A stretch of 64,000 nucleotides of DNA from Salinibacter grassmerensis. GTDB taxonomy: Bacteria > Bacteroidota > Rhodothermia > Rhodothermales > Salinibacteraceae. The notes below the pieces were generated by a model. It worked only from the letters and a program-made list of their open reading frames with translations. It was not told where the DNA came from and searched no databases. Position numbers and translations under genes: made by a program. The DNA lies in NCBI RefSeq assembly GCF_947077765.1, contig NZ_CAMTTF010000005.1, positions 181,501-245,500 of the forward strand. Direction: 5' to 3'. Below, one piece after another: positions 1 to 64,000 of this stretch. How positions within the stretch are numbered: the first letter of the stretch is position 1; every line of letters begins with the position of its first letter.

Positions 1-20
1 CAAACTGACGTTCTGCTTTT

Positions 21-368
21 ATGCCGCGCGCAACGAACAAGCCGGCGACCCGTCGGCGACGCAAGAAAATTCTGAATAAGGCGAAGGGCTACTGGGGCCG
101 TCGGAGCAAGGTCTACAAGGTGGCCAAGCACGCGGTCGAAAAGGGCCTCCAGTACGCCTACCGGGACCGTCGCCAGAAGAAGCGCCGGTTTCGGCGGCTG
201 TGGATCACCCGCATCAACGCCGCGACGCGCCAGCACGACGTGAGCTACTCCCAGTTCATGGGCCAGTACCGGAAGTCGGATCTGGACATGAACCGGAAGG
301 TGCTTGCCGACCTGGCCGTTCATGACCCGGACGCCTTCGAGCAGGTTGTAGACCACGTGATGGAGTGA
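21..368 (+). CDS. rplT: 50S ribosomal protein L20
   Basis: L20 binds 23S rRNA early in assembly of the large subunit. The 115-residue product has the usual length and the family's hallmark very basic N-terminal arm (residues 1-60, rich in Arg/Lys, beginning [16 protein letters not shown]), followed by a compact helical C-terminal domain. Only 20 bases precede the ATG, so rpmI and infC, its usual upstream partners, would lie just outside the window. A hairpin terminator stands downstream at 575-608. In other bacteria L20 represses its own operon through the leader RNA, which is not in this window. The extended basic tail stands out against the otherwise acidic proteome, as expected for an rRNA-binding protein. 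Identification is secure. Confidence 0.98.
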
Positions 369-381
369 GCGGCGCGCGACA

Positions 382-443
382 CGTGAGACGTGAAGAGCAG
401 TACACGGGATCTGGAGAGTGGAAACCACGCATCACGTCTCACG
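382..443. repeat. 12-bp perfect inverted repeat in the rplT-pheS gap
   Basis: CGTGAGACGTGA at 382-393 is the exact reverse complement of TCACGTCTCACG at 432-443, with 38 bases between. The left arm itself contains a near-tandem ACGTGAG/ACGTGAA. No T-run follows on either side, so it is not a normal terminator. The gap 369-685 (317 bases) otherwise holds only the terminator at 575-608 and no convincing gene. It could be an RNA-processing or RNA-stability hairpin, or an operator; nothing in the sequence decides this. Confidence 0.6.
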
Positions 444-574
444 CCTCCTCTCCTTAGCTGTCCTGCTGCGATGTTGTCGATCCGTCCATCATTCCGGTTC
501 GCCTTTGCGTTTCTGATCCCTTCGAGTCCGCAGGGGCGTTGAATGTCGACCGCCAATATTGCCGGTGACGTCGT

Positions 575-608
575 CCCGCCCCTGCCCCACAGGCTCGGCG
601 GGATTTTT
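575..608 (+). terminator. intrinsic terminator after rplT
   Basis: CCCGCC (575-580) pairs with GGCGGG (597-602); inside, CCTG (581-584) pairs with CAGG (590-593), giving a bulged GC-rich hairpin followed by ATTTTTTA. It ends the ribosomal-protein transcript before pheS and supports the internal pheS start at 686. Confidence 0.75.
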
Positions 609-685
609 TATTGCGGCCTGCGTCTCGGGTCCTCGCCTCCGACGCCGCGTCGCTCTCCGTGACCCTTGACTCGCGACTCCCTTCC

Positions 686-1696
686 ATGCCCGACGAAATC
701 GACCAGCTCCGTGAACAGATTGAGGCCGAATCGATCGAGAGCGCCGAGGACGCCGAGGCCTTTCGCATTGAGTACCTCGGTCGCAATCAGGGCGCAATCC
801 CAGACCTGTTCGATCAGATCGGCGACCTTCCCCCGGAGGAACGCCCCGAGTTCGGAAGGCGCCTCAACGCCCTGAAGGACCGCGCTCAGGAGCGAATCGA
901 CGAGGCGGAGGCGCGCCTTGAGCGTCAGAAGCAGGCGGGCGGGCCCGACATCGACCTCACCCTGCCGGGCCGACGCGGCTTCAGGGGATCGACGCATCCA
1001 CTCACGCAGACGCTCGACGAGATTCTGCGCATCCTGCGTGGGCTCGGTTTTTCCACCCACGAGGGGCCGGAGATCGAGACCGACTGGCACAACTTCACGG
1101 CCCTCAACTTTCCGCCCGACCACCCGGCGCGGGACATGCAGGACACCTTCTTCCTCGAAGACCCGCCCGAAGAGACGGAGCCCCGCGTCCTTCGCACCCA
1201 CACCTCGCCGGGCCAGATCCGGATCATGGAGACCCAGGCGCCGCCCATTCGGGTCGCGGTGCCGGGGCGCGTGTACCGCAACGAAGCGATTTCGTACAAG
1301 TCGTTCTGTCTCTTCCACCAGGTGGAGCTGCTGTACGTGGACGAGGACGTGACGATGGCTCAGCTCAAGCAGGTACTCTACAGCCTTGCCCGCGCGCTCT
1401 TCGGGGAGGACGTGACGCTTCGCTTCCGCCCCAGCTACTTTCCCTTCACCGAGCCGAGCGCTGAAGTGGACGTCTGGTGGGACGATGAGGACGACGAGGA
1501 CGGCGGACAGTGGATGGAAATTTTGGGCTGCGGCATGGTGCATCCCAACGTCTTCGAGTCGGTCGATGTGGACCCCGAGCGGTACACCGGCTACGCAGTG
1601 GGCATGGGCGTGGAGCGGATGGCCATGCTTCGGCACGGCATCGACGACATCCGGATCTTCTACGAGAATGATGTGCGGTTCCTAGAGCAATTCTAG
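686..1696 (+). CDS. pheS: phenylalanine--tRNA ligase alpha subunit
   Basis: Catalytic subunit of the alpha2-beta2 enzyme that charges tRNA-Phe. The 336-residue product has an N-terminal coiled-coil arm (about 1-85) that contacts tRNA, then the class II core from about 95. Family signatures are visible: [10 protein letters not shown] at 146-155, motif-2 VYRNE at 196-200, then [24 protein letters not shown] and the C-terminal motif-3 [13 protein letters not shown]. An in-frame ATG also exists at 611, but it adds 25 residues without family resemblance and lies directly on the tail of the rplT terminator, so I chose 686 ([10 protein letters not shown]). pheT follows after 134 bases, the usual arrangement. 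Confidence 0.97.
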
Positions 1697-1830
1697 CCGC
1701 TCACCGGGCGCAAAATCCGCCTCGGGAGGTCGTTTGCGGATTCCGTGCGTAGGGGGACGCCTGCGCAGCACGCATTACGAAATCCCCCGGTCCCTTGACG
1801 TTGACTGTTCTCATCCTGACGCGCTAACCC

Positions 1831-4329
1831 GTGGACATAAGCTACAACTGGCTAAATCAGTACGTCGACCACGACTGGCCCCCCGAGGACCTGGCCGAGC
1901 GCCTCACCATGGCCGGGCTTGAGGTGGAAACGGTCAGTCCGCTGGGGCAGTCGCTCGACGGCGTGGTGGTCGGCGAGGTGACCGCCGTCCGCGAGCACCC
2001 AAACGCCGACCGCCTCGTGCTCTGTGACGTGCACCTCGGCGACGGGGCCCCTGCCCAGATTGCCTGCGGCGCATCCAACGTGGCCGCGGGGCAGAAAGTC
2101 CCGGTCGCCACCGTCGGCACCACCCTGTCGCTCCCCGATCCGGACACTCCCGAGGCGCGGCAGGAGCTTACTGTGGAGGCACGCGAACTGCGGGGGGAGG
2201 CCTCGGAGGGCATGATCTGCGCGGAGGACGAACTCGGGCTCTCGGACGACCACTCCGGCATCATGGTGCTCGACGACGACGCGCCCGTCGGCACGCCGTT
2301 TCCGGAGTACCTCGACGACCACGACCTTCCCGCCACCGACGCGGTGCTCGACATCGACCTCACCCCAAACCGTCCCGACGCCACCAGCCATCTCGGCGTG
2401 GCCCGCGACGTGGCGGCCCTGGCGGACAACGCGCTGCGAACACCGCCGGTCGACCTGCCTTCGCCGGGCGGCACCGTGGCCGAGGAAATCACCGTCGACG
2501 TTCGGGACGAGGCCGGGTGCCCCCGGTACGTGGCCCTAGTGGTGCGGGGCGTGAACGTGACCGAGTCGCCCCTCTGGCTGCGCCGCCGCCTCACGGCCAT
2601 CGGCCTGCAGCCGCGCAACCACGTGGTGGACGTGACCAATTTCGTGCTTCACGAGTGCGGCCAGCCGCTCCACGCCTTCGACCTCGACGCGATTGCCGAC
2701 GACACGATCGTCGTTCGTCGCACCGACGACGAAACGTCCTTCACGACGCTCGACGACGAGGAGCGCGAGCTCCCCGCGGATACGCTTCTCATTTGCGACG
2801 CCGAGGCCCCGGTGGCCGTGGCGGGCGTCATGGGCGGCGCCAACTCCGAGGTCTCCTCCGACACGACCGACGTGCTCATCGAGAGCGCGTACTTCGACCC
2901 GTCCACAATCCGCCGCACCGCCAAGGCACTCGACCTTCAGACCGACTCGTCGTACCGCTTCGAGCGAGGCGTCGACCGCGACGGGCAGGCGTGGGCCGCC
3001 GCCCGCGCCGCCCGTCTGATCGCCGAGCTGGGCGGCGGCACCGTCGTCCCCGGCATGGTCGACGAACACTCTACCCCGCCCCCCACCAAGACGGTCGCCC
3101 TCCGCCCCGACCGGCTCACCCAGGTGTTGGGGACCGACGTGGCGACCTCCGAGGCGACTCGTCTGCTCGACGCCATCGGCTTCAACGTCGAGGCGGGCGA
3201 GGACGCGCTGCACTGCACCGTGCCGACCTGGCGGCCCGACGTGTCGATCGAGGAGGACCTGATCGAGGAGGTGGCCCGCCTTTACGGCTACGACCAGATT
3301 CCGGAGCCGGAGCGTGTGCCCGTTCCAAGCCGCACGCCGCGGCAGCCGCCGGTGGAGACGCTGGAGCGGCAGACGCGCGGGCTCCTGAAGGGCCTCGGCT
3401 ACCGCGAGATCTACACCAACAGCATGCTGCGCGAGGACCGCGCCGAGCGCTTCAACGTGCCCCCGGCCGGCGGCGATCGAGCGCCCGTCGTGGAGACGAA
3501 AAACCCAATCTCGGAGGAGATGGCCGCCCTGCGTCCACGGCTGCTGCCGGGGGCGCTAGAGGTTATGCAACACAACCGAAACCACGGGCAGGAGGCGCTC
3601 CGCGTGTTTGAGTTCGGACACGTCTTTCGCCGTGCCGCCGACCCGGACGATCCAGTCGTCCCCGGCTACAGCGAACACCCCGCGTTGCTGATTGCACTCA
3701 GCGGTCCCCATGCGCCCACCGGGTGGGACGTCGAGCCGCGCGCAGCCGATATTTTCGACCTGAAGGGCACCGTCGAGACCTTCCTCGAAGACCTGCGCGT
3801 GCCGGACCTCCAATTGCGTCCCCGCGACGAGGACGCGGCCGCGGCGGACGAGACCACGCCGGTCACTCAGCACCACATTGACGTGGCCACTGCGGACACG
3901 CCGCTCGGCACCGTGGCCCGGGTCCGGGAGGACGTGGCGACCGACTTCGACCTCGACACCCCAATCTTCGTGGCCGAGTTCAACTGGGCCGCCCTCGTGG
4001 AAGCCGCCCGGGCGGAACGGCACCGCAATTACGAGCCGGTGAGCCGCTTCCCGGTCGTGGACCGCGATCTTGCCGTGCTCGTGCATTCCGACCAGCCGGT
4101 GGGACCGCTGCAGGATACGATCCGCGACGCCGGGGCCCCCTTGCTTCGCCGCGTCGACGTGTTTGACACGTACGCGGGCGAGGGGATTGAGGAGAACGCC
4201 AAGAGCGTGGCGTTCACTCTTCGCTTCGGCGCCGACCGCACGCTGACCGACGAGGAGGTAGATGCCCAGATTGACACCATCGTTGAGCGCCTCGAGGGGG
4301 ATCACGGCGCCCGTCTGCGGCAGCAATAG
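1831..4329 (+). CDS. pheT: phenylalanine--tRNA ligase beta subunit
   Basis: Structural, editing and tRNA-binding subunit of PheRS. The start is GTG, read as MDISYNWLNQYV. Domains follow the bacterial order: N-terminal segment, EMAP/OB-type tRNA-binding domain (about 40-155, with the HPNADRL motif), B3/B4 editing domain (about 210-400, containing VMGGANSEVS), B5 domain (about 410-480, ending near LYGYDQIPEPERVP), catalytic-like core, and the C-terminal FDX-ACB anticodon-binding domain (from about 735, RFPVVDRDLAVLV). At 832 residues it is slightly longer than typical, with extra Asp/Glu-rich stretches (for example around the DEDAAAADE segment) consistent with salt adaptation. No frameshift is seen. 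Confidence 0.97.
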   Translation: MDISYNWLNQYVDHDWPPEDLAERLTMAGLEVETVSPLGQSLDGVVVGEVTAVREHPNADRLVLCDVHLGDGAPAQIACGASNVAAGQKVPVATVGTTLSLPDPDTPEARQELTVEARELRGEASEGMICAEDELGLSDDHSGIMVLDDDAPVGTPFPEYLDDHDLPATDAVLDIDLTPNRPDATSHLGVARDVAALADNALRTPPVDLPSPGGTVAEEITVDVRDEAGCPRYVALVVRGVNVTESPLWLRRRLTAIGLQPRNHVVDVTNFVLHECGQPLHAFDLDAIADDTIVVRRTDDETSFTTLDDEERELPADTLLICDAEAPVAVAGVMGGANSEVSSDTTDVLIESAYFDPSTIRRTAKALDLQTDSSYRFERGVDRDGQAWAAARAARLIAELGGGTVVPGMVDEHSTPPPTKTVALRPDRLTQVLGTDVATSEATRLLDAIGFNVEAGEDALHCTVPTWRPDVSIEEDLIEEVARLYGYDQIPEPERVPVPSRTPRQPPVETLERQTRGLLKGLGYREIYTNSMLREDRAERFNVPPAGGDRAPVVETKNPISEEMAALRPRLLPGALEVMQHNRNHGQEALRVFEFGHVFRRAADPDDPVVPGYSEHPALLIALSGPHAPTGWDVEPRAADIFDLKGTVETFLEDLRVPDLQLRPRDEDAAAADETTPVTQHHIDVATADTPLGTVARVREDVATDFDLDTPIFVAEFNWAALVEAARAERHRNYEPVSRFPVVDRDLAVLVHSDQPVGPLQDTIRDAGAPLLRRVDVFDTYAGEGIEENAKSVAFTLRFGADRTLTDEEVDAQIDTIVERLEGDHGARLRQQ

Positions 4330-4599
4330 CCCTGTGCCCTCACCTTGATGGACCGCCGCCTGCTATCCTCTATCTGTCGACTGCCACTCTCGCGGTCGTT
4401 CTCTTAATCTTCGAGTAGTGGCCCCGGCGGCTCCAACACGGGGTCTTCACGGGCGGAGGCCAAAGACGAAACCGTCTCGAATCGCCGGCTGTTGTGTTTC
4501 TTTGCGTTTTCGCGTCCGGTTCTCGCCTCCGAATGCCCTCGACGGGACGCCCCTCGTCCGGAGCCACTGCCCCTGCGTTTCATCTGTGCGGTGCCCACT

Positions 4600-4989
4600 A
4601 TGGATGATTCACCACACGCATCGTTGCCCGACTCCGACCCCGCACCGCCCGTGCCGGAGTCCATCAAGCCGGACGACGCGCCGCCGGGCGAGAACCTGGG
4701 CCACCTGCCGCCCGAGTACCGGGCCGTGGTGGGCCGTCTCCGGGCCAAGGTGGACCGGACCACCGCCGCCCTCGACCGGCTACAGGCCGAGAACGAGCGC
4801 CTTCGGCGTCGTATCGCGGAGCTGGAGCAACGCCCTGCGGTGTCTCCGGACACCACCCCCCTCGTGCTTGACGATGACCCAGCGGCCCTTCGGAACCGCA
4901 TCTCGGCCTTCATTGAGGCCATCGACACGTACCTCGAAAACGGAGCCGACGTGTCCACAGACACGGCCTCGTCTCTCGACTCGTCCTGA
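4600..4989 (+). CDS. small coiled-coil protein upstream of zapA
   Basis: A 129-residue soluble protein with a Pro/Asp-rich N-terminus (1-40), a strong heptad-patterned helix at about 42-78 (LDRLQAENERLRRRIAELEQ) and a second helical segment near 95-113. Reading frames continue upstream to 4492, but the first plausible start is the ATG at 4600 (MDDSPHAS). It sits between pheT and zapA, 28 bases before the zapA ATG, so the two are probably co-transcribed. I do not recognise a named family. By position and coiled-coil character it could be a partner of ZapA at the division ring, analogous to ZapB, but this is inference only. Confidence 0.8.
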   Translation: MDDSPHASLPDSDPAPPVPESIKPDDAPPGENLGHLPPEYRAVVGRLRAKVDRTTAALDRLQAENERLRRRIAELEQRPAVSPDTTPLVLDDDPAALRNRISAFIEAIDTYLENGADVSTDTASSLDSS

Positions 4990-5017
4990 CGACGTTTTCC
5001 CCGTTGCCTCCGCTCCT

Positions 5018-5347
5018 ATGGCCGACTCCGAGCCGACCAAGTCAATTCGCGTGCGCATCCTGGGCCGGGAGTATGCCCTGCGTGTGCGAGAGGACGACGA
5101 GGCCCACACCCGGCGGATTGCGTCCTCCGTGAACGCCCGGATGAAGCAGTTTAAGGACAATCATCCCGACCAGGCCGAACTAACGACCGCGGTCATGACC
5201 GCCCTCACCCTCGCCGAGGAGCTGTATCTCCAGCGTGAGGAACACGAGGACGGCACCACCGCCCTCAACAAGGAGTTGGCCCGCCTGTCCGAGCGGTTGG
5301 AGGACGCAGCGCCCGTGCCCGACGATGACCCAGATGCGGAGGCGTGA
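5018..5347 (+). CDS. zapA: cell division protein ZapA
   Basis: ZapA bundles FtsZ protofilaments at mid-cell. The 109-residue product begins KSIRVRILGREYALRV, the short beta-hairpin region typical of ZapA (IxIxGxxYxL), continues with a helix carrying the ARMKQF segment, and ends in a long dimerising coiled coil (TTAVMTALTLAEELYLQ onward) with an acidic tail. The start is the ATG at 5018, 28 bases after the upstream coiled-coil gene; the frame is open further 5' but lacks family resemblance there. In many bacteria zapA is followed by 6S RNA, but only 98 bases separate this gene from the next start, and no such RNA fits. Confidence 0.92.
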   Translation: MADSEPTKSIRVRILGREYALRVREDDEAHTRRIASSVNARMKQFKDNHPDQAELTTAVMTALTLAEELYLQREEHEDGTTALNKELARLSERLEDAAPVPDDDPDAEA

Positions 5348-5445
5348 GGTCCGGGCGGTTCACCCCGCGCACCAAACACCGGCCCGGCCCTCTGCTCAGT
5401 GAAGGCACACCGGACGGGCACTCATCGCAGAGCGACTACCCCTAT

Positions 5446-7455
5446 ATGATCAAACTCGAAGACATTACCATTGAGTTCGGGGAGAACCCGCTCTTCCAGA
5501 ACCTGTCGTGGACGATCACACCCGAGCCGCACCGCGTCGGGCTCGTGGGCCCCAACGGCGCCGGCAAAACGACCCTTCTCAGAGTGATCGCCGGCGACCA
5601 GCGGGTGGACTCCGGCACCATCACGCGGGAGGGCGTCTCCATCGGCTATCTGGAGCAGGACGTGCAGGAATTGCCCGAAGACCGGACGGTGCGGGACGAG
5701 GCCCTCCGCGCCTTCGAAGAGGTGCTGGACCTGGAGGAGCAGGAGCAAGAAATTAGCCGCGAGCTGGAAGCGATCGACCACGAAAGCGACCGCCACGAAA
5801 AGCTTCTCAACCGGCTGCATCGGGTGCAGGAGCGACTCGACGCCCAGGACGCCCACCGCATTCGGCCCCGCACCGAGGCCATCCTCTCCGGTCTCGGCTT
5901 CGCCCCGGACGAGATTGACCGTCCCCTTCGCACCTTCTCCGGCGGTTGGCGCATGCGGGCGGCGCTGGCCCGCCTCCTTCTCAAGCAGCCGGACGTGCTG
6001 CTGCTCGACGAGCCGACGAACCACCTCGACATCGAAAGCATCGACTGGCTCGAAGACACGCTGGAGACCTATCCCGGGGCCGTCATCCTGGTGAGCCACG
6101 ACCGCTCCGTGCTCGACCGCATGGTCACCTCCACCGCCGAGCTCGTGCGGGGTCGCCTCCTCCACTACGACGGCAACTACTCGCACTACCTGGAGGCCCG
6201 CGAGGCGCGCTACGAGCGCTGGCGCCGCAAATACGAGAACCAGCAAAAGCGGATTGAGGAGATCCAGGAGTTCATCTCCAAGTTTCGCTACAACGCCGCC
6301 CGCGCCAGTCAGGTGCAGAGCCGGATCAAGAAGCTGGAGAAGATGGACCGGATCCCGCCGCCCCCCGACCCGGCCCCGGCCATGTCGTTCGAGTTCCCCG
6401 AGCCCCCCCGCTCCGGCGTCGTGGTGCTGGAGCTCTCCGAGTTCAGCAAGACCTACGACACGGAGCACGGCCCCGAGACCGTTTTCACCGACGCTGGCCC
6501 CCTCGCCATCGAACGGGGCGACAAGGTTGCGCTCGTGGGTCCCAACGGCGCGGGCAAGTCCACCCTCGCCCGCATCATCGGCGGGATGGAGGACTTTGCG
6601 GGCACCCGTGAGGAGGGCCATAACGTTGAGATGGCCTTCCACGCCCAGCACCAGGCCAAGACGATGGACCCGGACCAGACGGTGTTCGATACCGTCCGCG
6701 AAGCGGCACCTGATCGGCCCAAGACCGAACTGCGCAGCCTGCTCGGGCGCTTCCTCTTTACCAGCGAGGACGCGTTCAAGGACGTGCGGGTCCTCTCCGG
6801 CGGCGAAAAGAGTCGCCTTTCGCTCGCCCGCACGCTACTGTCGCCGGCCAACCTCCTCCTCCTCGACGAGCCGACAAACCACCTCGACATCCAGTCGCGC
6901 GAGGTGCTCATCGAGGCCCTGCAGAAGTACGAAGGGACCTTCGTGCTCGTGAGCCACGACCGCCACGTGCTCGACGCCGTCGCCGAAAAGACGTGGCGCG
7001 TGGGGGGACGCACCGTGCGCACCTTCCTCGGCAACTACTCCGACTTCCGTTGGCAGGTGGAGGAGGGCTCGGCCCGCCCACTGCAGGACGTGCACGAGGC
7101 GGAACCGGCCCCTGCCGAGCCGTCCCCCAACGGACACGCGCCCACCGACGGCACGGAGACGCCCGCCGAGGACACCGACACGTCCGACCTCGACGACCGT
7201 CCGGACGGCCTGTTTGCCGACCTCAACTCGTATCAACTCAAGCAGAAGCTGGAGGACACAGAGGCCCGCATCCTGGAGATCGAGGAGAAACAGGAGGAGC
7301 TCGAAGCGGCGATGGCCGATCCGGACGCGTACGAGGGCAACGGCGTGGAGGCCCGAGAGCTGTCCGACGAGTACAATGCGCTCAAGAAGGAGCTTTCGGG
7401 CCTCTACGAGGAATGGGAGGCCCTCACCGAGCACGTGATGGCACTGGAGGACTGA
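5446..7455 (+). CDS. ABC-F family ATP-binding protein
   Basis: Soluble tandem ATPase of the ABC-F class, whose members act on the ribosome (translation factors or antibiotic-protection proteins) rather than in transport. Two nucleotide-binding domains are complete: Walker A GPNGAGKT at 35-42 and GPNGAGKS at about 365-372; signatures FSGGW (about 165) and LSGGEK (about 450); both with the ABC-F hallmark DEPTNHLDI. Between them is a long charged linker (the P-site tRNA-interaction region). After the second domain comes an Asp/Pro-rich spacer and a C-terminal coiled coil at about 590-669, as in Uup or YdiF-type members. The start is the ATG at 5446 (MIKLEDITIEFG). No transmembrane segments. Which ABC-F subgroup it belongs to is not certain. 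Confidence 0.93.
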   Translation: MIKLEDITIEFGENPLFQNLSWTITPEPHRVGLVGPNGAGKTTLLRVIAGDQRVDSGTITREGVSIGYLEQDVQELPEDRTVRDEALRAFEEVLDLEEQEQEISRELEAIDHESDRHEKLLNRLHRVQERLDAQDAHRIRPRTEAILSGLGFAPDEIDRPLRTFSGGWRMRAALARLLLKQPDVLLLDEPTNHLDIESIDWLEDTLETYPGAVILVSHDRSVLDRMVTSTAELVRGRLLHYDGNYSHYLEAREARYERWRRKYENQQKRIEEIQEFISKFRYNAARASQVQSRIKKLEKMDRIPPPPDPAPAMSFEFPEPPRSGVVVLELSEFSKTYDTEHGPETVFTDAGPLAIERGDKVALVGPNGAGKSTLARIIGGMEDFAGTREEGHNVEMAFHAQHQAKTMDPDQTVFDTVREAAPDRPKTELRSLLGRFLFTSEDAFKDVRVLSGGEKSRLSLARTLLSPANLLLLDEPTNHLDIQSREVLIEALQKYEGTFVLVSHDRHVLDAVAEKTWRVGGRTVRTFLGNYSDFRWQVEEGSARPLQDVHEAEPAPAEPSPNGHAPTDGTETPAEDTDTSDLDDRPDGLFADLNSYQLKQKLEDTEARILEIEEKQEELEAAMADPDAYEGNGVEARELSDEYNALKKELSGLYEEWEALTEHVMALED

Positions 7456-7612
7456 TGGGCGTCGGCGAAACGCCCCCGACGTGAAGTGTCACTTCTTCTT
7501 TGGGACTCGCCCACATTTACGTCCCAAGCGCCTCGCTCGGCCCCGGACGCCGCGGACCGGCCTCCCCGCCTGCCCGTTAGCGTTCCGCACTCTGTTCGGA
7601 ACCAGCGCCCAT

Positions 7613-8821
7613 ATGCTCCGCCCTCGTCTCCTCTTGTGTCTCGGCCTCCTCCTCGGGCTCGTTCCGCTGGAGGGGCACGCCCAGATCGAGGCCCTGCCCC
7701 GCCCCGATACGCTGCAATCCGCCTCCTTCGGCGTATCCGTGGCCATCGACGACTCGACTGCCGTGGTTGGCGCCAGCGGGGCGTCGGTGTGCGGCGACAA
7801 TGCCGGGGCCGTGTTTGTCTATGAGCGGCAGGCAGGCCCCCTCGTCACCTCGTGGGCCCTTACGGCCCGCCTCGTCCCGACGCCCTGTCGCACAGATGCC
7901 TTCTTCGGGGCCGACGTGGCCCTCAGCGGCTCGCGGGTCCTGGTGAGCGCCTCCAGCGAGGCCTTCGTCGGGGAGGGAGAAAACGCGGCGTACGTGTTCG
8001 AGCGCTCGGCGGACAGCACCTGGCAGCAGGCGGCACGGCTGACCGGGGCTCCGGACCGGCGCGAAGGGCTCTTCGCGGCGGGCGTGGCGCTCGACGGCGA
8101 CCGAGCGGCCGTGAGCACCTCCGGCAATCCCAACCGGGACGATCCAGAACGGGCGTACGGCGGGGCCGTCTACGTCTTCGAACGCGACGCCAACACCAGT
8201 GCCTGGTCCCGGACGGCGCGGCTTCAGTCCGACGGTCGCCTGGACTCGGGGCTCATCGGGGGCGACGTGGCCCTCGACGGGCCTCACCTGGCCGTGGCGG
8301 CCTCTACATTTTTTGAGCGCGAGCCGGGCTCCGCCTACGTCTTCCGGTACGACCCCTCGGCCAAACGCTGGCGAGAGGACGCGCACCTGAACGACATCGA
8401 CGCCTTCTTTATCTCCCTCGACCTGCACGGCTCTACGCTGCTCGTGGGCGAAGGCCGGGCCCGCGACGACGGCTCCGGCGCCGCCACCGTCTATGCCCGC
8501 GACGACACGTCCTGGCGACAAACGACCACCCTCCGCCCCTCCATTCCCTACGAATCCGGCTCCTTCGGCGCCACCGTGGCTCTCCACAACGGGCGCGCAC
8601 TCATCACCGGCTACGACGAGCAGCTCGGCAACGAGATCAACATCGACCGCGTCGTCTATGTCTTTCGGCGGCGCCCCGAAGGCGCATGGCGCGAGCGCAC
8701 GGTTCTCGACATTGGGTCCGTCGACTTTGGCGCCTCGCTCGCCCTGAACGGAGAGGTGAGCCTCGTGGGCACCGTCGCCGAGGACGAGTCCGGCACCGCA
8801 CACATCGCCCGAATTCCGTAG
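7613..8821 (+). CDS. exported seven-repeat FG-GAP beta-propeller protein
   Basis: A 402-residue secreted or surface protein. It has a signal peptide (MLRPRLLLCLGLLLGLVP..GHA, about 1-22) and then seven repeats of about 50 residues, each with the pattern FGxxVALxGxxxxVGA..GAxYVFER. Their cores start at FGVSVAIDD, FGADVALSG, FAAGVALDG, IGGDVALDG, FISLDLHG, FGATVALHN and FGASLALNG. This matches the FG-GAP_2 type of repeat, and seven copies suggest one closed seven-bladed propeller. Canonical Ca-binding DxDxDG loops are not evident. It has no attached enzymatic or anchoring domain, so the role (adhesion or ligand binding) is unknown. It ends 38 bases before the convergent chitinase-like gene. Confidence 0.85.
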   Translation: MLRPRLLLCLGLLLGLVPLEGHAQIEALPRPDTLQSASFGVSVAIDDSTAVVGASGASVCGDNAGAVFVYERQAGPLVTSWALTARLVPTPCRTDAFFGADVALSGSRVLVSASSEAFVGEGENAAYVFERSADSTWQQAARLTGAPDRREGLFAAGVALDGDRAAVSTSGNPNRDDPERAYGGAVYVFERDANTSAWSRTARLQSDGRLDSGLIGGDVALDGPHLAVAASTFFEREPGSAYVFRYDPSAKRWREDAHLNDIDAFFISLDLHGSTLLVGEGRARDDGSGAATVYARDDTSWRQTTTLRPSIPYESGSFGATVALHNGRALITGYDEQLGNEINIDRVVYVFRRRPEGAWRERTVLDIGSVDFGASLALNGEVSLVGTVAEDESGTAHIARIP

Positions 8822-8859
8822 GGAGACCCCCGCATTCTTCTCGTGCCGATTCGGCAGCT

Positions 8860-10020
8860 CTACGGAAGGTGCTCGTGGAGCGTGCGGAGAAGGGTGCCGT
8901 CGTCGGCACTGTGCTCCCAGTACATGACGCCGCCGAGGCCGCGGGACTGAACGTAGTGCGCCTTGGCCCGCAGAGACCGCGGGGTTTCGTAGGTGATCAG
9001 GACCGAGTCCTTCCTCCCCCAGAGGGTTGAGGCTCGCGCGGCGGGATCCCACCGGCGGACGAAGTCGGGGCGCTCGGCGAGGTGGTTGGCGAGCGTATCG
9101 TAGGGATGACTGCCCCGTGAGGCGTCGTAGGGCCGGTACAGTCCATCCATCTCCGGCTCGACGCCGGCCCACCCACGTCCGTAGAACGGCACCCCGAGCA
9201 CTAGCTTCGCGGGCGGCACACCCGCGTTCACGAACCGGTCGACCGCCGCGGCCGCCGAGCGCTGCATCGTGTCCGGCACGGCCGGTGGGTAGAGGTTGGC
9301 ATGGTGGCCGGTGTGACCGGACCAACGTCCGTGGAAGTCGTATGTCATCAGATTCACGAAGTCGAGCGGCGCGTGCGCCTCGGCCATGCGGGTGTGGGTC
9401 AGAAAGTCGGCGTCCGCGCCGGCGGCAATTGTGAGGAGATACCGGTCGTCGTCGGTGCGCCCGTCCGCCTGCCCCTGCCGGTCGAGGTGACGACGCACGG
9501 TCCGGAGCAGTCGGGTAAAGTTTTTTCTGTCCTCCGGGCGATACACGTTGTCCTGCCCCGCCTGGCCGGGGTACTCCCAGTCGATGTCGAGCCCATCGAG
9601 GTTGTGGGTCCGTAGGAGGTCGACGGCCGTGCGGGCGAACAGGGCCCGTGACGAATCGGTGCGGGCGGCGTTTGAGAAGTAATCGGACCACGCCCAGCCG
9701 CCAATCGAGAGCAAAATCTTGAGGTTGGGCGCCTCCGACTTGAGGGCCCGGAGCCGGGCGAGGCGCATCGAATCGCGCTCGCGCTCCAGCACCACCCGCC
9801 CCTCTTCCGTAACGTTCGCGAAGGCGTAGTTGATGTGTGTGAGTTGGCGGGCCTCTTCCGCAGACACGTCGACCGTGCCGTGCACGTAGCCGATGCGCCT
9901 ATATTCAGGAGAGGGCTCCGGACTGCCACACGCAGCCACCAACCAGACGCTCAGGGCGAGAAGCGTGCCGAGACAAATGCTGTGCTGGCGCGCCTCCGGG
10001 TTGGGCATGGGATTCGTCAT
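8860..10020 (-). CDS. GH18 family glycosidase (chitinase-like) lipoprotein
   Basis: A glycoside hydrolase family 18 enzyme; members cleave chitin or N-acetylglucosamine-containing glycans by substrate-assisted catalysis. The catalytic motif DGLDIDWE is present at 142-149, with Glu149 the predicted acid/base, and the SIGGW strand motif at 105-109. The N-terminus has a hydrophobic segment ending in LVAAC, a lipobox with Cys31 as the predicted lipidation site, so the protein is probably anchored to a membrane and faces the periplasm or the outside. The 386-residue length fits a single-domain GH18 without a carbohydrate-binding module. A second Met at residue 5 is an alternative start. The GH10-like gene lies 55 bases upstream on the same strand, so the two may be co-expressed. 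Confidence 0.92.
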   Translation of the reverse strand: MTNPMPNPEARQHSICLGTLLALSVWLVAACGSPEPSPEYRRIGYVHGTVDVSAEEARQLTHINYAFANVTEEGRVVLERERDSMRLARLRALKSEAPNLKILLSIGGWAWSDYFSNAARTDSSRALFARTAVDLLRTHNLDGLDIDWEYPGQAGQDNVYRPEDRKNFTRLLRTVRRHLDRQGQADGRTDDDRYLLTIAAGADADFLTHTRMAEAHAPLDFVNLMTYDFHGRWSGHTGHHANLYPPAVPDTMQRSAAAAVDRFVNAGVPPAKLVLGVPFYGRGWAGVEPEMDGLYRPYDASRGSHPYDTLANHLAERPDFVRRWDPAARASTLWGRKDSVLITYETPRSLRAKAHYVQSRGLGGVMYWEHSADDGTLLRTLHEHLP

Positions 10021-10075
10021 GAGAATGACGGGGGGGACTGTGTTGGAGAAGACCTGCCCCCGCCGGACGCACGAA

Positions 10076-11245
10076 TTACGCCTTCGAGGTCGCCTCCGCG
10101 AAGGCGGTCCACAGCGCGTCGTTCATGCTGCCAGCCGCGAAGAGGGTGATGCCGCTGGCGTCGCCCTCGTGCGCCTTTTCGATGAGCCGCTCCAGGCCGC
10201 CCGGTGCCACGGCCCCCACGTTGAGGCCACTGTATAAGGGGATCGGTTTGCCCTGTCCGCGCAGCCGCTCAATGCCGGCCCGCGTCTCGTCGCGCACCCA
10301 GTTTGCCCCGGCGTGGTAGAAGTTGTGGTACAGCATCGGATGCACGTAGTCGAGATCCCAGTGGTGCCACCGCTGGCGCACGGCCTCCCAGTTCGGAAAG
10401 GTTGCCGCGGAGACCGCCGTGTCGTTCGCGCGGGCGATGGGAATAAGGCGGTCGTTCACCAGGCTTGTGATGCTGTCGTACCGGAAGAGGCGCCACGCCG
10501 TGTTCGTGGTGGGATCGTCGAGGTCGTAGGGGTCGGCCCCGTGCTCGCGCTCGAACTTCGACCGGCAGGCCTCGCAGTAGCAGTAGTCGTACGGGGCCTC
10601 TTCCTCCTCCTGGTCGATGCCGTACTTCGGCTGAAGGGCCTCGGCGATGACGACGTCGGGGAAGCGGATGTAGTCGAAATGGATTCCGTCCAGTTCGTTG
10701 ATGGACGTGATCTCCTCAACACGCCGCTCAATGAAATCCTGGGCTCCGGGCCGATTGGGGCAGGTGAACTTGTAGTAGTCGACGTACGCCGGATTGTCGA
10801 CCGCCGACTCCCCGTTCCGGTTCACCACGAACCATTCTTTGTGCCGATTGACGATCTCAGGGATGGTGCAGGGCATCGATACCATCCACCCGTGCACCTC
10901 CAGGCCCGCTTCTTTCGCGGGGGGGAGAATGGTTTCGAGCCACTCGCCCTCGACCGGAAGAAAGTCGCTCCCGTAGTAGGCCGCACTGTTGCTGTACACC
11001 TGCGGCAGGATCGCGTCGATGTTGTGCGCCCGCAGACGCTCGAAGCGCCGCTTCCACTCGTCAGCCGGGACATCGAGTTCCGGGGTCATCCACACCCAGT
11101 TCGTCGGCGCCGAGTCGGGAGGCGACGGGGGGCTCGCGTCCGCCGGGGTAGAGGGGGAGCGCTCGGGCGGAGAGGAAAACCCCGTAGCGGCTGCGCCGAG
11201 GGCACCCGCCCCCAGGGTCTTCAGGAATGTGCGTCGCTCTGGCAT
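10076..11245 (-). CDS. Tat-exported GH10-like hydrolase (YddW family)
   Basis: A 389-residue protein beginning MPERRTFLKTLGAGALG, a twin-arginine signal (RRTFLK), so it is exported folded. The body matches the glycosyl-hydrolase-like 10 / YddW group: WVWMTPE start, RAHNIDAILPQVYSNSAAYY, HGWMVSMPC and the barrel motif LDGIHFDYIRFPD. In the family this fold acts on polysaccharide or peptidoglycan-like glycans, but the substrate is not established. It contains a CxxC-like YCYCEACRSKF segment that could bind a metal or form a disulfide. The frame extends upstream to 11284, but the RR signal fixes the start at 11245. It precedes the GH18 gene by 55 bases. Confidence 0.85.
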   Translation of the reverse strand: MPERRTFLKTLGAGALGAAATGFSSPPERSPSTPADASPPSPPDSAPTNWVWMTPELDVPADEWKRRFERLRAHNIDAILPQVYSNSAAYYGSDFLPVEGEWLETILPPAKEAGLEVHGWMVSMPCTIPEIVNRHKEWFVVNRNGESAVDNPAYVDYYKFTCPNRPGAQDFIERRVEEITSINELDGIHFDYIRFPDVVIAEALQPKYGIDQEEEEAPYDYCYCEACRSKFEREHGADPYDLDDPTTNTAWRLFRYDSITSLVNDRLIPIARANDTAVSAATFPNWEAVRQRWHHWDLDYVHPMLYHNFYHAGANWVRDETRAGIERLRGQGKPIPLYSGLNVGAVAPGGLERLIEKAHEGDASGITLFAAGSMNDALWTAFAEATSKA

Positions 11246-11413
11246 GGGAAAAGGCGTGGCGTGCAAAGAGCGGACTCGCCCCACAGGGAATCGGTTTGCA
11301 GGGAGAGGCCATGGGCAAAGGTGGAAGAAGTAAACTACGGCCCAATGGTCGGACCATACACCCTGGGGCGCCCCGGAACCGCTTCCAAAATTCTCTCCCC
11401 CCTAATTGCTTTT

Positions 11414-13138
11414 CTACTCCTCCTGCACAAGCCAGGCCCGGTCGATCGCCCCGTCGGTCACGCGGTACAGAAACACCTGGGACAGCGGCGCCTCGCGACC
11501 GGGCAGGTTCCGGATGGTCTCGTGGGCGGTGAAGGTGTTGCCCACGGTCGTGTGATAGCGGAACTCGGAGTGCAGGTTGGTTGCCCCGTCAAGGAGAGGA
11601 TGGTACTGCGTCGCGAGGGTGTCACGCCCCTCCATCACAAGCGTATTCGGGGGGCGATAGACCTCCACGTCATCGGCGAACGCGTCAAGAAAGGCATCCG
11701 GGTCATGGGTGTTGTAGGCGTTGTGCAGCTGGAACACCACCTCCTCCGGCGTCCGCGGCACGAGCCGGTCGGGAGCGAACAGCGTGCCGTTCTTCACGAC
11801 CCGATGAATCGACGTGGCGTGTTGGATGTCCGCGAAGGGATCGCGATCGAGCACGACAAGGTCCGCCATCATCCCCTCTTCGATCTGCCCGAGGTCGTCA
11901 CGGCCCATGAGCTGGGCACCGCCCGCCGTCGCCGTTGCCAAGATCTCGCGGGGCGTGAGGCCGGCCGTACGCATGAGCTCAAACTCGCGGATGAGGGCCG
12001 GGCCGTGCGGCGTACCGATGTTGCCCGCGTCGGTGCCGGCCACAACGTCGATGCCAGCCTCGTAGAGCCGCTTCAGGTTGCGCATGGCCGTGGTGTCGGA
12101 CGGCACCGTCGGGGCCTGCTGGATGCGCCGGCGGAGGCCGGTCGGGACGAGCGAATCCGGGAGCGTGCGCAGGTCGGTGAGGGAGTTGATCACGTCCTTC
12201 TGGCCGATGCGGTGCTCGGCAAGCGTCAGGTCGAGTTGCTGGGCGAACGTTTCGCCGTAGCGCTCGCCCACCACGAGCGTCGGGGTGTAGAGCACGTCGT
12301 TCTCCCGAAGAAGCCGCACGAAGGCGTCGTCGACCGGCTGGTCGGATACGCTGTGGACGAGGATGTCCGCCCCGGCCTCGACGGCGGCCCGGGCGGTTTC
12401 CAACTCCGTGGCGTGGACGGCCACCCGGACGCCTGCGTTATGGGCTTCGTCAACGGTCGCCTCGACGACCGGACGATAGTCGGCCGGGGTCTCCCCTCCG
12501 CCCACGATGTACCAGATCTTGATGAGGTCCACCCCGGCCATGATCTGGTCGCGGACCTCTTTCCGGGCCGCCTCCGGCGTCGTGATCTGCAGGATGGGCG
12601 GATCGCCCTCGCCGAGCGACGGACGCTCCACGCTGGAAATAAGCGGGCCCGCCGTCACGACCGTCGGGGCCATCGCCGTGGTGTCGGCGCGGGCCCGCAC
12701 GTCGAGGTTCCACATCGGCCCGCCTACGTCCACCACGCTCGTCACCCCACTGCGGAGGTAGCGGCGGAAGGTGTCCGGGAGCCGCTCTTTGATGCGCCGC
12801 AACTCTTCGGCGTAGGGGCGGGCGCCGCGCAGGTCGATCACGTCGGGGCGCGTGTAGAGCCCGCCGCTCTGGAAGAAGTGGACGTGGCCGTCGACGAGGC
12901 CCGGCATCACGTACTTGTCGGGCATGTCGTGCACGGTCGCCCGGTCCGGCACCTCCACCTCCCCCGACGGCCCCACTGCGGCGATGCGGTCGCCCTCCAA
13001 TAGAACCGTCGCGTTCTCAATTACTGTGGAGTCGGCCGGATTGAGGGCCGTGGGCCCGACGAGGGCGGTGGGCTGGGCCGTGGCGGACTGGACTGCAAAG
13101 AGACCGGCGAGAACAAAAAGAAATAGGGTTCGGCGCAT
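11414..13138 (-). CDS. exported amidohydrolase with C-terminal SnoaL/NTF2-like domain
   Basis: A 574-residue metal-dependent amidohydrolase. A signal peptide (1-21, ending SATAQ) predicts export. The amidohydrolase barrel shows the first metal ligands HVH at 85-87 (LVDGHVHFF), further conserved stretches VAVHATELE and ILVHSVSD, and the late GTDAGNIG metal/active-site Asp motif. Residues 463-574 are an added domain of the SnoaL/NTF2 type (TPEEVVFQLHNAYNTHDPDA). The substrate cannot be predicted; relatives include imidazolonepropionase-like and prolidase-like enzymes. A good Shine-Dalgarno (13149-13154) supports the ATG at 13138. Confidence 0.88.
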   Translation of the reverse strand: MRRTLFLFVLAGLFAVQSATAQPTALVGPTALNPADSTVIENATVLLEGDRIAAVGPSGEVEVPDRATVHDMPDKYVMPGLVDGHVHFFQSGGLYTRPDVIDLRGARPYAEELRRIKERLPDTFRRYLRSGVTSVVDVGGPMWNLDVRARADTTAMAPTVVTAGPLISSVERPSLGEGDPPILQITTPEAARKEVRDQIMAGVDLIKIWYIVGGGETPADYRPVVEATVDEAHNAGVRVAVHATELETARAAVEAGADILVHSVSDQPVDDAFVRLLRENDVLYTPTLVVGERYGETFAQQLDLTLAEHRIGQKDVINSLTDLRTLPDSLVPTGLRRRIQQAPTVPSDTTAMRNLKRLYEAGIDVVAGTDAGNIGTPHGPALIREFELMRTAGLTPREILATATAGGAQLMGRDDLGQIEEGMMADLVVLDRDPFADIQHATSIHRVVKNGTLFAPDRLVPRTPEEVVFQLHNAYNTHDPDAFLDAFADDVEVYRPPNTLVMEGRDTLATQYHPLLDGATNLHSEFRYHTTVGNTFTAHETIRNLPGREAPLSQVFLYRVTDGAIDRAWLVQEE

Positions 13139-13148
13139 GACGCGTAAG

Positions 13149-13154
13149 CCTCCT
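13149..13154 (-). promoter_or_regulatory. Shine-Dalgarno site of the amidohydrolase gene
   Basis: AGGAGG on the minus strand, ten bases before the ATG at 13138. Strong Shine-Dalgarno sites are uncommon in this window, so it helps fix this start. Confidence 0.6.
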
Positions 13155-13523
13155 CGGGAGTGGTATGCGGTGTGTTGAATAACGTATGCACTATCGTGAA
13201 GACGTGCAGGCGGTCACCCACCATGCTCCACTCTTCTCTTGAAGGTTGTAACACTCGTAATTGCAGAACCCATCTACCAAAACCTGCTAGGCTCAAGAAG
13301 ACCGGGGCCCAGCGCATCGGGAATTTGGCGGGACCGGTCATCCCGAGGGACCTCCCCGCTCGTCCACACTTGGAGGAAGACGACCGCGTCCATCTCATCG
13401 AAACGGGGGACGTTCTCTTCGTCACGCCGATCCGTTGAGGCGGCATGGGGAGCTCCGGTGCTCGCGATAAGGGAGTCGCCGAGTCGGCTCGTGCCCGCCC
13501 GCGCGCCGCGTTGCGGCACGACA
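13155..13523. other. intergenic stretch without a supported gene
   Basis: About 370 bases between the TlpA-like gene end and the amidohydrolase start. Short reading frames cross it on both strands, but none has family resemblance or a plausible start. It presumably carries the amidohydrolase promoter; I see no clear promoter boxes or hairpin terminator. Confidence 0.5.
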
Positions 13524-14084
13524 CTACCGACCCTCCCTCACCAGCGTCTCCAGCGCATCGTCGAGCGCCCATTTGAGGACCACGCCGCTGTGCTCGTACC
13601 GGACGCGGCCTCGTTTGTCGATCAGGTACGTCCGTGGCACGGCCTCGCCCGGAAAGTGGCGCGCCGCGAGTGCGGGATTCGCGATCTGCGGAAAGTTGAT
13701 GCCCTGTTCCTCCACGAAGGGACGCACCGCCGTCGCCCCGTCCCGGTCCACCGCAATCCCGACGAACTGCACGCCCTTATCCTCAAATTCGCGCTGCAGG
13801 TCCACGAAGCCGGGCATCTCCACGCGACACGGCGGGCACCAGGTGGCCCACACGTTCACCACCACGACCTCCCCCCGGTGGTCTTCGAGCCGAAAGCGAT
13901 CGCCCGCCAGCGTCTCGGCTACCACCGTCGGGGCCGGGCGCCTCTCCGCGGCCAACTCAATGCTCGGCATGTACTGCTGATAGACGTAGATCCCCATCAC
14001 CAGGAGCACGGGCCAGTGCCAGTAGGCTTTGACGTAGGTCCGGACGGTGCGCCACGGGGAGCGATCGCGGTTGGAGTCAGGCAT
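13524..14084 (-). CDS. TlpA/ResA-like membrane-anchored thioredoxin
   Basis: A 186-residue thiol-disulfide oxidoreductase of the AhpC/TSA-TlpA superfamily. One N-terminal transmembrane helix (about 22-38) acts as an anchor, then a periplasmic thioredoxin fold with the active site WCPPC at 82-86 and the preceding VVVVNVWAT strand. The conserved cis-Pro region follows at about 158-165 (PRTYLIDKRG). Such proteins keep periplasmic Cys residues reduced, for example during cytochrome c maturation or peroxide defence. A second member of the same family lies immediately upstream (57 bases), so this is a tandem pair on one transcript. Confidence 0.92.
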   Translation of the reverse strand: MPDSNRDRSPWRTVRTYVKAYWHWPVLLVMGIYVYQQYMPSIELAAERRPAPTVVAETLAGDRFRLEDHRGEVVVVNVWATWCPPCRVEMPGFVDLQREFEDKGVQFVGIAVDRDGATAVRPFVEEQGINFPQIANPALAARHFPGEAVPRTYLIDKRGRVRYEHSGVVLKWALDDALETLVREGR

Positions 14085-14141
14085 GCGGACGGATCCGGGA
14101 TCGGTCGGTGCGCGGGCGTCGAGGGAGGGGCGGAGGCGCAG

Positions 14142-14696
14142 CTACGACCGTTCTCGCAGGAGTGCCTCCAGCAAGGGGCGGATCCGGTCCTCGGTGGTCA
14201 TGCCCGGAATGTGCTTGCGGATCTTTCCCTCGGGCCCGATCACGAACGTCATGGGCAGGCCCCGCACCCCGCCGTATTTCTCCGCGATCGAGCCGTCGCC
14301 CAGCCCAATCGGGTAGTTGATGTTCATCTTGTCGGCGAAGGCTCGCACCTCTTTGGGGCCGGCGCTCCGTTCGAGGGCCACGCCCACGAACTGGAGGCCC
14401 CGACCGCCAAGGTCCTCCTGTAGCGACACGAAGTCCGGAATCTCCCGCCGGCATGGCGGGCACCAGGTGGCCCAGAAGTTGAGCACCACCACGTCTCCGC
14501 GCTGATCGTCAAGGCGAAAAATCTCGCCATCCAGGGTGTTCAGCGAAAAATCGGGGGCGTCCTGTGCGGTGTCGCCCCCCGTCGTCTGGGCAGGCGAGGC
14601 GGGCTGTTCGGCCATCACGAGGGCTACGATTCCCCCGACGACGAGCAGACCCGCCGCGAACGAGCCCACCCAGTTGGGAAAAGAAAGAGAGCGCAT
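14142..14696 (-). CDS. TlpA/ResA-like membrane-anchored thioredoxin, second copy
   Basis: A 184-residue paralogue of the neighbouring gene. An N-terminal transmembrane anchor spans about 10-29, a short Thr/Ala/Asp-rich linker follows, then the thioredoxin domain with VVVLNFWATWCPPC (active-site Cys79 and Cys82), VGVALERSAG and a cis-Pro segment GLPMTFVIGPEGK. Predicted location and chemistry are as for the downstream copy: periplasmic disulfide reduction. The two differ in their linkers and in the variable loop after the active-site helix, which would allow different partners. The gene begins 100 bases after the end of a small exported protein that may belong to the same transcript. Confidence 0.92.
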   Translation of the reverse strand: MRSLSFPNWVGSFAAGLLVVGGIVALVMAEQPASPAQTTGGDTAQDAPDFSLNTLDGEIFRLDDQRGDVVVLNFWATWCPPCRREIPDFVSLQEDLGGRGLQFVGVALERSAGPKEVRAFADKMNINYPIGLGDGSIAEKYGGVRGLPMTFVIGPEGKIRKHIPGMTTEDRIRPLLEALLRERS

Positions 14697-14796
14697 GGGG
14701 ATACGAGAGTCGTCTCCAAAGAATCGAACCGAGAACGAGCCGACCGGTCGGCCGGCGGACGACCCTCAGTCGCTAACTGAGGGCGGAGGAAGACGA

Positions 14797-15177
14797 CTAA
14801 ATCTGGAGGACGACCGGACGGAGGACCTCCAACGCTGGCGAGACGGGCGGCGGAGACGGGGGCCGCGGTGCATCGAGGAAGACGGACGGGGGCTCTGTGG
14901 ACGCGGGGCCAATCACCCCGCCTCCCAACGGGCCGTCGAGCGAGAACATTGACCGCTCCGTCGACGCTGCACGAAGCATCGCCCCGGCGTCCGTCGCCGG
15001 ACAGGACCACTGGGCACTCGGCACGGCGGTCGTCACGATGGGGACCGACGCCGCGTTGGTCGCTCTCTCACCCCCGCGGCACGGCGTGATGGACTGCACC
15101 AGGGGCCCCACGATCAGGAGGAGGCCGAGGGCAACGGCCCAGCGGCCCACAGTACTGGATGACCGAAGGCGATGCAT
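14797..15177 (-). CDS. small exported protein of unknown function
   Basis: A 126-residue product with a signal-peptide-like N-terminus (positively charged MHRLRSSS, hydrophobic core ALGLLLIVGPLV) followed by a low-complexity Ala/Ser/Pro-rich body with only two Cys residues (about 33 and 59) and a hydrophobic C-terminal end (LEVLRPVVLQI). I do not recognise a family. It lies upstream of, and in the same direction as, the two TlpA-like genes, and is divergent from the methyltransferase. The export signal and operon position support a real gene; the composition does not add support. Confidence 0.5.
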   Translation of the reverse strand: MHRLRSSSTVGRWAVALGLLLIVGPLVQSITPCRGGERATNAASVPIVTTAVPSAQWSCPATDAGAMLRAASTERSMFSLDGPLGGGVIGPASTEPPSVFLDAPRPPSPPPVSPALEVLRPVVLQI

Positions 15178-15329
15178 GGCAACAGGGGCAGTTTATACGC
15201 AGCTTTGAAAGAACCTTTGCTCTACAGATCGAGTTCCTGGGTCGCCCTCGCCGCTCCCGTGAACTCCCCTCTACCTCGCCCGGTAGGACCGCCCTCGCGC
15301 CACACTACCAAGCCTCCCCCCTCGTTTCT

Positions 15330-16439
15330 ATGCCGTCGTCCCCCTCGGTCCTTTCTCTCCGTTCGTCGGACCGTACGCCTCTCCTGTTCACCGTCAACAT
15401 GGGGCTGGAGGACGTGGTCGTGGACGAATTTCGGGAGCGGGCCGCGGCCGCGGGCCTCGACGTGACCGACACCGACGACACCCCCTTTGGCCTGCAGAGC
15501 TACGCCTTGGTGGAGGTCGACGCGGCCCCCGACGACGCGCTCGACGTGGCCCGCCAGATGCGCTCGGTGCACCATGTGCTGGCGCCCCTCTACACGTTCA
15601 CCCTCTCCACGAACGAGGAGGACGCCCTCCAAGCAATTCAGGACACGGTAAAGACGCTCGACGTGGAGGCCATGGAGACGGCGGACACCTTCCGCGCCTC
15701 TTCGGTGCGGCAGGGCGACCACGACTTCACGAGCGTCGACGTGCAGAGGTGGGCGGGTGGGGCCCTCGACGCCCGCTACGACGCGTCCGTCGACCTGGAG
15801 GACTACGACGTGGAGGTACGGGTGGACGTCCGTGAAGACCAGTGCCTCGTGAGCGTTCAGCACACCCGCGAGGCCCTGAGTCGCCGGCAGCTGGAGGGCT
15901 ACCAGCCGCGGGCCGCTCTCAAGGCGAACGTGGCCTACGCCCTCCTCCGTCTCGCCCATCTCGACGCCCCCCCGGACACGCTGCTCGACCCCTTTTGCGG
16001 CTCCGCCACCATCCTGCTGGAGGCCGCGGACCTGTGGGGCGACACGCAGTGCTACGGCAACGACTGGAACGAGGAGGCGGTAACGGGCGCCCGCACAAAC
16101 GTCGAAATGGCGGGCCTAAGCGACCGCATCACGATTCGGGAGGGCGACGCGTGGCAGCTCGAAGAGACGTTCGAGGACGTGACGGCGGACCTGATCGTCA
16201 CCAATCCCCCCTTCGGCGTGCGCATGGCCAGTAGCATGGACTTTTACCCCTTTTACCGGCGCGTCCTCGGGCAAATGGCCGAAGTGCTGCGGCCCGGTGG
16301 CCTCGTGGTGATGCTGGTGCTGCGGCAGGGCCCCTTCAACACGGTCCTCGACGAGTCCGAGCAGTTCGCCAGTCGCCACGTGCGGGCCATCGAGATCGGT
16401 GGGCTCTACCCGTACGTCTTCGTGCTCGAACGCCTGTAA
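15330..16439 (+). CDS. THUMP-domain RNA (guanine-N2) methyltransferase
   Basis: An S-adenosylmethionine-dependent RNA methyltransferase of the RlmL-N/Trm14-TrmN type, 369 residues. The N-terminal half carries a ferredoxin-like/THUMP RNA-binding region (about 20-160, LLFTVNMGLEDVVVDEF at its start). The C-terminal Rossmann domain has the SAM-binding motif DPFCGSATI (about 220-228) and the catalytic NPPFG at 292-296, typical of base-amino methylation. The substrate, tRNA G6 or a 23S rRNA guanine, cannot be settled from sequence reading. The ATG at 15330 is preferred; the open frame upstream to 15159 lacks similarity. A second Met at residue 24 (MGLEDVV) is an alternative start. Confidence 0.9.
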   Translation: MPSSPSVLSLRSSDRTPLLFTVNMGLEDVVVDEFRERAAAAGLDVTDTDDTPFGLQSYALVEVDAAPDDALDVARQMRSVHHVLAPLYTFTLSTNEEDALQAIQDTVKTLDVEAMETADTFRASSVRQGDHDFTSVDVQRWAGGALDARYDASVDLEDYDVEVRVDVREDQCLVSVQHTREALSRRQLEGYQPRAALKANVAYALLRLAHLDAPPDTLLDPFCGSATILLEAADLWGDTQCYGNDWNEEAVTGARTNVEMAGLSDRITIREGDAWQLEETFEDVTADLIVTNPPFGVRMASSMDFYPFYRRVLGQMAEVLRPGGLVVMLVLRQGPFNTVLDESEQFASRHVRAIEIGGLYPYVFVLERL

Positions 16440-16471
16440 ACCGGCTGCGCCCCACCGAGGCCGCGAGGCCC

Positions 16472-16508
16472 GCCACACCGAAATCCGCCGTGTCCGGCTC
16501 GTCTTTTT
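16472..16508 (+). terminator. possible terminator after the methyltransferase gene
   Basis: GCC-ACAC (16472-16478) pairs with GTGT-GGC (16490-16498) around a CC bulge, and the hairpin is followed by TCGTCTTTTTG. The stem is short, so this is tentative. Confidence 0.4.
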
Positions 16509-16577
16509 GAACCTTCCCCCCACCGGGCGTTCTCCGTAACCAACAATCATCCGCGTACTCAGCACCGGCCCTCCCCC

Positions 16578-18443
16578 ATGCACCAACACGTCCACCCTTC
16601 GTCGCTTCTCGGTTCGTCCCACGGCCCGATGCCGCCCCGTTCCGCTAGCGCCTACACCGCTCTTCTGGCCGTCGGACTACTTCTCGCATTCGGCCTGACG
16701 GTCCCGCAGTCCTCGTCGGCACAGCCGGCCTCGCCCCCGGCGGTGGACGCCCTCCTCCAGAGCGATTCCAGCGCGATGATTCCGGTCGTCGACCGCTTCG
16801 CCGACGACCGCGCGGCCCTTCGCCGCCGCTACGACGCCGCGGGGCCGGAGCGCTGGGCCCGGATGCGGACGTTTTACAACCAGTGGCTCGACGAACTGGA
16901 CGCCGTCCGCTTCGGTCGACTCGGCGTGGACGGACGCATCGACCACGTGCTTCTGCAAAACGAGATCCAGGGGGCCCTGCATCGACTGGATCGGACGGAG
17001 CGCCGCCATGCCGAGATGGAGCGGTACCTGCCCTTCGCCTCCACAATCACGTCCCTCTACTACCGGTGGCGGGCGGATCCCGCCCTCGACCCGCGCGCCG
17101 CGGCCGACACGCTGGCCGCCCTCCAAGACACAATCGAGGCAACGCAGGAGCGCCTCTCGGAGCAGTTCTCGCACACAGGATCCCCGACCACAGAATCTCC
17201 GAATACGGAGGCGGACCGGGTCGCGGCCCACCGGGCGGCCAAGGCCATTGGGGACCTCCGCGAGAATCTAGAGGCGTGGTACGCGTTTTACGACGGGTAC
17301 CACCCGGACTTTACCTGGTGGGTGGAGGCGCCGTACGAGAAAGCCCAGAGCGACCTGGAGGCATACGCCCGGTTTCTCCGTCGGGAGATCGTGGGCGTCG
17401 AGGAGGGGCAGGACGCGCCCCTCATCGGAGACCCGATTGGGGCGGAGGCGCTCAAGGCGGACCTCCGGCACGCCATGATTCCGTACTCCCCCGAAGAGCT
17501 GATTGCCCTGGCCGAGCAGGAGCTTGACTGGGGCAGGCGGCAGATGCGGGCGGCCGCCCGGGAGATGGGCCACGGGAACGACTGGCGCGCGGCCCTCAAA
17601 GAGGTCAAGACCCGTCACGTGGAGCCCGGCCAGCAGCCGACGCTTGCGCGTGATCTGGCCGAGGAGGCCGTGTCTTTTCTTCGGGACCGGGATCTGGTGA
17701 CGATTCCCCCGATGGCCGAGGAGGTCTGGCGCATGCAGATGCTCTCCCCAGAGATGCAGCGCATCGCGCCGTACTTTCTAGGAGGCGAGGTCGTCCGGGT
17801 GGCGTTTCCGGCCCAGGAGATGTCCCACGAGAACAAGCTCATGAGCATTCGGGGCAACAACCGGCACTTCTCTCGGGCGGTCGTCCACCACGAGCTCATC
17901 CCGGGCCACCACCTTCAGGGCTTCATGACGGATCGGTACAACGCCCACCGCGACCTGTTCTCCACGCCGTTCTGGGGCGAGGGGTGGGCCCTCTACTGGG
18001 AGATGCAGCTCTGGGACCTCGACTTTCCCCGGTCGCCGGAGGACCGGATTGGGATGCTGTTCTGGCGCAACCACCGGGCGGCGCGCATCATCTTCTCCCT
18101 CCGCTTTCACCTGGGGGAGATGTCCGGGCAGGAGGCCGTGGACTTCCTGGTGCGGGAGGTCGGGCACGAGCGGGCCAACGCGGAGGCGGAGGTGCGGCGC
18201 TCCATCATCGGCACGTATCCCCCGCTGTACCAGGCCGCCTACATGCTCGGCGGCCTCCAATTCCGGGCGCTCCACGACGAGCTCGTCGAGAACGGCGACC
18301 TCTCCAACCGCGAGTTCCACGACCGAATTCTGCGAGGCGGGCGCATGCCGGTCGAGATGGTGCGCGCCCGACTCCAGAGGCGACGCCTCCCGAAGGACTA
18401 CGCGCCGCAGTGGCGCTTCGCCGGTGCCCCTCAGGCGGAGTAA
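16578..18443 (+). CDS. DUF885 family putative zinc peptidase, exported
   Basis: A 621-residue DUF885 protein. The N-terminus has a signal peptide after an upstream extension (hydrophobic ALLAVGLLLAFGLTV, ending SSSAQPA near 48); the internal Met18 is an alternative start that would give a more ordinary signal length. The family core shows HHELIPGHHLQ at about 437-447, an HExxxGHH arrangement like gluzincin metal sites, with further conserved segments GEGWALYWE and RVAFPAQ. DUF885 proteins are considered metallopeptidase-like, but the substrate is unknown. A short Pro/Thr insertion (SPTTESPNTEAD, about 209-220) is lineage-specific. A Gln/Asn/Arg-rich stretch ends in a normal C-terminus; no lesion is seen. 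Confidence 0.88.
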   Translation: MHQHVHPSSLLGSSHGPMPPRSASAYTALLAVGLLLAFGLTVPQSSSAQPASPPAVDALLQSDSSAMIPVVDRFADDRAALRRRYDAAGPERWARMRTFYNQWLDELDAVRFGRLGVDGRIDHVLLQNEIQGALHRLDRTERRHAEMERYLPFASTITSLYYRWRADPALDPRAAADTLAALQDTIEATQERLSEQFSHTGSPTTESPNTEADRVAAHRAAKAIGDLRENLEAWYAFYDGYHPDFTWWVEAPYEKAQSDLEAYARFLRREIVGVEEGQDAPLIGDPIGAEALKADLRHAMIPYSPEELIALAEQELDWGRRQMRAAAREMGHGNDWRAALKEVKTRHVEPGQQPTLARDLAEEAVSFLRDRDLVTIPPMAEEVWRMQMLSPEMQRIAPYFLGGEVVRVAFPAQEMSHENKLMSIRGNNRHFSRAVVHHELIPGHHLQGFMTDRYNAHRDLFSTPFWGEGWALYWEMQLWDLDFPRSPEDRIGMLFWRNHRAARIIFSLRFHLGEMSGQEAVDFLVREVGHERANAEAEVRRSIIGTYPPLYQAAYMLGGLQFRALHDELVENGDLSNREFHDRILRGGRMPVEMVRARLQRRRLPKDYAPQWRFAGAPQAE

Positions 18444-18493
18444 CAGGCCGCGGGCCCGCTTCGCGGGGGAGGCCCTCGGCGGCCCCCAAACAG

Positions 18494-18527
18494 AAAACCC
18501 CCCATCGGACCGACTGACCCGACGGGG
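18494..18527 (-). terminator. terminator of the outer-membrane barrel gene
   Basis: CCCCATCGG (18500-18508) pairs with CCGACGGGG (18519-18527) with one mismatch. On the minus strand the hairpin is followed by TTTTC, 30 bases after the end of the gene at 18558. Confidence 0.6.
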
Positions 18528-18557
18528 CGCGTCTTGAACATAGGCCGAGGAGGGATC

Positions 18558-19076
18558 CTACAGGGCAAAGAGCAGCCCCCCAGTGATTCCAAGGCGGTCG
18601 AAGTCTCCAATCGTGACCTGTCCCTGGACGAAGGGCTGGAGCGTGCCGGTGTCAAACTCAACACCGCCAACCAGGTTAAGTCCCGTGTCGGTGCTGGAGG
18701 TGCCCCCAACCTCTGAACTCGTTATGCCGATTCCGGCACCCGCATAGGGTGAAAAGGTCTTCTCTGTGGGAAGCATGTAGTGCGCATTCAGATCGACGGT
18801 GTAAATCGACCGGTCAACCTCTTGGTTGCCCACCTGGGCATCATCCGCGAAGTAGAAGTCGACGGCCCCAGACAACTGTACCGGCGCATCCACATTTTGG
18901 GAGAGATCGTACCGGACATCGCCCCCAAGAGCGAATTCTTCGATGTCACCAACGTCGATGGTGACGCGGGGACCAATCTCAAAGCCGGAACTCGACTCCA
19001 TCTGCGCCTGCGCATCTAGCGGACATGCGACGGCGAGGATGAGGGCAATAGTAACGAGAGATGCAAAGCGTTTCAT
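18558..19076 (-). CDS. outer-membrane beta-barrel protein
   Basis: A 172-residue secreted protein with a clear signal peptide (MKRFASLVTIALILAVACPLDAQA) followed by alternating amphipathic strands separated by acidic turns, as in small OmpA/OmpW-type barrels (PF13505-like). Examples are FALGGDVRYDL, LSGAVDFYFAD, YTVDLNAHYMLP, FSPYAGAGIGI, LNLVGGVEFD and LQPFVQGQVTIGD, ending in the hydrophobic GGLLFAL. About eight strands can be counted. Function unknown. The frame is open upstream to 19163 through the AT-rich leader, but the signal peptide fixes the start at 19076. A terminator follows at 18494-18527. The gene is divergent from the chemotaxis transducer. Confidence 0.85.
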   Translation of the reverse strand: MKRFASLVTIALILAVACPLDAQAQMESSSGFEIGPRVTIDVGDIEEFALGGDVRYDLSQNVDAPVQLSGAVDFYFADDAQVGNQEVDRSIYTVDLNAHYMLPTEKTFSPYAGAGIGITSSEVGGTSSTDTGLNLVGGVEFDTGTLQPFVQGQVTIGDFDRLGITGGLLFAL

Positions 19077-19488
19077 GGTTGATCGGCTGCGGTTGTTAGC
19101 GGATTTAGAAAATACCAAGTATTTTATTTTCTTATACTGTTTTTTCGAAATACAGTCGTACAAAACGCCTTTTTATTTATTTTGATCCACCCTTTGCAAT
19201 ATATCCGAAATAAACCTAGCCTCCCTTGGTCTTTCCCGATGTAAATGAAGGACTGCAAACACAACCAAACGCATCGGCACTTCTCTCGACTTCCCTTCAG
19301 ACGGGATACCGTCTCCTTCGTCCCTCGGCGGTTAACATTTCAACACCCGCGTTCGATAATTGCCGTGGACTGCATATCTCATTTGACGGAGCTTTGGAGG
19401 AGAATCTTCGACAACCGGTGATCAATCTGCTTTAGGGGTGGAGGGACCCACCGTATGGTATGCCCAAAAATGACCTTGTGGCGGTATA
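19077..19488. promoter_or_regulatory. AT-rich divergent regulatory gap
   Basis: 412 bases between the barrel gene (minus) and a chemotaxis transducer (plus). 19100-19210 is strikingly AT-rich for this genome, with runs such as AAGTATTTTATTTTCTTATAC and TTTTTATTTATTTTG. A short hairpin GGTGG/CCACC lies at about 19438-19453. No gene is convincing; a 69-residue frame starting TTG at 19226 lacks support. Probably it holds promoters for both neighbours; individual boxes cannot be assigned safely. Confidence 0.5.
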
Positions 19489-21333
19489 ATGACTGTGTTT
19501 TTCAACTTCTTTCTGCCAGACGCTCTCCCTGAAAATTCTGACCAGCGACGGAAGGCGCGCCTGACGCTGTCGATCACGGTTCTCATCATCGGAGCCTGCC
19601 TCGCCTACACCGGGGCCCATTACCGATGGGAATTCTGGAGCGGAATCCCTGTGCTTTTGGGCTCAGCGGCCCTCCTGACGGGGGTCCCGATTGCCCTGCG
19701 GCAGGGCGCCTCCCCCTCCCTCATGGCGAAGGTGACCGCCGGAGTGATGCTGGGGCTCATCACGCTGCTCACGATTCGCTCCGGAGGAACCGCGTCCACG
19801 TCGGCCCCCTGGTTCATGGTCGCGCCATTGATCGGGCTCCTGCTCGCCGAGCAGTGGTTTGCCATTCTCCTCACGGTGGTGAGCATCGCGGAGCTGTCCA
19901 TCATCTACGGCCTTGAGCTGGGTGGCTACGTCTTCCCGACGCCCATGTCCAATTCTATGGCCGACGAGTCGCTCTTTTTCTCCTACGTCGGCCTCATCAC
20001 CGTCGTCCTCCTCATCGCACGCGTCTTCAAACAAGAACAGCGCCGCGCACTACAGAAGGCTGAGTCCGCCGTGCAGGACGCCAAGACGCAGAAGGAGGAG
20101 ACCGAAAAGATGGCTGAACGGCTCAAGCAGCAAAAAAACTCCGTTGAGGAGCAGGTTGAGGAGGCCACCCGGGAGCTTCAGGAGCAAAAGGAGGCACTCG
20201 CCAGCCACACGAGCGAGATGCTCGACGCGATGAATCGGTTTGCCGACGGAGACCTCAGTGTCCGCGTCGACACGGACCGCGACGACGAGATTGGCGATCT
20301 CTTCGACGGGTTCAACCGGGCGGTCGAGAGCGTCCGGCGGACCCTCGTCTCCGTCCGCGATGCGGCCGAGGAGACCGCCCTGACGACCGAGGAGATCAGT
20401 GCCTCCTCCGAGCAGATGGCGACCGCTGCCGAGGAGCAGTCCGCCCAGGCCGAGGAGGTGGCCGCGGCCGTCGAGCAGATGAACCAGACGATTAGCGAGA
20501 ACGCGCGCAGTGTCCAACGGGCCGCCGAGGCCACCCGGGACGCCGCCCAGCAGGCCGAGCGCAGTGGCAAGATCGTCGCGGAGGCGACGCAGCAGATCCG
20601 GCAGATCGCCGAGGTGGCCCAGGCCACAGCCGACACCATCGAGAGCGTGGGCGACTCGAGCGAGGAGATTATTCAGATCGTCGACACGATCGACGAGATC
20701 GCGGGGCAGACCAACCTCCTCGCCCTAAACGCGGCGATCGAGGCGGCGCGAGCGGGGGACGAGGCCGCCGGACAGACCGGACAGGGATTCGCTGTGGTCG
20801 CCGAGGAGGTCCGGGCGTTGGCGGAGGAAGCCGACGAGGCCACGACCGAAATCGAACAGATGGTTCAGGGGACGACCGGCGAGATCGAGGACGCAGTTGG
20901 CGCCGCCCGTCAGAGCAGCCAGCGGGCCCAGAAGGGCCTGGAGCTGGCCGGCGAGGTGGACAGCGCCCTGGACGATGTGGCCGCCGCCATCGACCGGGCC
21001 CAGCAAAAAGCCGACGAGATTGCGTCCGCCTCCGAAGAACAGTCCACCACCAGCAACGAGATCGCTCGGAGCGTACAGGCCATCTCGACGGCGGCCCGGG
21101 AGTCGGCGGCCGGCGTCACGCAGGTCTCTGATTCGGCGGAGGACCTGGAGGCAACCGTCCAGCACCTTCGGGAGAGCGTCGAAAAGTTTGAGCTTGAGCG
21201 GAGCGAGCACACGAGCCCGTCCGACCGCCCCGTCCAACCCCTTCACTCAACGGAGGAGCGGGCCGAGGCCTCCTCCCCCACGAGCCCACCTACTGACACG
21301 ACACGCTCCGCGATGAACTCAACGAGCGATTAG
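19489..21333 (+). CDS. methyl-accepting chemotaxis protein with six-helix membrane domain
   Basis: A 614-residue transducer. The N-terminus has about six transmembrane helices (25-178) with hardly any periplasmic loop, so it lacks a classical ligand domain and may sense membrane or energy state. A coiled coil (about 180-240), a HAMP domain (about 245-290, [20 protein letters not shown]) and the cytoplasmic signalling domain follow. The signalling hairpin [18 protein letters not shown] is intact, but the tip reads [20 protein letters not shown], with five extra residues compared with the common AGExGxGFAVVA. The following [15 protein letters not shown] resembles haloarchaeal transducers. The C-terminal tail is Ser/Pro-rich and does not end in a CheR-binding pentapeptide. 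No che genes are nearby. Confidence 0.92.
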
Positions 21334-21650
21334 GAAATCCCAGCGGGGAAAAGATGAAGCACGCGCGCAGCGAAGATATAGACGATAAGCAAGGATCGGC
21401 CGGCCCCGTCTCGCGTCCCCTAGCGTCTCGGACACGCCCCTATCTCGTTTTTGGCTCCCAGTCCCTCGCCCGTAGGGCGGCCCCAACTGGTCTTCTGGCG
21501 CAACCCGTGACGGAGAACACACCCATCGGCTGCGCGCCTCTAACCGGACTCTAATCCGTCTCTCACCGCCCTATAAGATCCCTTCGCTCGGGGAGGCGTG
21601 GACACGACTGACAGATCAACCGTCGACTCCTGTTCAGTCGTCGCCACTCC
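21334..21650. other. intergenic gap upstream of the metal-efflux locus
   Basis: 317 bases with no supported gene. A TATAAG at about 21572 could be part of a promoter for the efflux operon, but no matching upstream box is clear. No strong terminator is seen for the upstream transducer gene. Confidence 0.4.
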
Positions 21651-23006
21651 ATGGACTGCCTGCCACAAAGCCCCCCCTGGGACTTCGGCCTTGCCCTCCT
21701 GCTGGGAGCGCTCGCCGTTTTGAGCGGGCCCGTCGTTCGCGTCGCACAGGCCCAGACGGACGGGGGCCGGGACACGCTCACGTTCGACCGCGCCACCCGT
21801 CTGCTCCTGGACCACAATCCGCAACTCCGCGCCGCCCGCGCTCGTGCTCGGACCCAGGGGAAAGGAGCCCGGGCCGCGGCCCTCTTTCCCAACCCGACCC
21901 TGGAGGGCTCCGGGGAGCATACCCCACTGCCCAACGGCGGGGCGGACGACGAGTGGTTCCTGACCCTTACCCAGCCCCTCAACTACCCGGGCGAGCAGCG
22001 CGCCCGGCGGCAGTCGGCCGACGCGGCCACACGGGCCGCCGAGGCACGACTCCAGGAGACGCGCACGTCCCTCTACAGAGACCTGCGCCATCGCTACCTC
22101 GCCGTCGTGACCGCGGATGCCCGTCGTCGCATCCTGCACCGGTACACCGATGCGGTACAACAGGCCGCCCGGGCCGCCACCGTGCGGTACGAGGAGGGCG
22201 ACCTGAGCCCAATCCGGCGCACGCGGCTGAAGAGCGCCGAGGCGACCTCCGAGAACGACCTGGCGGAGGCAAGGCAGCAGCACCGGACCGCACAGCGGGA
22301 ACTGGCTGCCATGCTCCGCCCCAACCAGGAGACACAGTCGGAGGGGCTCCCCTACGCAGTTGCGGACTCACTCTCATTCCGGGCGGTCACTGTGGACGCG
22401 CAGGCGGCCCTGTCGGTCGCCGAGGCCCAGCGAGATCGGCTCCAGGCCCAGCGTGCCCGGGTTGAGCGCGAACGACAGGCCCTCGAACGGACACGCTACC
22501 AGCGGTATCCAGACCTGACCCTCTCGGCGGGGCCGAAGCAGCTGTCGACCCCAGGCGGCACGACCCTCGGCTTCACGGCCGGTCTCCAGGTGGAGTTGCC
22601 CCTCTGGGACGGGGGCCGCACGGCCGTCGCGGCACAGGAAGGCCGACGCAGCCAGGCCGAGGCCACCCTCGACGCCACCCGACGTGCAGTCGAGGTGGAC
22701 GTGCACAACGCCCTGGACCGCCTCGAGACCGCCCGCGGTCGCCTGCAGGCCACGGCGAACACCCTGGTTCGGGCGCCCGACGAGCAGCTCCAGAACGCGC
22801 TGTTCACCTACGAGCAGGGCGAGCTGACCCTCTTCGAGCTGCTGGACGCCATCGAGGCCGCCCGACGGACGGAGCTGCTCCGCGTGCGTCTCACCGCAAA
22901 ATACCTGCGGGCACTTTACGACCTGGAAGCCGCCATGGGCGTGGGGCCGGCCGACGCCCCCATCGTCGTCGAAGGCGCCCTCTCTCCCCGCGCCCCCGAC
23001 CTGTAG
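21651..23006 (+). CDS. outer-membrane efflux factor (TolC/CzcC-CusC type)
   Basis: A 451-residue TolC-family protein and the outer-membrane exit duct of the RND pump encoded downstream. The N-terminus carries a signal sequence (hydrophobic FGLALLLGALAVLSG, ending around VAQAQ). Two tandem helical repeats follow with the family pattern: DRATRLLLDHNPQLRAARARA in the first, VDVHNALDRLETARGR and YEQGELTLFELLDA in the second. Strand-like turns such as FPNPTLEGSGE and YPDLTLSAGPK correspond to the barrel hairpins. It opens a run of eight same-direction genes and is followed after 77 bases by the adaptor gene. Assignment to metal efflux rests on the neighbouring HME-type pump. Confidence 0.88.
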   Translation: MDCLPQSPPWDFGLALLLGALAVLSGPVVRVAQAQTDGGRDTLTFDRATRLLLDHNPQLRAARARARTQGKGARAAALFPNPTLEGSGEHTPLPNGGADDEWFLTLTQPLNYPGEQRARRQSADAATRAAEARLQETRTSLYRDLRHRYLAVVTADARRRILHRYTDAVQQAARAATVRYEEGDLSPIRRTRLKSAEATSENDLAEARQQHRTAQRELAAMLRPNQETQSEGLPYAVADSLSFRAVTVDAQAALSVAEAQRDRLQAQRARVERERQALERTRYQRYPDLTLSAGPKQLSTPGGTTLGFTAGLQVELPLWDGGRTAVAAQEGRRSQAEATLDATRRAVEVDVHNALDRLETARGRLQATANTLVRAPDEQLQNALFTYEQGELTLFELLDAIEAARRTELLRVRLTAKYLRALYDLEAAMGVGPADAPIVVEGALSPRAPDL

Positions 23007-23083
23007 CGGATCGGCCTTTTCCCTGAACCGGCACACTCCTCGATTGGCCAACCGGACTCGTCTTTCAAAACGCTTCTCTCCCC

Positions 23084-24199
23084 ATGCACCGCCGACGCCC
23101 CTTCCCGCTCGCTCTGGTTCTGGCTACTGCGCTTTTTCTCGCTGGCTGTGGAGAGGCCGACGCCCCCGCCTCCACGGCCGCGGCGGAGACCCCCATCGAT
23201 CCGAACGTCATCACACTGACCGACGCTGAACTCGAAGAGGTCGGCGTCAAAACCGTAGAGGTCACGAAGCACCCGGTCACGACGACCCTCAAACTGCCGG
23301 CCCGGGTGCGCCCGGCCGCCGACCAGGAGGCCTTCGTGACCTCTCTCGTGGACGGACGGGTGGAGCAGCTCCGCGTGAGTCCCGGGACGCGGGTGGCACA
23401 GGGCGAGGTCATGGCCGACGTGGCCGCCCCGGACCTGAGTCAGATGGTGGCCACCCTCCGGCAGGCGCGCGACGAGCTCGACCGCCAGCGCCGCCTGGAC
23501 GAGCGGGACGTGGCCGTCGAGAAGAACGTGCGGGCCGCCGAACGCAACTGGCAGTCCGCCCGGCAGCGCCTCCGCTCGATCGGGGTGCAGCCGGACCGCA
23601 TCGAACGGGTCGCGACCGGCGCCCAGGACATGAGGACGCTTCCGCTGGAGGCGCCCCTCGACGGCATCGTGCTGAGCCGAATGAGCGTCCTCGGCGCCCC
23701 TGTGCAGCAGGGCGACAAGCTCTACCGCATTGCCGACCTCCAGCCGATCCGCGTGGTCGCCCGCGTGTTCGAGCGCAACCTCGCCCAGGTCCAGGCCGGC
23801 CAGACCGTCACGCTGTCCACGCCGATGGCCCCCGAGCAGACGTACCGCAGCACGATCGAGCAGGTGACCCCTCAGGTGGACGACAAGAGCCGAGCCGCCA
23901 GCGCCCGCGTGATGCTCGACAATGAGGACGGCGCACTCCGTCCCGGCATGTACGCCTCCGTCCAGGTCGAGCAGACGAGTGCGCCACAGGCCGCCCTCCC
24001 CGCCGACGTCCTACTGACCGACAACACCGGCGCCTACGTCCTCGTCCGCGATGGGCCGCGCCGGTTTCGCCGCGTCTACGTGGAGGGCGACGCCGAGAAC
24101 GACGGGAATGTGGCCGTCTCGTCGCTTGAGGTCGGCACGGAGGTCGTCGCCCAGGGCGCCTACCAGATCGCGAGCGCCCTCAACCAATTGCGACAGTGA
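23084..24199 (+). CDS. RND efflux periplasmic adaptor lipoprotein (CusB/CzcB type)
   Basis: A 371-residue membrane-fusion protein linking the RND pump to the outer-membrane factor. A lipoprotein signal (ATALFLAGC, Cys22) anchors it. Then come the beta-barrel/lipoyl segments (LKLPARVRPAADQEAFV; VDGRVEQLRVSPGTRVAQGE), an alpha-hairpin (about 120-175, VATLRQARDELDRQRRLDERD), the second lipoyl half (LEAPLDGIVLSRMSVLGAPV) and the barrel (VARVFERNLAQVQAGQTV). Family members sometimes carry an N-terminal Met/His metal-binding stretch; none is visible here, only a short acidic/Ala linker. The pump gene follows after 136 bases. Confidence 0.9.
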   Translation: MHRRRPFPLALVLATALFLAGCGEADAPASTAAAETPIDPNVITLTDAELEEVGVKTVEVTKHPVTTTLKLPARVRPAADQEAFVTSLVDGRVEQLRVSPGTRVAQGEVMADVAAPDLSQMVATLRQARDELDRQRRLDERDVAVEKNVRAAERNWQSARQRLRSIGVQPDRIERVATGAQDMRTLPLEAPLDGIVLSRMSVLGAPVQQGDKLYRIADLQPIRVVARVFERNLAQVQAGQTVTLSTPMAPEQTYRSTIEQVTPQVDDKSRAASARVMLDNEDGALRPGMYASVQVEQTSAPQAALPADVLLTDNTGAYVLVRDGPRRFRRVYVEGDAENDGNVAVSSLEVGTEVVAQGAYQIASALNQLRQ

Positions 24200-24335
24200 T
24201 GGGTGACGAAGTGCTTTCAGAGTGCGCCCTGAACCCGTCGCGTTGATCGATGGATCTGTGCCCTAGACCGCGCACACAGAGACCGCCGCGCCCACGCCCG
24301 TTCAACATCCGCACCCCGCCCCTCGCCCCTGCCCG

Positions 24336-27300
24336 ATGTTCGACCGCCTCGTTACCTCCGTCGTTAAGAATCGGATTCTGGTTCTGCTCTTCATGGCCGT
24401 GCTGGTCGGGTGGGGCATCTACAGCTGGCAGCAGGTGCCGGTCGATGCCTACCCGGAGCTCACGAACAACCAGGTGCAGATCCTCACGCCGGTGCCGGGC
24501 ATGTCCCCCGTCGAGGTGGAAAAGCTGGTGTCCTACCCCATCGAGACGAGCATGACCAACCTTGAAGGCGTCAAGGACAACCGCTCTCTGAGCCAGTTTG
24601 GGCTGAGCGTCGTCACGCTCGTATTCGAGGAGGACATGGACCCGTACTTCGTCCGCCGCCTCGTCTCGCAGCGCCTCTCGAAGGTCAAAGAGGACCTCCC
24701 GGGGAAGGCCGAGCCGGGACTCGGGCCGCTGTCGACGGCCCTGGGGCAGGTGTACCAGTACACCCTGACCGACGAGCCGGGCGACGGGCGCTCCTACTCC
24801 GCCCAGGAGCTCCGCACGATGCAGGACTGGATCCTGGCGCCCGAGCTGCGCACGGTGGAGGGCGTCGTGGAGGCCAACGCGCTCGGCGGCTTCGTCAAGC
24901 AGTACCATGTGCGGTTCGACCCGGACCAGCTGGTGAACCACGACCTCTCGCTCGACGAGGCCTACGAGGCGCTGCGGGCAAGCAATCAGAATTCAGGGGG
25001 GAGCTACATTGTTCGCAACGACCAGCAGTACGTGGTGCGGGGCGTGGGGCGCCTCGGAGGCGGGGATGGGAATGTCGTCGAGGACATCGAGAACACTGTC
25101 ATCACGAGCCGGGACGGGACGCCCATCCTGATGAGCGATGTGGGCGACGTGCAGGTGGACCACGCCGTGCGCTACGGCGCCGCCACGGCCGACGGCGAGG
25201 GCGAGACGGTCACCGGCATCGTGATGATGCGCCGCGGGGCCAACGCCCAGGAGGTGGTCAACAGCGTGGAGGCCAAGATGGAGGAGCTCAAGCAGGCCCT
25301 GCCCCCCGGCGTGGGCGTCGACGTGTACTACAACCGCAACGAGCTCACGAGCGCTGCGATTTCGACGGTCACGACGAGCCTGCTCATCGGAGGCCTGCTC
25401 GTGCTCCTCGTCCTCATCAGCTTCCTGGGCGACTGGCGCTCGGCCCTCATCGTGAGCCTCGTGCTGCCGATGACGGCCCTCGTCACGTTCATCCTGATGA
25501 ACTACTTCGGGTTCAAGGCCAATCTGATGAGCCTCGGCGGCCTGGCCATCGGCCTCGGGATGTTCGTGGACGGGGCCATCGTGATGGTAGAGAACATCTA
25601 CCGCCTCCGCGAGGCGAACCCGGACGCGTCGATCGGCCTCATCGTGGTGCGGGCCGGGCGGGAGGTGGCGCGTCCCATCGCCTTCTCCGTAGGCGTGGTC
25701 ATCGCGGTCTTCCTCCCCCTCTTCACCCTGCAGCAGATGGAGGGGCGCATGTTTCGGCCCATGGCGTTCACCGTCTCCTTCGCCCTGATGGCCGCCCTGT
25801 TGCTGGCCCTCACGATGGCCCCCGCCCTGAGCTCATACCTGCTCGCGTCCGTAGGGGACTCAAGCGAGGACCCCGACGCGACCGACGAAGCACTCCAGGA
25901 AAACGGGGCGTCGCCCCGGCCCACGAACGGAGCCGCCGGGGCAGCAGGGGGATCGTCGACCCGGGTGGTCGCGGCCTTGCGCTCCGTGTACGAGCCCCTG
26001 CTCGACGCCGCACTCACCCACCGGTGGGCCACGGTAAGCACCGCCGTGGTCGTCGTGGGATTGGGCGCGGGCCTCTTCACGACGCTCGGGACCGAGTTTG
26101 CGCCGGACCTGGAGGAGGGCTCGGTGGCCATCCAGGTGGCCTTGGAGCCGGACGCCGCCCTCGAAACGTCGACGGAGGTGCAGACCAAGGTTGAGAGCGC
26201 CCTCATAAAGTTCCCGGAGGTAACCACGGCCGTGAGCAAGACCGGACGCCCGGCGGTCGCCTTCGACCCGATGGGTCAGAACCTGACCGACATGTTCGTC
26301 GGCCTCGCTCCCCGCGACACGTGGACCGTCGACTCGAAGGAGGCACTCGTAGATTCGATGCGGGCCCGCGTCAACCAGATCCCCGGCGCCAACTTTGCCT
26401 TCACGCAGCCCATTGCCCTGCGCCTCGACGAGATGGTGAGCGGGGCCAAAAGCGAGATTGCGCTCAAGATCTACGGCGACGACCTCGACGCGCTTCGCCG
26501 CCTGCAGTCGGAAGCCGCCGGCGCGGTGTCCGACATCGAGGGCGTAGCGGACGTACTTCCTGCCCAGATTGCCGGCTACGGCTACGTGGAGGTCGACATC
26601 GACCGCGATCGGGCCGCCCGCTACGGCCTCAGCGTGGGCACCATCCAGCGGGCCATCGACGTGGCCATTGGGGGCGAGCAGCTGAGCACCATTCGGGAGG
26701 GGGACCGGCGCTTTGCCCTCGTCGGGAAGTTTCAGGAATCCTCCCGCGGCTCCGTCGAGTCGATCCGTAACCTTCCGCTGACGACCACTGAGGGGGCTCG
26801 CGTCCGGCTGCAGGACGTAGCGTCCATCACGCTCACGGAAGCGCCCGCGGAGGTGTCGCGGGAGCAGGGCAAGCGGAAGGTCACGCTGGGCATCAACCTC
26901 AGCGGCCGCGACGCCGGCAGCTTCGTGGCGGAGGCGAAGGAGGCCTTTCGGAGCGAGGTGACCCTCCCTGCGGGGTACCTGGCGGAGTGGGGCGGCCAGT
27001 TCGAAAATCAGGAGCGGGCGCAGGACCGGCTCATGCTCATTCTGCCCATCACGCTCGCCATCGTGTTCGTGCTTCTGTTCATGACCTTCAACTCGCTAGG
27101 GCAGGCGGTGCTCGTCTTCCTCAACATTCCGGCGTCGGTGGTCGGGGGCGTCGTGCTGCTCTGGGCGATGGACCTCTACATGAGCGTGCCGGCGTCGGTT
27201 GGATTTATCGCTGTGCTGGGCATTGCCGTGCAGAACGGCGTGGTGATGGTGAGTTTCATCGACAACCTCCGGGAGCGGGGGCAGCCCCTGGCCCAGGCGG

Positions 27301-27584
27301 TGCGGCAGGGGGCACTCCTGCGGCTGCGGCCCATCCTCATGACGACGCTCACCACGCTGCTCGGCCTGCTGCCGTTGCTAGTGGCCACCGGCATCGGCGC
27401 GAACGTGCAGCGGCCCCTCGCGGCCGTGGTGGTCGGCGGCATCTTCACGCTCGTCCCCTCCACCCTTCTGCTGCTGCCCACCCTCTACGGCTGGTTCAAC
27501 CCCGAGGCACAGTCCGAACGGGCGATCGTCCGGGAGGTGGAAACCGGGGATCAGGCCCAGATTCAGGGCAGCGTGGCCGCCTAG
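24336..27584 (+). CDS. heavy-metal efflux RND pump (CusA/CzcA family)
   Basis: A 1082-residue inner-membrane proton-driven transporter. The N-terminal FDRLVTSVVKNRILVLL, VPVDAYPELTNNQVQI and the SYPIETSMTNLEGV segment are characteristic of the heavy-metal (HME) branch of RND pumps. It has twelve transmembrane helices in two halves with two large periplasmic loops. The helix-4 proton-relay region reads LAIGLGMFVDGAIVMVEN (about 402-420): Asp412 and Glu419 are present, but the position of the first Asp in CzcA's DFG motif is Gly406. That resembles the CusA (Cu/Ag) pattern more than CzcA (Co/Zn/Cd), although the substrate is not settled. A charged cytoplasmic insertion lies at about 510-545. Downstream after 45 bases is a PII-like gene. 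Confidence 0.93.
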   Translation: MFDRLVTSVVKNRILVLLFMAVLVGWGIYSWQQVPVDAYPELTNNQVQILTPVPGMSPVEVEKLVSYPIETSMTNLEGVKDNRSLSQFGLSVVTLVFEEDMDPYFVRRLVSQRLSKVKEDLPGKAEPGLGPLSTALGQVYQYTLTDEPGDGRSYSAQELRTMQDWILAPELRTVEGVVEANALGGFVKQYHVRFDPDQLVNHDLSLDEAYEALRASNQNSGGSYIVRNDQQYVVRGVGRLGGGDGNVVEDIENTVITSRDGTPILMSDVGDVQVDHAVRYGAATADGEGETVTGIVMMRRGANAQEVVNSVEAKMEELKQALPPGVGVDVYYNRNELTSAAISTVTTSLLIGGLLVLLVLISFLGDWRSALIVSLVLPMTALVTFILMNYFGFKANLMSLGGLAIGLGMFVDGAIVMVENIYRLREANPDASIGLIVVRAGREVARPIAFSVGVVIAVFLPLFTLQQMEGRMFRPMAFTVSFALMAALLLALTMAPALSSYLLASVGDSSEDPDATDEALQENGASPRPTNGAAGAAGGSSTRVVAALRSVYEPLLDAALTHRWATVSTAVVVVGLGAGLFTTLGTEFAPDLEEGSVAIQVALEPDAALETSTEVQTKVESALIKFPEVTTAVSKTGRPAVAFDPMGQNLTDMFVGLAPRDTWTVDSKEALVDSMRARVNQIPGANFAFTQPIALRLDEMVSGAKSEIALKIYGDDLDALRRLQSEAAGAVSDIEGVADVLPAQIAGYGYVEVDIDRDRAARYGLSVGTIQRAIDVAIGGEQLSTIREGDRRFALVGKFQESSRGSVESIRNLPLTTTEGARVRLQDVASITLTEAPAEVSREQGKRKVTLGINLSGRDAGSFVAEAKEAFRSEVTLPAGYLAEWGGQFENQERAQDRLMLILPITLAIVFVLLFMTFNSLGQAVLVFLNIPASVVGGVVLLWAMDLYMSVPASVGFIAVLGIAVQNGVVMVSFIDNLRERGQPLAQAVRQGALLRLRPILMTTLTTLLGLLPLLVATGIGANVQRPLAAVVVGGIFTLVPSTLLLLPTLYGWFNPEAQSERAIVREVETGDQAQIQGSVAA

Positions 27585-27629
27585 CCGTGCGCTCTTCGCC
27601 ACTCTCTTTCCCCCACACAGCACTCCGCC

Positions 27630-27968
27630 ATGAAGATGATCGTTGCCTACATTCGGCCCGTCAAGCAGGACGAGGTCGTCGATCGCCTGCGTCGGATGGA
27701 GGTCCCCGGCGCCAGCATGCATCCGGTCGATGGGTTCGGGCTGGAGGCCGACCCGAGCGGAGACGAGTCCTACGGGCCTCAGGTCACGCCCTACGCGGAG
27801 ATGGTGCGGGTCGAAGTCGTCTGCTCGGACGGCCGGGCCGAGGACTGGACCCAGGCCATCGCGGAGGCGGCCCAGACCGGGCGGCGGGGCGACGGCAAGG
27901 TGTTCGTGCTACCGGTTACCAATGCCGTGGACATCCGAACCCTTCAGACTGGGGACACCGTCGTCTGA
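27630..27968 (+). CDS. PII-like signalling protein linked to metal efflux
   Basis: A 112-residue protein of the PII/GlnB superfamily fold. It begins MKMIVAYIRPVKQDEVVDRL, as GlnB/GlnK do, and ends with GRRGDGKVFVLPV and VDIRTLQTGD, matching the PII C-terminal signature region. The central T-loop, however, lacks the YKG(A/S)xY uridylylation signature; the corresponding stretch is LEADPSGDESYGPQVTPYAE. No amtB or glnA is nearby; instead the gene sits 45 bases after an HME-RND pump. This is the arrangement described for the PII-NG group, which occurs next to heavy-metal efflux genes. A role in sensing metal or a nucleotide and modulating the pump is inferred, not shown. Confidence 0.88.
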   Translation: MKMIVAYIRPVKQDEVVDRLRRMEVPGASMHPVDGFGLEADPSGDESYGPQVTPYAEMVRVEVVCSDGRAEDWTQAIAEAAQTGRRGDGKVFVLPVTNAVDIRTLQTGDTVV

Positions 27969-28029
27969 TCTGTGCCCCGCTTCCCGCTCCGCGCTTACAC
28001 CGTCATCCGTCCTCATCCCAATCATTTCC

Positions 28030-28524
28030 ATGACCGCTGCACACCTCCACCTCGCCCTCAACCACATTCCCGTCCTCGGAACCCTTTTCGCCACCGCCCT
28101 ACTCGCCTACGGGTTGTGGCACGACCACACGGGGTTTCAAAAGGGGGCGCTCGGGCTGCTCGCGGCGGTCGGAACGGTGGCCGTCGCGGTCTACCTGACG
28201 GGCGAGCCGGCGGAGGCACTCGTTGAAGGCCTGGCGGGGGTGTCCCACGAGGCCCTCGAAGCGCACGAGGCATGGGGCTGGTACGCCGCACTCACGAGCA
28301 TCGGAACCGGGGTTCTCTCCCTTGGGGCACTGCTGTACCGATGGGCGGCCTCCTCGCTTCCCCGATGGATTGTTCGGGGCGTGTTTCTGCTGGCCCTCGC
28401 GGGCAGCGCACTCCTGGTCTACGCGGCGACCCTCGGCGGCAAGGTGCACCACCCCGAGCTCCGTGCTGGTCCAACGGCCGTGGAGACGACCGACGGCCCG
28501 GGGGCGGACATGGTCGAGGAGTGA
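28030..28524 (+). CDS. DUF2231-like small integral membrane protein
   Basis: A 164-residue protein with four predicted transmembrane helices. The first begins HLHLALNHIPVLGTLFATALL, with the His-rich start typical of DUF2231-type proteins, and the last is followed by GGKVHHPEL, another His pair at the membrane boundary. Such paired histidines could bind haem or metal. The reading frame is open far upstream (27643) as an antiphase overlap with the PII-like gene, but the start is the ATG at 28030, 61 bases after that gene. Its place between the PII-like protein and a HiPIP suggests a part in redox or metal handling at the membrane. Function is not established for the family. Confidence 0.8.
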   Translation: MTAAHLHLALNHIPVLGTLFATALLAYGLWHDHTGFQKGALGLLAAVGTVAVAVYLTGEPAEALVEGLAGVSHEALEAHEAWGWYAALTSIGTGVLSLGALLYRWAASSLPRWIVRGVFLLALAGSALLVYAATLGGKVHHPELRAGPTAVETTDGPGADMVEE

Positions 28525-28670
28525 GACTTCGTTCGGCCCTACCGCACGAGCGGATGAGGGGAATTCCACCACGCGAGAGTCCCCCTGACGTCCTCTAACG
28601 CCCTTTCCCCTCTCATGCAACCTTGCGCATTGCATTCATCTTCACCTCGATCACAAACGCACAGCGTCTT

Positions 28671-29063
28671 ATGTCTAGCAAGGATTCGGACCGCGTATCC
28701 CGACGACAGTTTCTTCGCTCGCTTGGCCTGGCCGGGGCCATCGGGGCAAGTGGCACGCTCCTGTTGGCCTGTGGCGGTAGCTCCGACGGCTCCGGAGACG
28801 GAGCCGGCGCCGACGGCGAACCCGCGACCGCGTCGGCGGACTGCTCCGACCTGTCGAGCCTCTCGGACACCCAAAAACAACGGCGCAAGCAGCAGGTGAA
28901 CGCCCTGAACTACGTGGAGGAGTCCCCCGAACCGAACAAGAACTGCGCGAACTGCCAGCTCTACCAGCAGGAGAAGTACGGCTCGGGCTATGGCGGATGC
29001 CAGCTCTTCCCCGGCCCCGTCGCGGGAGAGGGGTACTGCAGCTCCTGGGCCAAACAGAGCTAG
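28671..29063 (+). CDS. high-potential iron-sulfur protein, Tat-exported
   Basis: A 130-residue HiPIP carrying one [4Fe-4S]3+/2+ cluster. It has a twin-arginine signal (SRRQFLRSLGLAG, Arg11-Arg12), so it is exported already folded with its cluster; the LLLAC at 31-34 could also make it a Tat lipoprotein. The mature domain has the four cluster Cys in HiPIP spacing: Cys92, Cys95 (NCANC), Cys110 (YGGCQLF) and Cys123 (GYCSSWAK). HiPIPs usually carry electrons in the periplasm; in Rhodothermus one donates to a terminal oxidase. Here the neighbours are not oxidase genes but a metal-efflux system and a two-component pair. The start is the ATG at 28671. Confidence 0.92.
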   Translation: MSSKDSDRVSRRQFLRSLGLAGAIGASGTLLLACGGSSDGSGDGAGADGEPATASADCSDLSSLSDTQKQRRKQQVNALNYVEESPEPNKNCANCQLYQQEKYGSGYGGCQLFPGPVAGEGYCSSWAKQS

Positions 29064-29082
29064 GCCCGACGCCCTCTCGGTT

Positions 29083-29179
29083 GTCATTGCGGCGGGACGG
29101 TCCTTCTCCGCAGTCATTATGGGCTGTGGAAAGGGTCTACTGCTCTCCTGAACCGTCCACGGCACGGTCCTGCAGAATG
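29083..29179. other. nested inverted repeats in the HiPIP to response-regulator gap
   Basis: GTCATT (29083-29088) pairs with AATGAC (29174-29179), GGACGGT (29095-29101) with ACCGTCC (29152-29158), and CCGCAG (29108-29113) with CTGTGG (29124-29129, one wobble). Together they could fold into an extended stem of about 100 bases upstream of the regulator gene at 29274. No T-run follows. It could be a leader RNA or an operator; chance is not excluded. Confidence 0.35.
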
Positions 29180-29273
29180 ACATTGCGGGGCTGGCGCACG
29201 GCTCGGCACGACCGAACCACGGGGCTCGTACGAATTGAGCACACTCAAGAGTCACACACTGCATGCCCCATCG

Positions 29274-30023
29274 ATGAGTGACGCCCCCCATCTCCTGCTT
29301 GTCGAGGATGAGCCCGACGTGGCCTCGTTCGTGCAGCAGGGACTCGACGAAGAGGGGTACGAGGTCAGCTGGGTCGAGGCCGGCCGGCGTGGGCTCGACT
29401 ACGCCCGGCAGGGCAGCATCGACCTCGTCCTGTTGGACATCCGTCTCCCCGACCTGTCCGGGCTGGAGGTGTGTGAGCGCCTGCGCCTGCACCGCCCCGA
29501 ACTGCCGATCTTGATGCTCACTGCCCTCGACGCCGTGGAGGACCGGGTACGGGGCCTCCGGGCCGGGGCGGACGACTACCTTCCCAAGCCGTTCGCCTTC
29601 GACGAGCTTCTGGCGCGCATTGAGGCCCTCCTGCGCCGGATGGACCGGCCCTCGGAGTCGGGCCGGGTCGAGGACGGCCCGCTTGTACTCGACCCGGCGG
29701 CTCGCACCTGCACCTTCGACGGTGAGGAGGTCGACCTTACGCCCACCGAGTTCGACCTCTTGGCCTTCCTCATGGCCCGCAAAGGCCAGGCGTTGAGCCG
29801 CGACACGATTCACCAGGAGGTCTGGGGGCACGACTTTGATCGCGGGACAAACCTGATCGACGTGTACGTGAACTACCTCCGCCAGAAGCTCGACGAGGTC
29901 GGCTGCGAGGCCCCCATCGAAACCGTGCGGGGGATCGGCTACCGGTATACCTCTTGCTCAGCAGCGGATGCCTCCGCCGACGACCGCTCCTCATCCTCTT
30001 CCCCCGATCCCGCGAGCGCCTGA
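29274..30023 (+). CDS. OmpR/CusR-type response regulator
   Basis: A 249-residue transcription regulator. The receiver domain (1-120) has the acidic pair Glu11/Asp12, phosphoacceptor Asp55 (LVLLDIRLPD), the LTA switch Thr and the conserved PKPF Lys. A winged-helix DNA-binding domain follows (about 135-225: LDPAARTCTFDGEEVDLT, TEFDLLAFLMARKGQALS, NLIDVYVNYLRQKLDE, ETVRGIGYRY). The Ser/Asp-rich tail is unusual but short. Its stop codon overlaps the ATG of the kinase gene (ATGA at 30023), so the two are translationally coupled. By position it most likely controls the upstream metal-efflux genes, like CusRS or CzcRS. The start at 29274 gives the canonical receiver beginning. Confidence 0.94.
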   Translation: MSDAPHLLLVEDEPDVASFVQQGLDEEGYEVSWVEAGRRGLDYARQGSIDLVLLDIRLPDLSGLEVCERLRLHRPELPILMLTALDAVEDRVRGLRAGADDYLPKPFAFDELLARIEALLRRMDRPSESGRVEDGPLVLDPAARTCTFDGEEVDLTPTEFDLLAFLMARKGQALSRDTIHQEVWGHDFDRGTNLIDVYVNYLRQKLDEVGCEAPIETVRGIGYRYTSCSAADASADDRSSSSSPDPASA

Positions 30024-31531
30024 TGACGGCCCTCTCCTCCCAGTCCAGTGCCCCTGACGCGTCATCGGCAGACGAGCGTCCGTCCTTCCGCCGGCGCCTG
30101 CTGATGCGGATCGGCCCCGCGGTCGTGCTTGCCCTCGCCGTCCTGGCCCTCATCGCCTGGGGCGGTGCCTACCTAACCATTCACCAGAACGCGACCAACG
30201 CGCTGGCGGCGGAGGTGAACGAGATGCGCGCCGACGTGGACGGACAGGACACACTCGATCTGTCCCGGTACGCGTGGGACGAGGCCCACCACCGCCTGGC
30301 GGTCGACCGGGTCGACCCCATCTTTGTGCAGGTATTCGCGCCGGACGGTCGCCTCGTGCGCCGGTCGGCCAACATCGACTCGCTTTCCGGGGCCCTTCCA
30401 GCCCGTCGTCGGCCGGTCCATGCGGACGGGATCTGGCCCTCGCTCCACACCTTCACGCTGGGCGACCGCTCTTTCTACTATCGGACCCGGCCCCTACAGG
30501 CATCCTCCGGCGAACGACTGGGCTTCGTTCAGGTCGCCCGTCTCGTGCCAGAGCACCGATCTCTGCTGTGGGGCTTCGGCGCGGCGCTGGGCGGCCTCTG
30601 GCTCCTGCTATCGGGCGGGCTGCTGGGCCTCGTGGCGTGGGCCGCCGGGCGCGTGCTCCGCCCGCTCCGCTCCATTACCGAGGTGGCCCAGTCGGTGACC
30701 TCCGCGGCGCTGGAGGAGCGGGTCGACATCCCGCCCACGGCCGACCGCGAGACCGCCACGCTGGGCCGCGCCTTCAACGCCCTGCTCGATCGCATCGAGG
30801 AGCACGTGGCGGCCCTGCGGGGGTTTACCGCCAACGCGGCCCACGAGCTGCAGACCCCCCTCACCGCACTTCAGGGCCACGTCGAGCTGGCCCTGCGTCG
30901 CGAGCGCGACCCGGAGAGCTACCGCGAGACGCTCCGCCTCCTGGACCGCAAGCTCGGGGGGCTGGTGCGGACGCTCCGCGCCCTGCTGACGCTGACCCGC
31001 CTCGATCGGGCGGGAGACTTCGAGCGAAGCCCCGTGGACCTGTCCGCCCTCGCCGCCGACGAGGCGGACGCGGTGCAGCCCGCGGCCGACAAGAAAGGGC
31101 TCGATCTCGAGGTCGACGCCGAAGCGTCCGTCCGCGCCTCCGGTCAGCCGGCCCTACTCCGCAAGGCGGTCCGGAATCTCCTGGATAACGCCGTCAAGTA
31201 CACCCGCGAGGGGGGCGTCCGCGTCGGCGTCAGAGAGACGGCAGACGGGCAGGCGCGCCTCACCTGCGTGGACACGGGGGTGGGCATGTCCGACGAGGAG
31301 TGCGCCACGGCGACGGAGCGCTTCTACCGGGGCGACGAGGCCGGCCGCATGGCCCAGGGGAGCGGGCTCGGCCTCTCGCTCATCCGTCGCACTGTGGAGG
31401 AGCACGGCGGCGAGTTGCAGTTCGACTCCGCTCCGGGGGAGGGCACTCGGGTCACCATCATTCTGCCATCCCCCTCTTCTTGCAGCCCCGCCCGCGAGCC
31501 CAAGTGCAAACAGGCCCCCAACGCCGCGTAG
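30023..31531 (+). CDS. sensor histidine kinase partnered with the regulator
   Basis: A 502-residue membrane kinase. Two transmembrane helices (about 31-53 and 178-203) flank a periplasmic sensor domain of about 120 residues, which contains paired His in EAHHRL. HAMP (about 205-255), the HisKA domain with phosphorylated His274 (ANAAHELQTPL) and the HATPase_c domain with N box LLDNAVKYTREG, G1 DTGVGMS and G2 GSGLGLSL follow. This layout matches CusS-type metal-sensing kinases. It overlaps the regulator by four bases. The C-terminal tail (SCSPAREPKCK) adds two Cys residues not typical of the family. Confidence 0.94.
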   Translation: MTALSSQSSAPDASSADERPSFRRRLLMRIGPAVVLALAVLALIAWGGAYLTIHQNATNALAAEVNEMRADVDGQDTLDLSRYAWDEAHHRLAVDRVDPIFVQVFAPDGRLVRRSANIDSLSGALPARRRPVHADGIWPSLHTFTLGDRSFYYRTRPLQASSGERLGFVQVARLVPEHRSLLWGFGAALGGLWLLLSGGLLGLVAWAAGRVLRPLRSITEVAQSVTSAALEERVDIPPTADRETATLGRAFNALLDRIEEHVAALRGFTANAAHELQTPLTALQGHVELALRRERDPESYRETLRLLDRKLGGLVRTLRALLTLTRLDRAGDFERSPVDLSALAADEADAVQPAADKKGLDLEVDAEASVRASGQPALLRKAVRNLLDNAVKYTREGGVRVGVRETADGQARLTCVDTGVGMSDEECATATERFYRGDEAGRMAQGSGLGLSLIRRTVEEHGGELQFDSAPGEGTRVTIILPSPSSCSPAREPKCKQAPNAA

Positions 31532-32210
31532 ATCCCTACGTCCCAGCGACGAGACGTCTTCAACCGGCCCGGAAAATGCGCTTGCCCGGATGTCTTTGTG
31601 GCTCCGCTGCCCCTCGTGGAGCAGAATCCCGGTCCCTCACTAAGGGCCTCGCGGTCCACAGAAACAGCACTCGCGTAGACCCTTGCGGGACGATCCGTGC
31701 AGTCACGTTTGAGGGCCTAGTACCGCGACGTCGGAAGCGACACACCCCCACAGAGAAAACGCCCGGCACCCCCACCAGAGGGCCGGGCGTCGACGCTTCA
31801 AGGCGCCGTTGGAAGAAATGAAGTGCAGTGCGAGTCCCACCAGGAACCCGAATGCGTCTCGAAGACACGTGCGGAGGCTCAACTCTAACGTCGAACCCCT
31901 CCTTTTAATTTTTCTTCATCTCAGGACTGTTGGTCTCGGCATTTTGTTGACACTCCGGGGGCTAGGCCTCTTATGTTACAAACGTGTGATGCCTTTCACT
32001 AAAGCCTGTCCCGCCCAGATCGTTCTCCTTCGGACTCGTCTCGCTGTCTCCGTTGCCATCCCCCAATTCGGTCCAGAGCGCACGGGGGCAGGGCCGTGAT
32101 TCGCGGATGCACGCCCGCCTTGCGTTCATTGTCCCGTCGGGTCCTCCCATCCACTTCTGAGGGAGGTGGACACTCCTCCTACATCTTCTAGGCCCCACAC
32201 GGCGCACGCG
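31532..32210. other. 679-base gap without a supported protein gene
   Basis: Between the sensor kinase and the antiporter. It contains a minus-oriented terminator-like hairpin (31755-31790) and an AT-rich segment (31900-31985) with TTGACA at 31947 and TTATGT 18 bases later, a possible plus-strand promoter that would give the antiporter mRNA a leader of about 220 bases. That leader holds a CCTCCC/GGGAGG hairpin (about 32144-32166). Short frames on both strands lack support. Confidence 0.45.
31755..31790 (-). terminator. terminator-like hairpin with no visible upstream gene
   Basis: ACGCCCGGC (31759-31767) pairs perfectly with GCCGGGCGT (31782-31790) around a 14-base loop. On the minus strand it is followed by TTTTCTCTG, the arrangement of an intrinsic terminator. 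No minus-strand gene ends nearby: the next 420 bases upstream on that strand hold no supported coding sequence. Confidence 0.5.
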
Positions 32211-33440
32211 ATGCGGCACACACTGCTCGTAAACACTCTACTCGTTGGGGCCGTCATCGTGAGTACGATCGCGATGCGGTACAGCGCCGAGCGGGCCCGC
32301 ATAAGTCCCGTTCTGGGCTACTTCGTCCTCGGTGTCGGGTTGCGGGCCGCCGCTCCCTATGAACTCGTGCCCCTCCTGACGGAGCAGCAGGTCTTTCCCT
32401 TCCTGGCCGATCTCGGGGTCATCGTCCTCCTGTTCCGGGTCGGATTGGAAGGCGACTTGGGGCACCTGCTCGACCAGTTGCCCGAGGCGAGCTGGATCGG
32501 GGTCGGCAACGTGCTGAGCAGCGGCGGGGTCGCCTTCGGCGCGGCGGTGTTCCTGATTGGCTGGCCCCTGCTCCCCAGCCTGTTCGTGGCAACGGCCCTG
32601 ACCGCCACCAGCGTGGGGGTCAGCGTCGCGATTTGGGAGGAGGCCGGACGGCTGAACACCCCAGAGGGCTCGACGCTGGTGGACGTGGCCGAGCTCGACG
32701 ACCTCACGGGCGTTCTGCTAATGGCTCTTCTGTTCGCGGCGGCTCCCCTGCTGCGCGAACCGGGCACCGGTGCACTGCTCTCCTCCCTCGGGGCGGTGTT
32801 GGGAACGATGGTCCTCAAGCTAATCCTCTTCGGGGGTACCTGCCTCCTCTTCGCCTGGTACGTAGAACGCCCCATGACGGCCTTGTTTGACCGGCTCCAC
32901 GCCGGCAGGGGCACCATGCTGGTCATGCTGGGGGTCGGCATCATCGTAGCGGCCATTGCGGGACTGCTGGGATTCTCAACGGCCATCGGCGCGTTTTTCG
33001 CCGGTCTCATCTTCAGCCGGGACCCGCACACGACCGAGTACATGGACGCCTTTCGGCCTCTTCACGACCTTCTTGCGCCCTTTTTCTTTGTGGGCATCGG
33101 CCTGCACCTGACGCCCGAGGCCTTGGGGGCCGTTGGCGGCGCGACGGTCCTGCTTCTCGCCGCCGCCCTCCTCGGAAAAGTGGCGGGGGCGTACGTTCCC
33201 GCCCTGCCGTTTTTGGGCTCGTCCGGCGCCCTCGTGCTGGGCCTCAGCCTCGTGCCGCGTGCCGAGATCGCCCTGGTCATCATGCAGCGGGGCCTGGAGC
33301 TGGGGCGGTGGGCGGTTCCGCCGTCGATCTTTGCCCAGGTCGTGCTGATCTCGGCGGTGACGGTCCTGGTGACGCCCCTCGTGCTCCGCCCCCTGCTCAC
33401 ACCCCCGTCGATGGTCTCCGCCCCGGAGTCCTCCGGGTGA
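32211..33440 (+). CDS. CPA2-family cation:proton antiporter (Kef/NapA type)
   Basis: A 409-residue integral membrane antiporter with about twelve hydrophobic helices and no cytoplasmic TrkA-N domain. Family signatures: ISPVLGYFVLGVGL in the second helix, LGVIVLLFRVGLEGDL, the transport-site region SVAIWEEAGRL..DVAELDDLTGVLL with its adjacent Asp pair, and LGFSTAIGAFFAGLIFS. It would exchange Na+ or K+ for H+ across the inner membrane, plausible in a halophile. A GTG at 32166 in frame would add a polar 15-residue leader, so the ATG at 32211 (MRHTLLVNTLL) is preferred. The next gene, 87 bases downstream, is another ion-coupled transporter. Confidence 0.88.
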   Translation: MRHTLLVNTLLVGAVIVSTIAMRYSAERARISPVLGYFVLGVGLRAAAPYELVPLLTEQQVFPFLADLGVIVLLFRVGLEGDLGHLLDQLPEASWIGVGNVLSSGGVAFGAAVFLIGWPLLPSLFVATALTATSVGVSVAIWEEAGRLNTPEGSTLVDVAELDDLTGVLLMALLFAAAPLLREPGTGALLSSLGAVLGTMVLKLILFGGTCLLFAWYVERPMTALFDRLHAGRGTMLVMLGVGIIVAAIAGLLGFSTAIGAFFAGLIFSRDPHTTEYMDAFRPLHDLLAPFFFVGIGLHLTPEALGAVGGATVLLLAAALLGKVAGAYVPALPFLGSSGALVLGLSLVPRAEIALVIMQRGLELGRWAVPPSIFAQVVLISAVTVLVTPLVLRPLLTPPSMVSAPESSG

Positions 33441-33527
33441 GCCTCGCTCACACCACCAGTACGCTCGACGACTGGTCTGCACCGACAGTCCCCCCGACCT
33501 CTTGTCCCCGACCTCGCGTGTCCCTCG

Positions 33528-35328
33528 ATGCCCTCCGTGAGCGTAGGCGCACTCCTCGTCTTTGTCATCGTCCTCGTGGCGCTCATTCTATTCGTCACGG
33601 AGCCGGTGCCGATCGACGTCACGGCCCTCGGGATCATGGTCGCGCTCATGGTTCTGGGGCCCTGGACGGGCATCTCTCCGAGTGAGGGCGTATCGGGCTT
33701 CTCCAACGGGGCCACCGTCACCATCCTCGCGATGATGATCTTGAGCGAGGGCGTGCGCCGCACCGGGGCCATCCAGCGCATCCAGACGGCCGTCTCGGCG
33801 TACACCGGCGAGAATGTCCACAAGCAGCTCGGCGCAACGATTGGTCTCGTGGGGCCCCTCTCCGGGGTCATCAACAACACCGCGGCGGTCGCGATTCTTC
33901 TGCCCATGGTGAGCGACCTCGCCCACGAGAACAACACCTCGCCGTCCAAGCTGCTGTTGCCGCTCTCGTACGCCTCGATGGCCGGGGGGATGCTCACCCT
34001 CATCGGCACCTCCACGAATCTCTTGGCGAGCAGCATCTCGGGAGACCTTCTCGGCCGCCCCTTCTCGATGTTCGAGTTCACGCACCTCGGGCTCCTCGTC
34101 TTCGCCACGAGTGCCCTCTACCTGCTCACCCTGGGCTTCTGGCTGTCGCCGTCGCACGTCCGCCCGCGGAGCCAGCGGGAATCGACCGAGCAGGACGTGT
34201 TTCTCACGGAGATCATCGTGGCCGACGATGCCCCGTTCGTCGGACAGACCCTGAAAGAAGCGCTCGAGCACGTCGACGTCGAGGCGAACGTCACGCAGGT
34301 CGTCCGGGAGGGGGCCTATCGGCGGGCGCCGCCCCTCTCCATGACGATCCGGGGCGGGGATGTCTTCACGATCCGGTTGACGAAGGACGCCCTGCACGCC
34401 CTGTTCGACGTGGCGGGGATCGACCTCGTCCCCGACGAAGCGGCCGAGGCGGACTTGGAGACGCTCAGCCCCGACGAAACGCTTGTTGAGATCGTCGTTA
34501 CCGCGGGCTCGGACCTGGTCGGGGAAACGATTGAGTCGGCGGGGCTGCAGGACCTGTACCGCGCCGCGGTCTTGGCCATTCGACGCGGGAGCGAAACGGC
34601 CCACGAACGGCTGGCCGACTTTCGGCTTCGTCCCGGCGATGTCCTCCTCATCGAGTCGAAGGCCGAGACGGTCGACCGGCTCGCGAACGATCCCAACATC
34701 ATCGTGGCGGGGGAGCTCGACCTCCGTCGCTTTCGCACGTCGAAGATGGGGCTCGCGGTAGGCACCGTCATCGCCGTCGTGGGCCTGGCCGCTCTCGGCG
34801 TGCTGCCCATCATGGTGGCGGCCCTTGGGGGAGTCGTCGCGATGATCGCGACGGGGCATCGTCAAGCCGACCGAAGCGTACGGGGCCGTGCAGTGGGACG
34901 TGATTTTTCTGCTCGCCGGCGTCATTCCGCTCGGCAGAGCGCTGTCGGAAACCGGCGGGGCCACCCTGCTGGCTCAACTCGTCGTGTCGAGCGCCAAGGT
35001 GTTGCCCATGCCCCTCGTTCTGGGTGTGTTTTATCTTCTGGCGGCCCTCATGACCAACCTCATCAGCAACCAGGCGAGCGTGGTGCTGCTCCTTCCTGTG
35101 GCCGTGGAGACCGCCGCGCAGTTGGGCGCCAACCCGTTTGCGTTCGTGCTCGCGGTCACGTTCGCGGCCAGCACCGCGTTCATGACGCCCGTCGGCTACC
35201 AGACGAATCTCTTTGTGTACGGGCCGGGCGGGTACGAATTCAACGACTATGCCCGCGTGGGCGGCCCCCTCCAGCTTCTCCTGGCCGTCGTGACGACGAT
35301 CGGCATTGTGGCCTTCTGGGGACTCTGA
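33528..35328 (+). pseudogene. SLC13/DASS-type anion symporter with TrkA-C domains, frameshifted
   Basis: The first frame encodes the N-terminal transport half (LFVTEPVPIDVTALGIM; SGVINNTAAVAILLPM; MLTLIGTSTNLLAS) and two TrkA-C domains (about 222-300 and 322-405). At 34854-34858 the reading frame breaks: frame one continues into an arginine-rich nonsense tail to 35432, while the next frame carries the C-terminal half (AVQWDVIFLLAGVIPLGRAL, TNLISNQASVVLLLP, TPVGYQTNLFVYGPG) up to 35328. Restoring one base, so that ACGGGG is followed by TGC ATC GTC, would give one protein of about 600 residues with no other lesion. It is either a recent pseudogene, a sequencing error or a programmed shift; no slippery heptamer is evident. 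Confidence 0.85.
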
Positions 35329-35627
35329 AGCCCTTCGTTGGCCGTTGGGGACATGCATCCAGCCGACTGGGGCTCCTCAGACTCGCTGTCGGGGCGGGAT
35401 GCCTTCTCCCTCTTCCGAAGAACGGGAGGTGAAGGAGCAGTGCTCCTCGGGGGGGAGCGGGCTCGACTTCGGAAGCGGCCGTGCGGGCGGACGCGGCCAG
35501 TTCGGGCGGGCCTCCAGGAGACTGGTTTGCCAACAATGCCGTCTCGGTAGTCCGCGTTCGCTTAACATGCGTCCGCCGGCCGACGATAACCTTCTCAGAT
35601 CCGCTTTTGTAACAAAGTTGTTTTCCC

Positions 35628-37598
35628 ATGTGCTCGTTTGCTGACGGCGTCTCACAGGCCGAAGGGTCCGCGTCGACCTCGTCACCGCAGCGGTCCACCG
35701 ACGGCCAGCCCTCTTCTCCCACCCGCCGCATGTTCGTTGCCTTTGGGGCGGCCATATTGACCGCCGGCGGCGGGGTAGCGGGGGCCTTCGCGGTGTCGTC
35801 GGTCTGGATCAGCGCACTCGTTCTCATCACGTGTGGACTGCTTGCGACTGGCATTGCGAGCCACGTCGCGTGGCGGGTGGGCCAGTCGATCCATCGCGTC
35901 CGTCATGCCGTAGAGGCCCATCAGGCGGGCGGTCGGGGCACGCCGCAGTCACCCCGCCCGGATGACTTTTTCGGGGACATCCCGGCCCGCCTCAGCACCG
36001 TAATCGACGAGGTGGAGCGCAGAAACGCGCACATGGAGGCCCTGGGTCAGATGATGACGCGTACGAGCACGGAGGCGGAGTTGCACGCGGCGTTTCGTAC
36101 GTTCTTGGAGGAGGTGCGCGACGTGACGCGGGCCAAGTACGCGGCCCTCAGCATCTTCGACGAGGACGGCGAGATCCTGGAGTTCTTTACGCTGGGCCTC
36201 ACGGACGAGCAGGAGGCGGCCATCGATCATCCCCCGGAAGGGAACGGCCTGCTCGGACACATTCCCGAGCAACAGGTGACGCTGCGGCTCGACGACATGA
36301 CCACGCACAGCGAGTCGGTCGGCTTCCCGGAGGGGCACCCGCCTATGCAATCGCTACTGGCGGCGCCCATCACGTATCGGGGCCGGGCGCTCGGCAACCT
36401 CTACCTGTCGGACAAGGAGGAGGTCACGACCTTCGACGCGGCCGACGAGCGGTTCGTCGAGACGGCGGCGGAGGCGGCGGCCGTCCTCATCAACGAGCGG
36501 CAGTCGCGGCTGCGCAACGAGCGCACCCGACAGACCCTCCGCCGCGAAACGAGGGCCCTCGCCGACGTGCTCGGGCAACTGGCCGAGGGCGACCTGTCGG
36601 TCGACGTTCCGCAGGACAGCGACGACGAGGACCTGGCCCGGGTGTGGGCCCGACTGGACGAGACGGCGAGCAGCCTCCAGACCCTCATCGGACGCATTAC
36701 TGGGGCGACCCAGGAGCTCTCGGCCACGTCCGCCCAACTGTCTAGCACGGCAGACGACATGTCGGCCGGGGCCGAAGAGCAGTCGACCCAGCTCGAGGAC
36801 GTCGCCGCGGCGATGGAGGAAATGTCCCGGACCATCGGCGAGAACGCCGAGACAGTCGACCGCACGTCCAAGCGCGCCGAGGCGGCCCGGGCGGCGGCCC
36901 AGGAGAACGGCGACATTATTTACCGGGCCATCGAGAAGATGGAGCAGGTCGGCGAGGTCGTTGAGGGCTCCGCCGAGACGATCAACCAGCTGGGCGCGTC
37001 CAGCGAGGAGATTGGGGAGATCGTGGCGACGATCGACGACATTGCGGACCAGACGAACCTGCTCGCCCTCAACGCCGCCATCGAGGCCGCCCGGGCCGGG
37101 GAGCACGGAGACGGCTTCGCCGTGGTGGCCCAGGAGGTCCAGAGCCTCGCGGAGCGGACGGCCGAGGCCACCGAGCGCATCGAGCAGATGATCACGTCCG
37201 TCCAGCGGGAGACCGAGCAGGCCGTGGCCGCGATGGACGACGGCACTGAAGAGGCCCGGCAGGGCATCGAGCTGGCCAACGAGGCCGGCGCTGCGCTCGA
37301 CGAGATGATCGAGGACATTCAGGCGGTGGCCGGCGACATCGACAACATTGCCGCCGCCACGGAGCAGCAGTCCGCCACGAGCGAGCGGGTCTCCCAGAAC
37401 ATCAACGAGATCTCGACGGTGACCTCGCAGACCGCCCGGGACGTGACGGAGGTCGCCCAGTCCGCCACCGACCTCAGCGACCTGGCCGGGCGGCTCGTCG
37501 ACACGACCGATCAGTTCACTCTGGCGGCCCCGGACGCGAAGACCTCTTCGGGCTCCCCGTCCGCGGGCGACGGGGCCCAGCCCGTCCCGGCGACGTAG
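35628..37598 (+). CDS. methyl-accepting chemotaxis protein with GAF domain
   Basis: A 656-residue transducer with two closely spaced transmembrane helices (about 35-58 and 62-82) and nearly no periplasmic part, so sensing is cytoplasmic. A GAF domain spans about 130-300 ([37 protein letters not shown]). After a short HAMP-like connector ([16 protein letters not shown]) comes the signalling domain with [17 protein letters not shown] and the normal-length tip [13 protein letters not shown], unlike the transducer at 19489. Many [12 protein letters not shown] methylation-type helices are visible. The Ser/Pro-rich end has no receptor pentapeptide. It starts 299 bases after the broken transporter gene. 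Confidence 0.93.
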
Positions 37599-37640
37599 GA
37601 TGATCCTCTGAATCAAGTCCGCACCGCAGGGCCGTCCCCA

Positions 37641-37680
37641 ACAAAAACGCCGCCGCCCGACCCGAGTCGGACGGCGGCGT
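37641..37680 (-). terminator. intrinsic terminator of clpB
   Basis: A 15-bp stem with one mismatch: left arm 37647-37661, right arm 37666-37680, loop CCGA. Read on the minus strand, it is followed by TTTTTGTT. It lies 33 bases past the clpB stop; on the plus strand there is no T-run, so it serves clpB rather than the convergent transducer gene. Confidence 0.85.
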
Positions 37681-37712
37681 GGGGCTTCCGGAGGGCAACA
37701 TCCACATGCGAT

Positions 37713-40403
37713 TTAGGCGTCGACGGCCGCGGCCCCGTCTCCGCCGGTCTCGGCGACGTCGGCGGCCGACTCGGCCCCCGTCGGCGTCACGGCCTCAAAC
37801 GTGAGGCCCTCTGCGTCCTCGTCCAGCTCGATGCGGACGTGGTCGCCGTCCGCAATCGTGCCATCGAGCAGCGCCTGCGAGAGGCCGTTCGACACGTGCC
37901 GCTTCATCACGCGCTTCAGCGGGCGGGCGCCGAAGGCCGGGTCGTAGCCCCGGTCGGCGAGCCAGTCCTTCGCGTCGTCGCCGAGCGCGAGCGCCAGGTC
38001 GTGGTTCTTCGCGGCCAGGCGCTGGACACGCTGGAACTGGATCTCGACGATCTCGCGAATGTGCTCGCGGCTGAGCGAGCGGAACATCACGATGTCGTCG
38101 ATCCGGTTCAGGAATTCCGGCTTCACCTGGCGACGTAGCATCTTGAGGACCTCCTCCTCGAGCGTCTGATGCTCGCGCTCCGAGAGGTACCCGCCCTCAA
38201 CCTCATCCATCCGCTCCGAGATCACGTCGGAGCCCATGTTCGAGGTCATGATGATGATCGTGTTCGTGAAGTCCACCGTGCGGCCCTGGTTGTCGGTGAG
38301 GCGCCCGTCGTCGAGCACCTGCAGGAGCACATTGAAGATCTCGGGGTGTGCCTTCTCGATCTCGTCGAGCAGCACCACGGAGTAGGGCTTGCGCCGGACC
38401 GCCTCGGTGAGCTGCCCGCCCTCCTCGTAGCCGACGTAGCCGGGCGCCGCGCCGATGAGACGGCTGGCCGTGTGGCGCTCCTGATACTCGCTCATGTCGA
38501 TGCGCACCATCGCGTTCTCGTCGTCAAAGAGGAACGTGGCGAGGGTTTTCGCCAGCTCCGTCTTGCCGACGCCAGTGGTTCCCAGGAAGATGAACGAGCC
38601 GATCGGCTGGTCGCCCTCCTGCATGCCCGTGCGCCCCCGGCGAACGGCGTTCGAGACCACCTCGATGGCCTCGTCCTGGCCCACCACGCGCTCCGACAGC
38701 TCCTCTTCCATGCGGAGGAGCTTCGCGCGCTCGCTCTCCAGCATCTTCGACACCGGAATGCCGGTCCAGTTGGAGACAATCTCGGCGATGTCCTCGCCGT
38801 CGACCTCTTCCTTCAGCAGCGCCCCGTCTTCCTGGATCTCTTCGAGCTTCGCGTTGGCCTCTTCGGCCTCCTCCTTCAGGTCCGGGATGTCGCCGTACTG
38901 GATTTCGGCGACCTCGTCGTACTTGCCCTCCCGCTCCAGGTTTTCAGCCTTCACGCGGAGCGCGTCGATGCGCTCCTTCGCCGAGCGGACCGTCTGGATG
39001 AGGTCCTTCTCCTCTTTCCAGCGGGCCTTGAGTTCGTCACGCTCATCCTCGAGGTCGGCAATCTTCCGGTCGATCTCGTCGAGCTTCTCGGCCTGGTCGC
39101 CCTCGTCGCGCTTCACGGCCTCGCGCTCAATTTCGAGCTGCCGGATCTCCCGCTCCAGCTGGTCGAGGTCGGCGGGCATCGAGTCAATCTCCATGCGCAG
39201 CCGGGCGGCCGACTCGTCGATCAGATCGATCGCCTTGTCCGGCAGCTGCCGGTCGGTGATGTAGCGCTCGCTGAGGTCGGCGGCGTTGATGAGCGCGCCG
39301 TCGTTGATGCGCACGCCATGGTGCACCTCGTAGCGCTCCTTGAGGCCGCGCAGGATTGAGACCGTGTCCTCCACGCTCGGTTCGTCCACGAGCACCTTCT
39401 GGAAGCGGCGCTCCAGGGCCCGGTCGTCCTCGATGTGCTTGCGGAATTCGTCGAGCGTGGTCGCGCCGATGGCGCGTAGCTCACCGCGGGCGAGGGCCGG
39501 CTTCAGAATGTTGGCTGCGTCCATCGCCCCCTCGGACGCCCCGGCCCCGACGAGCGTATGCAGCTCATCGATGAAGAGGACAACTTCGCCGTCGGACTCG
39601 GACACTTCGTTGACGACGGCCTTGAGCCGGTCCTCAAACTCGCCCCGGTACTTGGAGCCGGCCAGGAGCGCGCCCATGTCGAGCGCCACGATGCGCTTCG
39701 ACTGCATCGACTCGGGCACGTCCCCCTGCACAATACGCGTGGCGATGCCCTCCGCGATGGCCGTCTTCCCGACGCCCGCCTCGCCCACGAGCACCGGGTT
39801 GTTCTTCGTGCGGCGGCTCAGGATCTGGAGCACGCGGCGGATCTCCTGCTCACGCCCGATCACCGGGTCGATGTTGCCCTCGCGGGCCATCTCGTTCAGG
39901 TCTTTTGCAAACCGGTCGAGGGCCTCGTATCGACTCTCGGCGTGCGGATCGTCGGCCCCCTGTCCACCACGCACGTCCTCCAGCGCCTCCATGACGTGCT
40001 CTTTCGAGCCGCCCTGGTCGCGGAGGGCCTGGCCGACCTCGTTCTGCCCCTCCACGAGACCGATGAGCAGGTGCTCGGTCGAGACGTACTCGTCGTCCAT
40101 TACGTCTGCCTCGGCGCGAGCACGGTCAAAGACCTTCTTCAGCTCCTCCCCAACATACTGGTCGCCAGCGCTTGCGCCCGTCACCGTGGGCAGCGACTCC
40201 AGGGCCGCCTCGACCTCCGTGCGGAGGCGATCGATATTCACCCCCACGCGCCGTAGGATCGATACGGCCACGCCATCGGGGGCGCTCAGAAAAGCCTCCA
40301 GCAGGTGCGGCGGCTCGATACCCTGGTGATTCTTGGAGGCCGCAAACTCCATCGCCTTCTGGACAGCCTCCTGGGCCTTGACGGTAAATTTCTGCAGGTT
40401 CAT
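37713..40403 (-). CDS. clpB: ATP-dependent chaperone ClpB
   Basis: The 896-residue disaggregase acts with DnaK to recover aggregated protein. It has all expected parts: a double Clp N-domain (1-150; [17 protein letters not shown]), first AAA+ domain with Walker A GEAGVGKT (about 205-212), the long coiled-coil middle domain (about 410-525) that marks ClpB rather than ClpA/C, second AAA+ domain with Walker A GTTGVGKT (about 607-614) and sensor-2 region [13 protein letters not shown]. The acidic C-terminal tail is extended. The frame is open to 40601, but [11 protein letters not shown] at 40403 is the family start. No CIRCE element is seen upstream. Confidence 0.97.
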
Positions 40404-40580
40404 AAGTTGGAATCGGGGTTGGTCAAACGGCAATGGGAGTGCGGCGCAGCCCGTGTCCTCGGCGCACGTCTCCGAACGGGCCTCCACGCTACGCATCCAC
40501 TGCAATAGACGAAAAGTGTACCAGACGGTAACGATCTGACAGGATGACAGGAAACACGCAGGGACAAGAGGGCCGAAGCG

Positions 40581-40611
40581 AAAAGACACCCGCATTGTCA
40601 CACGGGTCTTT
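40581..40611 (-). terminator. probable terminator of the exported protein gene at 40672
   Basis: AAAGA..CCCG (40582-40592) pairs with CGGG-TCTTT (40603-40611) around a CA bulge. On the minus strand the second arm runs straight into TCTTTTCG. It lies 60 bases past the upstream gene's stop and separates it from clpB. Confidence 0.5.
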
Positions 40612-40671
40612 GGACTCCTCGTGAGACTGTGTGGGCAAACCGCGTGGAGACTGCCAGCACAAAAGTCGTTC

Positions 40672-41637
40672 TCAGAACTGAATTGTAGCCCCGAGTCCAG
40701 GGTAGGTCCCCTCGGCCGTCGTCAGCGCAGTCGGGGCCACAGACCACGTCCTGCCTGAGCGATCAGCCGCGCCCCTCAAGGAGACCTGCTCGTTTGTGCC
40801 GCGAAAGGCCTCGACGAGGGCCCACCCACCAAGCACGACCGACGTAGCTCCGGCGAGGGAGGAGACCGTTGGGTACTCTGCACCGTCCCGCAGTCCAATC
40901 GTGAGGCTTGTGGCCCCACTGGCGACTCCCATGGCGCCGCCGACGATGCTGTGGGTGTCCCGTTCGAGCAAGACGCCATTTACGAGAGAGGCGCCGACAC
41001 TCACGCTCAGAGCAGTCACTTCCAGGGCAGGGGCCTCTTCGTTATCTGAGGGAGGCGGATCCGAAAGACGCCCCCCATCATACGTGGGTTGGATCATCGC
41101 CAGTTCGCGGCGGGTGAACCCGTTGCGTTTCGCCCACCGATCAATGGCGGGCAGGTCCATGTCCTGCACGTCGGCCAAGTGGTACTGCGCGTCGATTCGT
41201 TCAGCGAGATCGCGCCCGGCCGATGCGGTGATCAGGTGCCCCACCGCGCATAGACGGCCCTCTGCGTCGATGAATACGGGCGATCGGCCCGGTACCTCGG
41301 TGTTTTGAGGAAACCGGCCCTGTGTCCAGTACTCGTGGAGACGGTCGAGCAGCTCAGCGCGGCGAGCCCGCTGGGCGGTAGACAGCGCAGGCCGGGGCCG
41401 CGCACGGAGCATCCGCTCCACGTAGGCAAGGTGCGTTTGCAGACGCAGGCGCTCCGGCGTATGAGGGTCTGGGGCGACTCCGAAGGTCGCCCGGAAGCTC
41501 TCGTTTCCGAGGAGGGCATTGGCCGGGCGGACCTCATCCGTCGGGGCGGTTGCAGGCGGTACGTCCTCGTGGAAAATACTGTCCCCAACGGTCAGAACAA
41601 GTAGGAAGGCCGTGGCGATGAAGGCAGCGGTGCGCAT
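40672..41637 (-). CDS. exported protein of unknown function with PVFID..CAVGHL motif
   Basis: A 321-residue protein with an N-terminal signal or anchor helix ([20 protein letters not shown]). A helical region (65-110) leads to [18 protein letters not shown] at 119-136, a conserved-looking block with a single Cys that I have the impression recurs in exported proteins of diverse bacteria without an assigned function. The segment [15 protein letters not shown] follows. Residues 200-321 contain Gly/Ala/Ser-rich hydrophobic stretches ([31 protein letters not shown]) that may be membrane hairpins, and the end [10 protein letters not shown] resembles an outer-membrane C-terminus. Function is unknown. 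The upstream Met at 41655 is less likely than the ATG at 41637. Confidence 0.75.
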
Positions 41638-41955
41638 GGGAGGTCTGGCCGACAATGTTGGAGGTCAATTCTATTCTACATGCACGTAGCGGGACACGAA
41701 TGACTAGGTGGACATCAGGGCAGTCGCGCGTCCCCGCACGGTTTTGCGAAGGGCCGTTCTTTTCCCGGATCTACCAGCGTGCGGAGCGTTCTGCCATTCC
41801 GCAATTCCCTCTGCCTGCCGCCCCCCAATTTGTGCCGCACTGCGTCATAGCCCGGAACCAATGACGCGCTGCGTTATTGGTATATTTGTAGTATCTCACA
41901 CATTGCAATCGCGTTTTCCTCGCAGGCCCATCCATCAACGACTCAACGGACTGTC
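41638..41955. promoter_or_regulatory. divergent regulatory gap with Bacteroidota-type promoter and inverted repeat
   Basis: 318 bases between the exported protein gene (minus) and the phasin gene (plus). TATATTTG at 41881-41888 fits the Bacteroidota -7 box TAnnTTTG exactly and would start the phasin mRNA near 41895. Just upstream, GCGTCAT (41842-41848) and ATGACGC (41861-41867) form a 7-bp inverted repeat with a 12-base spacer, a candidate operator. No gene is supported in the gap. Confidence 0.55.
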
Positions 41956-42615
41956 ATGACGGCCACGAACGACGAGACGCCCACGGACGACCGGAAAGGC
42001 TTTTCCTTAAAGACCCTGCCCGACGAGGTATCGGGACGGGCGCGCGAGGTCTGGCTCGCCGGCCTCGGGGCGCTGGAGCGGCTCGAACAGGAAGGCGACA
42101 AGGTGTTCGAGACGCTCGTGGAGCGCGGCCGGAACTACGAGGACGCGCGCCGCGACCAGATCGAGAAGGCCACCGAGACCGTCGTCGAGCAGCAGGAGAC
42201 CCTTACCGAGGACGTGTCCCAGCGGCTCGACGACGCCACGCAATCGGTGGAGCAAGCCGTCTCGGACACCCTCAGCGGCACGCTCGGCCAGCTCGGGCTG
42301 GCCAGCCGCAGCGAGGTGCGCAACCTCTCCCGGCGCGTGGGGGAACTGTCGAAAAAGCTAGACGCCCTCTCGGAGATGCTGAATGCCCAGCAGACGGCCG
42401 TCGAGGCCCGCGTCTTCCACGTCGCGCCCAGCGACGAGGGGTGGAGCATCACGGTGGAGGGCGAGGACGCCCCCGTCGGCGCCCACGACACGAAGAAGGA
42501 GGCCGTGAGCACGGCCCGCGCCACGGCCAAGGAGCAGGCCCCCAGCCAGCTCGTCGTCCACAAGCAGGACCGCTCGGTCCAGGAAAGCTTCTCGTACGAC
42601 GCGGACGACGCGTAG
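41956..42615 (+). CDS. phasin-family protein fused to a DUF2188 domain
   Basis: A 219-residue protein. Residues about 20-75 match the PhaI/PhaF phasin pattern (REVWLAGLGALERLEQEGD, then KVFETLVERG), followed by a long amphipathic coiled coil with repeated Glu/Gln/Val heptads to about 145. Phasins coat polyhydroxyalkanoate granules. Residues 151-219 form a second unit, VFHVAPSDEGWSITVEGE..AHDTKKEAVSTARATAKEQ, which matches DUF2188. The combination is unusual. A Bacteroidota-type promoter lies about 70 bases upstream and a strong terminator follows, so it is a single-gene transcript. No PHA synthase gene is in the window; a role as a general amphipathic granule or stress protein is also possible. 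Confidence 0.82.
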   Translation: MTATNDETPTDDRKGFSLKTLPDEVSGRAREVWLAGLGALERLEQEGDKVFETLVERGRNYEDARRDQIEKATETVVEQQETLTEDVSQRLDDATQSVEQAVSDTLSGTLGQLGLASRSEVRNLSRRVGELSKKLDALSEMLNAQQTAVEARVFHVAPSDEGWSITVEGEDAPVGAHDTKKEAVSTARATAKEQAPSQLVVHKQDRSVQESFSYDADDA

Positions 42616-42645
42616 CCCTTGGCCTGCCGATCCCCCATGGCACAG

Positions 42646-42679
42646 GAGCGGCCGTCCTGCCCGGGACGGCCGCTCTTTT
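42646..42679 (+). terminator. strong intrinsic terminator after the phasin gene
   Basis: A perfect 12-bp stem, GAGCGGCCGTCC (42646-42657) with GGACGGCCGCTC (42664-42675), a six-base loop and TTTT at 42676-42679, starting 31 bases after the stop codon. Confidence 0.92.
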
Positions 42680-42733
42680 CGTGGGTGCCTCCACTCCTAC
42701 GTCGCTCCCTTCGATCCGTCTCAACCTCAACTC

Positions 42734-43099
42734 ATGCACGCCGGAGCCCTCCACGAGAAGCTGGAGCAGTTCGATGAACAGTGGGCCCCCCGCATCATCG
42801 CGGCGGTGAACGACCAGCACGTCAAGCTCGCCAAGCTGGAGGGGCCGTTCGACTGGCACCACCACGACGGCGCGGACGAGTTCTTTCTCGTCCTCCGCGG
42901 ACGGCTCGTCATCGAGTTTCGGGACGCGGACGACCGGCGGCTCGGCCAGGGCGACTTCTGCGTCGTCCCGAGCGGCACCGAGCACCGCCCGGTGGCGCCC
43001 GACGGGGAGGTGCACGTTCTCCTCGTGGAGCCCGCCGCGACCCGCAACACCGGGAATCTCGACACCGACCGCACGGTTGAGGACCCCGAGTGGATTTGA
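42734..43099 (+). CDS. small cupin-domain protein
   Basis: A 121-residue single-domain cupin. The first cupin motif is seen in WHHHDGADEFFLVLRG (about 39-54), giving the His-His-Glu metal ligands, and the second in GDFCVVPSGTEHRPVAPDGE (about 74-93) with the last His ligand. It would form a small beta-barrel holding Fe, Mn or Zn. Closest general resemblance is to cupins described as mannose-6-phosphate isomerase-like, but a substrate cannot be named. The first residues (MHAGALHEKLEQFDEQW) form an N-terminal helix before the barrel. It stands alone after the phasin terminator, 109 bases ahead of a small helical protein gene. Confidence 0.85.
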   Translation: MHAGALHEKLEQFDEQWAPRIIAAVNDQHVKLAKLEGPFDWHHHDGADEFFLVLRGRLVIEFRDADDRRLGQGDFCVVPSGTEHRPVAPDGEVHVLLVEPAATRNTGNLDTDRTVEDPEWI

Positions 43100-43208
43100 G
43101 CCGCCGGCCCGGACTGGGGCGGACTGTTGAAGGACGGGATTCACCAGCCGCACGCCGCCTTTCCGAATCGACGGCGACGCGTTTTTCTTTTCCAGAGCCC
43201 CCCTCGCC

Positions 43209-43679
43209 ATGATCCACCAGGATGTGCTGATGCGGCAGATCCGCCAGTTCACGAAAGCCATCGCCACGCTGCTGGGCGAGTCCTCACGCGAACAGCCCGA
43301 CGACCTGTTGCAGGAGATTGACGACGCCTGCCGCACCCACCTCGACGGGCAGGCCGAGGATCTCCGGACGCTCCCGCCCGACGCCCTGCTGGAGCTGTGC
43401 CACGACAACGACCAGTTTGTGCCGGACGTGGCCCAGACACTCGCGCGGGCCCTCCACCGGATGGGCGAGACGTACGAGTACCGGGACGATGCCGAGAGTG
43501 CCGGGGGGTGCTTCGCCCGGTCCCTCCTCCTCTACCGCCACCTGCTCCACGACCCCGACGCCCCGGTCTCGTGGCAGGCCGGCACGACCGTCGCCGCGCT
43601 GTCGAAGCGAGTGGACGCGTTGCCCGTGGACGACGCCACCCAGGAGGCGTTGGACGCGCTGCGGAATGGGACCAGCTAG
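43209..43679 (+). CDS. small helical protein of unknown function
   Basis: A 156-residue, entirely helical, soluble acidic protein. It starts MIHQDVLMRQIRQFTKAIATLL, a pattern I associate with short uncharacterised TPR-like proteins that begin with an R-Q-I-xQ-hhx-h helix. Further helices include LPPDALLELCHDNDQFVP and a TPR-like pair at ALHRMGETYEYRDDAESAGGCFARSLLLYRHLL. It has no signal, membrane segment or catalytic motif. It ends 11 bases before the stop of the convergent ABC exporter gene. Function cannot be inferred. Confidence 0.75.
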   Translation: MIHQDVLMRQIRQFTKAIATLLGESSREQPDDLLQEIDDACRTHLDGQAEDLRTLPPDALLELCHDNDQFVPDVAQTLARALHRMGETYEYRDDAESAGGCFARSLLLYRHLLHDPDAPVSWQAGTTVAALSKRVDALPVDDATQEALDALRNGTS

Positions 43680-43690
43680 TGCGGGATCAG

Positions 43691-45496
43691 CTAGTCAAGC
43701 ATCCCGCCGTCGACTCCGCTCGGCTCTCGGAACTGATACGAGGCAAGTCGGCGGTAGAGCCCCCCCTCCTGCATCAGCTCGGCGTGGGTGCCCCGCTGCA
43801 CGATGCGGCCATCGTCGAGTACGAAGAGGCGGTCGGCGGTCTGGACGGTAGAGAACCGGTGCGCAATAATGAAGGTCGTGCGTCCCTCCATGAGCCGCTC
43901 CAGGGCCTCCTGCACGAGGGCTTCCGACGCGGAGTCGAGGGACGAGGTGGCCTCGTCGAGCAGCAGCAGGCGCGCGTCGCGCAGCAGGGCCCGGGCGATA
44001 GCGACGCGCTGGCGCTGCCCGCCGCTCAGCTTGACCCCCCGCTCGCCCACCTCGGAGTCGTAGCCATCGGGCAGGTCCACAATGAAGTCGTGCGCGTTGG
44101 CGGCGCGGGCCGCCTCGGCCACCGCCTCGTCGGACGCATCGAGCCGCCCGTACCGGATGTTCTCCTCGATCGTGGCGTTGAACAGGTGCACCTCCTGCGA
44201 CACAGACGCGATCTGCGCACGCAGGGACTGCCGGGAGACGTGGCCCAGGTCGTGATCGTCGACGAGGACACGCCCCTGTTGGGGGGCGTAGAAGCGAGGA
44301 ATGAGGCTCATGAGCGTCGACTTCCCCGCCCCGCTCGGCCCCACGAGGGCAACCGTCTCGCCCGCCGCTACGTCGAGCGAGATGTCCTTGAGTACGGGCA
44401 GGCCCTCATCGTAGGCGAAGGTGACATCGTCGAGGCGCACCCGACCCTCGATCGGGGGCAGGTCGACGGCGTCCGGGGCGTCGCGGAGGTGAGGATCGGT
44501 GTCGAGCAGGTCGAACAGGCGCTCCGTGGCCCCGGCGGCGCTGTTGAAGGTGGAGTAGAGCTGAGACATGCTGCTCACGCTCCGCGCGATGTTGAAGGCG
44601 TAGAACACGAACGCCACGAGGTCCCCCTCCGTGAGCCGCCCGGCCAGCACCTCGATGCCGCCGTACCAGAAAATCGCCACGAGGGCGGCGAAGAAGAGCA
44701 GCCCCACCGTCGACTCGAACAGGGCTGAGACGACCACCCGGTAGCGCGCCGTGCCAAAGAGATCTTCCACCGCCTCGTTGTAGCGGTTTACCTCGTAGTC
44801 GGATCGCGCAAACGCCTTTACGACGCGGATGGACGCGAGGGCCTCCTCCGCCACCGCGGTCGTGTCGGCCAGCCGGTCCTGGATGTCGCGGGCGAGCGCC
44901 CGAATCTTGCGCCCGAAGTAGATCGCAAACCCGGTGACGGCCGGCACGATGAGGAAGATGATGAGGCTGAGGCGCCAGTTGAGTACCACCATGAGCGCCA
45001 CCGAGCCCACCAGCGAGAGCGACTGGGTCAAGAAATTGGGGAGGGCGTCCTTTACCGCGCTCCGCACCGACCCCACGTCGTTGGTGAGGCGCGAGGTGAG
45101 ATCGCCCGTGCGGTGATCGGTGAAGAACCGCAGGCTCTGCCGGTGGAGGTGCCGGTAGACCTTCTTTCGCAGGTCCGCTACCACGCGCTCGCCGGTCCAG
45201 CCCAGCAGGTACTTGCCCCCAAAGGCCGCCGCGGACCGGGCCAGAAAGAGCACGATAAGCGCCACGGTCAGCCAGTCGAGCAGGGCCCGGTTTTCCTGCT
45301 GAAACACCGCGTCCACCAGCTCGCGCAGCCCCAGTGGCACGACGAGTGCCACCGCCGCCCCCACCACGGTGAGCACCACGGCCCCTACGAGGCGGACGCG
45401 GTAGGGCCACCCAAGCTGAAGGATGCGCCGGAGGGACGTCCACAGCCGCTCGGGACGGAGCGACGACTCTTCGGACGTGGAATCGGGCTCCGGCAT
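43691..45496 (-). CDS. MsbA-like ABC exporter (fused permease and ATPase)
   Basis: A 601-residue half-transporter that works as a homodimer. Six transmembrane helices occupy about 28-330 (starting LGWPYRVRLVGAVVLTVVGA), followed by the nucleotide-binding domain with Walker A GPSGAGKST (about 386-394), Q loop, signature [16 protein letters not shown], Walker B LLLLDEATSSLD and switch IAHRFSTV. It contains the coupling-helix DRTGDLTSRLTNDV-type sequence (HRTGDLTSRLTNDVG). The family exports lipids, lipid A precursors, peptides or drugs; substrate unknown here. It overlaps no neighbour: convergent with the small helical protein and divergent from the lipoprotein at 45761. Confidence 0.93.
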   Translation of the reverse strand: MPEPDSTSEESSLRPERLWTSLRRILQLGWPYRVRLVGAVVLTVVGAAVALVVPLGLRELVDAVFQQENRALLDWLTVALIVLFLARSAAAFGGKYLLGWTGERVVADLRKKVYRHLHRQSLRFFTDHRTGDLTSRLTNDVGSVRSAVKDALPNFLTQSLSLVGSVALMVVLNWRLSLIIFLIVPAVTGFAIYFGRKIRALARDIQDRLADTTAVAEEALASIRVVKAFARSDYEVNRYNEAVEDLFGTARYRVVVSALFESTVGLLFFAALVAIFWYGGIEVLAGRLTEGDLVAFVFYAFNIARSVSSMSQLYSTFNSAAGATERLFDLLDTDPHLRDAPDAVDLPPIEGRVRLDDVTFAYDEGLPVLKDISLDVAAGETVALVGPSGAGKSTLMSLIPRFYAPQQGRVLVDDHDLGHVSRQSLRAQIASVSQEVHLFNATIEENIRYGRLDASDEAVAEAARAANAHDFIVDLPDGYDSEVGERGVKLSGGQRQRVAIARALLRDARLLLLDEATSSLDSASEALVQEALERLMEGRTTFIIAHRFSTVQTADRLFVLDDGRIVQRGTHAELMQEGGLYRRLASYQFREPSGVDGGMLD

Positions 45497-45760
45497 CGGC
45501 GACGCAGGTGGATGATGGACAGGGTGTACGAACTTGACCTCAGTGAATCAACCCCTTCTGCGACGGCAGGGATTCGCAGGGGGCGTTCCCCTTTGGGAAA
45601 AAAACGCCAAACCAGGGGCCCATGCACAGGACAGAGTCGGGACCACCGCGCCGGCCCGCCCCCTGTAGATCCTCTCTCGACCGCGGAATCGGACGCAACA
45701 ACCGCAGGGCATGCGTGTGAAAGGGGCAGAGTCATTTTCTTCGCCCACCGCCGTCCTCCC

Positions 45761-46159
45761 ATGCGCTCCTCTACACTGTCCCTCTTGCTTCTCCTCTCGG
45801 TCGGGGTCCTCGGCGCCTGTGGAACCACCGGCGGCGCCCTGTTCGACGACGGACGTGGGTCGTACGTTCAGGAAAACGCGCTGTCGGGCAAAGACAGCGT
45901 GCACGTGGTGGAGGGTCGCATCTACCGCGGAATGCCGATCGACCACGCACTGGCGGCCCTGGGGCCGCCCGCTAGCCAGGACACGACGACGGCAGACGGC
46001 GAGACGCGCATCGAGTACACGTACCGGTCGCGCCCTAATGCCTTCGACCCCGGCAACGTCCCCCGGGCGTACATCTACGCGGTGGACCAGACGGTGACCG
46101 ACTGGACAAACCTGAACCGGATCCCCCGCTTCGACGCGTACTACGAGGGCGGGATGTGA
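45761..46159 (+). CDS. small lipoprotein of unknown function
   Basis: A 132-residue lipoprotein with lipobox LGAC (signal MRSSTLSLLLLLSVGVLGAC, Cys20). After a short linker, the segment RIYRGMPIDHALAALGPPAS looks like the start of SmpA/OmlA-type BamE-like repeats, in which a G(M/K)xxxxVxxxLGxP pattern is common, and a strand-like YTYRSRPNAFDP..RAYIYAVDQTV follows. That suggests a small periplasmic alpha/beta domain attached to the outer membrane. The frame is open upstream to 45113, antiparallel to the ABC exporter gene; the lipoprotein signal fixes the ATG at 45761. Confidence 0.75.
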   Translation: MRSSTLSLLLLLSVGVLGACGTTGGALFDDGRGSYVQENALSGKDSVHVVEGRIYRGMPIDHALAALGPPASQDTTTADGETRIEYTYRSRPNAFDPGNVPRAYIYAVDQTVTDWTNLNRIPRFDAYYEGGM

Positions 46160-46281
46160 CCGGGCATTCCGAAAAATACCCAGGCGACGGAGGACCTCCC
46201 CAAGCGAGGCCTTCACGGAGCCCTTGATCGCCCCCGAACATACAGGGAGCCCTCCGTTCATCGACCGTTCGTCCCGCGAGT

Positions 46282-48801
46282 CTACAGGAACCGGAGCACA
46301 CTGACGCCGAGACTGAGTCCCCGCGCGTCGAGGCGCTTGGTCACGTCGAGGCGGAGGGTGTCGTAGAGCAGGCCGTTGACCGAGAGCCCAATCTCGTGGT
46401 GGACCCCGTCTGCGGTGCGGAGCCGCTGCCCCGCGTCGTCCCCGATCCAGGTGCGCCCATGGCCCCCATGGAGAATGAGGTCGACGTCCTGCTCGACCGG
46501 CGCCTGCCACCCGAGGAGCTCGAAGAGTACCGTGCGGAAATTGTGCTCCCAGAACAGGGCCGCGTGGTGCTCCCCCTGGTACGGGCGGTCGTCGAGCGTG
46601 CGGAGCGCCCCGAACGGCGTGTAGGGCTGCGGGCTCGCCTCGATCACGCCGAAGCGCTGTAGGGGAGGATCGCCGAATGAGGCCCCAACGTCGACCCGAA
46701 GATCCAGCGTGTTGGGGCGGAAGCGACGCTGGAAGAAGGTCGCGAGTCGGGCGTCGGCCACCGCCGCCACCCGCGTGAAGTCGAAATCACTCGCCGCCAC
46801 GTCCGGATCACTGTGCTCGACGGTGGCCTTCACGCGATTGATGGGCGTTACGCCCAGCAGCCCGCCGTCGCCCAGCGTGGCGGTGAGCGCCACCGACCGC
46901 AGCCGACCGGCGTTCACCGGCGGGTTGACGGGCTGCGCCGCGGAACGGCTAAGGACATTATAGTCCGTGCTCTTCGCAACGGAGAAATGACGCTCGTTAC
47001 GGAGCTGGAGGGCGAGGCCCAGATCGGGATTGGAAAAGGCGTGCCGGACGGACACGCGGAGGCGCTCATTGCCGAAGTAGTCGAAGTAGTCCGGCGCCCC
47101 CGCAAGCGTCCAGAGGCTGTTTGAGAGGCGCGCCCAGATCGGAACCATGCGCGAGCGGGCCCGGTAGCGCGGCTCGATGCCGTAGTGGTACCCGGCGGAC
47201 AGGTCCGTGTCGTCCCCCAGTGGCAGGGTGGCCTCGCCCCCGTACGACCACTGGGCGGACCCCGAGGGGCCGGTGTTGTAGCCGCCCCGCCCCGTGACGG
47301 CGAGCGGCCCAACGCCGAAGTCGAGCCGCACGCCAAAGTGCCCCCCTTCCACGCGGTTAAAGCGAAGAATCGGAAGCCCACCTTCAAAGTCGACGATTGA
47401 GTCGGCGCCCGCGCCCTCCCCGTCGCCGGAGTCGTCATCCGCCCCCGTCTCGTCGTCCTCGTCTGCGTCGTCACCGATGCTTAGCCCGTCCTCGCCGCCG
47501 ACGCCGAGGTCGCGGAGCCACCCCAGGAGCCCGCCGGGATCGAACGCGTCCTCGACCGTGTCGGTGCTGTCGATGCGCGTGTAGGCGGACCGCTCGGCCC
47601 GCGAGTACGGCACGAACGGCCCGCCGTCGCGGAGCGTATCGGCCTTGAGGCTGGAGGAGGACTGGACCGCCACCGTACTGTCAAGTCGCGCAACGGAAGT
47701 CGCCTCGTCGGTTGTGTATAGCGAATCGGGGACCGGCCCATTGATCTGGTACCCACTCAGGCGGCTGACCTGCTGGATCTGGATGTCCGAAAACGAAACC
47801 AGCGCCGATAATTGCACATCGAGGGTGCGCCGCGCCCGGAAGTCCACCGGAAGCCAATAGGGACCGCCGAAGCTCGAGAACTGCTGCTCGAACGCGAGGT
47901 CAACCCCCTTGAAGAGTCGGGACGTGCTCAGCGAGGCCGTGGGGCGGAGCCGCGCCTCCAGCAGGGCGTAGGTGCTGTCCAGCACGGTGACGGTGCCGCG
48001 AAACGTGGAGGAGAGGCGACTCTCCGGCTCCACCCGGATGCGAAAGGCCCGGCGCCCATCGATGGCACGCAGGGTGTCGAGCGTAAAGTCGTAGTAGTCG
48101 AGCGCGTCAGGATGGGTGACGCCGACCATCCGGTTGCCGAAGACCTCGACGTTGTCGCGGTACAGGTTGAGGACCGTCGCGGCGGCCGGGAGAGCGCCAT
48201 CGGCAAGATTTTGGAGGTTGGCCGTGCCGCGCTGCGAGCGCACCACCTCGCGGGTCCCGCGCTCCGCGTCCCAGAACGCGGTGGTCTGACTCTCCGTGAT
48301 GGCCGCAATCGTGGTGTCGCTGGCCAGCGTGAACCGGTTGTACGCCTCCACGGAGTAGCTCTTGAGCTCCGGCCACCACTCCTGCTTGTTCTCAATCACG
48401 CGCCGCATGATGGTCTCGCCGGGATTCCCAGAGCCGGTCACCCGCACCTCCTCCATCTGTACGGTCGAGGGCATCAGGCGGAATGTCTGGCGGGACTCCG
48501 TCTCGGCCGTAATGCGGCGCCGGACGGACTCGTAGCCGACGTAGCGCACGACGACGGTGGCCGGCAGGCTGTCGAGCGCCAGGGTATACTGCCCGTCCGC
48601 GTTCGTGACGGTCCCCTGGTACGTATCCGCGACGCGGAGATTGGCCTGCGGGAGGGGCCGCTCCGTGTCGGCATCCACCACGCGTCCCTGCAAGGTGGTG
48701 GCGGTCGTGTCCTGCGCGTGAGCGGCCGCAGGGCCGATCGTCAACAGGAGGATGGGAAGTAGAACGAGACGAAAGAGACGCGACGTGCTACGCACGGCCA
48801 T
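46282..48801 (-). CDS. DUF5686 / carboxypeptidase-regulatory-like outer-membrane protein
   Basis: An 839-residue outer-membrane protein. A signal peptide (1-29) is followed by a carboxypeptidase-D regulatory-like beta-sandwich (about 37-115: GRVVDADTERPLPQANLRV, VVVRYVGYESVRR), the N-terminal DUF5686 region (ETIMRRVIENKQEWWPELKS, YSVEAYNRFTLAS) and a long C-terminal beta-barrel with many aromatic-ended strands, ending GLSLGVSVLRFL with a terminal-hydrophobic outer-membrane signature. An Asp/Glu-rich insertion near residues 430-465 (DDADEDDETGADDDSGDGE) is extreme even for this genome. DUF5686 proteins occur widely in Bacteroidota; the function is unclear. It lies 59 bases downstream of a MacB-like ATPase and probably ends that operon. 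Confidence 0.85.
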   Translation of the reverse strand: MAVRSTSRLFRLVLLPILLLTIGPAAAHAQDTTATTLQGRVVDADTERPLPQANLRVADTYQGTVTNADGQYTLALDSLPATVVVRYVGYESVRRRITAETESRQTFRLMPSTVQMEEVRVTGSGNPGETIMRRVIENKQEWWPELKSYSVEAYNRFTLASDTTIAAITESQTTAFWDAERGTREVVRSQRGTANLQNLADGALPAAATVLNLYRDNVEVFGNRMVGVTHPDALDYYDFTLDTLRAIDGRRAFRIRVEPESRLSSTFRGTVTVLDSTYALLEARLRPTASLSTSRLFKGVDLAFEQQFSSFGGPYWLPVDFRARRTLDVQLSALVSFSDIQIQQVSRLSGYQINGPVPDSLYTTDEATSVARLDSTVAVQSSSSLKADTLRDGGPFVPYSRAERSAYTRIDSTDTVEDAFDPGGLLGWLRDLGVGGEDGLSIGDDADEDDETGADDDSGDGEGAGADSIVDFEGGLPILRFNRVEGGHFGVRLDFGVGPLAVTGRGGYNTGPSGSAQWSYGGEATLPLGDDTDLSAGYHYGIEPRYRARSRMVPIWARLSNSLWTLAGAPDYFDYFGNERLRVSVRHAFSNPDLGLALQLRNERHFSVAKSTDYNVLSRSAAQPVNPPVNAGRLRSVALTATLGDGGLLGVTPINRVKATVEHSDPDVAASDFDFTRVAAVADARLATFFQRRFRPNTLDLRVDVGASFGDPPLQRFGVIEASPQPYTPFGALRTLDDRPYQGEHHAALFWEHNFRTVLFELLGWQAPVEQDVDLILHGGHGRTWIGDDAGQRLRTADGVHHEIGLSVNGLLYDTLRLDVTKRLDARGLSLGVSVLRFL

Positions 48802-48860
48802 GCTGGATTTGAAGGATCATCCGTGAAAGCTCCAGACGCGGGGTGAGCGGACCGCGTCGT

Positions 48861-49625
48861 CTATCCAATCGAGACGTCCGCGCCCGCCAGCGCCGGGTCG
48901 TCGACCGATTCAATCCGCTCTAGTTTCCCGTCGCGGAGGTGGATGACACGACGGGCGTGGTGGGCGATGGGCTCCTCGTGGGTCACGAGCAGGATCGTAT
49001 TCCCCTGCCGATGGAGGCCCTCCAGAAGCTGCATGATTTCGTCGCCGGTCTCCGTGTCGAGGTTGCCCGTCGGCTCGTCGGCCAGCAGGAGCGAGGGGCG
49101 GTTCACGAGGGCGCGGGCGGTGGCCACCCGCTGGCGCTGTCCCCCGGAGAGCTCGTTGGGCCGGTGGTCGAGCCGGTCGCCGAGCCCCACACTGCGGAGC
49201 GCTTCGGCCGCCCGCTCGCGCCGGTCGCGCTTCGACATGCCGGCGTAGATGAGCGGCAGTTCGGCGTTGCGCAGGCAGTTGACCCGGGGGAGCAGGTTGA
49301 ACGTCTGGAAGACGAATCCGATCTCGTGGTTGCGGATCTCTGCGAGCTCGTCGTCGGAGAACGTGCTCACGTCTTCGCCCCGCAGGTGATAGGTGCCGCT
49401 CGTGGGCGTATCGAGGCATCCGAGCATGTTCATGAACGTCGACTTGCCCGAGCCGGAGGGCCCCATGACGGCCACGTAGTCGCCCTCTTCGATCGAGAGC
49501 GTGACCCCATCGAGCGCCCACACTTCCTGGTTCCCCATCATGTATCGCTTCTTCAGCTCGTTCACTTCGATGAGGGCCTGGTCCGACGCATTAGTCGGGG
49601 CCCCATTGGTGGCGAGTGCTTCCAT
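48861..49625 (-). CDS. ABC ATPase of MacB/LolD type
   Basis: A 254-residue stand-alone ATP-binding subunit. Walker [10 protein letters not shown] (about 52-60), the MacB/LolD-group stretch [16 protein letters not shown], signature [15 protein letters not shown], Walker [13 protein letters not shown], and H-loop [15 protein letters not shown] are all present. It should energise the two permeases encoded upstream (52628-53848 and 53958-55214), forming a mechanotransmission-type ABC complex that does not move substrate through the membrane but drives a periplasmic step. The ATG at 49625 is followed by a 16-residue extension before the usual family start ([10 protein letters not shown]). Confidence 0.92.
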
Positions 49626-49755
49626 GGCGGTTGCTAGTTTGATGTGAGCAAAACGGGGTGCGCGGACGTCGTCCGTCCAGCCTTGGTCTTCCTCGAATGC
49701 GGGGTGGGAAACGCGGCGAGGGGTTGCATCGCCCCTCCCGCTCTCCCCTACTCCC

Positions 49756-51114
49756 CTACTGGGTCATGGCGATAGCTTCGCCCGACGGGCCGTCTTCTTC
49801 ACCGGTTCGGATCTTCATTCCGGGCTCCAGCCTGCGGCTGACGGCGCTGTACGGCCCGGTGATGACCGTCTCGCCCCCCTCCAGGCCGGCCTTGATTTCC
49901 ATGTACGTATCGTCGGCGATGCCGGTGTTTACCTCGACCATGCGGGCCGAGTCGCCCTCCGCCACGAACACGACGCGGCGCAGGTCCTCCGTCTCATCGC
50001 CCTCTGTGGCCGCGTCGGACGAGGCGCCGGAACGGGTCTCGGCGAAGTCACGCACGGTCACGGCCTGAATGGGCACGGCCACCGCGTCCTCCGCGGTCTC
50101 GGTGTAGATGTCGACCGCCCCGCTCATGCCGGGACGAATCACCGGCGAGCGCCCGTCCGACGGGACCTCGGGGCGCGCGATGGCGCCCTCATCGCCGGTC
50201 GTGAGCCCGGTGTTGGGGTTGTCGAGCACGCGGATCGTGACGGGAAAGTTGGTGACTTCATTCTGGCTTCCCTCGTTCTGAATGCGGGCCGAGTTGGCGA
50301 TCTCCGTGACGGCCCCCTGGAAGGAGCGGTCGGGGTGCGCGTCGAACTCGATGGTGGCGGAGTCCCGGGACGCGACATTTACCACGTCGCCCTCGTTGAC
50401 GTCCACCTCCAGCTCCATCTGCCCGAGCCGCGACACCCGCATCATCTCGGTTCCGGCGCGCTGCTGGGTCCCCACTACGCGCTCCCCCTCCTCGACCTCG
50501 AGACGCGTGAGCGTGCCCGTCATGGGGGCGTAGATGCGGGTCTTCTGGAGCTGCTCGCGGGCATCTTGAAGGTCGGCCTGCGCACTCTCCACCCGGAAGC
50601 GCGCCGCCTCCAGCTGCGCCACGGCCTGATCGTACGTGGACTTGGCGTCTTCAAAGTCACTCGCCGAGACGACCTCCTTCTCGTACAGCTTCTTCTGCCG
50701 GTCGTAGGTGCGGCGGGCCTGCACCGAGTCGGCCCGGCGCTGGGCAAGGGTCGCCTTCGCCTCCGAGACGCCCGCCTCGGCCCGCTCCACGGCGGCCCGG
50801 TAGTCGTCGGCCTTGAGGCGGGCGAGCAGGTCGCCCTGCTGCACCGCATCGCCCTCCTTTACGGGGAGCTCCACGATCTCTCCCGACACGTCGGGGCTGA
50901 TCTCAACCTCCACCTCGGGCTGGGCACGGCCAAAAGCCGTCACCACCTCGGTGATGGTGCGTCGGTCGGCCCGCTCCGACTCGACTTGCAGGCCGCGGTC
51001 GCCGCCGCCAAACCATCCCAGTTGCCACCCGAGGCCCCCGGCAGCGAAGAGAACGAGCAGCAGGCCGCCGCCCGCGTACAACATGCGATTCGAGGTACTT
51101 TTTGAGGAGGCCAT
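49756..51114 (-). CDS. MacA-like periplasmic adaptor protein
   Basis: A 452-residue membrane-fusion protein. One N-terminal transmembrane helix (about 12-32, [20 protein letters not shown]) anchors it; no lipobox. It has the lipoyl half-motif ([20 protein letters not shown]), a long alpha-hairpin (about 95-190) with the [18 protein letters not shown] turn common to MacA/AcrA relatives, the second lipoyl half ([15 protein letters not shown]) and barrel plus membrane-proximal domains. It would bridge the permeases to the TolC-like protein encoded directly upstream. The open frame runs to 51186, but [11 protein letters not shown] at 51114 is the natural start. An Asp/Glu insertion lies near 385-400. 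Confidence 0.9.
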
Positions 51115-51166
51115 GGCTGAAAAGGTCTGTGTTCTGTAGAGAGGCACGAAAAGGACGATGGGGGCT

Positions 51167-52579
51167 CTACCGACTGGCCGGCGCACCCAAGAGGGGCGCA
51201 GACGGGGAGAGCCGTCCTACGTTGTAGTCGATCCGCTTCTGCTGGAAGAAGAGTTCATATCGGGCCCGCACCTGCTGGCTGGCCGCGTCGACGTAGTCGC
51301 GAATGGCGTTCTGCAGCTCCACGATGTCCGCGGACCCGAGCTGGTAGCGCTCCTGGGCGGCCGTGCGGGCCCGCTCGGCGGCCCGGAGCCGCTTGTTGGC
51401 GGCCTCCAGTTGCTGCACGGCGTTCTGGTAGTCGAGGTACGACTGCCGGACCTGCAGGGCAATCTCCTGGCGCTGGTCCTGAAGGGCGTACTCGGCGTCC
51501 TGAGCCTGCACGCGGGCCTGCTCCACCTGACTGTTGCGCCGGAGGCGGTCGAAGATGGGAATGCTGATGGCCAGCGAGATGCCACCGCCCCGGTTCACGT
51601 CGAGCTGGTTAGTAAAGTCGTCGCTCACGTCTCCCCCCACGCCCCTGCTCGACCAGTCCGTTCCGTAGCTGCCGCTCAGCGACAAGCTGGGGTAGTAGGC
51701 GGACCGCGCGGACCGAATGCCTTGCTCGGCGGCTCGCTGCTCGGCCTCCGCCACGCGCAGGTCCAGACGCTCCTGAAATGCCTCGTCGATCAGGGAGGAC
51801 AGCTCGTACCGGCTGGTGTCCAGGGTGCCTCCCTCCAGGCTTGGCACCTGGAAGTCGTAGGCCTCTCGGGGGTTGAGCTGGAGGGTCTGGATGATCTGCG
51901 TCTGGCTGATCTCCCGCTCCCGCTTCCCCTGCAGGAGCTGCTGCTCGGCGTCGGCCAGGTCGGCCTCGGCCGTGTAGAGGTCCGAGGTGGGCCGCGAGCC
52001 GGCCTCCACAAACTCCTCGATCTGGCGCAGCCGCTTGCGCTGCGCCTCAACCTGCTCCCGCCGCACCCGCACAATCTCTCGGCTCTCGACGAGGGCGATG
52101 AACTGGTCCATCACATCGAACACCACCTCTCGCCGCGTCCGCTTCAGGTTGGTCTGGTTCGCCCCGGCCTGCTCGCGGGCCTCCCGGAGGGAAGAGATGT
52201 TCTCAAACCCGTTGAAGAGCGTGACGCTCGACCGGCCGCTCAGGTTGAAGAAGTCCGTCGACTGCGTCGTGAAATCGCCCGTCACCTGACTGAAGTTGCG
52301 CCCGACGCGCCGAGAGATGTCCGAGTCGATGCTCAGGTCAGGTGCAAAGTCCATCCACTCCGATTGCACCTGGATGTTCGACTGCCGGGCCTGCGCCTGC
52401 GCCCGCTTGATGTTGGTGTTCTGGTCGAGGGCGGTGCGCACGGCCTCGTCGAACGTCACCTGCGTGGTGTCCTGCGGCTGCTGCATCTGCGCGGTCGCCG
52501 GGGCGACCCCGACCGTGAGGAGGACGGCGAGAAGGCTCAGCCCAGCCGAGACGGGACGGAAGAAGGGAAATCGTTGCAT
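51167..52579 (-). CDS. TolC-family outer-membrane efflux protein
   Basis: A 470-residue outer-membrane duct with signal peptide (1-30, ending VAPATAQM). Two repeats of the OEP domain are visible: TFDEAVRTALDQNTNIKRAQ starts the first and LSSLIDEAFQERLDLRVAEA the second; strand turns FAPDLSIDSDIS and YYPSLSLSGSYG correspond to barrel hairpins. It pairs with the MacA-like adaptor encoded 52 bases downstream. The window's other outer-membrane factor (21651-23006) is only distantly similar and serves the metal pump. The C-terminal helix region (QQVRARYELFFQQKRIDY) is complete, so the gene appears intact. Confidence 0.92.
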   Translation of the reverse strand: MQRFPFFRPVSAGLSLLAVLLTVGVAPATAQMQQPQDTTQVTFDEAVRTALDQNTNIKRAQAQARQSNIQVQSEWMDFAPDLSIDSDISRRVGRNFSQVTGDFTTQSTDFFNLSGRSSVTLFNGFENISSLREAREQAGANQTNLKRTRREVVFDVMDQFIALVESREIVRVRREQVEAQRKRLRQIEEFVEAGSRPTSDLYTAEADLADAEQQLLQGKREREISQTQIIQTLQLNPREAYDFQVPSLEGGTLDTSRYELSSLIDEAFQERLDLRVAEAEQRAAEQGIRSARSAYYPSLSLSGSYGTDWSSRGVGGDVSDDFTNQLDVNRGGGISLAISIPIFDRLRRNSQVEQARVQAQDAEYALQDQRQEIALQVRQSYLDYQNAVQQLEAANKRLRAAERARTAAQERYQLGSADIVELQNAIRDYVDAASQQVRARYELFFQQKRIDYNVGRLSPSAPLLGAPASR

Positions 52580-52627
52580 GAGGAGTGTCGAGAATGATGG
52601 GAGAACACGAATGGTCGGCGCCGGCCG

Positions 52628-53848
52628 CTACTCGTACCGGAGGGACTCGATGGGATCGAGGCGGGCGGCCTTGTAGGCCGGATAGCCGCCGAAGACGATG
52701 GCCAGCAGGGTGACGCCCCCCACGGCAATGGCCGCCCACATCCACGGGAAGGAGGGACTGATGTCCCAGTAGAGAGCCGCCAGGTTCCCGCCCATCCCCC
52801 CGAGTACGATGCCGATCAGGCCCCCAATCTGGCACAGGACGATGGCCTCCAGTAGAAACTGGCCCAGGATGTTGCGCCACTTCGCCCCGACCGCCTTGCG
52901 AATGCCAATCTCTTTCGTTCGCTCGGTTACGGAGACGAGCATAATGTTCATGATGCCCACCCCGGCGGCCAGCAGGGAGATGAGTCCCACGAGCGCTCCG
53001 CCTGTCGTGAGCGTGCTCGTGAACTGGCCGAAGGTGCTGCGGAGGAAGTCGCTCGACTCGATGTTGAAGGTGCTCGGCGCCCCGGGCTCCACCTGCCGAA
53101 TGACCCGCAGCTGGCTTCGCACCTCGTCTTCCGCGGCCGTAAGCTGGTTGGGCGAGGCGGCTCGGATGCGCGTGTCGTCCATGCTGCGGCCGCCGCTTCC
53201 GTACGCCCCCGCCAGGTGCGTAAGGGGGGCGTACACCCGAACGTTCGGACTCCGAAAAAGCCCCGCCTTCTCGGCCAAGACCCCCACCACTTCCAACCGC
53301 ACCCGCCCGATGCGTACCTGCTTGCCGAGTGGACTGACGGCTGGAAAGAGCACGTCGGCCACCTCCGATCCGAGGAGGGCCACCGGACGCCTGCCCTGCA
53401 CGTCCTGCTCTACAAGGGGCCGCCCCGCCCGCATCTCGTAGCCGAAGTTGGAGATGAACGCCTCGTCGGTGCCGTAGAGCGATACGTTCGGGTTCGTCTC
53501 TTGCCGGTCCGACTGGGCCTTTACCCCGCCATCGAACCGTTCGCTCACGCTTACCGTCAGGTCGGTGGCGACCCGGTCCTTGAGGCGCAGGACCTGATCG
53601 TGCGTGATGGGCGGATGGTAGCGCCCGGGCCCGTCGCCGCCCCCGTAGTCGTACCGCTCCACCGAGAACGTAGACGCCCCGAAGCCCTGAATCGAGCTCT
53701 TGAAGTACTGGTCGATCACGTCCACGGCCGTCACGGCGGCGATGACCGCAAAAACCCCGATGACGATGCCGAGCAGGGTGAGGGCGGAGCGCAATTTGTT
53801 GGCCCGGAGCGCCTGGAGCGCCTCCCGGATGGTCTCGAATCCGCTCAT
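52628..53848 (-). CDS. MacB-type ABC permease, second of two
   Basis: A 406-residue permease with the FtsX/MacB four-helix plan: first transmembrane helix at about 20-42 (LRSALTLLGIVIGVFAVIAAV), a large periplasmic MacB_PCD domain (about 45-270), then three helices from about 283. The hallmark MNIMLVSVTERTKEIGIRKA is present and the protein ends DPIESLRYE, a common MacB terminus. It has no ATPase domain of its own and must use the separate ATPase encoded at 48861. The start at 53848 (MSGFETIREAL) excludes an open upstream extension. A second permease gene ends 109 bases upstream. Confidence 0.92.
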   Translation of the reverse strand: MSGFETIREALQALRANKLRSALTLLGIVIGVFAVIAAVTAVDVIDQYFKSSIQGFGASTFSVERYDYGGGDGPGRYHPPITHDQVLRLKDRVATDLTVSVSERFDGGVKAQSDRQETNPNVSLYGTDEAFISNFGYEMRAGRPLVEQDVQGRRPVALLGSEVADVLFPAVSPLGKQVRIGRVRLEVVGVLAEKAGLFRSPNVRVYAPLTHLAGAYGSGGRSMDDTRIRAASPNQLTAAEDEVRSQLRVIRQVEPGAPSTFNIESSDFLRSTFGQFTSTLTTGGALVGLISLLAAGVGIMNIMLVSVTERTKEIGIRKAVGAKWRNILGQFLLEAIVLCQIGGLIGIVLGGMGGNLAALYWDISPSFPWMWAAIAVGGVTLLAIVFGGYPAYKAARLDPIESLRYE

Positions 53849-53957
53849 GAAAACAGTGGTCTCATTCGGAAAGTGCAGAGGCCCTACCCAATCGGGTCGG
53901 CCTGCCCAGCGGCTCCGCTCCGCGCGACCGCAAAGCGGACCGCGTGGCACTGGGCCG

Positions 53958-55214
53958 CTACTCGTATCGGAGGGCGTCGATGGGGTCGGCCGTGGCGGCC
54001 TGCCAGGCCGGCGCGATGCCGAACAGGATGCCGACCCCCACACAGATGGCGAAGGCAAGCCCCACCGTCTGCGCGGGGAGGGAAGCGGTGAGGCCCAGCG
54101 CACTCACCCCCATTGCCCCGAGGGCGGAGAGCCCAAGCCCGAGCACCCCTCCAATCAGGCACACAATGACGGCCTCCACGAGAAACTGAAACAGAATGGT
54201 GCGCCGCTTGGCCCCCACCGCCTTGCGGATGCCAATTTCTTTCGTTCGCTCCCGCACCGACACGAACATGATGTTCATCACACCGATGCCGCCGACCACC
54301 AGCGCGAGCCCGGTCAAGAACAGCCCCACCCCGTAGATGGCGATTCGCACACTCGCGAAGCTGTCCATGACCTGCTGCTGGTCGTTGATCGCAAAATTGT
54401 TCTTCTCCCGCGGCCCCACCCCGCGGGCCGTCCGCACGATGCCGGTCAGCTCCTCCTCGGCCCGGTCCATTTGATCGGGAGACGTGACCTTCGCCATGAC
54501 GTTAACGCCCCGACGCCGACTCACACCAAAAACCTTGTCGTAGGTGCGAAACGGCATGAGAATGCGCTCGTCCGGCGAGCCAGGCCCCCCGAACATGCTG
54601 TCGCCCTTCTCTGTCTGCACCCCCACCACCGTGCAGGGGACGCCCCCCATCTTGACCTCTTTCCCGAGCGGCGTAATGGCCGGGAAGAGTTCCGTAGCAA
54701 TGGTGGCCCCAATCACGCAGACCTGCCGCCCCGCCCGCTCTTCGGATTGCGTGTAGAACCGGCCCTGACTGAGCTCCACGTTGCGGATCCGCCCGTACTG
54801 GGGCGGCGATCCCATGATCTCGGCCTCTACCTCTTGCCCTCGGTAGGTCACCTGCCGGTCCGTATTCGTCATCGGCGCCGCCGTCTCCGTAAAGCGCGAG
54901 CGCTCCTGAATGGTCTGCGCCAGGGCCGGCTGGATCGCCGGGCGGTTGCGGAGACGCCACCATTCCCGATCAGAGTTTTGGCCCCACGGAAACTGGTCCA
55001 CGTACAGCACGTCCGTCCCGAGCTGTGAGAGGGCCTTCTCGAACTCCTGGTCCAGCCCGTTGACGACGGTCGCCATCAGCGTCACCGCCGCAATGCCGAT
55101 GATGACGCCCAGCGTGGTGAGCGTCGACCGCATCTTGTTGGCCCAGATCGCCTGCACGGCAATGCGGACCCCCTCCACGACTTCGAAAACGAAACGGCGC
55201 ATGGACTTTCGCAA
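53958..55214 (-). CDS. MacB-type ABC permease, first of two
   Basis: A 418-residue permease, paralogous to the next gene. Helix 1 is at about 25-48 (MRSTLTTLGVIIGIAAVTLM), followed by a periplasmic MacB_PCD domain and three C-terminal helices with MNIMFVSVRERTKEIGIRKA, ending DPIDALRYE. Its periplasmic domain differs markedly from that of the second permease (for example WGQNSDREWWRLRNRP, TYRGQEVEAEIMG), so the two likely form a heterodimer rather than two homodimers. It is the first gene of the operon. An alternative start is Met5 (MRRFVFE, 55202). Confidence 0.92.
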   Translation of the reverse strand: MRKSMRRFVFEVVEGVRIAVQAIWANKMRSTLTTLGVIIGIAAVTLMATVVNGLDQEFEKALSQLGTDVLYVDQFPWGQNSDREWWRLRNRPAIQPALAQTIQERSRFTETAAPMTNTDRQVTYRGQEVEAEIMGSPPQYGRIRNVELSQGRFYTQSEERAGRQVCVIGATIATELFPAITPLGKEVKMGGVPCTVVGVQTEKGDSMFGGPGSPDERILMPFRTYDKVFGVSRRRGVNVMAKVTSPDQMDRAEEELTGIVRTARGVGPREKNNFAINDQQQVMDSFASVRIAIYGVGLFLTGLALVVGGIGVMNIMFVSVRERTKEIGIRKAVGAKRRTILFQFLVEAVIVCLIGGVLGLGLSALGAMGVSALGLTASLPAQTVGLAFAICVGVGILFGIAPAWQAATADPIDALRYE

Positions 55215-55363
55215 GCGTTCAACAGATACGAAACGGCGTCCCCTCCTCTTTCCTGCCGATTACGCTCTTGCTGGAAGAAATGGCCAGCCGACAGGCGCAC
55301 CGGCCGCGAGCGACTACCGTGGTGCATCCCCTTCAACACCGAGCCCCCCCGCGTGATGCCACC

Positions 55364-56548
55364 CTATCGACGAATCGCCCGGTTCGCCCGACGAATCGAA
55401 GCCACCGACCGACGAGCAGTAGGCGCCTCCCGGCCTGCCTGAACCGTCCGTCGGAACTGCTCGCGGCCCACCGCGAACTGCGCGTGCACGATCGGGCCAT
55501 CCCGGTCGATGCTCACGTCGTCAAGCAGTCCCCTTAAATCGTCGGTCTCCGTGTCGTCTCCGGACAGCCGGAGCGCTGCCATCACCCCCTTCGACACGTC
55601 CACGACGTTGGAGGCACTGGTCTCGTCCTGCATCGTGAGGTACGCCTCCCCCTCCATCGACTCGGTGGTCAGGGTGATCGAGACGGCCTGCCCGCGCACC
55701 TGGCGCCGCAGTCGCTCGAACCGACCGTCGTCCGGGGCCTCGAGGGAGGGCGTCTCGTCGATCCCCAGTGTGCGGTCGGCCCAGGCGCTGAGCATCCGTT
55801 GGAGCCCGGCCTCGTTGGGGGCGGGCGTCTCCGCCGCCGCGTCGCCCTGTCCCGCCGCGGAGTCGCGGAGCGCAGTCTGCAGGACATCGCGGCCCACGAG
55901 CCACGCCGTGCTGCCGTGCCCCACACGCTCCACGAGCGTCATGTACGACTCGTTGCCGCGCAGGCCGGTCGCCGAGTCCCGGTGCCGGTCCACCATGGCC
56001 TCGACGCGCTCGGCGTCCGGGGCCGCGGCGATCACCCCGTCGCGCACAAATCCCATCGTGAGGGTATCGGCGGCGGATGCGTCGTCCGTCTGGCCCTCAG
56101 AGACGAGATGGTAGACGGGGACCTCGCGGTAGGTCGTCGCGTGGCCCGCCGCCGGAACGCGGTCCAGGTACTGGTCCATCTGGGTCGGCGTCAGGTCCGC
56201 GAACACCACCGCACTGAACGACTGACCACGGCCGCCCGCCCCATATACTGCCTTCAGATCCGTCTCCGGCTCCATGCCCGTCGCGTCCAGGAAGGTGGCC
56301 AGGCGAGTGCCTTCTGCCTCTCGGAACTGCTCCCGCAGGTTCATATCCGTCCACGCTTCAAGCCGCCCCGTCGTCGTCTCTAGGTCGACCATGCCGGCAA
56401 AGCGAGGCGCCTCCGGAAGAAGAGCCGTCGCCTGTCGCGTCTGCGTGGGAATGCGGTCGGTGAGACTCATGTAGGGCTCACAGCCAGCGAGTCCCACAGC
56501 GGCGACGAGCAGAAGGAGGCCCCAGGGCAATAGACGACGAGTGGACAT
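55364..56548 (-). CDS. lipoprotein of unknown function
   Basis: A 394-residue lipoprotein with lipobox GLAGC (Cys23). The body alternates strand-like and helical segments (PRFAGMVDLETTTGRLEAW, SAVVFADLTPTQMDQYLDR, GHGSTAWLVGRDVLQTAL) with two similar-looking halves, reminiscent of DUF3352-type exported proteins that score as beta-alpha repeats, but I cannot confirm a family. The C-terminus is strongly basic and Arg-rich (RRSVASIRRANRAIRR), unlike the rest of this acidic protein. The frame is open to 56755; the lipoprotein signal fixes the ATG at 56548. It is upstream of the MacB-like operon on the same strand but separated by 149 bases. Confidence 0.75.
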   Translation of the reverse strand: MSTRRLLPWGLLLLVAAVGLAGCEPYMSLTDRIPTQTRQATALLPEAPRFAGMVDLETTTGRLEAWTDMNLREQFREAEGTRLATFLDATGMEPETDLKAVYGAGGRGQSFSAVVFADLTPTQMDQYLDRVPAAGHATTYREVPVYHLVSEGQTDDASAADTLTMGFVRDGVIAAAPDAERVEAMVDRHRDSATGLRGNESYMTLVERVGHGSTAWLVGRDVLQTALRDSAAGQGDAAAETPAPNEAGLQRMLSAWADRTLGIDETPSLEAPDDGRFERLRRQVRGQAVSITLTTESMEGEAYLTMQDETSASNVVDVSKGVMAALRLSGDDTETDDLRGLLDDVSIDRDGPIVHAQFAVGREQFRRTVQAGREAPTARRSVASIRRANRAIRR

Positions 56549-56799
56549 GGCGGCGTAGATCGGTCGGGAGAGAAGGACGGCACGGCGTGGTGCAGCGTCC
56601 TGCCGTGTGTCTCTCCCATACGCCCCCTGCCCCGCCGTGATGCCGGGTTTGCGACAGACCGGCCGTGTGGCGCGACGAGTGCCCGAGCAGCGGAGATCGA
56701 TGTGGCCGCTCCTCGTGCTTTTTTGTTTATCAGTGGAAATCGCCCGTGCATCCAAGTCGCTCTCGCCCCCGGGACAAGGGCGGGCGCCAGAAGGCAGGG

Positions 56800-57234
56800 C
56801 TACACCAGGGTGATGTGCTTCTGCAGACGGTCTTCCGAGATGGACAGCTGGCCTTCCTCATTCACCTTCTCGTACAACGCCTCGGAGCACACCCGGGTGC
56901 TCATCTCCTCACACCAGCAGGCAAACTCGTACCCGACGGCCCCGTGGTCGTCACCGAACGCCTCAAACTTGGCCGTCCGCAGGCTTTCCTCCGGGGACGT
57001 ACCGACGCCCCAGACGATGCCGGTGGTTCCGTCAAACGTCACCCAGTGAGCAGGGGTGGCGACACGCTCAAACTCTTCGAGCTTGGCCCCAAAGGCGGAG
57101 TCCTCCTGTTCGACCTCTCTGAATTCCGCGTCGGATGGCCCCCAGACCAGGTCCTTCGGGGCCACTCTCCCATCCGTCTTTTCAACGTAGCCGTCGGGGA
57201 GGCCTGCGGATTGTGTCGCGCTGGAATCAGCCAT
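56800..57234 (-). CDS. small acidic protein of unknown function
   Basis: A 144-residue, soluble, acidic protein without signal or membrane segment. Recognisable features: WVTFDGTTGIVWGVGTSPEESL, a strand-turn-helix unit, and CWCEEMSTRVCSEALYEKV, a Cys-containing helix. I do not recognise a family. It is followed, after 250 bases, by the lipoprotein gene at 55364-56548 and preceded by 172 bases without a gene. Composition and codon use match the core genome, so it is likely a real gene of the lineage. Confidence 0.65.
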   Translation of the reverse strand: MADSSATQSAGLPDGYVEKTDGRVAPKDLVWGPSDAEFREVEQEDSAFGAKLEEFERVATPAHWVTFDGTTGIVWGVGTSPEESLRTAKFEAFGDDHGAVGYEFACWCEEMSTRVCSEALYEKVNEEGQLSISEDRLQKHITLV

Positions 57235-57406
57235 GGTGTATGTTTGGTCTAAGCGGGGCGGCGTGTGGTGTAGACGTATACCGTGAAGATATGTCCACCT
57301 TGGACTGCACCGCCGGCCCCGGCTGTTGATTCGCCCTGCCCCCTCCTTCCACGCCCAGGCGACCTCTTCCCACTACTTCGTTACGAGGAGCCTGGCCCCG
57401 GGGGCC

Positions 57407-57772
57407 TCAGCCGCCCGTCAGGAACTCTTGTTCCAGATCTCGCAGCTCACCGAGCACCGTTTTGCGGCCGTCTGAGGTGTCCAGGTCCACCGTGCGGAGG
57501 TTCGTGGAGGCCGTGTGGACGTCGAGGGCCGTTCCGTTGTCTGCCGTCACGATAAGCCCGAGCCGCAGTGTCGACTCGGCGTCGGCCGGGGCCTGCGCCT
57601 GCCGCACCCGCATCTCACGGAGGGCGTCGTCGAGTGCCCGGAAGAGGCGCCGCGCTTCGGTTCCGTGCACCGAGGTCGGCAGGGCGGTATCCGTCAGGTC
57701 GAGCGGGGATCGGTCCGACCCTTCCACGGGGTGGGAGGACCGGCGGCCGACCACGGCAAGGTGCGCGTTCAT
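57407..57772 (-). CDS. small protein of unknown function downstream of the LytTR regulator
   Basis: A 121-residue soluble protein. After an N-terminal stretch rich in Ser/Pro, a helix (GTEARRLFRALDDALREMRVRQ) is followed by strands (STLRLGLIVTADNGTALDVH) and a C-terminal helix. The start MNAHLAVVGRR at 57772 lies 52 bases past the regulator stop. A 27-residue open extension overlaps the regulator gene and is not expected. No family recognised; it may be co-transcribed with the two-component genes. Confidence 0.55.
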   Translation of the reverse strand: MNAHLAVVGRRSSHPVEGSDRSPLDLTDTALPTSVHGTEARRLFRALDDALREMRVRQAQAPADAESTLRLGLIVTADNGTALDVHTASTNLRTVDLDTSDGRKTVLGELRDLEQEFLTGG

Positions 57773-57824
57773 GGGGACACAGACCAATGCGGGCGTTCCA
57801 GTGAATGACGGCGGTCGTTCTCTC

Positions 57825-58598
57825 CTAGCCCGTGGCGTCGAGCAGCGCGTCAATGTTGTCGCTGTAGCCCCGACTCGTCTTCAGGGGCGTGCCACTCGCC
57901 ATGCGGAGCTGGTAGGTGCCGTGGTCGAGCGGGCGCAGTTCGTCGATGTGCTCCACGTTTACGATGTAGGAGCGATGCACACGCAGGAACTGATCGGCGT
58001 CGAGCTGCTCTTCGAGGTTCTTCATTGTCTTCCGGACCAGGTGGGCATCTTCTCCGTCGTGTAGGGCTACGTAATCGCCCTCGGACTCGATCCACTGCAC
58101 GTCCTCGGCCTCCACAAAATAGATGCGGTCCCGGCTCCGGACCGTAAAGCGCTCGATGCCGCCCGTCTCGTCCTCGTCCGCGTACTCTCTGAGCACCCCC
58201 CGAAGCTGCCGATTGAGTGTGTCCGCCTCCACCTGACGGAGCTGTTGGCGCGCTCGCTCCAAGGCTTCCTCGAAGCGGTCCTCCTCGATCGGCTTGAGCA
58301 GATAGTCCAGCGCGTGGGCCTCAAAGGCCTCGAGCGCATACTGGTCGTAGGCCGTCACGAAAATGGTGAGCGGCATCGTCTCCACTCCCACCTCGCGTAC
58401 AACCTCCAGCCCACTCATCTCGGGCATCTGCACGTCGAGGAATACAAGGTCGGGCGCCTGCGCCTCGATCTGACGCACCGCCTCGTCCCCGTCGGCCGCC
58501 TCCCCCACGATGGTCACGTCGTCAAGGGGCTCCACAAGCTGCCGGACCCCCGTGCGGGCGAGGGGCTCGTCGTCAACGATGAGGGCACGAATGGACAT
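57825..58598 (-). CDS. LytTR-family response regulator
   Basis: A 257-residue transcription regulator of the LytR/AlgR group. The receiver domain has Asp9/Asp10 and phosphoacceptor Asp55 (LVFLDVQMPE), a Thr and Lys of the usual switch (VTAYDQYALEAF; YLLKPIEEDRF). The LytTR DNA-binding domain spans about 150-255 (DVQWIESEGDYVALH; FLRVHRSYIVNVEHI; GTPLKTSRGY). It lies 116 bases downstream of a LytS-type kinase gene in the same orientation, so the two form a pair. Targets are not evident; no repeats of LytTR-site type were seen in the immediate surroundings. Confidence 0.93.
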   Translation of the reverse strand: MSIRALIVDDEPLARTGVRQLVEPLDDVTIVGEAADGDEAVRQIEAQAPDLVFLDVQMPEMSGLEVVREVGVETMPLTIFVTAYDQYALEAFEAHALDYLLKPIEEDRFEEALERARQQLRQVEADTLNRQLRGVLREYADEDETGGIERFTVRSRDRIYFVEAEDVQWIESEGDYVALHDGEDAHLVRKTMKNLEEQLDADQFLRVHRSYIVNVEHIDELRPLDHGTYQLRMASGTPLKTSRGYSDNIDALLDATG

Positions 58599-58714
58599 GG
58601 GTCTGTACGGAAGAGAGTCTGTGCGGGACGAGCGTGAATGCGCAGGTGCGCAATTGTAGAGGCAGTGGCGACGTGGGAGCGCGCCATCCGGCGCGCTGCG
58701 TGCCCGGCGTGTGT

Positions 58715-59992
58715 TCAGGGCTGTGCGCTCGGGGCCGGGGCTGCAGGAGCCTCCCGCTGCGTCTCAGACGGGAAAAGCGTGTCTCGAGGACTACACGGAA
58801 TCCGGATTGCCACGCGCGCCCCGCCGTCCGCAGTGGATCCGAGCTCAAGGGCGTGTGCCTCCCCGTAGAGCGTGTCGAGCCGGCGCTTCGTCGTGGAGAG
58901 GCCCACGCCCTCGCTCTCGTCCAGAAGGACATCGGGGGGGTCCGAGAAGCCCGGCCCGCTGTCGGCCACCGTGAGTTCGACGCCCTTCTGGCCGTGGGTC
59001 GTGGCCGGACGAGCAGTCACGCGCACCGTTCCCGGCTCGGCATGAGGCGCGATGCCGTGGCGGACGGCGTTCTCCACGAGGGGCTGAAGCAGCAGGTAGG
59101 GCACCGCCACTTCGCTCACGGCCGGGTCGACGTCAATCTCGGTCTGCAGTCGGTCTTCGAAGCGGATCTCTTCGATTTCCAGGTAGCGCTCCACCAGGTC
59201 AATCTCTTCGCGCAGCGGGACGGTCTGCACGTCTACCCCCTGGAAGGTGGCGCGCAGCATGTCGCTCAGCAGGCGAAGCGTGCGGCCCGCCTTTGCCGTC
59301 TCGCCCCCCCGGACCAGGACGGTGATTGCGTTGAGCGTGTTGAACAGAAAGTGCGGGTTGACCTGCATGCGCAGCGCCTGCAACTGGGCCTCGGCCAGCT
59401 CGGCCTGCAGGGCTTGGGCCTGGGCCTCGTGCTCGCGGGAGCGGGCGAAGTGCTCGTACGCGAAGCAGAGTGCCGCCACGATGAAGTACGTGAAGTAGTC
59501 GGCGATCATGCGCCGCACGAGAAAGACGGCGAGTTGCCACCCTCCGATGCCGTAGGGGTCGATCGCCCGGAAGTCAAACGACGTCGTGAAGTTGGGGTAG
59601 ATGCCCTCGCGGGTGAGTGTGGCGACGGCAAAGATGCCCCGTTCGATGGCCACGTGGACGACGGCGATGGGCACCCCAATTGCCAGCATCCACCCCACGC
59701 CGTGCCTCAGGCCGGCCCGCACATCGGCCCATCGGAAAAGCGCGAGCACCGCGGGCACGAGCAGGGCCCAGAGGTGGAGGCGCGCCCAGAGCCCCACGGC
59801 GAATGTAAAGAAGGCAAACGGCACGCGCCCCCACAGTTGTGGGCCCGGGGTTTCTCGGAACCACTCGACGAGCCAGGGCCCGGCCCCTTCGATAAGAACG
59901 AGGGCCCCCAGAAGCGCCGCGGTGCCGTACTGCAGGTAGCGCTTCGTGAACCGGCGAAGGGCGGATAGCTCCGAGGTGGCCGGCGCGGCCAT
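58715..59992 (-). CDS. LytS-type sensor histidine kinase
   Basis: A 425-residue kinase of the His_kinase (PF06580-like) group. Four hydrophobic helices occupy about 20-185, with an extra loop between the third and fourth (about 128-152). The phosphorylation site is His214 in MQVNPHFLFNTLNAI, following a coiled-coil linker (REHEAQAQALQAELAEAQL). The ATPase domain has the N box LLLQPLVENAVRHGI, G1 DSGPGF and G2 EGVGLSTTKRRL. Partner regulator follows. The upstream in-frame ATG at 60070 would run into the tRNA promoter region; the ATG at 59992 is preferred. The C-terminus carries a Pro/Ala tail. Confidence 0.93.
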   Translation of the reverse strand: MAAPATSELSALRRFTKRYLQYGTAALLGALVLIEGAGPWLVEWFRETPGPQLWGRVPFAFFTFAVGLWARLHLWALLVPAVLALFRWADVRAGLRHGVGWMLAIGVPIAVVHVAIERGIFAVATLTREGIYPNFTTSFDFRAIDPYGIGGWQLAVFLVRRMIADYFTYFIVAALCFAYEHFARSREHEAQAQALQAELAEAQLQALRMQVNPHFLFNTLNAITVLVRGGETAKAGRTLRLLSDMLRATFQGVDVQTVPLREEIDLVERYLEIEEIRFEDRLQTEIDVDPAVSEVAVPYLLLQPLVENAVRHGIAPHAEPGTVRVTARPATTHGQKGVELTVADSGPGFSDPPDVLLDESEGVGLSTTKRRLDTLYGEAHALELGSTADGGARVAIRIPCSPRDTLFPSETQREAPAAPAPSAQP

Positions 59993-60107
59993 GGCGGGTA
60001 CCGGCGGATGAGCGGCGTCTGGAGATGGACCTGTGCTCCGGGAATGGCCCGATGCAGGGCTGGATCCCACGGATGGAAGCGTGCTCCCGATATGGGGAAG
60101 CTAGGGG

Positions 60108-60194
60108 CGGAGGGGGAGGGATTCGAACCCCCGGGGCCTTGCGGCCCGCCGGTTTTCAAGACCGGTGCATTCGACCAGGCTCTGCCACCCCTCC
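60108..60194 (-). tRNA. tRNA-Ser (anticodon UGA)
   Basis: A type II tRNA of 87 bases. The 7-bp acceptor stem is GGAGGGG (60194-60188) with CCCCTCC (60115-60109) and discriminator G at 60108. The anticodon loop CTTGAAA places TGA at 60158-60156. The long variable arm GGGCCGCAAGGCCC and the T-arm motif GGTTCGAATCC are intact. CCA is not encoded. The gene is 115 bases before the LytS-type kinase on the same strand, and marks the border where the sequence composition changes. Confidence 0.97.
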
Positions 60195-60585
60195 GGATGA
60201 TTTTCGGGCTTCAAACCCCTCTCTGCGCTGCAAATGGTGGCTCATTGCGTGACCTGGTATACAGAACCGGACTCACCGTTTCGGCAGAAAATGGGATTTG
60301 TTATAATACTGCTATCGAGCCGCCCGAAGATACTCTCGTGGGGAAGCTTCTTTGTCTCTCCCTCTGTGGTAGTAAACCCTTTACTTCCGCAAAATCTCAG
60401 CTCGAGAGCTTGAATTTTGGAATTTTGAATTTCAACTGTTCGACCTCCAACGTCATCCGTCACTGCGAAGAGCTACTCTCTCCAAACAGAAGCTTTGTGG
60501 GAACGGATTGGAACTGAAACCAGCCGTTCGGAGGGGATTTCATTTCTTCTGTCCTCGATGTGAACAGAGACTATCGGGAATCCGC
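60195..60585. other. start of low-GC accessory region, no supported gene
   Basis: 391 bases directly 5' of the tRNA-Ser gene. Composition drops to about half GC (29 of 60 bases in 60301-60360, by count). TTTG followed by TATAAT occurs at about 60297-60306, and a tandem GAATTTTG pair at 60412-60427. A 73-residue minus frame (60242-60463) has no family resemblance and is not called. No second copy of the tRNA end, which would mark an attachment site, was found in the window. Confidence 0.5.
60364..60376 (+). repeat. 13-base direct repeat, left copy
   Basis: CTGTGGTAGTAAA; it recurs as CTGCGGTAGTAAA at 61124-61136 (12 of 13 identical). The two copies flank the gene at 60586-60969 in the same orientation. 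Confidence 0.4.
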
Positions 60586-60969
60586 TCAACTCTGTGCCCT
60601 CAACTCCCTTGCTCGGTCGAGCCGATTCTCAAACTTTTTTTCCTTTTTCTCGGTGCCGAGCTTGGCTTGTCTGAGACACCGCTCAAGGATACGAACCTCA
60701 TCGTCGTAGTCCTCTTCTTTCCGATATAGAATCGCTAAACGCTGGTAGGGGAAGCTGCCGACAAACTCTTCTTCTACGAGATGCCAGTAAACCTCCTTTG
60801 CTGTATCAATCAAATGGTCGGAACGCTCTTCTTCATCTTCTAACTCAGCTTCAACGGCACGACGTTCGAGTTTACGAGCAAAGTAGTTTTTCTCTGGAGC
60901 GTTCAGTTCTCGCCAATCCTCGACTTCGTCGGGGTCAATGTCTTGCGGCTTGTCCCACTTCTTCGTCAT
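60586..60969 (-). CDS. small TPR-like protein in the accessory region
   Basis: A 127-residue charged, helical protein. It begins MTKKWDKPQDIDPDEVEDWR; a helix rich in Glu/Arg (ARKLERRAVEAELEDEEER) leads to a TPR-like helix pair at about 73-100 (FPYQRLAILYRKEEDYDDEV..LERC), the PxxRLAxLYRK pattern often seen in small accessory-region TPR proteins. The last helix is Lys/Glu/Arg-rich. No signal or membrane segment. A 31-residue frame overlaps its start codon (ATGA, 60966-60969). Function unknown; TPRs mediate protein contacts. Confidence 0.75.
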   Translation of the reverse strand: MTKKWDKPQDIDPDEVEDWRELNAPEKNYFARKLERRAVEAELEDEEERSDHLIDTAKEVYWHLVEEEFVGSFPYQRLAILYRKEEDYDDEVRILERCLRQAKLGTEKKEKKFENRLDRARELRAQS

Positions 60970-61061
60970 ATCGTGGTGTTGCTGTTCTCAGACGAACACG
61001 TAGCTTCTTTTTTCTCCATCGAAGAACTTAGCGGTTGGTAAACCGAATGCCCAACGGACAT
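60966..61061 (-). CDS. possible 31-residue leader peptide overlapping the TPR-like gene
   Basis: ATG at 61061-61059 opens a 31-codon frame (MSVGHSVYQPLSSSMEKK..) whose TGA at 60968-60966 overlaps the next gene's ATG in an ATGA arrangement that would couple translation. Its start codon lies in the loop of a perfect 7-bp hairpin (61052-61072). A stop codon precedes the ATG directly. No family resemblance; the only support is this geometry. Confidence 0.25.
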   Translation of the reverse strand: MSVGHSVYQPLSSSMEKKEATCSSENSNTTI

Positions 61062-61072
61062 CTAATCCGTTG
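61052..61072. repeat. perfect 7-bp inverted repeat with 7-base loop
   Basis: CAACGGA (61052-61058) and TCCGTTG (61066-61072) with loop CATCTAA. No T-run on either strand follows, so it is not a terminator. It lies in the divergent gap between the TPR-like gene (minus) and the zinc-ribbon gene (plus), where an operator would be expected. Confidence 0.5.
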
Positions 61073-61123
61073 CTCCACCTCCCAAAATCCCAGTCAGACC
61101 GCTTGAAACACCGATTTTCAGAA

Positions 61124-61136
61124 CTGCGGTAGTAAA
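61124..61136 (+). repeat. 13-base direct repeat, right copy
   Basis: CTGCGGTAGTAAA, matching 60364-60376 at 12 of 13 positions. Confidence 0.4.
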
Positions 61137-61308
61137 AGACCTTGCTACCCACCCCGATTTTGGGGCTGTATCACCCGTTCAACACATATTAGGAAGTGTT
61201 TGAGCTTCATCTGCTCACGGTGATTGAAACCGTCCCTCCCGTGCCGTAATCTACCGCAACGGAAGGCACCTCGGCTCATTTCAGCCTTGAATAGATGCCC
61301 CGCTCTCA

Positions 61309-61842
61309 GTGATTACAGGTATTCTCTTTGTTCAGGCGGTGGTGTTCGCCGTTCTCTCTGGCGTAGTTGCCAGTAATAATAACAGAGACGCCACCAAGTG
61401 GAGCATAATTGGCTTCCTGTTCGGGCTTTTCGGGTTCATTGCGGCAATCGCCGTGGGGGAGGCGGAAGAGACACAACCTTCCAGCCGTCAGACGAGCCAG
61501 TCATCAAGCACAAGCACACAGGAGTTTGACCCTGACGACCACGAGAAGAAGTGCCCCGACTGTGCCGAATACATCAAGCTTGAGGCAAGGGTCTGCAAGC
61601 ACTGCGGACACGAGTTCTCAGAAGAAGAGGTTGAACAGCAGGTGGAAGAGAGAAGAGAGAGCGTCAAAGAAAGCGAAAGTGCCAATGGAGGAAAGAGGGA
61701 CGAAGAAAACTACAAGTCAGACGAATACGACACTGAAGAGATACTTTCCACACACGACTTCAATGGCGTCGGAATCTGCGAGGACTGTGATTACACAAAG
61801 GGATACGTCAAAGCGAACAATTACGTCTGCCCGGGAAGCTAA
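61309..61842 (+). CDS. membrane-anchored zinc-ribbon protein
   Basis: A 177-residue protein with GTG start. Two N-terminal hydrophobic helices (about 1-20 and 31-50: IIGFLFGLFGFIAAIAVG) form a hairpin anchor. After a Ser/Gln/Thr linker comes a zinc ribbon with two CxxC knuckles, Cys82-Cys85 (CPDC) and Cys96-Cys99 (CKHCG), in the UPF0547-like arrangement KKCPDCAEYIK..ARVCKHCGHEF. A Glu-rich helix follows, and a third pair Cys157-Cys160 (CEDC) with Cys174 near the C-terminus. The family resembles small membrane zinc-ribbon proteins of uncertain function often found in phage or mobile regions. An ATG start is not available in the proximal frame, so the exact start is uncertain. Confidence 0.78.
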   Translation: MITGILFVQAVVFAVLSGVVASNNNRDATKWSIIGFLFGLFGFIAAIAVGEAEETQPSSRQTSQSSSTSTQEFDPDDHEKKCPDCAEYIKLEARVCKHCGHEFSEEEVEQQVEERRESVKESESANGGKRDEENYKSDEYDTEEILSTHDFNGVGICEDCDYTKGYVKANNYVCPGS

Positions 61843-61865
61843 ACTACGGTTCTGGTCTGGTAAGG

Positions 61866-62027
61866 CTACTTTCGCTCCTCTCCTCGCTTCTCTCTCCGTT
61901 CCTTCTTCCGCTTCTTTGCATACTGCTCCAAGCGGTCGTGCTTGTTCATCAGCTCAATCCACTCTTCCACCGTCAGAGTGGTGCCGCTGGGCTCTTTTCG
62001 TTTCTCTGATTGCTTCTTGTCGGGCAT
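61866..62027 (-). CDS. 53-residue Lys/Arg/Glu-rich microprotein
   Basis: ATG at 62027-62025 opens a 53-codon frame ending TAG at 61868-61866: MPDKKQSEKRKEPSGTTL at the start, then TVEEWIELMNKHDRLEQYAK, then a highly basic/acidic tail of KKRKKERREKRGEERK type. The middle helix is amphipathic and the tail would bind nucleic acid or ribosomes, but no family is recognised. It is convergent with the zinc-ribbon gene (24 bases apart). The rest of the 61843-62166 gap holds nothing else supported. Confidence 0.55.
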   Translation of the reverse strand: MPDKKQSEKRKEPSGTTLTVEEWIELMNKHDRLEQYAKKRKKERREKRGEERK

Positions 62028-62166
62028 ATAGGGGGGAGGGTTGATTGAATGATTTTCTTTTCGGGGTGCGGGGGCTCCGTTCAGCCTGCCGAGGGGTGGT
62101 CAGGATTCGGAAACGGAATTTTGCCTCACGGGCACTTCCAACCAAGACCATAATCGTTTCTCATAG

Positions 62167-62862
62167 CTAGAGGATTGAAAGCACCCACAATACGACCGTA
62201 TCAGTAAGTGCGTAAGCAGTATCGGGGAAGCGTGAGAGGAGAAGACCGAAGATTAGGAGATACACCCCGAACCACTCCAGCCGAAGGGTGATGTCTCCTA
62301 TATTCGCCGTCTCCACCATTTCACGCAACTGGCGCATCTTCTCTTTCAGCGAACTTACCTCCTCCTCAATTTTCTCTTCAAGGCGCTCAGCCTCCTCCTC
62401 AATACGCTCGTCCAACTCGTCTAGCTTGCTCTCCAGCCTTTCTACGTCCTGTTTTATCAGGTCTATTTTTTCACTGAGTGGAAGGTCATCAGAGTAGCTT
62501 GGCGTTACGTGTGCGCTAACCGAGGTGGAAGTGGATATGGGTATCGTTCCACCCTCAATTGTGACAGAGCCTCCCGTAAAGATACTCCAGAAATCCTCAA
62601 ACGGCTCTTTCAATCTCTTCCAGAACGGTTTCCGTCCGAAGCTCTGTAGCGTCTTTTCAATACCTACGGCAACGGTCAGAAAACCACCCAGCTGGAGCAT
62701 AGCACCCAGCGTGGAAATAGCTGATACCGACGCCATACCCGCTGTCCCGACCAGCAAGACGGAAACAACGAGAAAGACTTGAAATCCCGTCTTGATGGCT
62801 GGGTCAAACCTGCACAGGCGACCCCAGATGCGCTGAAATACAGCCCTTATTGAACTCCACAT
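62167..62862 (-). CDS. membrane/coiled-coil protein, paralogue A
   Basis: A 231-residue protein of a family I do not recognise. Order: N-terminal amphipathic helix, two transmembrane helices (about 26-48 and 52-70), motif LQLGGF..AVGIEKTLQSFGR (57-77), a beta-like linker GGSVTIEGG (97-105), a strong coiled coil (about 128-187, RLESKLDELDERIEEEAERL), motif ANIGDITLRLEWFGV (186-200), and two C-terminal transmembrane segments (about 200-230). Every one of these elements reappears in the same order in the neighbour at 63018-63776, so the two are tandem paralogues. Both ends lie in the membrane with the coiled coil between, suggesting a bracket or ring-like assembly. Function is unknown. Confidence 0.82.
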   Translation of the reverse strand: MWSSIRAVFQRIWGRLCRFDPAIKTGFQVFLVVSVLLVGTAGMASVSAISTLGAMLQLGGFLTVAVGIEKTLQSFGRKPFWKRLKEPFEDFWSIFTGGSVTIEGGTIPISTSTSVSAHVTPSYSDDLPLSEKIDLIKQDVERLESKLDELDERIEEEAERLEEKIEEEVSSLKEKMRQLREMVETANIGDITLRLEWFGVYLLIFGLLLSRFPDTAYALTDTVVLWVLSIL

Positions 62863-63017
62863 AGGTCTTCAACGATTTCAATAGGTAGAGCGGCGTTTAG
62901 CCTGCCAGAGCTATTCCCGGTGGCATCTACCGAGTGTGAGAAGCTCTCTCAGACCGACAATCGGGCGTTTTACGATACGGTCTCGGTGTGTGGCTGATAG
63001 ATCCGCTCTTCACCGTT

Positions 63018-63776
63018 TCAGTCGGCATACCAGTGAAGCGACCAGAGAAGCATTCCAGCCACAACGGGAACGGCGAGAACCCAATATGCGGGCTGGAGGA
63101 GGGAGGGAAAACTGGCAAGCGGGACGCCATAGACAAAAAATGAGACGCCGCTCCACTCCAACCATAGCGCACCCTCACCTACATTCGCTTCCCTGATCTT
63201 CTCCCGCACGTCTTGAACCCTCTCCTCAAACGCCTTGACTTCCTCCTCAATCTTGTTCTCCAGAAGCTCAGTCTTCTCATCAATGTGGCGGCGATTAGCC
63301 TTAACCTCATCTCTCACATCTGCGAGTGACTGCTCCAACTTACGAATACGCTCCGACAGGGTCTCGGGATATGTGAGACCTTTATCCAAGGCTGAGCCGT
63401 GGGCATCTATTGTTTCTGGTCCGTCTTCCACTTCCACTGAGCCCCTGATGGTGGTATCAAATATGTCGGTAAAATCGTAGACCCAAGGTAGAATGCGACT
63501 TGTTGAGGGTATCCGCCCAAACACCTCAAGCGTCCGTTCCAGCCCGTAAGCGGCGAGGACGAAGCCGATGAGCTGAAGCAACACGCCAGTGCCACGGATG
63601 ATTGGGTTAGGCTGGGCAAGAAAACTTATGAGGTAGAGCCAACCCAATAGTCCTATTGTAATCCCCGCCACGGATTTGAGGATGACAGGAGCGTCGGTCC
63701 ACCACTCCCCGAGGTTGCTCCTGATTGCTTTCCAGAACCAAACTTTGAACAACTTGCTCTCCAGCCACTCAGCCAT
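63018..63776 (-). CDS. membrane/coiled-coil protein, paralogue B
   Basis: A 252-residue paralogue of the gene 155 bases downstream. It has a longer N-terminal helix (1-28, WLESKLFKVWFWKAIR), two transmembrane helices (about 32-53 and 60-79), LQLIGFVLAAYGLERTLEVFGR (67-88), the linker RGSVEVEDG (111-119), a coiled coil (about 138-197, LSERIRKLEQSLADVRDEV; KIEEEVKAFEERV), ANVGEGALWLEWSGV (197-211) and C-terminal membrane segments (211-247). Identical or similar landmarks to paralogue A: LQLxGF, GxExTLxxFGR, GSVxxE, LSExI, KIEEEV, ANxGxxxLxLEWxGV. Hetero-oligomerisation with A is a reasonable inference. No enzymatic motif is visible. Confidence 0.82.
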   Translation of the reverse strand: MAEWLESKLFKVWFWKAIRSNLGEWWTDAPVILKSVAGITIGLLGWLYLISFLAQPNPIIRGTGVLLQLIGFVLAAYGLERTLEVFGRIPSTSRILPWVYDFTDIFDTTIRGSVEVEDGPETIDAHGSALDKGLTYPETLSERIRKLEQSLADVRDEVKANRRHIDEKTELLENKIEEEVKAFEERVQDVREKIREANVGEGALWLEWSGVSFFVYGVPLASFPSLLQPAYWVLAVPVVAGMLLWSLHWYAD

Positions 63777-63891
63777 CGCATCCGTGGTCAGGCGTGCTTA
63801 CAGATATGCTGTGCGCCCAACCTACGGTCTGAGCATCCCGCTTGAAAGCTGACGCCACGCAGCTCGTGCCCTACGTCCGATGCGGTGTCGT

Positions 63892-64000
63892 TCAGGCGTC
63901 TTCCTCAGTTCCCTCACCGTGTTCGTCCAGAAAATCCCGACCCGTGAAGAGAGCCTTTCCGCCACGGGCGACAACGAAATGGTCAGGCTCTCCCTCTTTC
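63892..64000 (-). CDS. 3' end of a gene running off the window
   Basis: The last 35 codons of a minus-strand reading frame that enters at the window edge: it reads PDHFVVARGGKALFTGRDFL, then DEHGEGTEEDA and TGA at 63894-63892. The strand-turn-strand-helix look and acidic tail are protein-like, but the fragment is too short to identify. It is 115 bases upstream of paralogue B in the same direction and may be co-transcribed with it. Confidence 0.5.
   Translation of the reverse strand, partial: KEGEPDHFVVARGGKALFTGRDFLDEHGEGTEEDA

What the first reader, a model, noticed from the sequence alone, without database searches (positions are those of the whole stretch)
62167..63776. Tandem paralogous membrane/coiled-coil proteins of an unrecognised family
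Two adjacent genes share an identical order of elements: two membrane helices, LQLxGF...GxExTLxxFGR, a GSVxxE linker, a heptad coiled coil with KIEEEV, the ANxGxxxLxLEWxGV signature, then two more membrane segments. I know no family with this plan. Retention of two diverged copies side by side in a low-GC accessory region next to a tRNA suggests a two-component membrane assembly, possibly a defence, conflict or envelope-stress system. Sequence shows the paralogy; the function is inference.
Basis: partly seen in the sequence, partly recalled or inferred. Interest (0 to 1): 0.65.

Follow-up and report, generated by a model that had tools for sequence, protein, structure and literature searches.

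The report
Orphan membrane-protein pair on mobile island
Two neighbouring genes encode related membrane proteins of a family not found in the searched collections outside one bacterial genus; they ride on a small DNA element inserted into a tRNA gene, a kind of element whose relatives carry antiviral systems, so they may be a new defence component, but this is untested.

Summary
A (62167-62862, -) and B (63018-63776, -) are tandem paralogues, 36% identical (E 2e-27); the parts before, within and after the coil each beat 1000 shuffles. B is under purifying selection (dN/dS about 0.23-0.28). No Pfam or NCBIfam model shown passes its cut-off; PHROGs and PADLOC give only weak matches, mostly to the coil.

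The context was missed because the window ends inside it. A and B are cargo of a 10.7-kb integrated element: 52-bp perfect repeats, one being the 3' end of tRNA-Ser, an integrase at the far end, and the empty site in relatives.

The 'two-component pair' is not supported: the family was found in 2 of 114 genomes of the order, and the other genome has B alone. With B recur a 62-aa gene and a zinc-ribbon gene (split over two frames there).

Defence is plausible by association only: 4 of 4 comparator islands examined carry restriction-modification genes (ORFs chosen partly by eye, no base rate), while this element carries no recognised defence gene. Best guess: membrane-tethered coiled-coil proteins in element-borne defence or exclusion. 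The function is inferred.

The parts
60105..60195 (-). tRNA-Ser (anticodon TGA); its 3' end is the element's attachment site
   Evidence: ARAGORN; Rfam tRNA 55.3 bits
60144..60195 (.). left 52-bp direct repeat (att); the right copy lies outside the window at G000:C5:252327-252378
   Evidence: the repeat finder (D3, 100% over 52 nt, spacing 10,683); single copy at empty sites in relatives
60586..60969 (-). 127-aa ORF in the element, weak TPR-like match below cut-off
61045..61181 (-). 137-nt conserved intergenic repeat shared with islands in G013 (1 copy) and G015 (2 copies, one of 118 nt)
61309..61842 (+). 177-aa membrane zinc-ribbon protein (UPF0547), convergent to A/B; three significant relatives lie near B in G015, the one next to B' being split over two reading frames
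62167..62862 (-). gene A, 231 aa: two hydrophobic stretches, coil 129-186, LEWFGV, one clear further hydrophobic stretch
63018..63776 (-). gene B, 252 aa: two hydrophobic stretches, coil 140-197, LEWSGV, two further hydrophobic stretches
63892..64000 (-). 3' part of the 62-aa ORF upstream of B (whole gene L005:6392-6580); conserved upstream of B in G015
   Evidence: runs out of the window

Best explanation
A and B are two diverged copies of one lineage-restricted membrane protein, carried as cargo by a 10.7-kb element that a tyrosine integrase inserted into the 3' end of a tRNA-Ser gene (repeats, integrase and empty site shown; the act of insertion follows from them). Each is probably an inner-membrane protein with helical hairpins on either side of a cytoplasmic helix of about 58 residues that self-associates as a coiled coil (topology and oligomerisation inferred from hydropathy, charge and a low-confidence model). 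The recurrent unit is the 62-aa gene plus B, with a zinc-ribbon membrane gene beside it; A looks like an added copy (its absence in G015 is shown, the direction of change is inferred). The function judged most likely is an element-borne defence or superinfection-exclusion trait: the coil senses or scaffolds at the membrane during infection and the hairpins alter the membrane or block entry (inferred). Subjective probabilities: cargo of an integrated element 0.95; membrane-anchored coil 0.9; defence or exclusion function 0.35.
For: 52-bp perfect repeats 10,683 bp apart, one in tRNA-Ser; integrase at the far end; the two flanks meet sharing exactly those 52 bp in G011, G014, G015 (long flanks) and G018, G021, G022 (128-148 bases of the right flank); GC 0.517 in the element against 0.669/0.706 in the flanks. 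Paralogy. Purifying selection on B. Conserved 62-aa neighbour (61% in the alignment) and zinc-ribbon neighbour. The second occurrence (G015, 65% identity) lies in a low-GC region with integrase, ArdA, HsdS, HsdR and a PDC-S11 candidate. Same 528-aa protein family in G013:C3, with a type IIG/ISP enzyme. The two nearest integrases in the genus sit beside tRNA-Ser ends with type I restriction-modification genes, one also with bSEFIR and dGTPase matches. Helical model of B.
Against: No defence model gives more than a weak match to A, B or seven other element proteins (best for A LmuB 3e-4 over 137-189). Restriction-modification genes may be common on islands in general; no base rate was measured and the ORFs given to PADLOC were partly chosen by eye. 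The zinc-ribbon gene next to B' in G015 is split over two frames and a 62-aa relative occurs in the own genome away from B (G000:C4, 29%, E 2.9e-5), so the recurrent unit is not tight. The structure model is poor (mean pLDDT 48.3, pTM 0.23). Topology was not tested by a dedicated predictor; A's last membrane segment was not resolved. A was not tested for selection.
Confidence: 0.4

Rival explanations
1. Obligate two-component membrane complex: A and B form a hetero-oligomer through their matched coils.
For: Gap-free coil alignment of equal length and the same motif order in both; same strand, 155-bp gap.
Against: The only other genome with the family has B alone. No A-B model was made; the tool models single chains.
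Confidence: 0.2
2. Element-maintenance role: A/B anchor the element's replication machinery to the membrane or exclude a second copy of the element.
For: The same element carries a 528-aa phrog_4756 protein shared with the G013 region and with phages, which may be a replication protein (recalled motif resemblance, not tested).
Against: A/B are absent from the G013 region with relatives of the 528-aa and 122-aa genes, and B' occurs in a genome without a 528-aa relative at E 1e-8, so A/B are not part of a constant core.
Confidence: 0.15
3. Host-adaptive envelope or osmotic trait unrelated to phage: membrane scaffold for a hypersaline niche.
For: The genus is most likely Salinibacter, a halophile (52-bp tRNA-Ser match to Salinibacter altiplanensis; inference); one Salinibacter ruber island is reported to hold many membrane genes (PMC6060240, passage seen).
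Against: Found in 2 of 114 genomes of the order, so it is not a general adaptation; both occurrences are in low-GC regions that hold an integrase gene.
Confidence: 0.2
4. Orphan genes without a lasting role, young and decaying.
For: Very narrow distribution; motifs relaxed in G015; the zinc-ribbon neighbour in G015 is split over two frames.
Against: dN/dS of B against B' about 0.23-0.28 at dS 0.8-1.0; both A and B keep full open frames.
Confidence: 0.1

Closest known systems
tRNA-flanked strain-specific genomic islands of Salinibacter ruber (HGT-GIs; PMC6060240, passages only)
   Same: tRNA end, recombinase, strain-specific, hypothetical genes
   Different: Smaller (10.7 kb; the passage seen gives 22-45 kb); precise att and empty sites shown here; the passages seen do not describe this cargo
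tRNA-Ser islands in G013:C57 and G014:C1
   Same: Closest integrases found in the genus (59% and 53%), tRNA-Ser 3' ends with 4-7 mismatches of 52
   Different: About 22 and 26 kb between the tRNA-Ser-like sites, with type I restriction-modification genes; no A/B relatives by tblastn at 1e-4. In G014 both sites look like full tRNA-Ser genes, so its ends as one island are not proven
Element-like region in G013:C3
   Same: Relatives of the 528-aa and 122-aa genes, the 137-nt repeat, an integrase
   Different: Carries a type IIG/ISP restriction enzyme, no A/B; integrase only 24% identical; its ends were not mapped
Membrane-anchored coiled-coil defence protein (DUF4041) of PMC9519451 (passages only)
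   Same: Putative membrane anchor plus central coiled coil; found in a selection for anti-phage genes
   Different: [quoted passage not shown] no such domain was found in A or B, and no DUF4041 match was among those shown (25 of 47 for A, all 17 for B)

Membership tests
tRNA-integrated mobile genomic island | Integrase gene next to one att | tested here: met
   L005:12119-13222, Phage_integrase 1.2e-28, phrog_1 1.6e-54
tRNA-integrated mobile genomic island | Direct repeats with one copy in a tRNA 3' end | tested here: met
   52 of 52 nt
tRNA-integrated mobile genomic island | Empty site in relatives | tested here: met
   Flanks meet in 3 genomes with long flanks and 3 with 128-148 bases of the right flank, of 12 relatives searched; 5 uninformative, 1 without match
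tRNA-integrated mobile genomic island | Excision or transfer | not testable with these tools
   Needs PCR or reads
SLATT effectors | Match to the SLATT model including its membrane hairpin | tested here: not met
   Only NF033635 at E 0.026, 14.4 bits against cut-off 35, on residues 132-192 of B
XhlA / apolipoprotein-like helices | Score over the curated cut-off | tested here: not met
   A: 17.7 bits of 34.7 and 20.2 of 90, on the coil
DUF7470 (58-position membrane model) | Score over the curated cut-off | tested here: not met
   E 0.0064, 16.8 of 27 bits on residues 38-87 of B
Known anti-phage system protein | PADLOC match outside the coil | tested here: not met
   Matches to A and B centre on the coil, best 3e-4; one LeoBC match to B (E 0.002) runs 162-246, past the coil
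Anti-phage system (function) | Protects cells from phage | not testable with these tools
   Needs a plaque assay
Two-component paralogous complex | Both copies occur together in other genomes | tested here: not met
   Both copies in 1 of the 2 genomes with the family, the window's own

The most novel reading that the evidence does not exclude
A, B, the 62-aa gene and the zinc-ribbon membrane gene are a new kind of membrane-based anti-phage or exclusion system that occupies, on this element, the cargo place held by restriction-modification systems on related islands.
Probability: 0.2. Interest if true: 0.65.

Novelty: new variant of a known kind. Interest (0 to 1): 0.42.

Why it matters
It turns two orphan genes at a window edge into cargo of a mapped mobile element with a demonstrated empty site. 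If the cargo is a defence trait, it would be a membrane system without a good match in the defence library used here (PADLOC-DB 2.0.0 of 2023), in a genus where phage predation is thought to shape the accessory genome (PMC6060240, passages; host genus inferred). The candidate unit is small (62-aa gene, B, A, zinc-ribbon gene) and so easy to test.

Tried and rejected
Rejected: the weak hits of A/B searches in whole genomes (L003, L004, L007, L010-L012, L015-L021, L023-L026). Their frames were read. The script had shown the wrong strand for L004, L015, L023 and L026; one search read the right one. Most matches lie on the coil part; three run wider: L018 (118-231), L020 (51-195, a protein with further domains after the coil) and L024 (47-188, a frame with a stop inside). 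None shows the A/B motif order. Rejected: Streptomyces plasmid hit H3 (E 3), no coil, unlike A/B; the other six hits (E 7-9) and two (E 10, in a transposase gene) were not followed. Rejected: diversity-generating retroelement for the 137-nt repeat; no reverse transcriptase model match in G000, G013, G015, with the control search positive in 3 of 14 genomes. Rejected: structured RNA for that repeat; fold z -1.19, 24 of 200 shuffles fold as well, no Rfam match there at gathering score.

Led nowhere: scans of viral contigs with B and with alignment A1, GTDB contigs with A1, phages with B and A and plasmids with B by tblastn. AlphaFold model of B too poor for a fold search, so none was run. Solved structures: only weak matches, mostly on the coil, for A1, none for the 528-aa profile. 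Sequence-pattern scan: no promoter-like site, 3 terminator-like sites against 2.1 expected. Paper searches listed no paper that I could see to describe this family; no paper was read whole, only passages of PMC6060240 and PMC9519451, and search listings for the rest.

Full report
OBSERVATION. Two minus-strand ORFs lie at the stated places: A 62167-62862 (231 aa) and B 63018-63776 (252 aa). BLASTP gives 36% identity over 168 columns, E 2e-27. Because coils can mimic homology I split the proteins: the part before the coil scores z 13.5, the part after it z 10.3 and the coil z 7.8 against 1000 shuffles each, and no shuffle reached the observed score. So A and B are true paralogues. Against the one homologue found, B has dN/dS about 0.23 (NG86, dN 0.219, dS 0.969) or 0.28 (YN00, dN 0.229, dS 0.810) (an experimental Biopython module), so B is a real gene under selection. 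A was not tested this way.

ANATOMY. Hydropathy peaks lie near residues 29-72 (A) and 36-77 (B) before the coil; after it B has two (209-227, 226-244) and A one clear stretch (about 188-220), its last segment being unresolved. The N-terminal stretch carries 5 K+R against 1 (A) or 4 (B) D+E, which hints at an inside N terminus; that topology is inference. The coil is 58 residues (A 129-186, B 140-197). AlphaFold2 on B, with A as the only aligned relative, gave an all-helical model with mean pLDDT 48.3 and pTM 0.23; 39 residues, in the coil by the block means, reach pLDDT 70-90. I draw no fold from it.

FAMILY SEARCHES. No Pfam or NCBIfam model shown passes its curated cut-off for A or B, and PHROGs and PADLOC give only weak matches (for A, 25 of 47 Pfam and 25 of 28 NCBIfam matches were shown). 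Most lie on the coil. Exceptions are DUF7470 on residues 38-87 of B (E 0.0064, 16.8 of 27 bits) and phrog_20289 on 32-68 of A (E 0.0026), both short membrane stretches. In whole genomes, full relatives were found in 2 of 27 genomes of the family (3 had any match), 2 of 114 of the order (5 had any match), 2 of 244 of the class (9 had any match) and 2 of 395 drawn from the phylum (11 had any match). These sets overlap. The other matches are unrelated coil proteins or frames. The two genomes are the window's own (G000) and G015. Viral and GTDB contig scans and phages found none; plasmids gave none with B, two matches at E 10 with A and seven at E 3-9 with the first part of B, of which the best was looked at and is unlike A/B. 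Those collections may leave out records near the window's genome.

THE ELEMENT. The own genome continues past the window (L005 = G000:C5:239001-253559; window position = L005 position + 57500). A 52-bp perfect direct repeat lies at L005:2644-2695, the 3' end of tRNA-Ser, and at L005:13327-13378, 10,683 bp away. Beside the far copy is a tyrosine integrase (L005:12119-13222). GC is 0.517 inside, 0.669 and 0.706 outside. I searched the genus (13 genomes, own included) with each flank. In G011, G014 and G015 both flanks match over nearly their whole length and overlap by exactly the 52 bp; in G018, G021 and G022 the same holds with only 128-148 bases of the right flank matched. In G012, G013, G016, G017 and G020 the right query matched at tRNA-Ser little beyond the repeat, which is uninformative; G019 had no match. 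This is the empty site. The element therefore spans window 60144 to about 70878, and the window holds its first 3.9 kb. Other ORFs in it: a 127-aa ORF, the zinc-ribbon gene, A, B, a 62-aa gene, a 253-aa orphan, a 528-aa phrog_4756 protein, a 122-aa ORF, a 404-aa GYF_2 protein.

PAIRING. In G015 a single B-type gene (65% identity over 252 aa) is present and no A. Upstream of it is a relative of the 62-aa gene (67% over 55 aa by tblastn, 61% in the alignment), and convergent to it a zinc-ribbon relative, which in G015 is matched in two pieces in different frames and so looks broken. Two more significant zinc-ribbon relatives lie in the same stretch; a further ORF (L014:2970-3332) looks alike by eye and was not tested. 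A distant relative of the 62-aa gene also occurs away from B in the own genome (G000:C4, 29%, E 2.9e-5). So the recurrent unit is 62-aa gene + B with a zinc ribbon beside it, on two loci only.

DEFENCE CONTEXT. I examined four comparator islands. (1) G015 around B': lower GC from about 1362 kb to the end of the stretch read (1400 kb), with an integrase, ArdA, HsdS, HsdR, a PDC-S11 candidate and a GYF_2+RDD protein. (2) G013:C3, which has relatives of the 528-aa and 122-aa genes: type IIG/ISP restriction enzyme. (3) G013:C57, closest integrase (59%), between two att-like sites (6 and 7 mismatches of 52): HsdM, HsdS, HsdR-like, bSEFIR and dGTPase matches. (4) G014:C1, next closest integrase (53%), between tRNA-Ser-like sites with 5 and 4 mismatches, both apparently full tRNA-Ser genes, so its ends are less sure: HsdM and HsdR. 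So 4 of 4 examined carry restriction-modification genes. Limits: I chose which ORFs to scan partly by eye, did not scan L033 or L034 or the other integrase loci for defence, and have no base rate. In the window's element, nine proteins scanned with PADLOC (A, B, 253-aa, 528-aa, 122-aa, GYF_2, zinc-ribbon, 127-aa and 62-aa) and the G015 homologue gave only weak matches or none (GYF_2 again none at 1e-6). The integrase was not scanned there.

MECHANISM. Shown: paralogy, selection on B, location inside an element with att sites and empty sites, presence of B without A. Inferred: inner-membrane location, cytoplasmic coil, self-association, and a defence or exclusion function. I favour the last over element maintenance, because A/B are absent from the G013 region with the same 528-aa family and B' occurs in a genome with no 528-aa relative at E 1e-8, and over a general salt adaptation because the family is so rare.

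IDENTITY OF THE HOST. The 52-bp tRNA sequence matches exactly in Salinibacter altiplanensis AN15 and two uncultured Bacteroidetes genomes; I take the genus to be Salinibacter, an inference. Passages of PMC6060240 describe strain-specific islands of Salinibacter ruber flanked by tRNAs, repeats or recombinases, so the island type is known; the passages seen do not mention this family.

VERDICT. Interesting as a testable defence candidate, not a demonstrated new system.

Noticed in passing
window 61045-61181 (-); L032:2647-2783; L014:6881-7017 and 3384-3501: An intergenic repeat (137 nt, one copy 118 nt; 83-87% identity to the window copy) is shared by islands of three genomes. In one frame it begins after a TGA stop in all four copies and reads like a protein tail (window: YSPKIGVGSKVFYYRSSENR...). 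No Rfam match, no reverse transcriptase match in the three genomes.
   Followed up: partly
L005:7930-9516 (outside the window, G000:C5:246930-248516): 528-aa phrog_4756 protein with matches in 31 phage records, mostly Vibrio and Aeromonas, and in G013, G074 and another region of the own genome, G000:C4. Conserved ELDYDNLH and G(I/V)HDGFV motifs recall a family-A polymerase palm (recalled, not tested); no match among solved structures.
   Followed up: partly
L014:3640-8481: Three relatives of the membrane zinc-ribbon gene of window 61309-61842 in one island of G015, one of them split over two frames; a local expansion of unknown role.
   Followed up: no
L005:10475-11689 and L044:1558-2331: GYF_2-domain proteins occur in both islands that carry the B family; in G015 the gene lies between HsdS and the PDC-S11 candidate and has an RDD domain.
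   Followed up: partly
G013:C57:129994-151624 and G014:C1:29857-55446 (L087-L090): The nearest integrases of the genus sit beside tRNA-Ser 3' ends in regions with type I restriction-modification genes: a possible tRNA-Ser hotspot for defence cargo.
   Followed up: partly
L014:12550-13125: ArdA antirestriction gene (Pfam 4e-37) in the same low-GC region as a type I restriction system in G015.
   Followed up: no
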